The translations under genes and the position numbers were made by a program. A DNA stretch of 34,045 nucleotides from a virus: the IMG/VR virus record IMGVR_UViG_3300031974_000334, positions 1 to 34,045 of that record, one strand, 5' to 3'. The notes beneath the pieces are model-generated. The model had not been told where the DNA came from. It ran no database searches and was given only the letters and a program-made list of their open reading frames with translations. This document shows, piece by piece, positions 1 to 34,045 of this stretch; positions within the stretch are counted from its first letter, which is position 1; each line of letters begins with the position of its first letter.

Positions 1-97
1 TTTTATCAGTACCACCACCAACAGGCGGTGTAACTACAACTACTGTTGGCGCACTACCAATGTATGTTCCACCATTTGATCCACCAATAACACCCAT
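1..97 (-). CDS. Glycine-rich tail-associated protein, 5' part (partial)
   Basis: The ATG at 97-95 overlaps the TAA of the 102-aa gene upstream (TAATG), so the two are translationally coupled. The 32 visible codons give a Gly/Val/Thr-rich start (MGVIGGSNGGTYIGS, then a VVVV and PP stretch), and the frame is still open at base 1. No domain is recognised. If the window is a circular contig, codon 33 completes across the junction and the frame continues into the partial gene at 33945-34045, giving one 65-aa protein. Its position downstream of virion genes suggests a tail-associated role, which is inference only. Confidence 0.6.
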   Translation of the reverse strand, partial: MGVIGGSNGGTYIGSAPTVVVVTPPVGGGTDK

Positions 98-405
98 TAG
101 GTTTGCTCCAATACACTCAAGTGCAAATCAGCACTCGATGATCTGTTGCTTGTCACAACAATCGTGTCAGTTGTTTCCATGATAGGCTTGCCTTCGAATG
201 GCTGTATCGATGATCCCGCTGGGATTTGCGCATTCTTAATTAGGTAAGCACCACCCATCTGAACGCTAACCTCAATCTGTTCACTTAACAGGTTTGAGAT
301 ATTGCCGTTAATAACAACAGACGTTGTACTCGCAGGGACGGTGTAACAAGTAACGCCCACCGCCCCGATGTTATTTGTTGTGTATCGCTTAAAAGTGTTA
401 GCCAT
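97..405 (-). CDS. Small virion-associated hypothetical protein
   Basis: This 102-aa protein is rich in Thr, Ser, Val and Ile and looks like an all-beta structural protein. An AAGGGG-like ribosome binding site precedes the ATG at 405. It lies 11 bp after the 154-aa structural gene and overlaps the next gene by TAATG, so it belongs to the end of the tail operon. It has no signal peptide or membrane segment. I do not recognise a named family. Small beta proteins at this place in marine T7-like phages are usually tail or decoration accessories, and that is the best inference here. Confidence 0.6.
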   Translation of the reverse strand: MANTFKRYTTNNIGAVGVTCYTVPASTTSVVINGNISNLLSEQIEVSVQMGGAYLIKNAQIPAGSSIQPFEGKPIMETTDTIVVTSNRSSSADLHLSVLEQT

Positions 406-416
406 TGTCTAACCCC

Positions 417-881
417 TTACACATCGTCAATTAACGCTGCGACTATCGCAGTTGCAGTTGCAGCCGCTGCGCCAACAGGATCATATCCAATGCAGTTAAT
501 GTTACCTACTGTTGTGTTTGGAACCTCAATTGCCATTGAGTTACCCGCAGTAATCTTGATTGCATCACCATCAGCATTTGTGATCGTGCCGCCATCAAGG
601 TTGATGTAAATATCATTTGCTGCGTCTGTGTTCTTAACCATCAAGAAGCGCACAGTATCCGCAGTTGCAACCGCTGTAGGCGCAGTGTCATCATCTACTG
701 CATCATAGTCAGTAAAGTAGCCAGCGATCAGGTTACTTGAAGCAGCAGATACGCTTGTTAGTTTGTAGTACCACTTCTCTGTAGCATCCGCTGGGGTTAC
801 TGTAAGTGTACCTGAGATAGTCTTAGCAATTTCGTCTGGTAAGACTGTTGCGCTAAGTGTTACTGAAGCATCATTAGCCAT
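417..881 (-). CDS. Hypothetical virion/tail accessory protein, beta-rich
   Basis: This 154-aa protein starts at an ATG preceded by AAAGGAGAAAATAA, a strong Shine-Dalgarno site. The sequence is acidic and rich in Ala, Thr and Val (segments such as TISGTLTVTPADATEKWYYK and IYINLDGGTITNADGD). This is typical of an extracellular beta-sandwich structural protein, and the C-terminus is Ala-rich. It lies 12 bp downstream of the tail-fibre gene in the same direction, which suggests a tail or decoration role. I do not recognise the family, and no catalytic motif is seen. Confidence 0.6.
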   Translation of the reverse strand: MANDASVTLSATVLPDEIAKTISGTLTVTPADATEKWYYKLTSVSAASSNLIAGYFTDYDAVDDDTAPTAVATADTVRFLMVKNTDAANDIYINLDGGTITNADGDAIKITAGNSMAIEVPNTTVGNINCIGYDPVGAAAATATAIVAALIDDV

Positions 882-893
882 TTATTTTCTCCT

Positions 894-1514
894 TTAGCCT
901 AATGCGATTGCGAGGGCTAATGCCTCATCAGTGGTTCCTAAGTTTGTTCTAGCGGTTGCCGCATCTGTTGCAGCCGTGCCGCCATTAGAGACAGACAATG
1001 GCAAGGTCACAGCACCAACAACCCCTAGCGCCTGAATGCTTAATTCGCCGCTTGCATCAAACGAGAACACTTCATTCGCACGATCAGCCGCCGAAACAGT
1101 AAACTCTGTTGATGTCATTGTATTCGTTTTTGACAGCTTAATACAGCGGTCAAGTTCTTCCGCTTGCTGCTGCATCATAAAGACAAGCTTGTCTAACGCT
1201 TCCTCAATGCTGTCCGCAGGGAACGGATCGTTAGGCACCAAGTCCAATTCTTGCGTGATCGGCTGCTCGCGCAGGATCAGCAGTGTTTCTGTGCTTGCTG
1301 GGGCAGTTAGCATAGTGACGTTGCCGCCGTTTGCATTGCCAACGCCGCTGACAGTGTAGTCAGTCGTGATTGTCTTTGTTGTTTCTACACCATTCGCATC
1401 ACGAATAATTACAACCAAATCGTCTTCGTCAAAGACTTTGAATGTGTAGGCAAAGACAGTCGTGCTATCATCGCCGCTGTACGAAACCTTAATTAAGTCT
1501 GTGCTTACTGTCAT
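894..1514 (-). CDS. Tail fibre protein, T7 gp17-like N-terminal domain (short)
   Basis: The 206-aa product matches the pattern of the T7 tail-fibre N-terminal domain, which attaches the fibre to the tail. Signature stretches are YSGDDSTTVFAYTFKVFDED near residues 12-31, LILREQPITQELDLVPNDPF near 79-98, and SIEEALDKLVFMMQQQAEELDR just after. The tail end has the SNGGTAATDAATARTNLG stretch common in tail fibres near repeats or coiled coils. T7 gp17 is about 550 aa, so the receptor-binding C-terminal part is missing here. The protein is probably an adaptor, with specificity carried by the small tail modules at 33188-34045. Its ATG overlaps the stop of the upstream gene (ATGA). Confidence 0.85.
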   Translation of the reverse strand: MTVSTDLIKVSYSGDDSTTVFAYTFKVFDEDDLVVIIRDANGVETTKTITTDYTVSGVGNANGGNVTMLTAPASTETLLILREQPITQELDLVPNDPFPADSIEEALDKLVFMMQQQAEELDRCIKLSKTNTMTSTEFTVSAADRANEVFSFDASGELSIQALGVVGAVTLPLSVSNGGTAATDAATARTNLGTTDEALALAIALG

Positions 1515-4500
1515 CTTGATAACATACCTTTTTCACTTAGCTTTTTAGAAGCAACCTCTCTATCATCATACGCCTGCCTTAATTTAGCATAGTATGGAAT
1601 AGATTGGTAGCTCGGATCGGTCATCATTATCTTCCATGCTTTATTATAGAATTGCTGCTCTAAATCTTTTATTAAAGCAAAACGTTTTGCATCTAAAACT
1701 AATCGGTCTTTTCCAAACCGCTCTAAGTCGTCGGAGTACATGCGACCTTGGCGCGTATTCTTTTTAGTAGTTAAGTTTTCCAAAGCTTGTTGAAAATTAA
1801 CTGTGCCGCCTAATCCTGGTATTCTTATTGTGGCAATGTTTTTGGCCTCATTCACCAAGTCCATTTGCGCTCTAAAACTTAACTTCATACCATTAAAAGT
1901 TTTTGGATTAGACAACGCCCACTGTTTGTTTGTTTCATAAAGACGCATTAGCTCAAGCTCTACGTTTGTCGGCGCTTCTGCTGGACGGATACGAATGCCT
2001 GTAAAGTTATTCCATAGTGCAAGTTTAGGGTTTACAGCAAAGCTAACATCTTCTGCGCCATAAGGCCGACCAAGTGTGTCGCGCTTGACGGAATTGTAGT
2101 CTTCTTCGTCTTGGAAGAAGCTGTCCTTTGCTCGCATTGCCTTCATCTTTTCAAGCATCAATGACATCTCTTCTGCTATATGAGCTTGCCCACCTGTGAC
2201 TGGTCTTCCAAGTTTCTCACGCCCGACAAGGCGATAGTCAGGATCAGTGCCGTTAGGATGTGGGTATTTCCAAGAGCCATCCTCGTTTGTTTGCACAACT
2301 TCTTCCATAGTATAGTAATCAAAGTCGCCATGCGGATTACGTACAGTTGGGTCTGCTGTTCTAAAACCCATGCGTTGCAAAGATGACCAAATATTCGGAA
2401 ACCCACCTACCGAGCTTCCCTCAATCGGCCCTCTTAGAATGTGAGGCGCATCACGCAAAACTCCAGCAAGAGTATCATTGTCTAACACTGTGCTTACATC
2501 CGCTAGACCTTGCAGCATTGGCAGCTCGCCATAATATCCAGCTATTGCACCAACAGCCGCAAGCGCTCTATTTCCAACGCCTTGAATATCATTGCCGTAA
2601 ACAGCTTCGTTTGCTGTAGTCATAAACGCAAGAACGCCGCCAACAGGCTCCCAGCCTGCATATGATACATACGTTAATGGCCCGTTAGGAATGCCTCGAT
2701 CATTGTATAGCTCGTCAACGCCTTCAGGCCAACCTTCGCCTTTATAGACAAAACTGTACGGCTGCCATCCTGGCGGCAACGCCTCACGCGCAACTTTGTC
2801 CATTGGCATTGCGCCAGTCATTCGACCTTCCGACACTTTGTTATGCACAAAACCAAAGGCAGCGCCTGCCATTGTAATTTTTGCCATAGCTTTTTGTTGC
2901 TGTTTTGGCGTTCCTGAAATTAAATCTTTGTACACTTCTGGGTTAATCCCAGCGTACTCCATAGTCTTAATCGCACCACTTGTTGGCGTTTTGACAAATG
3001 GCATAAGCCACTGACCAATCGGCAGCGGGCCAAGGGTTTGTCGCTGAATAGCCATGCCAGGCGCACTTATGTCCATGCCAAAGATTGTAGTGTCATCTTG
3101 CAAAGTGTTATACTTAGCGTTCAAGTCTAGCTCTTTACCAACAGAAGATGGGTCAAGCAAAATCATGCCTGCTTCGTCTGCTGCTTCAGTAATGTCCTTG
3201 CCTTCATACAGCGCCCGACGATACGCTTTGTTCGCCTGCACATACAATTCGCCGCGTTGAGATATTGTCTTAAAAAACTCATCACCAAACAGCAGTGCGC
3301 GGAAAGGCAGCCGAACGCCCTTGAATATAAAGTTTATTGGGCCTGATAAAGGGGTTTCCTCAGATAGCCTAAAGCCTGTTGTGTAATCTTCAATCTCAGC
3401 CCTTGCTTTTACAGAAGGCTTTTCACTTTTAAATGCAAGCCGAGCAATCTTAAAAGCATCGCCAAGACTGTCATAATAACCTTTCAACCGTAACGCACTG
3501 TCCTCAATGTAAACTTGATCAGGGTCAATTGATAAGCCAGCCGCTTTGCGTCCCGCCCGAATGCCTGTGCCGTAAATGCCTGCCAGTGTTTCAGCAGGTA
3601 TTTGGTACGTCATCCATGCGGCGTTAGATATAATGTTTTTAAAGTTAGTTGCAGGTGATGTTAGCAATCCTGCCATGTATGCTTCTGCAATAGCTTCGCG
3701 TGTTTTAGCAAATACAACTTTATTAATAAAGCGAGCCAAGCCGCCCGTGCCTTTTTCCTCAAGCACACTGGCAGCCGCTTTAGCAATCTCGTCGGTCATA
3801 CCCTCGCCGCCGCCAAGCTGCGCTAACGCCTCTCGTGCGTTACGTGCCATTGCAAGTGCGCCTTCTTCACCGCCAACCTCAATAGCAAACGATTGCAAGG
3901 CTCTGGCTGTCTCTGACTGAAAGCCTTTTAGGTGCAGGTGAAAGCCGTGATAGATTGCAAGCTGTCTGCGAAACTCAAGTTTCTCTTTAGGAGTTGATAC
4001 GCCTGTGTTGATCTTGGCTGCCAACTCCATAATCTTTTCGCCTTGCGCAACAAATATTTCACGCGCAGCCACAAGCTCTTCGGCTGTAAGCAACCCATCT
4101 TCAATGCGTCTTTCCAAAAACTTTTTGGTAAACCCCAACTCGTCAGCTAAAAGCTCTGCCGCATTTTCTTTTGTAATATTATTCGGCAGCTTAAAACGCT
4201 TTGCTTGGTCAATCTCAAGTTTGCTTACTTCAGACACAGCCGTAATTAGCTTGGCAACGTCTTCTGACGTTTTCATGTTCTCAAGGTTAAAGTCGCCACC
4301 TTCTGTGATTGACTTGGCCTGCACATCTATCTCTGGAAGCACAACATCTTCAAGAGGCGATACTTCAGGCACTTCGCCTTCAATCGCACTGTTCGCATCA
4401 GTAATTACTTGATCGTACTCAGGACGAGCGCTTTGCTCTTCTTGCGCCGCTCGCAACTCTTCAATCTCTGTAAACTCGTCAGCAGCAGTCGCGTCAATGG

Positions 4501-4864
4501 CTTCTTGCGCCTCACGAACAGCTTGTTCTCTTTCGCTAGGTATCGCCTTTAAGCCACGAGCTTCAAACTCTTCTTGGCCTTCTGGTGACAAAAGCTCTGC
4601 CGCACCAGTACGCTTTGCCGCCTCTTCGTCAAACGCTTCGTCAACTAAAGGCATTTCTTGTGGCGTAGGGACAACAGGCTTTTTAGGAGGAGCAGGCATA
4701 GGCGTAACCATAGGGCGCAATGCATCTACAATCCTTGATCCAAGCCCAGCGACTTGAATGCCATCCTGCTGTGGCCCTTTGGCAAACTCAGTAGGCGCAC
4801 CTGCTGCCGTAATGCGCTCACGCGCCTCTTGGTCTTCCGCTAGCTGGGTTGGGTCAATTGCCAT
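1511..4864 (-). CDS. Large internal virion (DNA ejection) protein, gp16-like position
   Basis: This 1117-aa protein holds the place of T7 gp16, between the other internal virion proteins and the tail fibre. The first ~200 residues are acidic and probably disordered. Residues ~200-330 are helical. A segment reading AYMAGLLTSPATNFKNIISN (from about residue 391) resembles the conserved core of large polyvalent/ejection proteins, and hydrophobic helices follow (about 660-680 and 740-790). No lysozyme or transglycosylase motif is evident, unlike T7 gp16. Its ATG directly abuts the TAG of the ART-domain protein (TAGATG). The likely role is ejection of DNA and proteins into the cell, assigned by position and composition rather than by a diagnostic motif. 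Confidence 0.75.
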   Translation of the reverse strand: MAIDPTQLAEDQEARERITAAGAPTEFAKGPQQDGIQVAGLGSRIVDALRPMVTPMPAPPKKPVVPTPQEMPLVDEAFDEEAAKRTGAAELLSPEGQEEFEARGLKAIPSEREQAVREAQEAIDATAADEFTEIEELRAAQEEQSARPEYDQVITDANSAIEGEVPEVSPLEDVVLPEIDVQAKSITEGGDFNLENMKTSEDVAKLITAVSEVSKLEIDQAKRFKLPNNITKENAAELLADELGFTKKFLERRIEDGLLTAEELVAAREIFVAQGEKIMELAAKINTGVSTPKEKLEFRRQLAIYHGFHLHLKGFQSETARALQSFAIEVGGEEGALAMARNAREALAQLGGGEGMTDEIAKAAASVLEEKGTGGLARFINKVVFAKTREAIAEAYMAGLLTSPATNFKNIISNAAWMTYQIPAETLAGIYGTGIRAGRKAAGLSIDPDQVYIEDSALRLKGYYDSLGDAFKIARLAFKSEKPSVKARAEIEDYTTGFRLSEETPLSGPINFIFKGVRLPFRALLFGDEFFKTISQRGELYVQANKAYRRALYEGKDITEAADEAGMILLDPSSVGKELDLNAKYNTLQDDTTIFGMDISAPGMAIQRQTLGPLPIGQWLMPFVKTPTSGAIKTMEYAGINPEVYKDLISGTPKQQQKAMAKITMAGAAFGFVHNKVSEGRMTGAMPMDKVAREALPPGWQPYSFVYKGEGWPEGVDELYNDRGIPNGPLTYVSYAGWEPVGGVLAFMTTANEAVYGNDIQGVGNRALAAVGAIAGYYGELPMLQGLADVSTVLDNDTLAGVLRDAPHILRGPIEGSSVGGFPNIWSSLQRMGFRTADPTVRNPHGDFDYYTMEEVVQTNEDGSWKYPHPNGTDPDYRLVGREKLGRPVTGGQAHIAEEMSLMLEKMKAMRAKDSFFQDEEDYNSVKRDTLGRPYGAEDVSFAVNPKLALWNNFTGIRIRPAEAPTNVELELMRLYETNKQWALSNPKTFNGMKLSFRAQMDLVNEAKNIATIRIPGLGGTVNFQQALENLTTKKNTRQGRMYSDDLERFGKDRLVLDAKRFALIKDLEQQFYNKAWKIMMTDPSYQSIPYYAKLRQAYDDREVASKKLSEKGMLSR

Positions 4865-6346
4865 CTACTCTTCCTCTGGGAAATAGCCAAATTCATTTAC
4901 GTCATTGCCATCCCAATAAATATCACGCACTTTTACTTTTTGCTCAAGCACTTTACCTGCTTCGTCGCCAGATCGTCCATACCCACTGGCTCCATGCAGT
5001 TTAGCATATGTTGGGCTTAATGTCACAAAGTCGCCAGGATTTATTGTTGTTATTGCATCTTCATCAGGAACGGCTCGATATATCGTAACCTCTGCGTCAG
5101 GATTTCCTTTTACAGATGCAATAATCTCATAGCTTTCTTGATTGGCTAAACCGTACTCATCGCCCTCAAAGCTTGGGCCTTGAGCATATAGCCTCATGCC
5201 CTGACTTGTGTAAAAGTCATCTGGGTAGCCTGCTTGCTCGCCTGATATGTTTTTAGTCAAGTCATCTAAGCGAATGCCCTCACCGTCTTCTGGGCCTCTT
5301 GGCTGATGCTCCATGCGGTACGATGTGTCAGGGGCTTGCGGCTCACCTGCTGCCTTAACTCTCTCATCTTCTCGCGCAGTTGCTCTTGCCTCAGAGATAG
5401 CATCTTTTGCCGATTTGTATTCGGCACTGATCCGTCGGTATTCATCCGCAATCTCAGGATTGTCTGGATTATCTAAAAATGCCTGACGTGCTATTTTTCT
5501 TTCAGCGTCTAAATCTGAAACTGATTTAGTTTCAACCCTACTTGCTTGCGGGGTTTGCCCCAACTCTGCCAGCGCATTTCTAAATACAGGTATTTGCTTC
5601 TTTAGCCCCTTTGCTCCTGCGGCAGTTAGAGGTAGTGCCTCTAAAAATGACAACCCTGCTTCTAGCGCACCTGCGCCAGCCGTCAAATAATCACCTGAGC
5701 TTATTCCACGCTGATAAGTGCGCATTCCCTCTTGTGCGCCAAAAAGCAACCCTGACGGAAGAAAGTCAGCCGCTCCCATTCCTAAGTCACCGCGAGAGCT
5801 TTCTGGGTTGCCCCAAATGCCTTCAGCTATTTGACGCGCTGTAAACTCATCAATTCCTAACGCAGAGAAAACTTTGCGCAAATCGCCTTCGCTATTCATG
5901 TAAGTTAAATCAACAACATTCTCTCGCATTGTAGGTGTTTGAGTTTCAAAAACCTCACCACCCTGACGCTCAACATACAGCTTTTCATAATCAGTCAAAG
6001 GCTCAGTGCGCCCACCAGTTGGTTTCTTTGGCGCTAGACCCGCAGCGTTAATTTGATCGTCGTCAAACCCTGCTGCGTAATAATCTTCTACAGAAGGCGT
6101 TACACCAGCATCTCGCAGCGCAGTGTCATATCGCTTTAAGCTTGCCTCGTCTGTAATAGATCGCTCTGCAATCTTAACGTGACCACCATTCGGCATCTTT
6201 GTATAAACTTCTTCAACATTCTTTGCTGCATTGAAAGCAACTGCATCAGCCATTGATGGAGTGTCAGGAATGCCTGCGCCCTTAAATCTTGCTGCTTCTT
6301 CGTAACGCTCAAGCTCATCGTCAATGCTATAGTATTGTGGGTTCAT
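4865..6346 (-). CDS. Internal virion protein with C-terminal ADP-ribosyltransferase domain (ART-PolyVal-like)
   Basis: This 493-aa protein sits between the gp15-like and gp16-like ejection proteins, so it is probably packaged and injected. Residues 1-340 are mostly helical and acidic, with a hydrophobic Ala/Gly-rich stretch at about 196-250. Residues ~342-493 match the polyvalent-protein ADP-ribosyltransferase fold. They include SYRMEHQPRG, YPDDFYTSQGMRLY, VTIYRAVPDED with the candidate Arg at 424, INPGDFVTLSPTYAKLHG with the STS-like motif at 442-446, and DIYWDGNDVNEFGYFP with the candidate catalytic Glu at 485. In this family an NAD-derived ADP-ribose is transferred to a target; the target here is unknown. 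T4 Alt is a known example of an ART injected from a virion. Confidence 0.75.
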   Translation of the reverse strand: MNPQYYSIDDELERYEEAARFKGAGIPDTPSMADAVAFNAAKNVEEVYTKMPNGGHVKIAERSITDEASLKRYDTALRDAGVTPSVEDYYAAGFDDDQINAAGLAPKKPTGGRTEPLTDYEKLYVERQGGEVFETQTPTMRENVVDLTYMNSEGDLRKVFSALGIDEFTARQIAEGIWGNPESSRGDLGMGAADFLPSGLLFGAQEGMRTYQRGISSGDYLTAGAGALEAGLSFLEALPLTAAGAKGLKKQIPVFRNALAELGQTPQASRVETKSVSDLDAERKIARQAFLDNPDNPEIADEYRRISAEYKSAKDAISEARATAREDERVKAAGEPQAPDTSYRMEHQPRGPEDGEGIRLDDLTKNISGEQAGYPDDFYTSQGMRLYAQGPSFEGDEYGLANQESYEIIASVKGNPDAEVTIYRAVPDEDAITTINPGDFVTLSPTYAKLHGASGYGRSGDEAGKVLEQKVKVRDIYWDGNDVNEFGYFPEEE

Positions 6347-8160
6347 CGTCTTAGACCCTCATATCTTTTCTTCAGATCAACCATTTGAATACGCAAAGAT
6401 TTAGATGCGTTTTTAGCCAATTCTGAAACATCTTCTTGACTTACTATTATATCCAATCGCCTTATAACTTCTGCTGGTTTTTGTTCATTAGGAAGATTTA
6501 AAGCCTCTACTTCTGCAAGAAGATTAGGGAATGCTCGCGCAACAGTATCATCCTGAATTGCATACTCATATTGCTCGTTAAGAATTTGACGAATGCCAGG
6601 AGCTTGGGAAATTAATTCTTTTGCATATGCAATAATTTCTCTTTCATTCATAGGGTTTTGAGCAACTTTGCGACGTTCAATCTCGTCATCAAGTTGACGA
6701 TTAACGTTGTTTACTTCGTTTGATATTCTTGCCGCATCGTCAGGAGACATACTACGAATTGAGTTTGCGTCATAATTCAATGCCTGCCGAATATCTGTTT
6801 TTGCCTGATTAACCCCACGATCACCTTGAGTTGTTATAGCTCGTAAAAATGTTATTTGATCGTTTACTGTTAGCAAGGCGCTTGACTGATCAACGTCGTC
6901 TAACGTTAAAATTCCGTTTGCCACTTTTAGTCCAAGAAGTTCCATTTGCATAGGGTCTGAAACTTTTGGACGAGCATCAGCGGCGTTAATACGCGCAAGG
7001 TAGAAATTGTTTTTTTCTTCGGTAACATCAGTGTTGTTAAATGCCCAAACGCGAAGCTGCTTCAATATCTCTTTGCCTGTTACTCTTGGCCCTTGAGATG
7101 TATTTATGGTTTGAAACTCAAAGTCTTCTCCAAGCAAATACTGTGTGCCTGCTTGTGCATCCTCAACAGTGTAAAATTTTAGAGTATCAATTGTTAGCAT
7201 CAGCTCGTCAACTTCTGCTGACTGTGATTTTAGGAACTCTTGGTTTGCTAACTCAGCATCTTTTTCAGCATCATCTCGCAACTTTTGGAAAGCAGCAGCA
7301 TCCGACAGCGCAGCATTCAAAATGCTTAACGCTTCTTCGCGTGGTATATTCTGCAACGTATGCAATGCATATGCACCGCCTGGTAGCTCTGGCCTGTCTT
7401 CAGCAGCAACATCAATACCAGCCGCCAACAAATCTTGCACCTCAAGTGCTTCTGCCAATCCTAGCGCAAATGATGGTGTTGTTGACACGTATGCGCCAAC
7501 TACATTCTTAGCAATGTCAACTTTCATTGCGTTGGTAACTGTTGTCACGCCTTCCGCGCTGTAGCGGCCCTGCTTAACACCTGTCGCCCCGTCCGCAACA
7601 ATGCCATTAACCTTTGCTTCATAAAGCTCAATCATTTCAGCGGTATTGCCAAGACCTACTTGAGAAAGCTCCTTAACCGCAAGATTTTGACGCGCAGCAA
7701 AGCTAGCCTGTGCCGCTGCTTCAATCTTCCTATCTACGACATCTTTAAGTTGAAAGCGGCTTGTTAGCTCCATCTGATCAAATCGAGCCATGAACTTTTG
7801 ACGAGTAAACCTGTTCGTTCCAATCTTACCCAAGACCTGCTCGCGCAAATCATCTGTCTGAGACTTCCAAAGCTTCTCACCGCCAAACACATCGCTAAGT
7901 CGTCTTGAACGCTCAAGGTCATACGCAGCCTGCCGTATACCTTCCTCAGCTTCAAGCAAGCTTTCGTTTAACAAAAGCTCTTGCTCTGCATTGTAACGCA
8001 TCTTTGCATACGCGCCGACATTTTGAATAAGCGCTGATGCAGGTGCCGCTTTTGCCATCTCTGCTTGCGCAACTGCTTGCGGAGACATACGCGCACTAAT
8101 TGACCTGCCAGGAGCTTCTGATGTTGGGGAGAGTTGCGATCTATAAACTGGTATTCTCAT
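6343..8160 (-). CDS. Internal virion protein, gp15-like
   Basis: The 605-aa product is almost entirely helical and soluble, with many Gln, Glu, Ala and Leu residues and long coiled-coil-like runs (about 55-165 and 285-330). Size and position between the gp14-like protein and the other ejection proteins fit T7 gp15, which forms part of the ejection channel and remodels to cross the periplasm. No catalytic motif is visible. The ATG at 8160 shares its last base with the end of the upstream gene, and the 3' end overlaps the ART gene by 4 bases. The assignment rests on gene order and composition. Confidence 0.7.
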   Translation of the reverse strand: MRIPVYRSQLSPTSEAPGRSISARMSPQAVAQAEMAKAAPASALIQNVGAYAKMRYNAEQELLLNESLLEAEEGIRQAAYDLERSRRLSDVFGGEKLWKSQTDDLREQVLGKIGTNRFTRQKFMARFDQMELTSRFQLKDVVDRKIEAAAQASFAARQNLAVKELSQVGLGNTAEMIELYEAKVNGIVADGATGVKQGRYSAEGVTTVTNAMKVDIAKNVVGAYVSTTPSFALGLAEALEVQDLLAAGIDVAAEDRPELPGGAYALHTLQNIPREEALSILNAALSDAAAFQKLRDDAEKDAELANQEFLKSQSAEVDELMLTIDTLKFYTVEDAQAGTQYLLGEDFEFQTINTSQGPRVTGKEILKQLRVWAFNNTDVTEEKNNFYLARINAADARPKVSDPMQMELLGLKVANGILTLDDVDQSSALLTVNDQITFLRAITTQGDRGVNQAKTDIRQALNYDANSIRSMSPDDAARISNEVNNVNRQLDDEIERRKVAQNPMNEREIIAYAKELISQAPGIRQILNEQYEYAIQDDTVARAFPNLLAEVEALNLPNEQKPAEVIRRLDIIVSQEDVSELAKNASKSLRIQMVDLKKRYEGLRR

Positions 8161-8696
8161 TATTCACCCCCGCCAATCAATCCAGCTTCATAGCCAAATT
8201 GTGCAGCCTCTCCAAAACTGTTAATCATTGAGGCAGTACCTTGCGCCCGAGCAGATGCAGCAGCCATGCCGCCTTCCATGCGTGATAGCTCCGCATTAAG
8301 CCTCGCTTCTTCTTGCGCATCCGTAATCTGCATGTTTTGTATTTGGTTGTTAAACTCACGTGCTTTCTGCTCGTAATCAAACTCACGAGCATTTTCACGC
8401 AAGATTGCAAGAGGTGTGCCTGCGCTCATATCAAAACCTGCGTAACCAAAGCCAGCTTTTGCCGCGCCCTGTATGTCACGCTCGAAGGCAATTGCAGCTC
8501 TTTCTTGTCCGACTAAAAAGTTTGAATTGATTATACCGCGCTGACGATCAAGCAAATCAATGTCACGCTCAATGATACTAGCGTTAAACTCACCAGCTCT
8601 TTGCGCCGCAGCCGCAGCCCTATCCGCTGCTTGCTTCTGCTGTATCCCACCTACAACCTGCATCCCTGTTGAAATAATTGCTAAAGGGTTACACAT
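8160..8696 (-). CDS. Internal virion protein, gp14-like
   Basis: This 178-aa protein begins MCNPLAIISTGMQVVGGIQQ. The short hydrophobic N-terminus followed by a long Ala/Gln/Arg-rich helix is the usual form of podovirus gp14-like internal proteins. The middle has FDMSAGTPLAILRENAREFDYE, a segment that recurs in this family, and the end is Gly/Ala-rich. T7 gp14 (196 aa) inserts in the outer membrane during ejection. The gene lies 9 bp after tail tubular protein B and directly before the gp15-like gene, which agrees with the assignment. Confidence 0.75.
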   Translation of the reverse strand: MCNPLAIISTGMQVVGGIQQKQAADRAAAAAQRAGEFNASIIERDIDLLDRQRGIINSNFLVGQERAAIAFERDIQGAAKAGFGYAGFDMSAGTPLAILRENAREFDYEQKAREFNNQIQNMQITDAQEEARLNAELSRMEGGMAAASARAQGTASMINSFGEAAQFGYEAGLIGGGE

Positions 8697-8705
8697 CAGT
8701 CACAC

Positions 8706-10967
8706 CTACTTATCAAACGTGTTCATGCGTGGATAGAACGCTAGAACTGTTAGGGGCAACGGTTGCCCTTGTTTAATATATACACGATCATCGTCGTCAA
8801 AGCCACCAGAGAACTCAATGTCTTTGTCGCCAGTAAACAACGGCACCGCTGCTGACATTGCCATTGAACTGTCGCGGAACGGAATGCGGTCTATCTCACC
8901 AGCATCATTGCCGATCTCAACGCCAACTGTTTCGTAAAAGCGAACTGTGATTGCATGTATGCGCTTCGGCTTGCCCTGGCTTGTGCCGTCAACCGAACCG
9001 CTGTCAATTCGCAGTGTCTGCATCACACTGTCATAGCCATAACCAGCCACAGCAGTCGTTGATGAAAAGTCTAGCGATATTGAACCACTGGAGATTGTTT
9101 TGTCTGGGTGGGCTGCGCCATTGCTCAACACCTGCACTGTCTCGCCCTCAAGGTGATAAATGCCGCTTAAACTGTTTGCCGCCGATCCGCTATATGACAA
9201 ACCACTATCAACAAAGAACGCAGTGGTTGTGTCATCGCCAAAATCAAACACACGCAACTTTTCGATGTATCGCTTCGTAACACTATTTATTGTCCGCTTG
9301 ACGATTAAATATAGTTCGTCTTCACCTGTGTCAGTTGGCAAGCCAGCAATACCTTCAACGACAGCCTGACCGCTGTTGAACTCACCGCCGATCACATGCT
9401 TGTGCCACGCAACCACTTCCTCTTCGCGGCGATACGTCATACCTAAAAGCGTACCATCATCACGCACACACCAGACAACGCTGTCAGGCTCTTGCTGATA
9501 CGCCATCTCGATCACGCCACCATTGGTGATGTGTTCTGCAAGAATTGTCATGTCAGGGGCAGAGTAGCCACCAGTATTAACGTTACCCACAAACTTAAAC
9601 TCTCTAAGCTTGCGCGACCCACGCTGCACAAACAGCGTAACATCAGCAACTTGCACTGGGTCTACCTTTGCCGATCCATAGTTGGAATACTTACGGATCA
9701 GCGTTGTTGTCGGCGTGATCGGGCCATCGTTGGTTGATGTTAGAACATACTCACCGCCAGATGTGCCAATAGTCAAAACCGCGGTGGATGACAAAAAGCG
9801 AATTGCGTTAGATGTGTTGGCAGCGATTGTGTAAACCAGCGCGTCATCATCAGCAGTCCCAACTGTAAAGTTTTGATAGTCGCCGTTTTTGCTAAACCAC
9901 AAAGTTTGCGGATTGTTGTTTGTATTGCCAAACACAAGGCGCTGCTCAAAAAACGCAACAACGCTTGGCCTGTTGTCTGCACCGCGCAAAGACTGAGTGG
10001 GCTGCGTAATCTTTTTGGCTGTCCCGCCTGATGTGTACGCAGTAAAGCTTGTTGTGTCGATGTCTTCGCCTGCCTCGTTCTGCAAGCTGAATGTGTTTGT
10101 TGTAGAGTTGGCAACATAATAACTGGCATCATTCAATTCAGTCATACCAGCAATGCTTTCTATCAGCACTGCATCGCCGTCACTGTATCCGTGGGATGTG
10201 ATTGTAATAACCCCAGGATCAGCTTGCGTAATAGCTGTGATATTCTTTGCTGTCTCCAAACCGCCTTGAATGATGATGTCTTTAAACACCCAAGCATTGT
10301 GATCTGTTCGCGTTAGTGTGCGAATGTCGTAAGATGGATGCACAATGTACATAACATCAGCAGATTGAACAAACCGCAGGTCAAACAAATCAGCCTCGGC
10401 ATAAGGTGTGGCAATGTTATAGATTTCTGTCGCAGTGCCGCCTGAGCTATACGCAGTAAAACTTGTTGTATCGACTGCGTTGCCAAACAAGTCTCTAAGG
10501 TTGAACGTGTTTGTTGTTACGTTATCAACAGTGTAGTTGCGACCATTCAACTCTGTCATGCCAGCAACGTTGTCTACATAGACCTCATCGCCATTCGTTA
10601 GTCCGTGGCTTGCACTCGTTACAATGCCTGGGCTGGCTTGCGTAATGTCGGTGATTGTCTTGTCTGTTGCATCAAGAACCTGCGCATCATTACGAATAAC
10701 CCGCATGACTTGATCGCCAAACTCTAGGATGTATGTGTCAGACGTTTTGAATTGAAACGGCACAATTCTTGTTTTCACAGAGCTATCTTTGACAGATGCA
10801 ACAAACTGTGTGCCAGGTCTGCGCGTTACGCCGCCATGAGGCATGACAACCATGTTTGTCAATTCAGACAAACCTTGCTTGTATTTTTCAATTTCGGTGC
10901 GACCTTCTAAGCGTGGGCTGATCTCACCTGCTATAAACGCGCTAAACGCTGGTGCTGATCGTGCCAT
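8706..10967 (-). CDS. Tail tubular protein B (nozzle), gp12-like
   Basis: The 753-aa product has the family start: PAFSAFIAGEISPRLEGRTE, then KYKQGLSELTNMVVMPHGG and VTRRPGTQFVA. This is typical of the T7 gp12 tail nozzle family. Length is near the usual ~790 aa. Two copies of a ~75-residue domain lie at about 107-182 and 246-320. Both contain the pattern GMTELN, TTNTF and DTTSFTAY.SGGTA, resembling the FCCH-like insert seen in other phage tail proteins. Its ATG immediately follows the stop of tail tubular protein A. The mature protein would form the distal tail tube and carry the fibres. Confidence 0.9.
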   Translation of the reverse strand: MARSAPAFSAFIAGEISPRLEGRTEIEKYKQGLSELTNMVVMPHGGVTRRPGTQFVASVKDSSVKTRIVPFQFKTSDTYILEFGDQVMRVIRNDAQVLDATDKTITDITQASPGIVTSASHGLTNGDEVYVDNVAGMTELNGRNYTVDNVTTNTFNLRDLFGNAVDTTSFTAYSSGGTATEIYNIATPYAEADLFDLRFVQSADVMYIVHPSYDIRTLTRTDHNAWVFKDIIIQGGLETAKNITAITQADPGVITITSHGYSDGDAVLIESIAGMTELNDASYYVANSTTNTFSLQNEAGEDIDTTSFTAYTSGGTAKKITQPTQSLRGADNRPSVVAFFEQRLVFGNTNNNPQTLWFSKNGDYQNFTVGTADDDALVYTIAANTSNAIRFLSSTAVLTIGTSGGEYVLTSTNDGPITPTTTLIRKYSNYGSAKVDPVQVADVTLFVQRGSRKLREFKFVGNVNTGGYSAPDMTILAEHITNGGVIEMAYQQEPDSVVWCVRDDGTLLGMTYRREEEVVAWHKHVIGGEFNSGQAVVEGIAGLPTDTGEDELYLIVKRTINSVTKRYIEKLRVFDFGDDTTTAFFVDSGLSYSGSAANSLSGIYHLEGETVQVLSNGAAHPDKTISSGSISLDFSSTTAVAGYGYDSVMQTLRIDSGSVDGTSQGKPKRIHAITVRFYETVGVEIGNDAGEIDRIPFRDSSMAMSAAVPLFTGDKDIEFSGGFDDDDRVYIKQGQPLPLTVLAFYPRMNTFDK

Positions 10968-11573
10968 TTAGAACCTGCTTTCAATAAAGTCGCTTGCCTC
11001 TAGGCGCTGGGTTGCACCTTCTGTCGCATCATTAAACCGAGCCTCGTTAATCTTGGCATCATACAATGATGTCTGGATTTGCACCATAGAAGTTGATCCA
11101 GTGATTGCGTAACAAATTTCAGCAGATAATCGAGCAGCCAAGGCTTCTACAAGGCTTGCATCGTATTGCTGCGGGTCAGTGACACGACCAATGTACTTAA
11201 TCCTAGCCACCGCCTCGTCCGTGAGTAGCTTGCGGCCCTCAATGACAAACACTGGGCCACCTGAATTGTTTGTGATGTTGTCCTGCGGATACGATAACGT
11301 TCCGTTAGAAAACTCTAAAACCCGTAAGCAATACGGGTCAGTCGGTAAGGTGTATTGTTTTGCATATCCGAATGCTGGCGCTGTGGCATCTTGTGCAAGC
11401 TGCACTCGTCGGATCAAGCAATTCCAAGGATGTGCGCGAAACACCGCATCGCGTACAGCTTCATATCTTTGGTTAACAATTCGCGCCACCTTACTGTTTT
11501 CAGTCAGTGAGGAAATGTTAGACGCGCCTAAATTGTTTAGCGCATAGTTTGCAATATCAACTGTACTTGGCAT
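10968..11573 (-). CDS. Tail tubular protein A (adaptor/gatekeeper), gp11-like
   Basis: The 201-aa product matches T7 gp11 (196 aa) in length and pattern. The start DIANYALNNLGASNISSLTE is followed by RYEAVRDAVFRAHPWNCLIRRVQLA, then FGYAKQYTLPTDPYCLRVLE and LAARLSAEICYAITGS. This protein forms the ring between the portal and the nozzle. It is followed without a gap by tail tubular protein B and preceded by a terminator hairpin at 11588-11613, which probably lowers its expression relative to the capsid genes. Confidence 0.92.
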   Translation of the reverse strand: MPSTVDIANYALNNLGASNISSLTENSKVARIVNQRYEAVRDAVFRAHPWNCLIRRVQLAQDATAPAFGYAKQYTLPTDPYCLRVLEFSNGTLSYPQDNITNNSGGPVFVIEGRKLLTDEAVARIKYIGRVTDPQQYDASLVEALAARLSAEICYAITGSTSMVQIQTSLYDAKINEARFNDATEGATQRLEASDFIESRF

Positions 11574-11587
11574 TCGCTCTTATCCTC

Positions 11588-11613
11588 TAAAAGAAGGGGC
11601 GGCGAACCGCCCC
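11588..11613 (-). terminator. Rho-independent terminator after the capsid genes
   Basis: On the minus strand a perfect 7-bp GC stem (GGGGCGG/CCGCCCC, 11596-11602 with 11607-11613) closes a TTCG tetraloop and is followed by TTCTTTTAGA. It lies between the 153-aa decoration-like gene and tail tubular protein A. It should terminate part of the transcripts that make abundant capsid protein, with read-through into the tail genes. Confidence 0.85.
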
Positions 11614-11620
11614 GTTCTAT

Positions 11621-12082
11621 TTAGTCAACAACATACTTGATTGTGCATTCAATAGTACCAGTACCTGCGGCACCGCCCATTGTTACTGTCACAATCACGC
11701 CATCCTCATTTGCGTCTAGTTCTGAGCCTGAGCCTAGAGCCAGAGTTGCAAGGATGTCTACTTTACCAGCAGTTGCAGAAGATGCAGCGGCTTTGTAAGC
11801 AGCCGCAGCAGCAGCTACAGCAGTGCCGTCTGCATTGTTGTATGCAGCGTGACCTACTGACAGTGTTGTTGATGCACCCAGCGCGTCATACGCTAGAGAA
11901 CCTTCCAACAAACGTGCGCCGTCTGGTAGAGTGAACATCTCAATAACGTCACCAGACGCTAGAGCAGATGCTTCGTATGTGCCGTGAGCTACGCGGACAC
12001 GTCCACCCATCTCGTTGGCTTTGTTCATCACGGCTGGGGTAGCGCGTGTGTTAGTGCGTTGTGCTGAATATACAGTAGCCAT
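11621..12082 (-). CDS. Putative capsid decoration or head-completion protein
   Basis: This 153-aa protein lies 12 bp downstream of the major capsid gene and upstream of a terminator, so it is probably made in large amounts. It begins MATVYSAQRTNTRATPAVMN. It then has a beta-rich pattern (GTYEASALASGDVIEMFTLP, then GARLLEGSLAYDALG) and an Ala-rich middle. Small proteins with this DVIEMFTLPxGARLL pattern directly after the capsid gene recur in marine podoviruses. A decoration or head-stabilising role is inferred from place and composition. A GGAGACTGAAAA ribosome binding site precedes the ATG. Confidence 0.6.
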   Translation of the reverse strand: MATVYSAQRTNTRATPAVMNKANEMGGRVRVAHGTYEASALASGDVIEMFTLPDGARLLEGSLAYDALGASTTLSVGHAAYNNADGTAVAAAAAAYKAAASSATAGKVDILATLALGSGSELDANEDGVIVTVTMGGAAGTGTIECTIKYVVD

Positions 12083-12094
12083 TTTTCAGTCTCC

Positions 12095-12955
12095 TTATTC
12101 AGAACAAGCGATTTCAACTACTTTGCTTTCTTCCATGCGTGTCGCACCGATAGATTGGCAATAGTAGACTTGCGTTGCGTATGACTTGTCAGCACGTTCA
12201 TCAATGCGAGCTGCTGGCTCTTTGCCAACCGCTAGTTTGATGCCGTCACCAGCAAATGCGATAACCTGACGGTCACCTGAACCATCTGTACCTAGACGGT
12301 TGCTTACGTGGAACTGGAAGCCAACGAATGTGTTGATTTCGCCCATCGCCAACGCTTTGACAGTGTTGTAGTCGCTTGAAGTTACAGTCGTGTTGTTCAA
12401 CAGGTCAGAAACCTGCTTAGGTGAAACAACGATGTGACGAGGGATAGATGGGTCAACGTTTCCGCTGTCCAAAATTTCCTTCGCTGATACCAACTTAGCG
12501 ATTGTCAGACCAGAAGCCGCAACTGCGATTTTCTGTGCTGATGGCAACGCTGTAGCTGTCGCACCGTCTTTACCTGTCTGCGCTGTACCTAGAGCGGCAG
12601 CAATGATGACATCATCCATTGCGCGACCCATAGCGGCAGCAGCAGCACGGCTGTATGTTGATGTCGGATCAACAAGTAGGCGCACTTTGTCTTGATCGTC
12701 GATCAAGTCTGCGTACTCGTAGTCAGACATTGTGACCATGCGGCGTGAGTGAGGTGTATCAATCAACGGTGTGTCCGCGTGGCGTGATGTACGTAGGACA
12801 GCCGCAGCTTCTCCCACTTGGTCAAAGAAAGCTTTTTCGCCATTCACGCTTTCTACATCTACCGCTGCTCGCAGCAGAGAACCCATCTGTTGTGACAACA
12901 TCTGGATGTTTGCAGAAAACTGATTGACAAAAGCTGTAGTAATTTGAGTAGACAT
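12095..12955 (-). CDS. Major capsid protein
   Basis: The 286-aa product sits between the scaffold and the tail genes. It has features of the HK97-fold coat proteins of marine podoviruses: an N-terminal QFSANIQMLSQQMGSLLRAA helix, HADTPLIDTPHSRRMVTMSD followed by YEYADLIDDQDKVRLL, a central AAAAMGRAMDDVIIAAALG helix, and PRHIVVSPKQVSDLL before the A-domain-like part. It is short relative to T7 gp10 (~345 aa) but usual for this coat type. An AAGGGG site precedes the ATG at 12955. No ribosomal frameshift extension is evident. Confidence 0.9.
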   Translation of the reverse strand: MSTQITTAFVNQFSANIQMLSQQMGSLLRAAVDVESVNGEKAFFDQVGEAAAVLRTSRHADTPLIDTPHSRRMVTMSDYEYADLIDDQDKVRLLVDPTSTYSRAAAAAMGRAMDDVIIAAALGTAQTGKDGATATALPSAQKIAVAASGLTIAKLVSAKEILDSGNVDPSIPRHIVVSPKQVSDLLNNTTVTSSDYNTVKALAMGEINTFVGFQFHVSNRLGTDGSGDRQVIAFAGDGIKLAVGKEPAARIDERADKSYATQVYYCQSIGATRMEESKVVEIACSE

Positions 12956-12959
12956 TATG

Positions 12960-13085
12960 TCATCCCCTTACAGTTTCAGTTTTAGGTTTGCTGCGCTTGG
13001 TTGTCCCATATGGGGCCGTGCTACTGCTTAGGGCAGCTAGTCCGCTTGACTTACAAGCTTGCTCGTGGGCCTTACGGTTATCCAC
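12960..13085 (-). CDS. Possible 41-aa Lys/Ser-rich peptide between scaffold and capsid genes
   Basis: A GTG start (13085-13083) overlaps the scaffold stop codon (TAGTG). It is preceded by AGGGAG at an 8-base spacing, a good ribosome binding site. The frame stays open for 41 codons and ends four bases before the capsid ATG, so it exactly fills the 129-base gap. The peptide is basic and Ser/Thr-rich (AHEQACKSSGLAAL, then TKRSKPKTETVRG). The fit of start, stop and ribosome binding site argues for a real gene. The short length and lack of known relatives argue for caution. A scaffold extension by frameshifting is less likely because no slippery site is seen. Confidence 0.4.
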   Translation of the reverse strand: MDNRKAHEQACKSSGLAALSSSTAPYGTTKRSKPKTETVRG

Positions 13086-13891
13086 TACATATACTCCCTA
13101 AGCCGCAATACTTCAGCAACGTAAGTTTCATGCTCTGGGTGCATCCTATCAAAATATGGCCCATCTCGTCTAGTCATCTCTGCAATTTGCCGTGATGCCT
13201 CTTCTGGGGTCATAATTAGTTCAGTTGTCTCGCCTGCCAAATTGTCTTCGCCAATCTGTGACGCAAGGTTAGAGAACATGCGAATGATGTCTGGATGATC
13301 GCCTAACATGCGCCCATCAGACAATTGGATGTTGTCAAACATCTCTGTGCCGCCCAATAGGTTCTGAGCCGCCATCTGCGCCATCTCTAGGCGCTGTTCA
13401 AACGCCTGGCCAAACTCTTGACGCAGTTCTTGTTCCCCCGCGTAGCGAGCCTCTTCTGCGCCCTGTGACATGCCTTCGTTCATGCTTTCAATCGTACCGC
13501 GCACGAAATTCATCATTTCGTTTGCTTGGCTTGGACGCAGGCCAGCGTTCAATGCATGCTCGCGGAACGAGTTTAAGTAACTCTCCTCAAGAGGAATATC
13601 ACCATCAAACTCATAGCCACTTGCTTCTGTTGGCGCACCTAACTTGTTGTAAACCTCTCTCCACTCATCAGGAGTTGCAGATTTACCTGGCAGCGCAATC
13701 TTGTCTGCGCCGATCATGCGCTGGGCATTGACATAACTCTTTGCCAACGCGCCAGGGTCAGTAAACGTGCGCAAGCTTGGTTCATTGCGCAAGTCTTCTG
13801 GTAAACTGTCTAAAAAACTAACTGGTGCCGCTTCCACTGCCTCTGGGGCTGCCGCTTCCGCTCCACCTGTATCCATTACCTCTTCGCTCAT
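13085..13891 (-). CDS. Capsid scaffolding protein
   Basis: The 268-aa protein is acidic and helical. It has an N-terminal Ala/Glu/Pro-rich stretch, the segment SFLDSLPEDLRNEPSLRTFT near residues 24-43, and LAKSYVNAQRMIGADKIALP near 49-68. Both are characteristic of scaffold proteins of T7-like and related phages (T7 gp9 is ~307 aa). A Gln/Glu-rich helix follows (about 145-175). It lies between the Bbp19-like gene and the capsid gene, the standard place. It should direct procapsid assembly and then leave. Confidence 0.88.
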   Translation of the reverse strand: MSEEVMDTGGAEAAAPEAVEAAPVSFLDSLPEDLRNEPSLRTFTDPGALAKSYVNAQRMIGADKIALPGKSATPDEWREVYNKLGAPTEASGYEFDGDIPLEESYLNSFREHALNAGLRPSQANEMMNFVRGTIESMNEGMSQGAEEARYAGEQELRQEFGQAFEQRLEMAQMAAQNLLGGTEMFDNIQLSDGRMLGDHPDIIRMFSNLASQIGEDNLAGETTELIMTPEEASRQIAEMTRRDGPYFDRMHPEHETYVAEVLRLREYM

Positions 13892-14097
13892 GAGGTGTCC
13901 TTTCCTTCGGTCAACATACGGACAATCAACAGCACTGCTGCTCGTTGACCTTCGTTAAATGCACTTTCGTAAGGATTGTCCGAATAAGTGGTTGTCTCAA
14001 ACCCAAAGCGGGTTTTAAGATCACTCAATACAATTTCTCCATCGTCCGTGTTGAACGTCCGTCGATAGGAAAGTTTTAAGTCTTCAATTTTCTTCAC
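13888..14097 (-). CDS. Bbp19-like small conserved phage protein
   Basis: The 69-aa product has the pattern SYRRTFNTDDGEIVLSDLKT, RFGFETTTYSD and NEGQRAAVLLIVRML. This matches the small Bbp19-like family found between portal and scaffold genes in many podoviruses. Both ends overlap their neighbours by ATGA, showing translational coupling. The function is not established. The conserved place suggests a part in head assembly. Confidence 0.75.
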   Translation of the reverse strand: MKKIEDLKLSYRRTFNTDDGEIVLSDLKTRFGFETTTYSDNPYESAFNEGQRAAVLLIVRMLTEGKDTS

Positions 14098-15695
14098 TGC
14101 TCAAGCCCACCCACAGCCTTAACCAGTGGCGCAACCTGACCTGCCGCCTCAGCCGACATCATCTGTTGCTCCATCTCTTGCTGCTGCTGTGCCGCCTGCG
14201 CCTGCTGCCTGCGGATACGCGCAACCTCATCGTCACTGCGGATCACACGCGCTGGGATGCCAGTGACCTCAACCAAGTACTGCACAAGCTTATCGCTGTC
14301 CAAGTAATCCATAACAGGCGCAATCTCAGCAACCTGCATCATGACCTCGAACCCGCGCAGCATAGACTGCAAGTCAGTCAGCTTCTGCGCCTTCGCCAGT
14401 GGGCTTACATACTCAATGTCAATGTCCTGACCTTGTAGTTGCTCAGGAGCGGCTGGGAGAAGCCCGTTCCTGAGCAGCAGCGCAAAGGAGCGGGAAATAA
14501 GAGGCTGCAACAACTCGGACTGCAACCGTCCGAGTACAGGCCCGAGCAACCGCATCTTCTCTTCATTGCGCTGCAACACTTCAGTCGCTGTCATCGCTGG
14601 GCCTTGTGACATCAACAACTGATCTACATAGAATGCCTGACGGATCGCATTGCGCCTTTGCTCTTCCATGTTCAAACCTAGTGGGTTGTTCGCGCCGATC
14701 TGCAACGGCTCCAAACGATCCCGTGTACCCGTGCGATAGAAGTTCAACGCACCTGGCGTTGTGCGCACTGGCAAAACAAATCCATCGTCAGGCACCATCA
14801 ACGGCGGGTCAATCTGCTTTTGAGCTGCGCGGATTGTCGTTTCAGACATCTTGTTGACCATCTTAACGTCAGGCAACGCATTCATCGCAGGCGAACGCCC
14901 ATAAGTGCTTACGCTATCCTTGACAAAGCGCGGCACCATGAACGGAAAATCATCAAAGCCACCCTCAGAGATAAGCTTCTTACTATCCAAATGGTAATAA
15001 ACTGATGCAATTGGCTTACTTTTTGCCAACTTGCCTTTGCTCTCACCACGCGGATAAACGACATGCACAAGGTCATGCTCTTTGTGCGGATCGTCTTTTA
15101 AGTCTTTCGTCATCTGCGTGGGCAGGTTCTCTTCACCAAAACGCTGCGCAGCAGCACGGGCAGTCATTTTAAACTTACGATAAACCGTATCAACCTTGCC
15201 GTTCTGATCCTCGGCAACTGTCACCTCTGCAATGTGACGCGCACTGAACCGCAAGCCCTCTTTGTCACCCTCTACATAGAAGGCAGCCGTGCCAAACACG
15301 ACCAAATCATAATACAGCTCATGTATCTCTTGCTGGAAGTTTGAGCGATTGAAAGCCTGATACATTTGATCCATGCAGACTTCCAACCACTCGTTTGCAG
15401 CATCATCACCCTGTAACGCAGGATCACGATACCGCATAGAGAACCAAGGCGTACTGGGAGAGGTAAGCATACCGTGAAGGGAGGAAGATAAAAGCTCAAC
15501 CGCATGAACAGCAGTGCCGTCATAGATTAGCTCTGTACGCTTATCACCTTGGGTTCTCTTTTTCGTAATGTCCGCTTTGCGCGGCAACATGTAATCCGCA
15601 AGCTCCTGCCAGTGCTTTTCCCAATTAGACCGCTGCGTCTGCAACGTCTTGTATCTACGGTCTAGCTGCGCAATCAACGGATTTACTTGTGCCAT
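14094..15695 (-). CDS. Portal (head-to-tail connector) protein
   Basis: At 533 aa it matches T7 gp8 (536 aa). Diagnostic stretches are NWEKHWQELADYMLPRKADI near residues 23-42, LSSSLHGMLTSPSTPWFSMR near 69-88, and a Gln-rich C-terminal tail (RRQQAQAAQQQQEMEQQ). Also present are the segment around YHLDSKKLISEGGFDDFPFM and AMTATEVLQRNEEKMRLLGP, typical of the Head-tail_con family. It forms the dodecameric vertex for packaging and tail joining. Its start shares TAATG with the stop of the 66-aa gene upstream. Confidence 0.94.
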   Translation of the reverse strand: MAQVNPLIAQLDRRYKTLQTQRSNWEKHWQELADYMLPRKADITKKRTQGDKRTELIYDGTAVHAVELLSSSLHGMLTSPSTPWFSMRYRDPALQGDDAANEWLEVCMDQMYQAFNRSNFQQEIHELYYDLVVFGTAAFYVEGDKEGLRFSARHIAEVTVAEDQNGKVDTVYRKFKMTARAAAQRFGEENLPTQMTKDLKDDPHKEHDLVHVVYPRGESKGKLAKSKPIASVYYHLDSKKLISEGGFDDFPFMVPRFVKDSVSTYGRSPAMNALPDVKMVNKMSETTIRAAQKQIDPPLMVPDDGFVLPVRTTPGALNFYRTGTRDRLEPLQIGANNPLGLNMEEQRRNAIRQAFYVDQLLMSQGPAMTATEVLQRNEEKMRLLGPVLGRLQSELLQPLISRSFALLLRNGLLPAAPEQLQGQDIDIEYVSPLAKAQKLTDLQSMLRGFEVMMQVAEIAPVMDYLDSDKLVQYLVEVTGIPARVIRSDDEVARIRRQQAQAAQQQQEMEQQMMSAEAAGQVAPLVKAVGGLEQ

Positions 15696-15895
15696 TACAT
15701 CATTCCAATACTATTTAACATAGAACGCTTTTTGCGCTTCTCTTTCCCCTCAACAGCACCGCCCTGCATCCGACCAGCCATTTTCTGGTTCAACCGCTCT
15801 AACGGATCAACCGTCATGTCTGCACGGCGCTTGGCTGGCTGGGACGACTTGCGCCCCATCTCACCTGCAATGTTCTGAGGATTGCGATACATCAT
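15695..15895 (-). CDS. Small basic protein with KKRSMLN motif
   Basis: This 66-aa, strongly basic protein (KSSQPAKRRAD, then KEKRKKRSMLNSIGMM at the C-terminus) lies between the 195-aa protein and the portal with ATGA and TAATG overlaps. Residues 54-61 carry the [KR]-rich S-[LM]-[MIL]-N motif also found in five other proteins of this genome. No fold can be named. The place inside the packaging/head block and the basic charge suggest a minor head protein or a DNA-contacting virion component, which is inference. Confidence 0.65.
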   Translation of the reverse strand: MMYRNPQNIAGEMGRKSSQPAKRRADMTVDPLERLNQKMAGRMQGGAVEGKEKRKKRSMLNSIGMM

Positions 15896-16479
15896 GCGAT
15901 CATCTTGTTCATTAGTGACTTTTTCTTAGTCGTCTTTGCCGCCGTAATCAAACCTTGAGGCGTTGTCTCAATCGTTGACGCACGGCCTCGGCGGCGCTCT
16001 GCGCTTGCAATCACTTCTGCTTCTGTTGATCCCGCTTCAGGTGCTGATGCGACCTCGCTGATCGGCGCAGGGGCGGGTGGCGGTGTGGGTGTCGTGGTTG
16101 TCGGGGCAGGCGCAGGCGCTGGAGCTGGGGCCGAAACAGGTGCAGGCGCTGGGCTGTCGTCATTGCCGTAATCATTCTTATTCATCATTGATTGTCTTTT
16201 ATTTTCAGCAATCGTTTCTGCTGTGCGCTTTTGGTAATCCAAAGCCGCTTCTTTTGTGTATCCTGCGTTAACCAATGCGTCTATTTGCTTCTGCTTTTGT
16301 TCAGCAGTACCTGTCGAGCCACCCTTGCCAAATGCAGCAAAGCCCATCTTAACATCAGCCGCAATGTTTCTTGCAATTGCGGCAGTACCAGTTACAGGCT
16401 TTTTCCCTTGACTAGAACTAATTGACGCAGACGCTGGTGTCTGCTCCGTGCTTGAAATAGCAGAAATTATACTACCCAT
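15892..16479 (-). CDS. Hypothetical head-region protein with Pro/Ala linker and two S-M/L-M-N motifs
   Basis: The 195-aa protein has a Ser/Ala-rich N-terminus. A helical part follows (about 55-100, with AGYTKEAALDYQKRTAETIA), then a Pro/Ala/Thr linker of ~35 residues built from PAP repeats, and a basic C-terminus ending KTTKKKSLMNKMIA. The motif [KR][KR]xS[LM]MN occurs twice, at 94-100 (KRQSMMN) and 185-191 (KKKSLMN). It overlaps the GNAT gene by 8 bases and the 66-aa gene by 4. I do not recognise the family. The domain-linker-basic-tail form resembles a tethering or minor virion protein. Confidence 0.65.
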   Translation of the reverse strand: MGSIISAISSTEQTPASASISSSQGKKPVTGTAAIARNIAADVKMGFAAFGKGGSTGTAEQKQKQIDALVNAGYTKEAALDYQKRTAETIAENKRQSMMNKNDYGNDDSPAPAPVSAPAPAPAPAPTTTTPTPPPAPAPISEVASAPEAGSTEAEVIASAERRRGRASTIETTPQGLITAAKTTKKKSLMNKMIA

Positions 16480-16945
16480 TATCTACATCCTTATACATAG
16501 ACCCACCTATGGACTTAAACCCTAAGCGCCTTATCAACGCAGACGCTAGATCAGTACTAACTCCAGATGTCGCACCTGTCAAAATCTGAACAGCACCAAC
16601 ATCTAACGCCCATTGCTCATACATCCGCATCAGCCTAACACCAGTCATGCCACCACGGTATTCTGGCTTAACATACCAGATATAATCGCCTGCGACTAGT
16701 GCATTGCTGTAAGGATAAACAAACGTCAAACCTATAACCGATCCGACAAGATCAGACCCGCTCCAAGCCCCAGCAACCAAACTACCACTATCACTAACTC
16801 GATCACTGACCCAATCCCCCATCTTGTCCCAGTCAAACGGCACTGTCTTCTGATACGACACCCCGTGAAACTCCTGACACAAATCAGTCACAGCAGGAAC
16901 GTCCCGCTCAGTCGCTAATCTATATTCAAGCGGCAAACGGGTCAT
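16472..16945 (-). CDS. GNAT-family N-acetyltransferase
   Basis: The 157-aa product shows the GNAT pattern: RLATERDVPAVTDLCQEFHG at the N-terminus, SLVAGAWSGSDLVGSVIGLT as beta strands, DYIWYVKPEYRGGMTGVRLM as motif A (acetyl-CoA pyrophosphate loop at R97-GGMTG-102), and ALIRRLGFKSIGGSMYKDV as the closing part. Such genes lie between terminase and portal in a number of marine podoviruses. The substrate is unknown; modification of a host or capsid protein is possible. It overlaps the large terminase gene by 20 bases. Confidence 0.85.
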   Translation of the reverse strand: MTRLPLEYRLATERDVPAVTDLCQEFHGVSYQKTVPFDWDKMGDWVSDRVSDSGSLVAGAWSGSDLVGSVIGLTFVYPYSNALVAGDYIWYVKPEYRGGMTGVRLMRMYEQWALDVGAVQILTGATSGVSTDLASALIRRLGFKSIGGSMYKDVDNG

Positions 16946-18203
16946 AATCCATCACCGCCTGCACCTGCGGTGCCTTAAAGCTCGTGCCAGTCTCACGCAA
17001 ACCAACTGCAAAATACCGAAACGCATCTGCCGCATGGGACGACCAATCATGCACAGGGTTCGCCCGAAACGTCCTGCTCTTATCATTATACGCCCGATGA
17101 TACTGACGCAAACACTCCAGCAACTGCTTGCACTTCTCACGGTCAAACCACAAACGCGGTATCAGCATCTGAGCCGCGTGTATCCCATCCTCCAATGGCA
17201 GCTTAGGCACAACGCGAAAATTCAACCCCAAATCCCAAGCAGTCTCCCGCCTAGACTTCCCAGACCCAAGCTCCCGAACCTCAATGTCATGAGGCGCATT
17301 GTGCGTCCCGTACAAATAATTCCGCTCATTCAGTATCTGGCAGTAATGCGGCAACCCCTGGTTTCTATTCTCATAGTAATCAATCACATGAACAGCACGA
17401 CCAATCGTCTGCGTAAACAGTATGCTCGTACTATCCCCAACGCCCAAATCCCACCAAGTGTCCACCTTCGCACTCGGATCATACGGCACCTTTGTAATCT
17501 GACCAGCCTCGGCAATCTTCTCCAAGTCAGCACCATATATCGCACCAGGCACATTCGCATTCCAAGAACACTCAAACTCCTGCATGTACTGGTCATTCGT
17601 CATCATCTGACGCGCAGCAGACAATTCCTCCTCATCCAGCAAACCAGTCTCAGATGCCTTGTACACAGCCGCCAGCCAGTCATCGCTCCCAGTCGCCTGC
17701 TCATAATAATCATAAAACGCATTGTGCCCCTTCGGCGTACCAACAAAAATACAAAACCCCTTCCGATCCGATAACGCTGGCCTCAATACCTCAGGAAACA
17801 CATTCTCAGGCATGTCAGCGACCTCATCCATCACGCACCCGTCAAGATAAATACCGCGCAGGCTGTCAGGGTTCTCAGCGCCGAGCAAACTAATCCGACC
17901 ACCCGTAGGCAGATCGCACCGCAATTCAGTCTCGTGAAACTTCACATTCGGTATGCCACCCGCAAAATGTTTTATATAATCCCAAGCTACATTCTTCGCC
18001 TGACGATAGGTGGGGGCCATATAGGCATAGCGGGGGTTCGGTTTCTGAGAAAGCAACGCATGACGCAAAATATGATTGATCGCCCAAACAGTCTTGCCAA
18101 ATCGACGATGACACACCACAACGCCCCACCGCTTCTCCTGCATCTCATTATGCAAAGACATCTGCAACGGCCTAGGCTCATACGGTATCTCAATATGCGT
18201 CAA
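16926..18203 (-). CDS. terL: Terminase large subunit
   Basis: The 425-aa motor protein has Walker A at residues 31-38 (CHRRFGKT), Walker B at 122-127 (GCVMDE), and a coupling motif FVGTPKG at 153-159. The RNase-H-like nuclease has candidate acidic residues at D252 (WWDLGVGDST) and D393 (HAADAFRY). Length is slightly short but complete. It drives ATP-dependent DNA packaging into the procapsid and cuts the concatemer. It overlaps the 64-aa gene upstream by 4 bases. Whether packaging is headful or by direct terminal repeats cannot be read from the sequence. Confidence 0.95.
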   Translation of the reverse strand: MTHIEIPYEPRPLQMSLHNEMQEKRWGVVVCHRRFGKTVWAINHILRHALLSQKPNPRYAYMAPTYRQAKNVAWDYIKHFAGGIPNVKFHETELRCDLPTGGRISLLGAENPDSLRGIYLDGCVMDEVADMPENVFPEVLRPALSDRKGFCIFVGTPKGHNAFYDYYEQATGSDDWLAAVYKASETGLLDEEELSAARQMMTNDQYMQEFECSWNANVPGAIYGADLEKIAEAGQITKVPYDPSAKVDTWWDLGVGDSTSILFTQTIGRAVHVIDYYENRNQGLPHYCQILNERNYLYGTHNAPHDIEVRELGSGKSRRETAWDLGLNFRVVPKLPLEDGIHAAQMLIPRLWFDREKCKQLLECLRQYHRAYNDKSRTFRANPVHDWSSHAADAFRYFAVGLRETGTSFKAPQVQAVMDYDPFAA

Positions 18204-18394
18204 TGCTCTGTGACCTCTTCCTGATTTTCGTATATCAGTATCCCATGCCTCTCAAGAATAGCCTCATACACATCAATAAGCAACACTGCGCACTCAAGCT
18301 GCTTTGAAACACTAGCGCCGTGGATGATGCCGCTGCGCAGGTGTTGCAGGTGGTTTAGCATTGCAACTTGGTCGGCTGTTAGGCTGTCAGACAA
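18200..18394 (-). CDS. Small hypothetical protein, TTG start
   Basis: The reading frame extends up to 18481, but the best start is the TTG at 18394-18392. It follows GGAG at an 8-base spacing and overlaps the end of the 107-aa gene by only 8 bases. The resulting 64-aa protein (LTADQVAMLNHLQHLRSG, then QLECAVLLIDVYEAILER) is helical and acidic, and I do not recognise it. It overlaps the large terminase start by 4 bases. Its place between the terminase subunits suggests a packaging accessory, but nothing in the sequence proves it. Confidence 0.55.
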   Translation of the reverse strand: MSDSLTADQVAMLNHLQHLRSGIIHGASVSKQLECAVLLIDVYEAILERHGILIYENQEEVTEH

Positions 18395-18710
18395 AACGTA
18401 TACTCCAGTCGGGTGTATACGTGTTAAAAAAACTGCGGCGATTGTCAGGGGGGGTGGGGGGTCGGTATGCGCAAATCGCATGGCTAAACCCTAGTCGTAT
18501 AACAGCTATTATGTTAAAACTTTTGTAAGCCATTGATATTGCTACAGAAAATATCAGACTGAGCCATGCAATAAATGCAAACCACAAGATGTAGTGGTTG
18601 CCACCCCGCCGAGGCTGCCTGACCCCCCACACATTCAGACATTCAGATGTGTCCGCCTCACGCGCGTAGCTGTCAATGACAGGATGTGTAATATACACAT
18701 GATTTTGCAT
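18387..18710 (-). CDS. Small single-pass membrane protein
   Basis: The 107-aa frame starts at an ATG that overlaps the small terminase stop (TGATG) and ends 8 bases inside the next gene. It has one clear membrane segment at about residues 40-62 (ILWFAFIAWLSLIFSVAI), flanked by RRGGNHY and a basic/Pro-rich C-terminal part. Neat coupling to both neighbours supports a real gene. However, its composition (many Arg, Pro and His) is unlike the neighbouring genes and the ribosome binding site is weak. The function is unknown. Confidence 0.5.
   Translation of the reverse strand: MQNHVYITHPVIDSYAREADTSECLNVWGVRQPRRGGNHYILWFAFIAWLSLIFSVAISMAYKSFNIIAVIRLGFSHAICAYRPPTPPDNRRSFFNTYTPDWSIRFV
18397..18421. 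repeat. Inverted repeat CGTATAC/GTATACG before terL region
   Basis: Perfect 7-bp arms at 18397-18403 and 18415-18421 flank an 11-base centre, just upstream of the TTG start at 18394. On the minus strand a run of seven T lies just upstream of it. It could be an operator or a translational hairpin. The ribosome binding site GGAG lies inside the loop, so folding would hide it. Confidence 0.5.
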
Positions 18711-19174
18711 CAGTGCTTTGTCGCCTGTTCGCTGTCGTCTTGCTCTTCATCAACGATAGCATTGACCGCAACATCGCCCCCAGCCCAACTGATTGTAAAC
18801 GTCTGAGCCTGTGGTTGATCCTCTTTCTTGTCGCGTACACCCCAAGGCATGTTACGTGCTAGCGTCCACTTCAAGCTGTCGATCTCAAGCCTACGCCGCT
18901 GCACCTCTGCATTGGCTAGCCTGTTGTCTTCAAACTTAGGCAACGGGTCTTGCGCCAACTTGATGATCTGGTCTGTGTGATACTCACTCTGCATCACTCT
19001 GCCTCTGCGATATATCTCGTACAGCTCATCGTCACGCAGCACAGCTTGCATCACGCCTTGATACGTTGGCATGTTGTTTGACTTCAGTATGTCCTTGAGT
19101 GTTTCGCCTACAGCCAGCCTGTCTGCAATCTTGTGCATCAGGTCAGCGTCAATCTTTACGGGTTTCTTTGCCAT
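18710..19174 (-). CDS. terS: Terminase small subunit
   Basis: The 154-aa protein from the ATG at 19174 is preceded by GAGGACTAAC; an earlier TTG at 19186 is less likely. It has the small-terminase pattern: an N-terminal HTH-like DNA-binding region (IADRLAVGETLKDILKSNNM, then TYQGVMQAVLRDDELYEIY), a helical oligomerisation part (RRLEIDSLKWTLARNMPWGV), and an acidic C-terminal tail. It should bind the packaging site and hand DNA to TerL. It is the first gene after the strong terminator at 19209-19235 and so probably opens the late operon. Confidence 0.85.
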   Translation of the reverse strand: MAKKPVKIDADLMHKIADRLAVGETLKDILKSNNMPTYQGVMQAVLRDDELYEIYRRGRVMQSEYHTDQIIKLAQDPLPKFEDNRLANAEVQRRRLEIDSLKWTLARNMPWGVRDKKEDQPQAQTFTISWAGGDVAVNAIVDEEQDDSEQATKH

Positions 19175-19208
19175 GTTAGTCCTCAATGCTTTTGCATAAC
19201 CTTACCAC

Positions 19209-19235
19209 AAAAAAGGCCCAGCGCAATGCTGGGCC
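19209..19235 (-). terminator. Strong rho-independent terminator between replication and late genes
   Basis: On the minus strand the perfect 8-bp stem GGCCCAGC/GCTGGGCC (loop ATTGC) is followed by TTTTTTGTGG. It ends the replication operon after the 195-aa gene and lies 35 bases before the small terminase start. Late transcription must therefore start in the short stretch 19175-19208 or arise by antitermination. Confidence 0.93.
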
Positions 19236-19253
19236 AGTTCAGTGAGGCAGATT

Positions 19254-19298
19254 GCACAAAGGGAAATGGGTTAAGCTTTGTGCCATCAGGTGCCATCA
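19254..19298. repeat. Inverted repeat GCACAAAG/CTTTGTGC plus tandem GTGCCATCA
   Basis: Perfect 8-bp arms lie at 19254-19261 and 19276-19283. The direct repeat GTGCCATCA occurs at 19280-19288 and 19290-19298 with one base between. Together they occupy the gap between the 195-aa gene and the terminator. They may be a protein-binding site for the switch to late transcription. Nothing else is seen in this gap. Confidence 0.45.
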
Positions 19299-19303
19299 CG
19301 TTA

Positions 19304-19891
19304 TCACCACGGGATCGGATCATCAAATGTTTTTCCCTTTATGTCGATCATTTCTGCGCCAGGGAATGATTGCTTTGCAGCCTTCTCCAGCTCGCCCATC
19401 CAATTCTCTCTGAACCATCTGTATGCCAGCGCAACTTCGCGCAACGTCAGCAACTCCAACTCAGGCCGCTGCTCTTTGATCTGCTTCCACGCTCTTCCAT
19501 CTTTCATGATGCCAAAGACTTCGCCGTCCAGTTCAAACTCCCAAACATCGCTGGATGCTTTCTGAGCGCCTGTGCGCTCTGCCTCGGCATCCATAGCCAT
19601 CATCCCTTTGATGACTTGCTCTGCCTTCTTCTGCGTCCGCTCCACATCATTGTCTGCGACTGCTTCGTTCATCAGACCTACTTGCCTGCCATACTTCTGC
19701 GCCAGCTCAACGGACACCAGCTCGGGCAGTCGATCTATTCCCCACTTCTGATCCATCTGGTTTGCCAGACGATCTACAGGCCCAAGAGCATAGTCGCACA
19801 TGATTGCATCTTTGCTTTGATTGCCATGCAGAATAATGTCTGCCTTCTTCTGTCGCTTTCCCCTTTGCCTCTTCATCCCCGATTTCTCCAC
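19304..19891 (-). CDS. Hypothetical protein after the iteron region
   Basis: The 195-aa frame starts at a GTG (19891) with GGAG eight bases upstream. An ATG five codons later also has a usable GGAG, so the start is uncertain. The N-terminus is very basic (MKRQRGKRQKKAD), which suggests nucleic-acid binding. The rest is helical with a C-terminal part rich in Trp and Glu (EVALAYRWFRENWMGELEK). I do not recognise the family. It is the last gene of the replication operon, directly before the terminator, and lies beside the iteron array. A regulatory or replication accessory role is plausible. Confidence 0.7.
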   Translation of the reverse strand: MEKSGMKRQRGKRQKKADIILHGNQSKDAIMCDYALGPVDRLANQMDQKWGIDRLPELVSVELAQKYGRQVGLMNEAVADNDVERTQKKAEQVIKGMMAMDAEAERTGAQKASSDVWEFELDGEVFGIMKDGRAWKQIKEQRPELELLTLREVALAYRWFRENWMGELEKAAKQSFPGAEMIDIKGKTFDDPIPW

Positions 19892-19923
19892 AGTTAAATC
19901 TCCACACTTTCACTAAGTCCACA

Positions 19924-19977
19924 TTCCACCACAGTAGTATGTCATATACATACAACTACTGTGGTGGAAGGTTTTTT
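19924..19977 (+). terminator. Long palindrome with plus-strand T-run
   Basis: Perfect 15-bp arms TTCCACCACAGTAGT (19924-19938) and ACTACTGTGGTGGAA (19955-19969) flank a 16-base centre with further partial pairing. Six T residues (19972-19977) follow on the plus strand. This looks like a plus-strand terminator, although all neighbouring genes are on the minus strand. The arms also resemble the TTCCACAGTT repeats next to it, so it may instead be part of an origin or operator. Confidence 0.6.
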
Positions 19978-19986
19978 GGCCTCTTT

Positions 19987-20043
19987 TTCCACAGTTCCAC
20001 AGTTCTTCCACAGTTATCGGAAAACAACTGTGGAACTGTGGAG
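19987..20043. repeat. Iteron-like TTCCACAGTT array (candidate origin or operator)
   Basis: The decamer TTCCACAGTT occurs at 19987-19996, 19995-20004 and 20006-20015. In reverse orientation it occurs at 20026-20035 and, with one mismatch, at 20034-20043. A further near-copy (CTCCACAGTT) lies at 19886-19895. The two orientations can pair across a 10-base centre into a long hairpin with no T-run on either side, so it is not a simple terminator. The array lies between the primase-helicase gene and the 195-aa gene in a non-coding gap of 158 bases. Direct repeats next to a RepB/RepA-type gene fit a replication origin; an operator is the alternative. Confidence 0.65.
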
Positions 20044-20049
20044 AACTCC

Positions 20050-22194
20050 TTAGACCTCGTCCCATTTGACCCAATCTCCAACCACAACGCACGGCACATC
20101 TCTGCCTGCTCGCTTGTCTGGTATCTCTTCGATCTTGAGGCTGCCAGAGCTGATCCACTGGTTTGCGATTGCTTTGGCCTTTGCCTTGTCTTTCGGCTTG
20201 TCCAGATCAAGGTCTAGCTGTTCAGCGACTGCCTTGCCGACCCAGTTCTTTGCTCTGATGTCTGCTCGGTATGCCTTGTCGTTGTCCACTGCTGCGCCGA
20301 CTGTGCGCTGCACTGCGAGTAGGTCTTTGGCTGTCACGCCGTCGAACAGGTCTGGCAGCTTGAACTCTGTTGCGACACCTATATGCTCGCCGTTTGCGAT
20401 CTCTACACTTTGCATGCGTCTGTAGATTGCTTTGTCTGATGGTGGTGCCAGGTTTGCCTTGCCGTCATCAACTCTGAATATGCCAAGACTTTCGTGTTCA
20501 TCTACGCCCAGCGCCATTGCATCGTCTGGTGTTATTCTGTTGATCACTCTGGCTGCTCGGGCTGCTCCGATGAGTGATCCTGCTCCGCGCACACTGTCAA
20601 TTGTTGCATCGTCCCCGTTTGTTTTGCGGATGTGATGGACGAGTTGTATGCTGCTGTTGGTGTCACGGGCTAGTTTTCTGAGCATTGCCACGACTGCTTG
20701 GATGCTACCATTATTATTTTCGTTTACAAGGTGTGCCGAGACAAAGGGGTCTAGGATCACTACGCCGATGTTGTTCTCCTTGATCTTGCGGCTGATGTGC
20801 GCAAGCAGATCGTCGTTTGTGATCAGCCCGTCCCTGCTTTCTGCTGCCAGCGTGATCTGCATGGTGTCCTCACCATCCATAAACAGCCTGCCTTTGATGT
20901 CGTCTGGCGTTAGACCATAATGCTGCATGGCTGCTATGGTACGCATCTGCATTTCACTGATCGGGTCTTCAAGGTTGATGACCCAAACATTTGTCTGCTG
21001 CTTGACTGCCACGCCGAGCAGGTCTTTGCCTGTCGCAATTGCCAGTGCTTCCACAATGATTGCAGATGTCTTGCCGATGCCACCTGCCGATGCAGTGACG
21101 CTGATGTACTTCTTGATATAGTCGTATCCGTACACCCACTCACGTCTGGGCAGTGTGATCGCGTCAAACATTTCATAAGGTGTAGGCCATGACTGCTCTT
21201 TATCCTCACTCAGCGCCTCGTTCTGCTGCTCTATGCGCTGCTGCACGGGGTCTGGCGGCGGTGTCCAGCCTTTGTCTCTGGCACCGTCGATTGCTTTCTG
21301 CACTTCCTGCCTTGTGTCGTCCACTGTGTAGCCTGCCAAGGTAAAGCTATCTGTTATGGCGTGTATCTCTTCGTCTGACAGACCTTTGTTGACGTATGAC
21401 CCGACCAGACGCACCATGTTTAGGTGCCAATCGTCACCCGCTAGCACGTTCTGCACAGCCATCTGTCTGTCCATTGCTTGCTGTCCTAGATCAATGTCTA
21501 GGCTGCTAGTTGCAGGTGCTTCTGCCTTTGGGAATGCTCGCATCATGCGTTCCATTGGCTGCGGATCGCGGTCTGTGCTGAACTCTGTGCGCATTGTGAC
21601 CAGCTCAGGCACGTATCCTTTGTCCTGCTTCTTTTGGTTGGGCCATGAGACTGTGCCTGCCACGCGCATGATCCTGCTGGGATTGATGACGGCTGGGTCT
21701 GTGTGCAGGCTTGCGGCGATAGATTTCTGCACTTCCCGCCATGCGTCTAGGTTCATGCATGGCTCTTCAAGCTGCCAGTATGCGTGGCCTCTTGCAAAGG
21801 GTGTGCTGCCTGTCTTGACTGACATTGTGAGCTTTGGCCCTGCGAACTGCTTGATGTTTTCCATCGCGCCTTCAGTGTCTGCGTCAGCAAAGCAGTAGAA
21901 TGCAGCAAGGATGTCTGTGTCCTTGGCTGCCTTGCCTGCTGGGATGGGCGTGATGGGATCGACAGGGTTGATGCACATGTAGATGTTGGCCTTGGCGTTG
22001 TTCATTGCCTCGGCGTGTTGGACTGCATCATCAATGTCTGTGTGTTTAAATCTGGCTGCCTGCGTTGATCCACCTTGCGAGATAGAGCGTATTTCTATCA
22101 AGGGCTGACCGACTTCATTCCAATTTGCTGTAATCTGTGATATAAAGTCTTTAATGATTGCGGACTTGGGAGCCATTTCCATTTTGTTTTCCAT
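20050..22194 (-). CDS. RepB-type primase fused to RecA-like (RepA family) helicase
   Basis: From the ATG at 22194 the protein has 714 aa; a TTG at 22200 has the better ribosome binding spacing (GGGAGG), so the start is uncertain. The N-terminal primase has FADAD (catalytic Asp pair at ~104/106), SVKTGSTPFARGHAYWQLEE (His-Tyr-Trp at ~137-140) and NPSRIMRVAGTVSWPN (Arg ~177). The C-terminal ATPase has Walker A ASAGGIGKTS at ~368-377, Walker B VVILDPF with Asp ~482, a QLVHHIRKT sensor (~517-525) and VRGAGSLIGAARA. It should prime and unwind DNA at the origin. With no phage DNA polymerase in the window, host polymerase would extend the primers. Confidence 0.88.
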   Translation of the reverse strand: MENKMEMAPKSAIIKDFISQITANWNEVGQPLIEIRSISQGGSTQAARFKHTDIDDAVQHAEAMNNAKANIYMCINPVDPITPIPAGKAAKDTDILAAFYCFADADTEGAMENIKQFAGPKLTMSVKTGSTPFARGHAYWQLEEPCMNLDAWREVQKSIAASLHTDPAVINPSRIMRVAGTVSWPNQKKQDKGYVPELVTMRTEFSTDRDPQPMERMMRAFPKAEAPATSSLDIDLGQQAMDRQMAVQNVLAGDDWHLNMVRLVGSYVNKGLSDEEIHAITDSFTLAGYTVDDTRQEVQKAIDGARDKGWTPPPDPVQQRIEQQNEALSEDKEQSWPTPYEMFDAITLPRREWVYGYDYIKKYISVTASAGGIGKTSAIIVEALAIATGKDLLGVAVKQQTNVWVINLEDPISEMQMRTIAAMQHYGLTPDDIKGRLFMDGEDTMQITLAAESRDGLITNDDLLAHISRKIKENNIGVVILDPFVSAHLVNENNNGSIQAVVAMLRKLARDTNSSIQLVHHIRKTNGDDATIDSVRGAGSLIGAARAARVINRITPDDAMALGVDEHESLGIFRVDDGKANLAPPSDKAIYRRMQSVEIANGEHIGVATEFKLPDLFDGVTAKDLLAVQRTVGAAVDNDKAYRADIRAKNWVGKAVAEQLDLDLDKPKDKAKAKAIANQWISSGSLKIEEIPDKRAGRDVPCVVVGDWVKWDEV

Positions 22195-22224
22195 TTCCAA
22201 TTTCGTTTTCCTCCCTGTTGGACT

Positions 22225-22256
22225 GACTGGGCTGCTCACACAGCCCAGTCTTTTTT
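22225..22256 (+). terminator. Rho-independent terminator facing the plus strand
   Basis: Perfect 10-bp arms GACTGGGCTG (22225-22234) and CAGCCCAGTC (22241-22250) with a 6-base loop are followed by TTTTTT on the plus strand. Flanking genes are both on the minus strand. In the minus direction no T-run follows, so it would instead be a 5' hairpin of the primase-helicase message. Confidence 0.75.
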
Positions 22257-22257
22257 C

Positions 22258-22878
22258 TTATGCGAAGTCGTCATCATCATCCATGACGGCTGCGGGTGCA
22301 GGTTCTTTGGCGGCTGGCGGTGTTTCATCCAGTGCAATGCCTGCTGCTACGCCTTCTTTCAGGCAGTCTGGTTTATCCACCCACTTGACGATTTCAAATT
22401 CAGGATAGGCTGTTGAGCCTTTTGTGAACTTGATGTCTTTGCTGCCTGTCATCTTGATGTGCGGCAGCTTGCCTTCTGGGCGGTCTTTGAGCTTGCCTGA
22501 TAGCTCTGTTAGGACTTGCCACACGGCTGCGCCTGCTTGCTCCCACACGACAACCTTATCCTTGCCCAGCGCGACCTTGACGCTGATGCCTTTCTTCCAG
22601 TCGTCGCCTGGCTTTGCCATCATTTGATTGACTGCTGCGTTCCACTTCCATTCGGGCGCAACGCCTTGGATGCCTTCTGATTTTTGCCAGCCAGTTTTTA
22701 GGCTGTCCAAATCTAGGACAAAGCCTTTTGTTTGAGCGGCTTCAAACTCCACCTTTGCTGCGCCTTCACGCAGGTAGAAAGAGCGAGCGCGTACTGCGCC
22801 GTCCTGCGTACCTCGTGCTGACCATGATAGAAACTCGTTGATGTCCGAGCCTGTTGAACCTAAGTCGATTTCAAACAT
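22258..22878 (-). CDS. Putative single-stranded DNA-binding protein with acidic tail
   Basis: The 206-aa protein ends in an acidic tip, MDDDDDFA, after a Pro/Ala-rich linker (ETPPAAKEPAPAAV). This is the usual arrangement of SSB proteins, whose acidic Phe tip recruits replication partners. The body (about 1-165) is beta-rich with many aromatic and Lys residues (EFLSWSARGTQDGAVRARSF, then KKGISVKVALGKDKVVVWEQ). It lies between the methyltransferase and the primase-helicase in the replication operon. GAAAGGAC precedes the ATG. Fold assignment is by inference from tail, place and composition. Confidence 0.65.
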   Translation of the reverse strand: MFEIDLGSTGSDINEFLSWSARGTQDGAVRARSFYLREGAAKVEFEAAQTKGFVLDLDSLKTGWQKSEGIQGVAPEWKWNAAVNQMMAKPGDDWKKGISVKVALGKDKVVVWEQAGAAVWQVLTELSGKLKDRPEGKLPHIKMTGSKDIKFTKGSTAYPEFEIVKWVDKPDCLKEGVAAGIALDETPPAAKEPAPAAVMDDDDDFA

Positions 22879-22890
22879 TTTTGTGTCCTT

Positions 22891-24060
22891 TCACTTTGTT
22901 TGATTGTTGACGTTGTTGTGCGCGTGACCCTGCGCTGGGATAGCAGCAAGTGTTTCCACATGCTGTATTCTTTCACCGATCCACCGCATAACTGGCACTG
23001 CCATAGAGTTGCCCATTGCCTTGTATCGCGGGCTGTCTGGGCAATCATCTGCCGATTTGTTGCGGTATGGAATGCGGGTGTAATCGTCTGGGAAACCTTG
23101 TAGGCGTTCGCATTCTTTAGGCGTTAATCTTCTGACTGTCATTTGCTGACGCAATAAAGGCGTGTTGCGCCCAGATGCATTGCAGTTTGTGTTCAAAGTA
23201 TTAAAAACATTTCCTTCACGCAGTTCGCCTGCTTGGTTTTGAGCAAAGCAAACAGCAGGCGTTTTGCTTTGGTCAAGGGTAGGCGTTACATCTGTTGACG
23301 CGCTTAGGCTTTGTGTAGAGCTATTCAGTGCGCCAAATACCAATGGCTTTGTCTCCCAATCAACGCCGCCCATGCCATATGATGCCGTTATTGAATTGAC
23401 CTTGTTTTGTTCTGTTACGAACTGCTCGGTTTGTGCATCGTATGCGCTTCCAACGCGGCTTGTAAGGCACTTGGCAACTTCTTGTTTCGCTTCTCGGCTC
23501 GGCGCAGGATGCCCTGACAGGCTTTCGCGCTCAAATAAAACCGCTGCGGCACGTCGCCAGTCTCCAAGGTATCCGACAACAAACACACGTCTGCGTCTTT
23601 GGGCCACTCCGAAGTATTGAGCGTCAAGCACTCTGTAGGCGAACCCATACCCGAGTTTGCCCAACGCCCCGAGGAAGGTTCCAAAATCCCGTCCTCTGTT
23701 GCTAGACAAGACGCCGGGCACGTTCTCCCAAACCAACCACTTGGGCTGATACTGTGCAGCAATGGCAAGATAGGTAAGCATGAGGTTTCCCCTTGGGTCA
23801 TCAAGTCCTTTGCGAAGTCCTGCGATGCTAAAGGCTTGGCAGGGTGTTCCTCCCACAAGAAGGTCAATTGGTCTGTCATTGGGCCACTCTTTGTATTTTG
23901 TCATATCACCAAGGTTTGGCGTGTCTGGATAATGATGCTGCAACACAGCACTGGGGAATGCTTCTATCTCACTGAACCACTGCGGTTGCCATCCAAGCGG
24001 ATGCCAAGCAACCGTTGCTGCTTCAACTCCTGAGCATACACTTCCATAATTAAAAGCCAT
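22891..24060 (-). CDS. DNA (cytosine-5) methyltransferase
   Basis: The 389-aa enzyme carries the C5-methyltransferase motifs in order: I (YGSVCSGVEAATVAW, residues 5-19), IV with the catalytic Cys74 (GGTPCQAFS), VI (WENVPG, Glu112), VIII (QRRRRVF, 154-160), a target-recognition region of ~140 residues, IX (VRRLTPKECERLQGFP, from 309) and X (AMGNSMAVPV, 348-357). It transfers methyl from S-adenosylmethionine to cytosine, probably to protect phage DNA from restriction. No cognate endonuclease lies beside it; the neighbour is a PD-(D/E)XK exonuclease-like gene. The recognition sequence cannot be read from the protein. Confidence 0.95.
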   Translation of the reverse strand: MAFNYGSVCSGVEAATVAWHPLGWQPQWFSEIEAFPSAVLQHHYPDTPNLGDMTKYKEWPNDRPIDLLVGGTPCQAFSIAGLRKGLDDPRGNLMLTYLAIAAQYQPKWLVWENVPGVLSSNRGRDFGTFLGALGKLGYGFAYRVLDAQYFGVAQRRRRVFVVGYLGDWRRAAAVLFERESLSGHPAPSREAKQEVAKCLTSRVGSAYDAQTEQFVTEQNKVNSITASYGMGGVDWETKPLVFGALNSSTQSLSASTDVTPTLDQSKTPAVCFAQNQAGELREGNVFNTLNTNCNASGRNTPLLRQQMTVRRLTPKECERLQGFPDDYTRIPYRNKSADDCPDSPRYKAMGNSMAVPVMRWIGERIQHVETLAAIPAQGHAHNNVNNQTK

Positions 24061-24796
24061 AAAGCTCTTCCCTTATTTCTTCCGCTCCGTTCCAGTAGAA
24101 CGTGTTTGGATTAACTGGGATAACGCTTGCAACATCTCTTGCATTTCCTGATCGAAGGAAACGCTCCATGCGCGTAATCTGGATTTTAGTTCTGCGAAGT
24201 ATCTCACTGGGATCACCGTCCTCTAACAAGTTTGTTTTCTTTGGCGTGACGTACAGGAACTTAACGATCTGGTTGCCCTTGGCTTTCTGGTAGATCGCGC
24301 GTTGTAGCTGATGCTCTGCTGACATGACGCTCGGGCAGCGTCCAGTTGTTTTCAGATCAATCACCACGCCGTGCTTTGGAAACACCAAGTCAAGGTAGCC
24401 GATGACAGGAATTTCGTAGTCGTCTGTCTTGGCTGTTATGCTGATCTTTTCCTGCCCGTCCTCTGGAAACTCAGGCTCGCCGTACTGCTCAAGCTCTTGT
24501 ATCGCCAGCTCCATGCATGGCTGTATCATGGCGCGTTCTTTCGTTGTCTTCTCATCACCGATGGGAAACGTTTGATCAAACTTCTCCAAGGCTGCATCCA
24601 GCGCACCGTCTGCGTTCTTGCCTTGCAGCACTGCCACCACTGCATCCTCTGTGCAGATGCCACGCATTGCAGCGGCTGACATGGGGCCGCGCCTGCCGAA
24701 CAAGTATTGAGCAACCCAAACATCAGGCGCGTTTGTCCATAGGTTTATGGATGACGGTGACAGGTGCTTGATGCCGTGTTTGTCAAAGCCGTTCAT
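24050..24796 (-). CDS. PD-(D/E)XK nuclease (RecB/Cas4-like exonuclease)
   Basis: The 248-aa protein has the fold's motifs: HLSPSSINLWTNAPDVWVAQ near residues 11-30, an early Glu (E50) after GPMSAAAMRGICTE, GYLDLVF with Asp136, VVIDLKTTG with Asp147 and Lys149, and HQLQRAIYQ (162-170). These are typical of RecB-like single-domain nucleases in phage replication operons. No Cys cluster of the Cas4 iron-sulphur type is present. It likely processes DNA ends for recombination-dependent replication. It overlaps the methyltransferase by 11 bases and the RuvC-like gene by 4. Confidence 0.85.
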   Translation of the reverse strand: MNGFDKHGIKHLSPSSINLWTNAPDVWVAQYLFGRRGPMSAAAMRGICTEDAVVAVLQGKNADGALDAALEKFDQTFPIGDEKTTKERAMIQPCMELAIQELEQYGEPEFPEDGQEKISITAKTDDYEIPVIGYLDLVFPKHGVVIDLKTTGRCPSVMSAEHQLQRAIYQKAKGNQIVKFLYVTPKKTNLLEDGDPSEILRRTKIQITRMERFLRSGNARDVASVIPVNPNTFYWNGAEEIREELYGF

Positions 24797-25260
24797 AACA
24801 TCTCTGCTCCGTATAATGCGATCAGCGCTGCTTCTGCTCTGCCGTCATCTTTGACGCGGCTGAAGTCGGCAGCGTTCTTTGGAAACCTTTGTATTGCCAC
24901 GCTGCGTGATACGCCTTTGTCGCGTGACAGGTTGAAGTGTCCCTTCCATTTGGCAGGCGTGACGTAGTGGATCGGCATTGCATGCGCTGCCACTGCCATC
25001 TGCGTTGCGCCGTATGTCTCACCGAAGCGGAACATAGACGACACGCCCTGCCCTCTCATAGCTGCCACCTGCTCTATGACTGCCGTGTGCGGGTGGTCAC
25101 CCTCTGGCGTGAGCAGACTGTGCAACTGGTGTAGGTTTAAAACCGTCTTGCCCTTGGCGTTCTTCATCGTCGGCATGTCATGCACTTCCAGCCAGTGCGT
25201 CTCTGACTGATAGAATGCCACCGCTCCCGAAAAGCCTGGGTCAATGCCGACATAGATCAT
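24793..25260 (-). CDS. RuvC-like Holliday junction resolvase
   Basis: The 155-aa product has the RNase-H-like resolvase pattern: YVGIDPGFSGAVAF with Asp7, HTAVIEQVAAM with Glu63, and RVKDDGRAEAALIALYG with acidic residues at 138-143. Length is close to RuvC (about 170 aa). It should resolve branched DNA before packaging. It is separate from, and too far away to be a fusion partner of, the Tas-like gene at 27857. It overlaps both neighbours by ATGA. Confidence 0.9.
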   Translation of the reverse strand: MIYVGIDPGFSGAVAFYQSETHWLEVHDMPTMKNAKGKTVLNLHQLHSLLTPEGDHPHTAVIEQVAAMRGQGVSSMFRFGETYGATQMAVAAHAMPIHYVTPAKWKGHFNLSRDKGVSRSVAIQRFPKNAADFSRVKDDGRAEAALIALYGAEML

Positions 25261-25442
25261 GCTGCATGCGCCTCAATGTGTATGCCGTTGGCTTTCAGAT
25301 AAAATGCCAATGCCTCTTCCGTAAGGTCACGCAGTGATTGGCTGTTGTTCTGCATGGAATTGCGCTGCTCTTGCAGTCGTTTCATTGCGTCAGCCAGCTC
25401 GGGCTTTATGCGATGGTTCCACTGTGCTTTGTTTTCTTTCAT
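25257..25442 (-). CDS. Small putative ribbon-helix-helix DNA-binding protein
   Basis: The 61-aa protein reads MKENKAQWNHRIKPELADAM followed by a Gln/Asn-rich turn and LRDLTEEALAFYLKANGI. A short basic strand followed by two helices fits the ribbon-helix-helix fold of small phage repressors (Arc/MetJ-like). It is the first gene of the replication operon and is transcribed from the divergent region carrying the GCTAGC palindromes. Autoregulation of both operons is a natural inference. The fold call is from pattern only. Confidence 0.6.
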   Translation of the reverse strand: MKENKAQWNHRIKPELADAMKRLQEQRNSMQNNSQSLRDLTEEALAFYLKANGIHIEAHAA

Positions 25443-25452
25443 GTTGCCCCCA

Positions 25453-25545
25453 AATTTGCTAGGATGTTTTAAGAAATATAGCTAGCAACTTTTTTTATCA
25501 AGAGTTAATTTTTTACTAGCAGTGTTCTTGATAATTTGCTAGCAA
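25453..25545. promoter_or_regulatory. GCTAGC operator set in the divergent control region
   Basis: Full palindromes GCTAGC occur at 25481-25486 and 25538-25543, the second inside TTGCTAGCAA (25536-25545). Related half-sites lie at 25456-25463 (TTGCTAGG) and 25515-25523 (ACTAGCAGT). The spacing is about 25-30 bases. Each full palindrome lies between the -35 and -10 boxes of one of the two divergent promoters, where a bound repressor would block RNA polymerase. The 61-aa putative RHH protein is the obvious candidate ligand. Confidence 0.7.
25475..25502 (-). promoter_or_regulatory. Leftward sigma70-type promoter for the replication operon
   Basis: On the minus strand TTGATA (25502-25497) is followed after 16 bases by TATATT (25480-25475). 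The GCTAGC palindrome lies in the spacer. The first gene begins 33 bases further on at 25442. The -35 box lies in a 9-bp inverted repeat (25495-25503 with 25526-25534) shared with the rightward promoter. Confidence 0.75.
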
Positions 25546-25556
25546 GTTCCTACATA
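25528..25556 (+). promoter_or_regulatory. Rightward promoter for the accessory/TIGR operon
   Basis: TTGATA (25528-25533) is followed after 17 bases by TACATA (25551-25556), a weaker -10 box. TTGCTAGCAA lies in the spacer. The first gene starts 30 bases on. The arrangement mirrors the leftward promoter. Confidence 0.6.
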
Positions 25557-25585
25557 AGATTTGTAAGGCAAGAAAGGAAATGGAA

Positions 25586-25756
25586 ATGTTAAAAGTAAAA
25601 GTAAACGAATTGGATAGCTTTTTAGAAAAAATGGGCTGGCATATCTTTCTTATGGATAAAAAAGAAAAGGGATATGGCGTAGTCGCAACAGAAGAAAACT
25701 ACCAAGGCAAGGTAAAACCCGCAGGCGTTCAGGTAATGCTAATTGAATTAGTATAA
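25586..25756 (+). CDS. Small hypothetical protein, first gene of the rightward operon
   Basis: The 56-aa protein is read from the second of two in-frame ATGs (25580 and 25586). Only the second has a proper distance from AAAGGA. Sequence pattern: MLKVKVNELDSFLEKMGWHI, then FLMDKKEKGYGVVATEENYQ. It is compact and charged, without membrane segment or known motif. It is the first gene behind the rightward promoter, so an early host-takeover or anti-defence role is possible but not shown. Confidence 0.65.
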   Translation: MLKVKVNELDSFLEKMGWHIFLMDKKEKGYGVVATEENYQGKVKPAGVQVMLIELV

Positions 25757-25769
25757 TAAGGAGATGGAA

Positions 25770-26027
25770 ATGTTTAAGACAGTAGAATGGAATACTCATT
25801 ACGGATCACGCGACGAGGTTATAGGTTATAGCCTAGGTGAGTACGATAAGTTTGATACGCTTTCTGAGGCTGTGCAGTCAGCCAAAGAAATTAACGACAG
25901 CTATTACGAGCATGATGTTATGATTGAGTATTGGCCTGCTGGCGCAACAGAATGCGCATGGCGTAAGTCACCGTATGATCTAGCGCCATATGTACCAGGG
26001 CAATTTTATATGGAAATACCGTTTTAA
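25770..26027 (+). CDS. Small hypothetical protein
   Basis: As with the gene before it, two close ATGs exist (25764 and 25770). AAGGAG fits the second, giving 85 aa. The product is acidic with many aromatic residues (EVIGYSLGEYDKFDTLSEAV, then YYEHDVMIEYWPAGATECAW). The DTLSEAVQSAKEIND helix and the strand pattern suggest a small alpha/beta protein. I do not recognise the family. It overlaps the next short frame by TAATG. Confidence 0.7.
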   Translation: MFKTVEWNTHYGSRDEVIGYSLGEYDKFDTLSEAVQSAKEINDSYYEHDVMIEYWPAGATECAWRKSPYDLAPYVPGQFYMEIPF

Positions 26028-26122
26028 TGTACGCCACTGATCTCCGCACATTTATTTTACAGCTACACGGTATCGACATCGTGTGGCTGCCAACATCAGC
26101 AGAAGAGGAGCCACCGTTTTGA
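26027..26122 (+). CDS. Possible 31-aa peptide
   Basis: An ATG overlapping the previous stop (TAATG) opens a 31-codon frame (FILQLHGIDIVWLPTSAEEE near the end) that stops 1 base after the next start. Its 3' end supplies the GAGGAG ribosome binding site of the following gene. The tight coupling supports translation, but the shortness leaves doubt. Confidence 0.4.
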   Translation: MYATDLRTFILQLHGIDIVWLPTSAEEEPPF

Positions 26123-26241
26123 CAATCAAAGAACTAATAAAGATCGCGCAAAGCCTGACAGCAGCAGACATATGGGCAAGCTTTTGCTTTGTTCTGTTTA
26201 CTGTTGTCGTGCTTTGGTGGGTAACAATGCCGTTTGTATAG
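26119..26241 (+). CDS. Small membrane protein, TTG start
   Basis: The TTG at 26119 follows GAGGAG by 8 bases and opens a 40-codon frame. It has one hydrophobic segment (FCFVLFTVVVLWWVTM) after a charged amphipathic start (TIKELIKIAQSLTAADIW). Single-pass micro-proteins of this kind are common in phage early operons. The function is unknown. It ends 9 bases before the next gene. Confidence 0.5.
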   Translation: MTIKELIKIAQSLTAADIWASFCFVLFTVVVLWWVTMPFV

Positions 26242-26250
26242 GGGAATGAA

Positions 26251-26466
26251 ATGAAAACAGCAGACGAACTACGGCACGACATCGCATCTGAGGAGCGGTT
26301 CATCATCAAGCAGCGTGACAAGATGGATCGCATGCGCAGCTTGGAGACAGGCGTTAGATCAAGCACGATCAGCACCGACTTGGCAATGTTTGAAATATCA
26401 ATTGAGAATGCAGAGGCACGTATCTCTGTCATGCAGGCACAGCTAAGGAACATGAAGCATGGATAA
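26251..26466 (+). CDS. Small coiled-coil protein
   Basis: The 71-aa protein is preceded by AGGGGAATGAA and is almost wholly helical and charged (ELRHDIASEERFIIKQRDKM, then MFEISIENAEARISVMQAQL). It probably forms a coiled coil. It overlaps the 55-aa gene by 8 bases. No family is recognised. Confidence 0.65.
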   Translation: MKTADELRHDIASEERFIIKQRDKMDRMRSLETGVRSSTISTDLAMFEISIENAEARISVMQAQLRNMKHG

Positions 26467-26626
26467 CTGGAACCCGATTGCAGGCATCGTACCAGTACTA
26501 ACAGCCGAGACATTGAAGAGCCTAGAGCAGAAGCGTGATGACGCGCATTTCTGTGGTGACACAATGCGAGCGTTGGAGTTAGAAAAACAGATCGCAGAAC
26601 TAAAAGAATTAAGAGGTGAAGAATGA
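26459..26626 (+). CDS. Small hypothetical helical protein
   Basis: A 55-codon frame starts at the ATG 26459, inside the end of the previous gene, and stops with an ATGA overlap on the next. The product (IAGIVPVLTAETLKSLEQKR, ending LEKQIAELKELRGEE) is acidic and helical, probably a coiled coil. Coupling on both sides supports it. Confidence 0.6.
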   Translation: MDNWNPIAGIVPVLTAETLKSLEQKRDDAHFCGDTMRALELEKQIAELKELRGEE

Positions 26627-26889
26627 CAGAGGCGACAGCATGGGCTGAATTAGCCGCTCAGGAACGTGCAGCGCATCGCCGCAAATGGGGTAGAACAAGC
26701 CCTGTAGAAAGTGAAAAAGCGCCACCGCCAAAAAAACCAAAGGGCCGTGTTGGGCCTTACAACCCAGAACGCTTAGAGCAAATACGGCAGTGGGTACATC
26801 AGGGAAAGACGACTGCTTGGATTGCTCGTGAGTTGAAGATTAGCGAGAGCAGTGTGCGCTATTGGCGCGTTCAGTATAACCTGAGATGA
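26623..26889 (+). CDS. Helix-turn-helix DNA-binding protein
   Basis: The 88-aa protein has a basic/Pro-rich middle (KAPPPKKPKGRVGPYNPERL) and a C-terminal helix-turn-helix at about 50-86 (IRQWVHQGKTTAWIARELKI, then SESSVRYWRVQYNL). This resembles the HTH of resolvase/transposase-like or small phage regulators. It may regulate the rightward operon. An AGAGGTGAAGA site lies before the ATG. About 97 bases without a clear gene follow it. Confidence 0.75.
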   Translation: MTEATAWAELAAQERAAHRRKWGRTSPVESEKAPPPKKPKGRVGPYNPERLEQIRQWVHQGKTTAWIARELKISESSVRYWRVQYNLR

Positions 26890-26986
26890 TCGTGTGGGAC
26901 GCGCTATGAGATGTGTCGGGATATAGCTACTGGCTGGACGCCGCGCCCCACCACAGCAAAATAACAAATCCAAAAATGAGGACAAG

Positions 26987-27505
26987 ATGGAAACTAAAGT
27001 AAAAGAACAAAATATCGTAACCGAAGCCATTGCAGAGGCATGGAAAGGCTCTATCAATGCAAAGCAAGCTGCGAAGAAATACTTAGCTATGCTTAAAGAA
27101 GACAAAGCATTACGCGATGAAGCGACAGAGGCTTGGTTAGAGCGCATCGCATATCAGGATGTGGTAAAATATCCGCGCAACTACCGCTCTACATTTAAGA
27201 GCAAGGTGCTGCAAAAAGGCGAGACAGCTACGCCCAGTGTTAATCTTGCAGGCGTCGTGTCTGTTTACGCGCAGGACATGTTTGAACGCTTCCGCTTGCC
27301 GATCAGTGGTGTGCCGCTTGGCGATGCCACACGTGAGGATTTAGGGAATGCAATCGCGCATGAAGGGTCACGCAGTACGCACCATGCGCAGCAGAAAGTG
27401 TTTTATGAAAAGATGCAAAAGCGCCTGTCTGGCAATGCACAAATTGTGCGTGAAGTCTGGACAACAGAGGAAGCTGAACGCGCCTATCAAGAGGCACTAG
27501 CATAA
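26987..27505 (+). CDS. Hypothetical protein upstream of the TIGR-like array
   Basis: This 172-aa protein starts after GAGGACAAG. It is helical and basic. An N-terminal HTH-like part (IVTEAIAEAWKGSINAKQAA, then KKYLAMLKEDKALRDEATEA) is followed by a Ser/Thr-rich middle and an amphipathic helical C-terminus. I do not recognise the family. It ends one base before the array begins and is on the same strand as the array and the Tas-like gene. It may be cotranscribed with them and could be a further part of that system or an unrelated early gene. Confidence 0.7.
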   Translation: METKVKEQNIVTEAIAEAWKGSINAKQAAKKYLAMLKEDKALRDEATEAWLERIAYQDVVKYPRNYRSTFKSKVLQKGETATPSVNLAGVVSVYAQDMFERFRLPISGVPLGDATREDLGNAIAHEGSRSTHHAQQKVFYEKMQKRLSGNAQIVREVWTTEEAERAYQEALA

Positions 27506-27517
27506 TGTTACAGGGGG

Positions 27518-27553
27518 TCATACGAGGAGCGCAGCAATGCCATGTATGGGTCA
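27518..27553 (+). ncRNA. TIGR unit 1 (putative 36-nt tigRNA)
   Basis: Variable segment A is ACGAGGAGC (27522-27530), the core is at 27531-27541, and variable segment B is ATGTATGGGTC (27542-27552). The closing stem is GGGGGT/ACCCCC (27513-27518 with 27553-27558). It is preceded by GTTACAG. Confidence 0.75.
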
Positions 27554-27574
27554 CCCCCAACTTTTTACAGAAGG

Positions 27575-27610
27575 CCATGTGAGATACGCAGAAATGCCAT
27601 AGCCATATCG
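27575..27610 (+). ncRNA. TIGR unit 2
   Basis: Segment A is GTGAGATAC (27579-27587), core 27588-27598, segment B ATAGCCATATC (27599-27609). The stem is short, AGGC/GCCT (27572-27575 with 27610-27613). It is preceded by TTTTTACAG and directly joined to unit 3. Confidence 0.7.
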
Positions 27611-27624
27611 CCTCAAGGGAAGGG

Positions 27625-27660
27625 CCATCAAACGTTTGCAGAGATGCCTCTATAGTGCCG
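27625..27660 (+). ncRNA. TIGR unit 3
   Basis: Segment A is CAAACGTTT (27629-27637), core with G and no A-A run (GCAGAGATGCC, 27638-27648), segment B TCTATAGTGCC (27649-27659). The stem is the longest, GGGAAGGGC/GCCCTTCCC (27617-27625 with 27660-27668). It is a close relative of unit 5. Confidence 0.75.
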
Positions 27661-27685
27661 CCCTTCCCAACAAGTTTAACAGGAG

Positions 27686-27721
27686 CCGTCATGACCACGC
27701 AGCAATGCCAAAATCCGAACG
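27686..27721 (+). ncRNA. TIGR unit 4
   Basis: The first conserved triplet is CGT instead of CAT. Segment A is CATGACCAC (27690-27698), core 27699-27709, segment B AAAATCCGAAC (27710-27720). The stem is GGAGC/GCTCC (27682-27686 with 27721-27725). Confidence 0.72.
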
Positions 27722-27735
27722 CTCCAATGGGAGAG

Positions 27736-27771
27736 CCATCAAACTTTCGCAGAAATGCCTCTATAGGGGCG
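27736..27771 (+). ncRNA. TIGR unit 5
   Basis: Segment A is CAAACTTTC (27740-27748), core 27749-27759, segment B TCTATAGGGGC (27760-27770). The stem is GGGAGAGC/GCTCTCCC (27729-27736 with 27771-27778). It differs from unit 3 at two bases in segment A and two in segment B. Confidence 0.75.
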
Positions 27772-27794
27772 CTCTCCCAACCAGTTACAGGGGG

Positions 27795-27830
27795 CCATCC
27801 AAAAATAGCAGCAATGCCATGTAATCCCCG
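27795..27830 (+). ncRNA. TIGR unit 6
   Basis: Segment A is CCAAAAATA (27799-27807), core 27808-27818, segment B ATGTAATCCCC (27819-27829). The stem is GGGGGC/GCCCCC (27790-27795 with 27830-27835). It is preceded by GTTACAG; the Tas-like gene starts 26 bases after the unit. Confidence 0.75.
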
Positions 27831-27856
27831 CCCCCACACTTAAGAAAGGAAAACAA

Positions 27857-28564
27857 ATGGACAAGAGATACGAAAACCCCACCATCGCAAAGATACAGTT
27901 TGCATGGCGCAACCGCCAGAACATGGTCAGAGCAGAGGCCAAGCTAGTCCTGCAAATCAAAGCCACATGTCGCGGCCTGCGCGATGGTGACATTAAAGAG
28001 GCAAACAAACTATTTGCGCAGCTAAAGAAAGGCGAGGCTACATTTGAGGCAACGACAGCCACGCAACCTTTGTTCGAGGCGCGTGAGCCACTACTAGAAG
28101 CCCGCAAAAACTTTGAGAAATATCTTGCAGATTTAGCTAAAGAATTACCCGCCGCAACATTTGTAGATAAGGTGAAAGGCTTTGGGCATCTTGGCCTTGC
28201 GGGTATCGTGGGTGAAGTCGGTGACTTCATGGCATACGAAAAAGAGTTGGACGGTATCTACAAACGTGCTGGGCTTGCCGTGATTGAGGGTGAGCGGCAG
28301 CGTAAGTGCAGCAATGCCGACATGGCCTTGATGCACGGTTACAGCCCATCCAGACACGCTGTGTTTTGGACGATTGGCGATAGCTTGCTAAAAGCGCAGG
28401 GCAAGGAAGAAAACGCAGGGCCATACAGAGTTATTTATGACAAGCGCAAAGAGTACGAACGTGAGCGCGTAGAGACAGACGGACACGCACACAATCGCGC
28501 ACTGCGATATATGACGAAGCGCCTTGTGCGTGACCTGTACAATGAATGGAAAGAGGTTGCTTAA
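27857..28564 (+). CDS. TasA-like protein (Nop/IS110 Transposase_20-like domain, no nuclease)
   Basis: The 235-aa protein starts after AAGAAAGGAAAACAA. Residues ~10-95 form basic and then acidic helices, probably a coiled coil. Residues ~101-235 resemble the C-terminal Transposase_20 part of IS110 proteins, which shares its fold with Nop proteins of box C/D RNPs. They include VDKVKGFGHLGLAGIVGEVG (103-122), YKRAGLAVIEGE, HGYSPSRHAVFWTIGDSLLK (160-179), GPYRVIYDKRKEYERER and GHAHNRALRYMTKRLVRDLY (209-228). The DEDD catalytic domain of IS110 is absent, as are HNH and RuvC motifs. A nuclease-less Nop-type protein next to a 36-nt guide array is the TasA form of TIGR-Tas. It should bind tigRNAs and target DNA without cutting; a remnant IS110-like protein is the alternative. 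Confidence 0.75.
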   Translation: MDKRYENPTIAKIQFAWRNRQNMVRAEAKLVLQIKATCRGLRDGDIKEANKLFAQLKKGEATFEATTATQPLFEAREPLLEARKNFEKYLADLAKELPAATFVDKVKGFGHLGLAGIVGEVGDFMAYEKELDGIYKRAGLAVIEGERQRKCSNADMALMHGYSPSRHAVFWTIGDSLLKAQGKEENAGPYRVIYDKRKEYERERVETDGHAHNRALRYMTKRLVRDLYNEWKEVA

Positions 28565-28567
28565 GAT

Positions 28568-28792
28568 ATGGGCATTGAATTTTTTACAGCTTTTTACATT
28601 GAGTACACTGTAATGGGCAGAGATATACAGACGTATATACTGCTGCCTAGCTCAGAGGCTTGTCAGGTATTTATCCGAGACAATGAGGATATGTCCGAGT
28701 ACATGTTTGCGGATGGTGATGTGGACATGTGGTGCCTGGATACAGGCGTTATCTCCAAATCAATCAGGCCGCGACTGCGGCCCGAGAGTTAA
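28568..28792 (+). CDS. Small acidic hypothetical protein, last gene of the rightward operon
   Basis: The 74-aa protein follows the Tas-like gene by 3 bases. It is acidic with aromatic strands (FFTAFYIEYTVMGRDIQTYI, then NEDMSEYMFADGDVDMWCLD). No domain is recognised. Being cotranscribed directly after the Tas-like gene, it may be a partner of it, for example a regulator or DNA mimic, but this is speculation. Its TAA overlaps the convergent TAA of the 85-aa gene on the minus strand. Confidence 0.65.
   Translation: MGIEFFTAFYIEYTVMGRDIQTYILLPSSEACQVFIRDNEDMSEYMFADGDVDMWCLDTGVISKSIRPRLRPES
28767..28782. terminator. Weak hairpin at the convergent operon ends
   Basis: GGCCGC (28767-28772) and GCGGCC (28777-28782) pair across a 4-base loop inside the last codons of the 74-aa gene, near the point where two operons meet. 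There is no T-run, so a classical terminator is doubtful. Confidence 0.3.
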
Positions 28793-29046
28793 GGGTTCTC
28801 TTCGTCGCTAAGGCTGCCCAGGTCAGACCCGATCTGGCGCAGCAATAGCTCCAGCTCACGCCGCCTGTCATCATCCTTCTTGGACAACCCGCCCTCTGGG
28901 ATGTTGTCCATCAGCTTCTTGTATTCACGCTCATACTTATTGTATTGGTTCATCAGAGACTTGCGGCGTGGCCTACCTGGATCAAGAGCATATTGCTTCA
29001 TTTCATCCTTTGGCCCTCGTGCGTACATCTTCATCTTCTCAGCCAT
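28789..29046 (-). CDS. Small charged protein with RRKSLMN motif
   Basis: The 85-aa protein is highly charged and helical (MAEKMKMYARGPKDEMKQYA, then YNKYEREYKKLMDNIPEGG). Residues 27-33 read RRKSLMN, the basic S-[LM]-[MIL]-N motif shared with five other proteins. It is the last gene of the minus-strand right block and overlaps the 55-aa gene by TAATG. The function is unknown; a minor virion protein is possible. Confidence 0.65.
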   Translation of the reverse strand: MAEKMKMYARGPKDEMKQYALDPGRPRRKSLMNQYNKYEREYKKLMDNIPEGGLSKKDDDRRRELELLLRQIGSDLGSLSDEENP

Positions 29047-29213
29047 TACTTTCCGTAGCCCCCGCCGTTCATCATTGACTTTGGTTTCTTTTTCTTGCCG
29101 TGCATTTCTTCAACCTTTCTCATTGTGCCATACACATACGCATCCTTGCGTTCACCCTTCAGGCCCATCTTACGCGCCCGAGCCTCTAATGATCTATGCA
29201 TTTCTTTAGGCAT
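29046..29213 (-). CDS. Small basic protein with KKKPKSMMN motif
   Basis: A 55-codon frame starts at 29213 after GAGGGACAAAT, overlapping the end of the 239-aa gene by 8 bases, and ends in a TAATG overlap. It is very basic (KEMHRSLEARARKMGLKGER near the start). The C-terminus HGKKKKPKSMMNGGGYGK carries the shared motif at residues 40-49. No family is recognised beyond similar small basic proteins in marine podoviruses. Confidence 0.65.
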   Translation of the reverse strand: MPKEMHRSLEARARKMGLKGERKDAYVYGTMRKVEEMHGKKKKPKSMMNGGGYGK

Positions 29214-29925
29214 ATTTGTCCCTCATTAGTAGTGCTTCAACAAAAAACGATAGCTCGTTTGTACCAGACGATGACTTCGCCTCAAACTGAAAGTCAGACT
29301 TTGGTGGTACGCGGAACGGTATTTGCCGATCAAACGCTTGCAAACCTGACTGGAATGTAGAGTTAGCCACGCGCAGTATGCGCCCGTTGCTGCTGTCCAC
29401 ACGGTTACGGTACGTGATAAACTTGTTGGGGTTCACCGTACCTGATGTCAGAGATATGCGGAAGATGTACAGCGAATGCTCGGCAGGTGTTGTAAACAGA
29501 CATGCCTGTGTCGTGCCGATCTCTGCGCCAATGTAGCCATACACTGTGCCGCCGTTTGATAGCGTGATGTTGCCCACGTTGCTGCCTGACAGGATCGTTG
29601 CGCTGTTGATCCGATAGAACGACTGCGTTGTGGTGACAGGCGTTGTGCCAGTGACCGTGATGATCTCAGCAATGCTTTCGTAGTTTGCATCCAGCCCAGA
29701 TATAACAATCGCCATTGTGTCGGACGTGCTTGTTGACACGACATCCATCTGCACTGCGCTGCTGGGGAAAGCATAGGTGCCTGTCCCGTTCCACACAGTC
29801 TGGAATGCAGTGCCGAGCGTAGGTGCGTAGCCAAAGATGTTCTGCGGCACAAGCTCTGTGTTGCGCTCAGAGGCAATCTCCAAGAGCGCGTGTGGGCTGT
29901 CTACATCTTCGTGAAAGTATCCCAT
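29206..29925 (-). CDS. Hypothetical beta-rich virion protein
   Basis: The 239-aa protein is rich in Thr, Ser, Val and Ile (FQTVWNGTGTYAFPSSAVQM, then DVVSTSTSDTMAIVISGLDA and a Gly-rich strand pattern). It ends with a beta-sandwich-like part (FRVPPKSDFQFEAKSSSGTN). Similar proteins are common in marine T7-like phages as virion components of undefined role. It lies among small basic genes and overlaps the 70-aa gene by TGATG. Confidence 0.7.
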   Translation of the reverse strand: MGYFHEDVDSPHALLEIASERNTELVPQNIFGYAPTLGTAFQTVWNGTGTYAFPSSAVQMDVVSTSTSDTMAIVISGLDANYESIAEIITVTGTTPVTTTQSFYRINSATILSGSNVGNITLSNGGTVYGYIGAEIGTTQACLFTTPAEHSLYIFRISLTSGTVNPNKFITYRNRVDSSNGRILRVANSTFQSGLQAFDRQIPFRVPPKSDFQFEAKSSSGTNELSFFVEALLMRDKYA

Positions 29926-30137
29926 CAGGCACTCTTCTTATTCTTGTTGATCATGGATATGCGCCGACCTTTGCGCACAGCTTCCTCTTTAGACGATGCA
30001 CCCCATGCCTTTAGCGACTTCAGCAGCGGCGTATCCTTGCCGTCCTTGTTCTTTGTCGGCCCTGGCATCTTGCCCATGCGTTGCAGGAAGGCTGCCCTGC
30101 GTCCGCTGTTGCCTGTTCTCTCGGGTGGTGCTGACAT
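29925..30137 (-). CDS. Small basic protein with RRISMIN motif
   Basis: The 70-aa, Lys/Arg-rich protein (SGRRAAFLQRMGKMPGPTKN, then KAWGASSKEEAVRKGRRISM) carries the shared motif at residues 58-64. The neighbours are the similar 57-aa and 55-aa proteins. Function unknown. Confidence 0.65.
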   Translation of the reverse strand: MSAPPERTGNSGRRAAFLQRMGKMPGPTKNKDGKDTPLLKSLKAWGASSKEEAVRKGRRISMINKNKKSA

Positions 30138-30138
30138 C

Positions 30139-30312
30139 TTACGCCCTACTGTTCATCATGGATTTCTTTTTCTTTTTGCTTTGGCTGTCCTGCAAAGCCT
30201 TGGCAGTTGGCGCACCTGGATCTCCAGGGCTGCGCATCTTTTCTCCGCTGCCCTCTGCAATGCGTTTGCGTTTAGCGTGAATGTTTGCCCAAAGGCCAGG
30301 TTTCTTAGCCAT
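30139..30312 (-). CDS. Small basic protein with KKKKKSMMN motif
   Basis: A 57-codon frame starts at the ATG 30312, 3 bases after the endolysin stop. The sequence MAKKPGLWANIHAKRKRIAE followed by GSGEKMRSPGDPGAPTAKAL matches a small basic family found widely in marine T7-like phages. Residues 46-54 are KKKKKSMMN. The function is unknown; its place next to the lysis genes is shared in related phages. Confidence 0.75.
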   Translation of the reverse strand: MAKKPGLWANIHAKRKRIAEGSGEKMRSPGDPGAPTAKALQDSQSKKKKKSMMNSRA

Positions 30313-30315
30313 GTC

Positions 30316-30774
30316 TTACACCATCAGTTCAAAGTGAGGGCCGTCGATAAATGGACGACGACCTTGTGAGCGGCGAAGGTCAATGTATGCATTCATTGCA
30401 TCCTCGGCAGTGCCGTCCCATTCGCCAATATTATCTATGTGCCAGGCTGCACCCCAGCGTACTTTGCAGCCTACCATGTTTGCACCTTCTTTCATAGCGT
30501 CTGCCAGATCGTCGTACAGGTTTAGCTCCCACGATCCGCGTCCGTTGATGTAGGCCATCAGGTCAACAGCCAAACCATCCAAGTGCTTTGACTTCATAGT
30601 CTGTGATGCACCCTTGGCAACCAGTTCTTTCTGCTGCTCTATTGTGCGCAAGCCTTGGATCACACCAAAGTCTGTTTTGGTTGCAGTGATTGCATGCTTG
30701 ACGACAGCAACCATGCGCTCGTCTACACCTTCCAACCTGTCTAGGCTGCGACGACTTAGTTTGAACTCGCTCAT
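30316..30774 (-). CDS. Endolysin, M15-type peptidase
   Basis: The start is the ATG at 30774, preceded by GGGAGGAAATA and overlapping the holin stop (TAATG); the longer frame is not needed. The 152-aa product has the zinc-peptidase motifs SKHLDGLAVD (His64, Asp71) and GPHFEL (His147, Glu149), and GLRTIEQQKELVAKG at 41-55. This matches the L-alanyl-D-glutamate peptidase type used by phages to cut peptidoglycan cross-links. No signal peptide is present, so it needs the holin to reach the wall. Confidence 0.9.
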   Translation of the reverse strand: MSEFKLSRRSLDRLEGVDERMVAVVKHAITATKTDFGVIQGLRTIEQQKELVAKGASQTMKSKHLDGLAVDLMAYINGRGSWELNLYDDLADAMKEGANMVGCKVRWGAAWHIDNIGEWDGTAEDAMNAYIDLRRSQGRRPFIDGPHFELMV

Positions 30775-31157
30775 TATTTCCTCCCAAAGAATTGCTTGCC
30801 GCCACGGATGCCCACCGCCGCTGTGCATACTGTAAACACCAGCCAAGTGTACCACTCGGGCAACTCTGCCAACCGATCAAAACCATTCTTGACTGTCTGC
30901 TCCATGCCAGGGATGAAGCATAAAATCACTGGTATTAGCACGGCAAAAGTTACCACCTCGTCTTTGATTGACGACTGCGTACCTTGCGCCATGATCCGTT
31001 CCCAGTCGGCAACGGATGTCTTTTCTGACAGCATGATCTTTGCCTTGGCTTCTGCCTCGGTCAGTTTCAGCTTGGCCTCTGCTGCTTGCTTGGTTGTCTT
31101 GGCATCTAGCCATGACGATGCAAGGTTTCCAAGCGGCCCGATCAGTGCTTGTAACAT
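30774..31157 (-). CDS. Holin, GTA-type 3-TM family
   Basis: The 127-aa protein begins with LGNLASSWLDAKTTKQAAEA, followed by a charged Ala/Lys/Glu helix. It has membrane segments at about 67-84 (EVVTFAVLIPVILCFIPG) and 102-118 (WYTWLVFTVCTAAVGIRG). This is the pattern of the gene-transfer-agent holin family (3TM). It lies directly before the endolysin and after a 2-TM protein, all coupled by TAATG. Confidence 0.85.
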   Translation of the reverse strand: MLQALIGPLGNLASSWLDAKTTKQAAEAKLKLTEAEAKAKIMLSEKTSVADWERIMAQGTQSSIKDEVVTFAVLIPVILCFIPGMEQTVKNGFDRLAELPEWYTWLVFTVCTAAVGIRGGKQFFGRK

Positions 31158-31369
31158 TACTTCTTACCTCCCGCAGAGAAACCAAAGTATGCACCGACCA
31201 CAGCAGACAGCGACCCGTACATCATCATCAGCACGGCACTCGCTTCGTTCATACGCTCGGGGTCAAAGATTACAGCAAACGTTGATATGATCATCATGCC
31301 CAGGCAAGCCCACGTCATTCGACGCTTATTTGTCTGGTACGTTTCCTTGTCTGGTATCAGTTCGTTCAT
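31157..31369 (-). CDS. Two-TM small membrane protein (holin partner candidate)
   Basis: The 70-aa protein has two membrane segments (WACLGMMIISTFAVIF, then AVLMMMYGSLSAVVGAYFGF) with charged ends. AAAGGTGCTAC precedes the ATG. It is the first gene after the promoter at 31405-31433 and overlaps the holin by TAATG. A holin, pinholin or antiholin role is likely from the context. Confidence 0.75.
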   Translation of the reverse strand: MNELIPDKETYQTNKRRMTWACLGMMIISTFAVIFDPERMNEASAVLMMMYGSLSAVVGAYFGFSAGGKK

Positions 31370-31404
31370 GTAGCACCTTTAACGCTATTGCTCTGATGGT
31401 GGTG

Positions 31405-31433
31405 ATAATAACCAATTTATTGTCATCGGTCAA
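31405..31433 (-). promoter_or_regulatory. Sigma70-type promoter for the lysis genes
   Basis: On the minus strand TTGACC (31433-31428) is followed after exactly 17 bases by TATTAT (31410-31405). It lies in the 83-base gap before the 70-aa gene, the only sizeable gap in this block. It is the best promoter match outside the divergent control region. It would drive the holin, endolysin and downstream virion genes. Confidence 0.75.
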
Positions 31434-31452
31434 AACGCCCCACCTGTTTCTA

Positions 31453-31629
31453 CTAATTTCCACTAACCTCAAGGCAAGCTACAGTCTGGCTGTTGTGTAC
31501 AACCAAACCCTCCTGTGCCTTTCTTCTCTCCTGTTCGCATTCCTGTAACGTACCAAATGACGGGCCGATTTGGTAATACTTCAACGAAGTTGCTGGTATG
31601 TACTGTATGAACACAAGTATATACAACAT
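31453..31629 (-). CDS. Small secreted or membrane-anchored Cys protein
   Basis: The ATG at 31629-31627 overlaps the previous stop (TGATG) and has GGGGAAG upstream; two GTG codons before it are less likely starts. The 58-aa product begins with a hydrophobic segment (MLYILVFIQYIPATSL), then GPSFGTLQECEQERRKAQEG and a second Cys in TVACLEV. The signal-like start and two Cys residues suggest export with a disulphide. It could belong to the lysis/spanin set but lacks a lipobox. Confidence 0.6.
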   Translation of the reverse strand: MLYILVFIQYIPATSLKYYQIGPSFGTLQECEQERRKAQEGLVVHNSQTVACLEVSGN

Positions 31630-32096
31630 CACCACTTCCCCGCGTTTCTACCAAGCCACCAGAAAACTACCGCCATAGCAACGACACCACCCGCTATGGA
31701 TAAGATGGTTACAATCAACTCAATGCGCTCCTCACGCTCCCTCTCAGCGCGTCTACGAGCCTCTTTACGAGCAATCCTAGCATCGGCTTGATACTTCACC
31801 CACCGATCCCATGTGCCAGGGGGCGCATACAAACGACACCACTCCTCAAGCTCCTTGCGCTTGGCTTTCATTTCTTCAAGATGTTGGAAGTGTTCCCAAT
31901 CCGAGATGTCTTTACCTAATGCTTTGGCAAACGGATTGTCTTTGCGCTTCTTGTATTCTTCTTGCAGGGTTTCTTCTGCATGTAGAAACTTGCCAACCTC
32001 TGACACTAGGCCAGTAACTTCCTTGCCATTCTGTAAGCAAGTCCGAATGACACCGTAAGCTGCGTTGGCTGCGGCTATGGTCTCCAGTATAGCCAT
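31629..32096 (-). CDS. Coiled-coil protein with C-terminal membrane anchor
   Basis: The 155-aa protein has an N-terminal helical part (LETIAAANAAYGVIRTCLQN), then a long charged coiled coil (about 40-120, ending KEARRRAEREREERIE), then a single membrane segment near the C-terminus (VTILSIAGGVVAMAVVFWWL) and a short basic tail. The gene is typical of marine podoviruses near lysis genes. The layout is reversed relative to an i-spanin. The role is unknown; membrane disruption or virion attachment are options. Confidence 0.7.
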   Translation of the reverse strand: MAILETIAAANAAYGVIRTCLQNGKEVTGLVSEVGKFLHAEETLQEEYKKRKDNPFAKALGKDISDWEHFQHLEEMKAKRKELEEWCRLYAPPGTWDRWVKYQADARIARKEARRRAEREREERIELIVTILSIAGGVVAMAVVFWWLGRNAGKW

Positions 32097-32097
32097 G

Positions 32098-32238
32098 TCA
32101 TTTAACTAAAGCATCATTCAGCAGAATGATCTCCAGCCTTTGCACGGCTAGCTGTAGCTCGTTTGTAGTCTTGATGTTCCACGCAATCAAACCCATGACC
32201 GCAGCAAACAGCACGGATATGATTGCTTTCTGATCCAT
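32098..32238 (-). CDS. Small 46-aa membrane protein
   Basis: A 46-codon frame starts at an ATG overlapping the previous stop (TGATG) and ends one base before the 155-aa gene. It has an N-terminal membrane segment (AIISVLFAAVMGLIAWNI) followed by a helical part (NELQLAVQRLEIILLNDALV). The tight packing supports a real gene. It is probably part of the lysis/membrane set. Confidence 0.65.
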   Translation of the reverse strand: MDQKAIISVLFAAVMGLIAWNIKTTNELQLAVQRLEIILLNDALVK

Positions 32239-32432
32239 CAGCCCATCTTAATTAAGACCGCGACAAGCATAGCAATGATTGTACCCGCTGCACCAATCAA
32301 CAAGCTTTCAATCCGCTTAATACGGGTAAAGACTTCCTTGAACTGTATCTTCACCTCGGTCTTAACCTCGATCAACTCTTTCTCAAGGTTATCAATGCGA
32401 GTGTGTGCCGAAGCAACAGTACGTTTATCCAT
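32238..32432 (-). CDS. Small coiled-coil protein with C-terminal TM (XhlA-like form)
   Basis: The 64-aa protein has a coiled coil (HTRIDNLEKELIEVKTEVKI, then FKEVFTRIKRIESL) and one C-terminal membrane segment (LIGAAGTIIAMLVAVLI). This is the layout of XhlA-type lysis accessory proteins. It is followed by two more small membrane genes. The name is by layout, not by proven homology. Confidence 0.7.
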   Translation of the reverse strand: MDKRTVASAHTRIDNLEKELIEVKTEVKIQFKEVFTRIKRIESLLIGAAGTIIAMLVAVLIKMG

Positions 32433-32433
32433 A

Positions 32434-32784
32434 TCATTCCACCGTTACGCCACTAATCGGCTGCACTAACTTCAATGCATCAGGTGTTGTTGCTGCATCA
32501 ATCCCTGCATCGGCAGGTGCATCACGCAATGCTTGCTTGTCAGCAATAATCTGCGTTGTATCCGCGCTTGTTTCCAATGCTTTCATGTACGCTGTATCTA
32601 GTTTTTCTAGCTTAGGCGCACGAGCAGCACGGATTTTATCGCGCCAGATGTCACGCGCAGCCGCCATGTCTACTTCAACAGCATCGCCGTTGAACGTCCA
32701 TGCCCCACGGAATGTGCGGTCAGTTGGAACTGTAAGAGACGATGCATCACGAACATCGCCGTTGATATTGATGTAAGTTGTCAT
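32434..32784 (-). CDS. Tail fibre assembly/chaperone-like protein
   Basis: From the ATG at 32784 (ATGA overlap with the previous gene; GGAG ten bases upstream) the product has 116 aa. It carries VPTDRTFRGAWTFNGDAVEV and DIWRDKIRAARAPKLEKLDT, then YMKALE and KQALRDAPADAG. This pattern recurs in phage tail-assembly chaperone-like proteins next to tail-fibre genes. It lies directly after the tail modules. An upstream ATG at 32799 would overlap more and is less likely. Confidence 0.75.
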   Translation of the reverse strand: MTTYININGDVRDASSLTVPTDRTFRGAWTFNGDAVEVDMAAARDIWRDKIRAARAPKLEKLDTAYMKALETSADTTQIIADKQALRDAPADAGIDAATTPDALKLVQPISGVTVE

Positions 32785-33191
32785 TGTGCAATTCTCCATG
32801 CGTTTCTAAATGACCGATCCGATGGGATCATTTCGACAGGTACAATCTTCATAATTGTTCTGTTTCCTTTGTAGTCCCGCCACACGGCAGGGTCTATGTC
32901 TTTCATTACCAGATACTCAATCGCTTCCTCTTCGGTCATAGGTCCGATAGGTTCTGCGTATGGATGCTCTTTCGGTTCCCCGTCAGGCACCAAACGATCA
33001 CGCTGATATGTGTCAATGGGTGGCAAGATGTTGCCCTCAAGCGCACAGGCCATCCAGTTTGGATCAGGCACAAGCACCTTGGCGGGTGCGTCTGGTTCCC
33101 GTGGGTCTTCGAATAGTACACGGTACTTAGACTGCACAGGCTCTAGCCGTGACTTAGCTTCTAGCAGGCGTTCCCATAGATGCTGTGTCAT
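32781..33191 (-). CDS. Tail-assembly-related hypothetical protein
   Basis: From the ATG at 33191 (ATGA overlap) the product has 136 aa. A GGAG-containing junction lies before it. The protein reads MTQHLWERLLEAKSRLEPVQ at the start, has a Pro-rich middle (FEDPREPDAPAKVLVPDPNW) and ends VEMIPSDRSFRNAWRIAQ. The end shares the P-x-DR-[ST]-FR-x-AW motif with the following gene, so the two probably act together in tail assembly. Confidence 0.7.
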   Translation of the reverse strand: MTQHLWERLLEAKSRLEPVQSKYRVLFEDPREPDAPAKVLVPDPNWMACALEGNILPPIDTYQRDRLVPDGEPKEHPYAEPIGPMTEEEAIEYLVMKDIDPAVWRDYKGNRTIMKIVPVEMIPSDRSFRNAWRIAQ

Positions 33192-33202
33192 GCTAAGTCT
33201 CC
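33188..33202 (-). repeat. Cassette junction GGAGAYTTAGCATGA, copy 1
   Basis: The 15-base junction encodes the end GDLA, holds GGAG as ribosome binding site, and contains the ATGA stop-start overlap. Further copies lie at 33553-33567 and 33945-33959. Identity at the DNA level apart from one base suggests recombination or duplication between modules. Confidence 0.75.
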
Positions 33203-33556
33203 AAAATAAACAACGCTTGCATCTGCACAATCTGCATAGGAACCCAATGTATTGATATATATAAGCTCAACATTAGCGCTTGTCTTATCAAAATAAGATA
33301 TATTCCACCCATTACCACCATTAATGAGGCCATCATGCGTAAGACAGTAATTAGCATTAGCAAAATTATTTGTTGGATTAGCTTCGTATCTTCCTGTGGA
33401 GTTATCGGTAATACTGCTTGTGTTTAAACTATCATCAATAGCTACTGTACCAGTTCCAGTAAAATTAACCCAAACCTTCGCAGACCCATTCAGGACATAG
33501 CTTGTGCCTACTGTATCTGTGCCATCGGTGATGTTGGAAACGTTTAGTGTACTCAT
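33188..33556 (-). CDS. Tail-associated module, paralogue 1
   Basis: The 122-aa protein is all-beta and belongs to the short marine-phage tail modules: MSTLNVSNITDGTDTVGTSY, then VWVNFTGTGTVAIDDSLNTS, SITDNSTGRYEANPTNNFAN and ANYCLTHDG. It ends YFGDLA. It shares the order (W-x-x-F ... IDDSLN ... TDN-x-TG ... NNxA-x-ANY ... GDLA) with the next gene. Such modules often act as receptor-binding or fibre-tip parts. The last codons GGAGACTTAGCATGA also supply the ribosome binding site and start of the next gene. Confidence 0.78.
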   Translation of the reverse strand: MSTLNVSNITDGTDTVGTSYVLNGSAKVWVNFTGTGTVAIDDSLNTSSITDNSTGRYEANPTNNFANANYCLTHDGLINGGNGWNISYFDKTSANVELIYINTLGSYADCADASVVYFGDLA

Positions 33557-33948
33557 GCTAAGTCTCCGTGAATTGTGCCAGTTACATAGTCGTAATCAAA
33601 ATTAGTCCTATTACTAACAGAGTTTGCATAGTAAATTTCACCTCTAAAACTAGACGATGAAGAATAAGAAGAACTCCCATCTTTTAAAGTAGATGTTATT
33701 ACCTGTGTTGTAGTACCCGTCGTAAGAGAACCTGATCCAACGTGTGCATAATTTGCAGATGCCATGTTATTAGTAAAATTAAAAGTAAAGTCTCCTGTAC
33801 CGTTGTCCGTTAAGCTGCCTAAGTTTAGGCTGTCATCTATAGAAGCTGATGACATATCAAACCTTGCCCACATCGCAGCAACCCCTGACACCGCACGACT
33901 AGCTGTCTCACCCGTAGCCTTGATGTTTGATAAGATTATCGTACTCAT
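33553..33948 (-). CDS. Tail-associated module, paralogue 2
   Basis: The 131-aa protein parallels paralogue 1: MSTIILSNIKATGETASRAV, MWARFDMSSASIDDSLNLGS, LTDNGTGDFTFNFTNNMASA, then NYAHVGSG, a Ser-rich variable part (KDGSSSYSSSSSFRGEIYYA) and the end TIHGDLA. The N-terminal ~60 residues and the last residues are conserved and the part between varies, as expected for host-range modules. It is coupled to paralogue 1 by ATGA. Confidence 0.78.
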   Translation of the reverse strand: MSTIILSNIKATGETASRAVSGVAAMWARFDMSSASIDDSLNLGSLTDNGTGDFTFNFTNNMASANYAHVGSGSLTTGTTTQVITSTLKDGSSSYSSSSSFRGEIYYANSVSNRTNFDYDYVTGTIHGDLA

Positions 33949-34045
33949 GCTAAATCTCCGTGTGTGGTTGCACTTACATATCGCAAATCATAAGCAGTAG
34001 TTTGCCAATGCCCATACACATACATAGACCCCGCATCTATTGCCC
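33945..34045 (-). CDS. Tail-associated module, C-terminal part (partial)
   Basis: The frame is open from the right window edge and ends AYDLRYVSATTHGDLA before a TGA that overlaps the next ATG. The last ~28 residues parallel the end of paralogue 2 (Y-x-Y ... D-x-x-YV ... HGDLA). It is thus at least the end of a third module. If the contig is circular, it joins in frame to the Gly-rich start at 97-1, giving a 65-aa protein. Confidence 0.7.
   Translation of the reverse strand, partial: AIDAGSMYVYGHWQTTAYDLRYVSATTHGDLA

What the first reader, a model, noticed from the sequence alone, without database searches (positions are those of the whole stretch)
27506..28564. TIGR-Tas-like RNA-guided system: 36-nt hairpin array plus TasA-like protein
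Six tandem units between 27513 and 27835 have identical internal spacing: CAT, 9 variable bases, GCAGNRATGCC, 11 variable bases, closed by stems of varying sequence but kept complementarity. Each spans 36 bases including one closing pair, the known length of tigRNAs. The next gene encodes a Nop/Transposase_20-like protein without nuclease domain, as in TasA. I have not seen this core sequence or this gene context described. Array plus protein in a phage genome fits the published TIGR-Tas group, but this may be a new subtype.
Basis: partly seen in the sequence, partly recalled or inferred. Interest (0 to 1): 0.96.

Follow-up and report, generated by a model that had tools for sequence, protein, structure and literature searches.

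The report
Phage TIGR-TasA system, stem-loop guide array
A marine phage carries a small RNA-binding protein next to a row of six hairpin guide RNAs with swappable guide segments, a member of the recently described TIGR-Tas family of RNA-guided DNA-binding systems whose natural targets are still unknown.

Summary
The array is real: six units at 27513-27835, all on the + strand, motif expected 0.02 times by chance. The next gene (27857-28564) is a Nop-only protein. Its profile hits TIGR-TasR (9MTY) at E 1.7e-11, and its model aligns to TasR at Z 14.4, rmsd 2.0 over 169 residues, without the RuvC part. So it is TasA with a stem-loop array, a kind already described by Faure et al. 2025. Fifty-four loci gave 453 units and 261 distinct spacer pairs. 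Each unit is: covarying outer stem, YCA, 9-nt spacer A, C, a GCA-GNRA-TGC mini-hairpin, CA, 9-nt spacer B, C, stem. Spacers turn over fast while the frame stays: phages with tasA 97-99% identical share only 21% of spacer pairs, and A and B are replaced together. Rhizobial (pro)phages, including isolate RHph_X2_25, carry a sister form with 30-nt loops. No target was found in any search. Best mechanism: non-cutting, two-strand, RNA-guided DNA binding.

The parts
27513..27558 (+). guide unit 1: stem GGGGGT/ACCCCC, spacer A TACGAGGAG, spacer B TGTATGGGT
27572..27613 (+). guide unit 2: stem AGGC/GCCT, spacer A TGTGAGATA, spacer B TAGCCATAT
27617..27668 (+). guide unit 3: stem GGGAAGGGC/GCCCTTCCC, spacer A TCAAACGTT, spacer B CTATAGTGC (same pair in L002, L003)
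27682..27725 (+). guide unit 4: stem GGAGC/GCTCC, spacer A TCATGACCA, spacer B AAATCCGAA (box CG instead of CA)
27728..27779 (+). guide unit 5: stem TGGGAGAGC/GCTCTCCCA, spacer A TCAAACTTT, spacer B CTATAGGGG (related to unit 3)
27790..27835 (+). guide unit 6: stem GGGGGC/GCCCCC, spacer A TCCAAAAAT, spacer B TGTAATCCC
27857..28564 (+). tasA: 235-aa Nop-domain protein without nuclease domain (long helices 8-41 and 63-94, C-terminal RNA-binding domain from about 100)
   Evidence: profile hit to TasR 9MTY E 1.7e-11 over residues 72-234; AlphaFold model pLDDT 84, best PDB match TasR Z 14.4

Best explanation
[quoted passage not shown] The array is probably transcribed with the co-directional genes, and each hairpin becomes one guide RNA. 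A TasA dimer holds the guide at its two pseudo-equivalent ends: the outer stem with its YCA and C-R boxes, and the GNRA-capped mini-hairpin with the same boxes. The two 9-nt spacers lie opposite each other in the internal loop and pair with the two strands of one target (spacer B followed by the reverse complement of spacer A), as shown for TasR. With no nuclease domain, TasA would bind and bend the target without cutting it, and so block transcription, replication or integration of other DNA, most likely of a competing phage or a host gene. Shown here: array anatomy, homology and fold, and spacer turnover with A and B replaced together. Inferred: transcription, processing, dimer, DNA binding, target and effect.
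For: Motif far above chance and on the gene's strand only. Outer stem covaries. Mini-hairpin: the position 12-21 pair is GC 212, AT 29, GT 28, TA 3, CG 2 of 283; 241 GC or AT pairs against at most 206 in shuffles; GNRA in 92%. Spacer positions carry at most 0.14 bit each against 0.6-1.9 bit in the frame. tasA genes 97-99% identical share a mean of 21% of spacer pairs. Position-matched units: both spacers replaced in 202 pairs, one fully replaced with the other kept in 15; the core differs by 1.1 of 13 nt. A and B do not pair with each other beyond chance, as expected of guides. Protein: TasR E 1.7e-11; Z 14.4 TasR, 13.1-13.6 TasH, about 11 IS110, about 8 Nop5/Prp31. Of 19 related loci scanned, down to 34% protein identity, 17 have such units, all on the gene's strand.
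Against: No target found: none above chance in 0.98 Mb of related phages, in rhizobial phages, in two hosts, in 298 Rhizobiaceae genomes (no positive control), in four exact IMG/VR scans or in GenBank phages. No expression data. RNAfold of single units does not always give the consensus fold. That DNA rather than RNA is the target is carried over from TasR/TasH.
Confidence: 0.78

Rival explanations
1. Same family, but the guides direct TasA to RNA (antisense-like binding of transcripts through the two-part internal loop, as with snoRNA guides) rather than to DNA.
For: The fold is shared with box C/D proteins Nop5 and with Prp31; a bipartite internal loop suits RNA targets too; no DNA target was found.
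Against: The closest relatives by sequence and fold are TasR and TasH, which bind DNA; TasR did not act on RNA.
Confidence: 0.1
2. An IS110-like mobile element: the protein is a shortened transposase and the hairpins are tandem bridge-RNA loops.
For: PHROG 4285 is named transposase (E 5.4e-15); IS621/ISCro4 fit at Z about 11; a unit resembles one bridge-RNA loop.
Against: The protein aligns to TasR only from its residue 107 on, so there is no room for a DEDD domain; nearly all loci have arrays of three or more guide units, not one bridge RNA; TasR and TasH fit better than IS110.
Confidence: 0.04
3. An ordinary structured regulatory RNA or a set of terminators of the phage, next to an unrelated gene.
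For: Strong hairpins with G+C-rich stems between genes.
Against: No terminator-like sites in the array; no Rfam match; spacers are replaced while the frame is kept, the opposite of a fixed structured RNA; linked to tasA homologues down to 34% identity.
Confidence: 0.03

Closest known systems
TIGR-TasA with stem-loop array (Faure et al. 2025, Peromyscus leucopus gut contig, PMC12045711)
   Same: Solo Nop protein; array of tandem hairpins with variable palindromic stems; [quoted passage not shown] phage or metagenome origin.
   Different: Here the part between the spacers is a 13-nt repeat with a GNRA mini-hairpin and the loop is nearly always 34 nt; the published example has 13 stem-loops in three subarrays. 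The sequence of that contig was not available for comparison.
TIGR-TasR / TIGR-TasH (dual-repeat arrays)
   Same: Homologous Nop domain; 9 + 9 nt spacers; edge and loop boxes with a covarying pair (UG...CCA there, C-R...YCA here).
   Different: No RuvC or HNH domain; variable stems instead of constant edge repeats.
IS110 transposases with bridge RNA
   Same: Nop-like RNA-binding fold, Z about 11; internal loop with two guides.
   Different: No DEDD domain; tandem array instead of one bridge RNA.
Box C/D snoRNP and splicing Nop proteins (Nop5, Prp31)
   Same: Nop fold, Z about 8.
   Different: Phage-borne, no sign of L7Ae or fibrillarin partners, guide without k-turn.

Membership tests
TIGR-Tas (stem-loop array, TasA) | Tas protein with Nop domain | tested here: met
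   hmmsearch of profile A1 to TasR 9MTY E 1.7e-11; model pLDDT 84, Z 14.4 to TasR over 169 residues
TIGR-Tas (stem-loop array, TasA) | TasA: no RuvC or HNH domain | tested here: met
   235 aa; alignment to TasR begins at its residue 107; no Pfam match at all
TIGR-Tas (stem-loop array, TasA) | array of repeated units next to the gene, each with two 8-12 nt spacers | tested here: met
   six units with 9 + 9 nt spacers; low information at those 18 positions among relatives
TIGR-Tas (stem-loop array, TasA) | variable but palindromic stems in place of edge repeats | tested here: met
   97% paired in core-selected units, with compensatory changes
TIGR-Tas (stem-loop array, TasA) | box C/D-like motifs flanking the spacers with a covarying pair | tested here: met
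   YCA before and C-R after each spacer; the R:Y pair covaries in the loop, CG/TA at the stem end
TIGR-Tas (stem-loop array, TasA) | array transcribed and processed to hairpin guide RNAs bound by Tas | not testable with these tools
   needs RNA sequencing of a TasA pull-down
TIGR-Tas (stem-loop array, TasA) | tandem-spacer binding of both DNA strands | tested here: inconclusive
TIGR-Tas dual-repeat array | constant edge repeats between units | tested here: not met
   stems differ between units; 72 distinct stem pairs in 453 units
IS110 transposase | N-terminal DEDD RuvC-like domain | tested here: not met
   no sequence before the Nop domain to hold it; no Pfam match
CRISPR-Cas | constant repeats and Cas proteins | tested here: not met
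   only the loop core is constant; tested neighbouring genes show no Cas family

The most novel reading that the evidence does not exclude
This lineage has an active, still unknown way of installing spacer pairs: A and B (9 + 9 nt) are exchanged together into an almost unchanged frame between phages with nearly identical tasA, and the 34-nt GNRA loop (marine phages) and the 30-nt loop (rhizobial phages) are two defined subtypes of stem-loop TIGR. The exchange could also be plain recombination among a large pool of arrays, which the data do not exclude.
Probability: 0.25. Interest if true: 0.72.

Novelty: new member of a known kind. Interest (0 to 1): 0.5.

Why it matters
What nuclease-free TasA proteins do, what they target and how TIGR arrays gain spacers are open questions stated in the 2025 paper. 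This lineage gives 54 comparable arrays in related phages, so turnover can be measured: spacer pairs are the fast-changing unit, and A and B travel together. Relatives in sequenced rhizobial strains and in the isolated phage RHph_X2_25 offer a system that can be grown and tested.

Tried and rejected
1. Targets among related phages: 283 loops, B + 0-2 bp + rc(A), up to 3 mismatches, arrays masked; counts equal those for shuffled pairs and for the three wrong arrangements. 2. Coding-target idea: some spacer families looked synonymous when read as B + rc(A) (e.g. TMRLVD), but neither the synonymous fraction nor the agreement of A and B phase beat the controls; dropped. 3. Exact IMG/VR scans for four widely shared pairs: 7, 1, 0 and 2 hits, roughly what I estimate by chance from the collection's size; two of the seven are one marine virus (L124, L126) with a 2-bp gap, not convincing. 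4. Rhizobial spacers against their own and other rhizobial phages, two hosts (the best hit spans a junction of the concatenated query), 298 Rhizobiaceae genomes (without a positive control) and GenBank phages: nothing. 5. The first structure model, from 14 close sequences, was poor (pLDDT 60) and matched mainly by its coiled coil; replaced by a model from 16 diverse sequences. 6. The upstream gene 26987-27505 as a partner: relatives found only in the four closest phages. 7. Rfam: nothing.

Full report
Observation. The window is a 34,045-base virus record. Between an ORF without known family (26987-27505) and the gene at 27857-28564 lie six hairpin units on the + strand. The motif CRT-N9-GCAGNRATGCC matches six times in the window, only here; 100 shuffles gave a mean of 0.02. 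All six loops are 34 nt between the stem arms.

Relatives. Three searches of IMG/VR with the protein or its alignments found 57 loci with 65-97% identity and eight more at 32-52%. A scan of GTDB genomes found Rhizobium esperanzae SEMIA 4089 and Shinella sumterensis MEC087. GenBank phages gave Rhizobium phage RHph_X2_25, 34% identical. Five of 298 Rhizobiaceae genomes have it.

Anatomy of a unit. In 283 distinct 34-nt loops the conserved positions are CA at the start, C-R-C-A-G-N-R-A-T-G-Y-C-A in the middle and C at the end; 9 + 9 positions between them carry at most 0.14 bit each. To avoid circularity, stems were counted on 263 units chosen by the core alone: pairs 1-5 are standard in 95-100% of units, mean 97%, with shuffled maximum 82%; sliding the partner lowers pairing, and GC, AT and TA types alternate. 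The middle is a 3-bp hairpin with a GNRA tetraloop in 92%; its outer pair covaries (GC 212, AT 29, GT 28, TA 3, CG 2; GC or AT 241 against at most 206 shuffled), and a few units swap the third pair AT for CG or GC. The stem end shows the same Y:R pair beside CA. So both ends of the guide present the same boxes (YCA before, C-R after each spacer), like box C and box D of the edge and loop repeats in TasR arrays (UG...CCA). Spacers A and B show no complementarity or similarity to each other beyond chance.

Protein. No Pfam match; PHROG 4285, named transposase, E 5.4e-15. A profile of 14 relatives finds one significant chain among all solved structures: TIGR-TasR 9MTY, E 1.7e-11, residues 72-234 against 143-296, with a shared VE.DGHAHNRA stretch. 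A model from 16 diverse sequences has mean pLDDT 84 and pTM 0.78. Best PDB matches: TasR Z 14.4 (rmsd 2.0, 169 residues, from TasR residue 107 on), TasH 13.1-13.6, IS621/ISCro4 about 11, Prp31 and Nop5 about 8; Foldseek E 4.1e-6 for TasR. Helical proteins can give middling Z, but here the sequence hit and the order of families agree. The RuvC part is absent. This is TasA.

Spacer dynamics. Pairs of loci with tasA at least 99% identical (nucleotides) share 90% of spacer pairs; at 97-99% they share 21%; below 80% practically none. For units at matching positions (tasA at least 95% identical), spacer distance is bimodal: identical or replaced. Both replaced 202, both kept 100, one kept and the other fully replaced 15; the core differs by only 1.1 of 13 nt, stem and linker by 4.8 of 32. 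Unit-level exchange of pairs is therefore shown; whether the new pairs are acquired or recombined from other arrays is not. A few units share A with a different B, as crossover within the core would give. Some pairs are widely kept, e.g. TTGTTACCA/ATCTATGAT in ten loci.

Sister form. In rhizobial (pro)phages and some further contigs the units have loops of exactly 30 nt: CA, 9, a 9-nt middle like CGNNNCCCA, 9, C. Some units lie downstream of tasA. In 19 loci scanned beside the window, 17 have units, only on the strand of tasA; shuffles gave one unit in all. L169 and L170 have none that this strict scan finds. In RHph_X2_25 three units lie inside the annotated 5' part of the gene, so its start is probably annotated too far upstream (inference).

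Targets. TasR geometry predicts B + 0-2 bp + rc(A) on one strand (my derivation from the cleavage rules). All searches listed under Tried and rejected were negative or at chance. Sensitivity was limited: the host of the marine phages is unknown (the terminase is nearest to HTVC010P-type pelagiphages, 58%), and metagenomes could not be scanned.

Known or new. Faure et al. describe stem-loop arrays with TasA, palindromic stems, two 8-12 nt spacers and, in some, an intervening sequence of conserved length and sequence. That covers this case. They also report that processed RNAs of such arrays have variable ends, so 36 nt is not a test. The sequences in their supplement could not be read here, so I cannot say whether this very lineage is in their table. 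Filed as a new member of a known kind; the GNRA loop and the measured pairwise spacer exchange are the parts that I did not find in the held literature.

Noticed in passing
L009:2760-2815, L014:2644-2699, L032:2766-2821: A recurrent odd unit (stem TAGGAAAGG, loop like ACATAACTTTTACGCTCATCAAGCCGCCACTGTTTCTC) lacks the GNRA core and is nearly constant among phages, unlike its neighbours.
   Followed up: no
L002, between the units at 2551 and 2658: Unit GGGGC-CATCACGCGCCAGCGTTTACGTCATTCACAGACC-GCCCC has the stem but no GCAGNRATGCC core: decayed or a different guide type.
   Followed up: no
ten loci incl. L009:2306, L014:2315, L032:2543: Spacer pair TTGTTACCA/ATCTATGAT is identical in ten loci although the base before spacer B takes all four letters; its target may be unusually constant.
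   Followed up: partly
L126:2240-2259 and L124:5610-5629: Two homologous virus contigs hold ATCTATGAT-GG-TGGTAACAA, an exact target of that widely kept pair with a 2-bp gap; the hit number is at chance level.
   Followed up: partly
window 27836-27856: The window lacks the two tasA-proximal units (stems TTGGGC and GAGGC) that its closest relatives keep at fixed distance from the gene.
   Followed up: partly
window 24793-25260 (- strand): Phage-encoded RuvC-like Holliday junction resolvase (PHROG 1770, E 9.7e-36), 2.3 kb from the nuclease-free TasA.
   Followed up: no
window 22891-24060 (- strand): Looks like a C5-cytosine DNA methyltransferase (PCQ motif read from the translation, not profile-tested).
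   Followed up: no
L119:5746-6801 (MW960032): The 5' part of the annotated tasA CDS contains three array units (5814, 5869, 5928); the start codon is probably annotated too far upstream.
   Followed up: partly
L138:2400-2973: Array of 11 units alternating two nearly constant stems (TCCCGGCGGC and GGGCGCGC) with all spacers different.
   Followed up: no

What the first reader, a model, noticed from the sequence alone, without database searches (positions are those of the whole stretch)
27518..27830. Twelve variable segments as possible dual spacers; targets unknown
Each unit carries a 9-base segment A (ACGAGGAGC, GTGAGATAC, CAAACGTTT, CATGACCAC, CAAACTTTC, CCAAAAATA) and an 11-base segment B whose first 9 bases would be spacer B (ATGTATGGG, ATAGCCATA, TCTATAGTG, AAAATCCGA, TCTATAGGG, ATGTAATCC). 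In tandem-spacer targeting the two halves pair with opposite strands of one site. Paired A and B motifs should therefore lie close together in a target, which can be searched.
Basis: inference. Interest (0 to 1): 0.8.

Follow-up and report, generated by a model that had tools for sequence, protein, structure and literature searches.

The report
Phage stem-loop dual-guide RNA array (TIGR-TasA)
A marine bacteriophage carries six small hairpin RNAs, each holding two 9-letter guide sequences, next to the gene for a nuclease-free RNA-guided DNA-binding protein (TasA); it is a new member of the recently described TIGR-Tas systems, and what its guides aim at could not be found.

Summary
The twelve variable segments are real, and the dual-spacer reading is right in kind but off in register. 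The array (27507-27839) lies between a 172-aa ORF and a 235-aa ORF that is a TasA protein: Nop domain, no nuclease, best match the TasR structure 9MTY by sequence and by fold. About 190 related A/B pairs from marine viral loci, plus 49 candidate pairs from rhizobial prophage DNA, give one grammar: a variable stem closing on GC, then C-A, nine bases, GCAGNAATGCC-A, nine bases, C-G, stem. Stems covary. In same-slot units flanks differ by about 6% but spacers by about 45%, so guides are hypervariable. No target was identified: no excess over re-paired controls in 0.94 Mb of phage DNA with related cassettes, none in rhizobial prophage DNA, 0 of 279 alphaproteobacterial genomes per pattern, and scattered exact IMG/VR hits. 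One U2 hit (tailA/tailB junction of marine podoviruses) is only a candidate. Bonus: the 172-aa ORF is a conserved third member of the cassette, which occurs in structurally unrelated phages. Identity about 0.9; function unproven.

The parts
26987..27505 (+). ORF172, conserved cassette gene of unknown function directly upstream of the array
   Evidence: found in 46 of 53 related loci (the 7 without it begin at a contig end just upstream of tasA); order ORF172-array-tasA in 25 of 25 loci measured; no Pfam, PHROG, PDB or fold match
27507..27839 (+). stem-loop TIGR array, six units
27521..27529 (+). U1 spacer A TACGAGGAG
   Evidence: register
27543..27551 (+). U1 spacer B TGTATGGGT
   Evidence: register
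27578..27586 (+). U2 spacer A TGTGAGATA (this unit's stem is only 4 bp)
27600..27608 (+). U2 spacer B TAGCCATAT
27628..27636 (+). U3 spacer A TCAAACGTT
27650..27658 (+). U3 spacer B CTATAGTGC
27689..27697 (+). U4 spacer A TCATGACCA
27711..27719 (+). U4 spacer B AAATCCGAA
27739..27747 (+). U5 spacer A TCAAACTTT
27761..27769 (+). U5 spacer B CTATAGGGG
27798..27806 (+). U6 spacer A TCCAAAAAT
27820..27828 (+). U6 spacer B TGTAATCCC
27857..28564 (+). TasA: 235-aa Nop-domain protein without nuclease domain
   Evidence: phmmer to 9mty_A (TasR) E 1.4e-9; profile E 3.7e-15; Foldseek top hits TasR and TasH structures; PHROG 4285 'transposase' E 5e-15; no Pfam family

Best explanation
The locus is a TIGR-TasA cassette of the stem-loop type. 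The array would be transcribed as one RNA and cut in the linkers into hairpin guide RNAs. Each hairpin offers two 9-nt guides, held by box-C (CA) and box-D (CG) contacts to a TasA dimer, and the two guides pair with opposite strands of one 18-bp DNA site (one strand reads A, a 0-2 base gap, then the reverse complement of B). TasA has no nuclease, so it most likely binds and bends the site, a programmable roadblock or repressor. Since the cassette moves between unrelated phages and its spacers are replaced far faster than their flanks, the likeliest use is interference with something variable met inside the infected cell, competing phages first. Shown here: the anatomy, the family of the protein, the covarying stems, the hypervariable spacers, and spread of the cassette across phages. 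Inferred from the published TasA, TasR and TasH work: RNA processing and DNA binding. Not shown: any target or function.
For: Protein: 9mty (TasR) E 1.4e-9 and 3.7e-15, fold matches to TasR, TasH, IS621/ISCro4 and Nop5. Grammar: 284 of 318 candidate units with 11/11 regions, spacer boundaries sharp. Stem: six pairs, 84-100% paired over 214 distinct units, with GC/AT/TA exchanges at pairs 3, 5 and 6; a slide of 1 to 3 breaks most pairs. Same 9+9 grammar in rhizobial prophage loci whose TasA is 33.7-39% identical. 518 unit pairs with near-identical flanks: flanks differ by 6-7%, loop by 6%, spacers by 47% (A) and 44% (B). Cassette in 26 held records, none with detectable homologues of the window's terminase, portal, capsid or tail proteins. 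Published stem-loop TIGR-TasA array processed into single hairpin units (PMC12045711).
Against: No target found in any set. IMG/VR hits are few and mostly unrelated to each other. No RNA or binding data. The TasA model has low confidence in its C-terminal half (mean pLDDT 65), so fold TM-scores are low (0.30-0.42 for the Tas structures) although Foldseek ranks only relatives first. U2's stem is only 4 bp.
Confidence: 0.8

Rival explanations
1. Same TIGR-TasA cassette, but the guides regulate host genes early in infection rather than rival phages.
For: The cassette lies apart from the structural genes and on the opposite strand; the phages that carry it are structurally unrelated, which would fit a shared host.
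Against: 0 of 279 alphaproteobacterial genomes match any of the five patterns that cover the six units; spacers are hypervariable, unexpected for conserved host genes. The host is unknown, so the test is weak.
Confidence: 0.25
2. Same cassette used for self-regulation: the guides bind the phage's own genome.
For: Nuclease-free TasA could do this without damage; the TIGR paper lists gene regulation as an option.
Against: Best own-genome tandem site has 4 of 18 mismatches (five of six units); U2 has none at 4 or fewer, ungapped; the MW960032.1 array has no self site at 2 or fewer mismatches.
Confidence: 0.05
3. A box C/D-like RNA system in which each 9-nt segment pairs alone with RNA (snoRNA-like), not as a DNA pair.
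For: Nop fold shared with box C/D proteins; Nop5 appears among the fold matches.
Against: The closest relatives are TasR and TasH, which bind DNA; published TasR had no activity on RNA.
Confidence: 0.06
4. A run of terminator or attenuator hairpins, or a decayed IS110 element, without guide function.
For: Each unit is a hairpin; PHROGs call the protein 'transposase'.
Against: Invariant loop and box motifs with random 9-nt segments of constant length, together with an intact TasA and a conserved neighbour gene in 46 loci; no IS110 N-terminal domain.
Confidence: 0.02

Closest known systems
Stem-loop TIGR-TasA array (Peromyscus leucopus gut contig, Faure et al. 2025, PMC12045711; sections read)
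   Same: Solo Nop-domain protein; [quoted passage not shown] palindromic stems in place of edge repeats
   Different: Loop repeat here is nearly constant (GCAGNAATGC) and spacers are exactly 9 nt; a conserved extra gene (ORF172) precedes the array; marine phage cassette
Dual-repeat TIGR-TasR / TasH (structures 9MTY, 9W04 and others)
   Same: 9+9 spacers (as in TasR), box C CCA and box D, Nop domain
   Different: No RuvC or HNH nuclease; stems in place of edge repeats
Rhizobium phage RHph_X2_25 (MW960032.1) and rhizobial prophage TasA loci (this work; not annotated as TIGR)
   Same: ORF-array-tasA order, C-A-N9-CGNNNNCCA-N9-CG grammar
   Different: 33.7% TasA identity, different loop repeat, units also after tasA, temperate phages
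IS110 / IS621 bridge-RNA transposases
   Same: C-terminal domain fold, split guides
   Different: No DEDD nuclease domain; an array of six guides, not one bridge RNA

Membership tests
TIGR-Tas, stem-loop TasA type | Tas protein with Nop domain, solo (no nuclease) | tested here: met
[quoted passage not shown]
   9+9 nt, CA ... CG flanks
TIGR-Tas, stem-loop TasA type | variable palindromic stems in place of edge repeats | tested here: met
   six covarying pairs over 214 distinct units; U2 has 4 bp
TIGR-Tas, stem-loop TasA type | array adjacent to the tas gene | tested here: met
   25 of 25 loci measured
TIGR-Tas, stem-loop TasA type | array processed into single-unit guide RNAs bound by Tas | not testable with these tools
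   needs RNA sequencing
TIGR-Tas, stem-loop TasA type | two spacers pair with opposite strands of one DNA site | tested here: inconclusive
   no target enrichment
IS110 transposase with bridge RNA | N-terminal DEDD nuclease domain | tested here: not met
   235 aa, PDB match limited to the C-terminal region, no Pfam family
CRISPR-Cas | 25-36-nt direct repeats with single spacers | tested here: not met
   units share only an 11-nt loop and short boxes

The most novel reading that the evidence does not exclude
A three-part mobile phage weapon: ORF172, a hypervariable dual-guide hairpin array and nuclease-free TasA together block rival phages by RNA-guided DNA roadblocks, with ORF172 a so far unrecognised partner (loading, effector or guide renewal). 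U2 would silence the tail-tube B gene of a competing marine podovirus at its start codon (exact 18/18, no gap, at one homologous site in three contigs).
Probability: 0.12. Interest if true: 0.85.

Novelty: new member of a known kind. Interest (0 to 1): 0.5.

Why it matters
The natural targets and role of TIGR systems, above all of nuclease-free TasA, are stated as open in the founding paper. This work gives about 190 distinct marine guide pairs in a fixed register, spread over structurally unrelated phages, and rhizobial prophage arrays in named genera, so target hunting becomes a concrete, host-anchored test. A conserved partner gene would be new: the main text of the paper says that TasA lacks clear associations with other proteins, apart from a ParB-like one in some loci.

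Tried and rejected
Own-genome targets: none at 3 or fewer mismatches (U2, ungapped only). Targets in phages with related cassettes: 0.94 Mb, 168 pairs, pairs with a site at 1 or fewer / 2 or fewer mismatches 1 / 16 against re-paired means 0.92 / 15.4; four geometries and both registers likewise flat. The single 1-mismatch case (L038 unit in L012, L016, L020, L028 and L029, gap 2) is expected by chance. Palindromic or overlapping targets: no A/B similarity. T7-type promoter idea for U3/U5 (CACTATAG-like, from recall): exact U3 pattern 0 hits in IMG/VR, U5 2 unrelated hits; dropped. Shared rhizobial units in 35 genomes of one genus: 0 hits for two patterns. IMG/VR hits collapse to U1 2, U2 3, U3 0, U4 4, U5 2, U6 7 distinct sites (my grouping) without a common theme; a seventh scan with a pair from related arrays gave 8 hits in unrelated contexts. 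160 unscanned pairs show no excess in the fetched hit contigs (0/0/6 pairs at 0, 1 or fewer, 2 or fewer mismatches; null 0/0.2/7.6). Rows dropped: the 168-pair set leaves out units whose two regions were not 11/11 or whose stem had fewer than 5 bp, which drops U2 of the window; one search includes it. The 49 rhizobial pairs come from a pattern and include about 8 that lie away from the arrays or have other loop sequences and are probably chance. ORF172 count corrected from 47 (note) to 46 of 53 loci on re-reading. TasA of the window: no relative in genome contigs or plasmids. Limits: 40 of the 53 loci were used to reach whole records, and 26 of these 40 were compared for gene content, most of them fragments; the last 842 bases of one record were not fetched.

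Full report
Observation. Six units stand at 27507-27839 between a 172-aa ORF (26987-27505) and a 235-aa ORF (27857-28564). The unit grammar occurs 6 times on the + strand of the window, never on the other strand, and 0.26 times per shuffle (maximum 3; 100 shuffles).

The protein. The 235-aa ORF matches PDB 9mty_A by phmmer (E 1.4e-9) and as a 23-sequence profile (E 3.7e-15). The TIGR paper states that 9MTY is its TasR model. Foldseek with an AlphaFold2 model (mean pLDDT 65) ranks TasR, then the TasH complexes, then IS110-type transposases and Nop5 among weak matches. No Pfam family is found; PHROGs call it a transposase. It is a TasA.

The array. 53 viral loci encode relatives. A pattern for stem, box C, loop and stem gives 318 candidate units, 284 with two 11-base regions; in the 180 distinct A/B pairs of regions, positions 1 and 11 are nearly fixed (A and C) and positions 2-10 are near random. 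Hence 9-nt spacers, box C = CA after a stem ending in GC or GT, box D = CG. Over 214 distinct units the six stem pairs are 84-100% paired and exchange GC, AT and TA; slides of the 3' arm mostly break them. The published stem-loop TIGR arrays have this anatomy (8-12-nt spacers, palindromes in place of edge repeats, sometimes a conserved loop sequence).

An independent branch. Rhizobium phage RHph_X2_25 encodes a 33.7% identical protein. Relatives sit in Rhizobium esperanzae and Metarhizobium album; of 394 genomes of that family 8 have a match, 6 of them strong. Arrays found beside five of the rhizobial proteins examined (L103, L104, L105, L109, and L108 with L111) read GC-CA-N9-CGNNNNCCA-N9-CG-stem, while the pattern found none of this form beside L110 and L114. 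This fixes the same register without using the marine data.

Evolution. In 518 unit pairs from different loci with near-identical flanks, the flanks differ by 6-7%, the loop by 6%, and the spacers by 47% and 44%; 129 of the 518 share both spacers exactly, so turnover is fast but not total. Among 26 held records all have tasA and 24 have ORF172, but none has a detectable homologue of the window's terminase, portal, capsid, tail tubular or 1117-aa proteins. The window itself belongs near HTVC010P pelagiphages (best capsid matches 70-72%, portal about 60%). So the cassette moves while its guides change.

A third part. ORF172 is found in 46 of 53 loci; the other seven start at a contig end just upstream of or inside tasA (contig ranges). 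The order ORF172-array-tasA holds in 25 of 25 loci measured, with the first recognised unit 17-258 nt after ORF172. Four rhizobial loci have a 199-aa ORF in the same place, and two more a partial match; profile-profile comparison gives probability 77% and E 2e-5 over 155 columns, pairwise BLASTP E 0.007. Homology is likely, not proven. Libraries and folds name no function.

Target geometry. The paper reports that the two spacers pair with opposite strands, that 0-2 bp gaps are tolerated, and that cuts leave 8-nt 3' overhangs; with its C-5 rule this gives one strand reading A, gap, reverse complement of B. This is my derivation. Other geometries were also tested.

Target search. (a) Own genome: no site at 3 or fewer mismatches for five units, none at 4 or fewer, ungapped, for U2. 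(c) 0.45 Mb of rhizobial phage and prophage DNA: 0, 1, 5, 35 of 49 pairs at up to 0, 1, 2, 3 mismatches against re-paired means 0, 0.2, 5, 32. (d) 279 alphaproteobacterial genomes, five patterns covering six units: 0 of 279 each. (e) IMG/VR, exact, all six units: U1 3, U2 5, U3 0, U4 4, U5 2, U6 17 stretches, that is about 2, 3, 0, 4, 2 and 7 distinct sites. One site deserves a test: U2 matches 18 of 18 without gap at the tail tubular A stop / B start of podoviruses in three contigs (L164, L166, L167; the gene names are mine, from similarity to the window's proteins and from the annotation of the phage MEP301 match). One homologous site among about three for that unit is compatible with chance, and other guides do not hit these contigs.

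Conclusion. Competitor interference is my preferred role from mobility and hypervariability (about 0.4 among roles); nothing here proves it.

Literature. PMC12045711: parts 1-3 of 12 of the whole text, sections 9, 10, 24 and 49, and passages. PMC12385481: passages only. Listing searches. In this library only four papers contain 'tigRNA', and no passage seen describes ORF172-like partners; supplements could not be read.

Noticed in passing
26987-27505: A conserved 172-aa protein precedes the array in 46 of 53 loci and has a likely homologue in rhizobial TIGR loci: a candidate new partner of TasA.
   Followed up: partly
L103 (MW960032.1 20918-29703), 3341-4900: Rhizobium phage RHph_X2_25 (host Sinorhizobium americanum) has an unannotated TasA and stem-loop TIGR array with a named host; the annotated CDS start overlaps array units.
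   Followed up: yes
L104, L105, L108, L109, L111: TIGR-TasA loci with stem-loop arrays in rhizobial genomes, two of them named (Rhizobium esperanzae, Metarhizobium album).
   Followed up: partly
27857-28564: PHROG 4285 ('transposase', integration and excision) matches this and the rhizobial TasA proteins, so phage TasA genes are probably mislabelled as transposases.
   Followed up: no
L164 4342-4359, L166 10249-10266, L167 3398-3415: Exact ungapped U2 target at the tail tubular A/B gene junction of marine podoviruses; the sample number of L166 (3300025138) is also that of a cassette carrier (L029).
   Followed up: partly
1-34045: The window is an HTVC010P-like podovirus of about 49% G+C, unlike its AT-rich pelagiphage relatives (the AT-richness is from recall), with a C5 DNA methylase (22891-24060); host unknown.
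   Followed up: partly
L038 4565 unit; L012 423, L016 1160, L020 1160, L028 672, L029 672: One guide pair has a one-mismatch, gap-2 site conserved in five other cassette-carrying phages; at the level expected by chance.
   Followed up: yes
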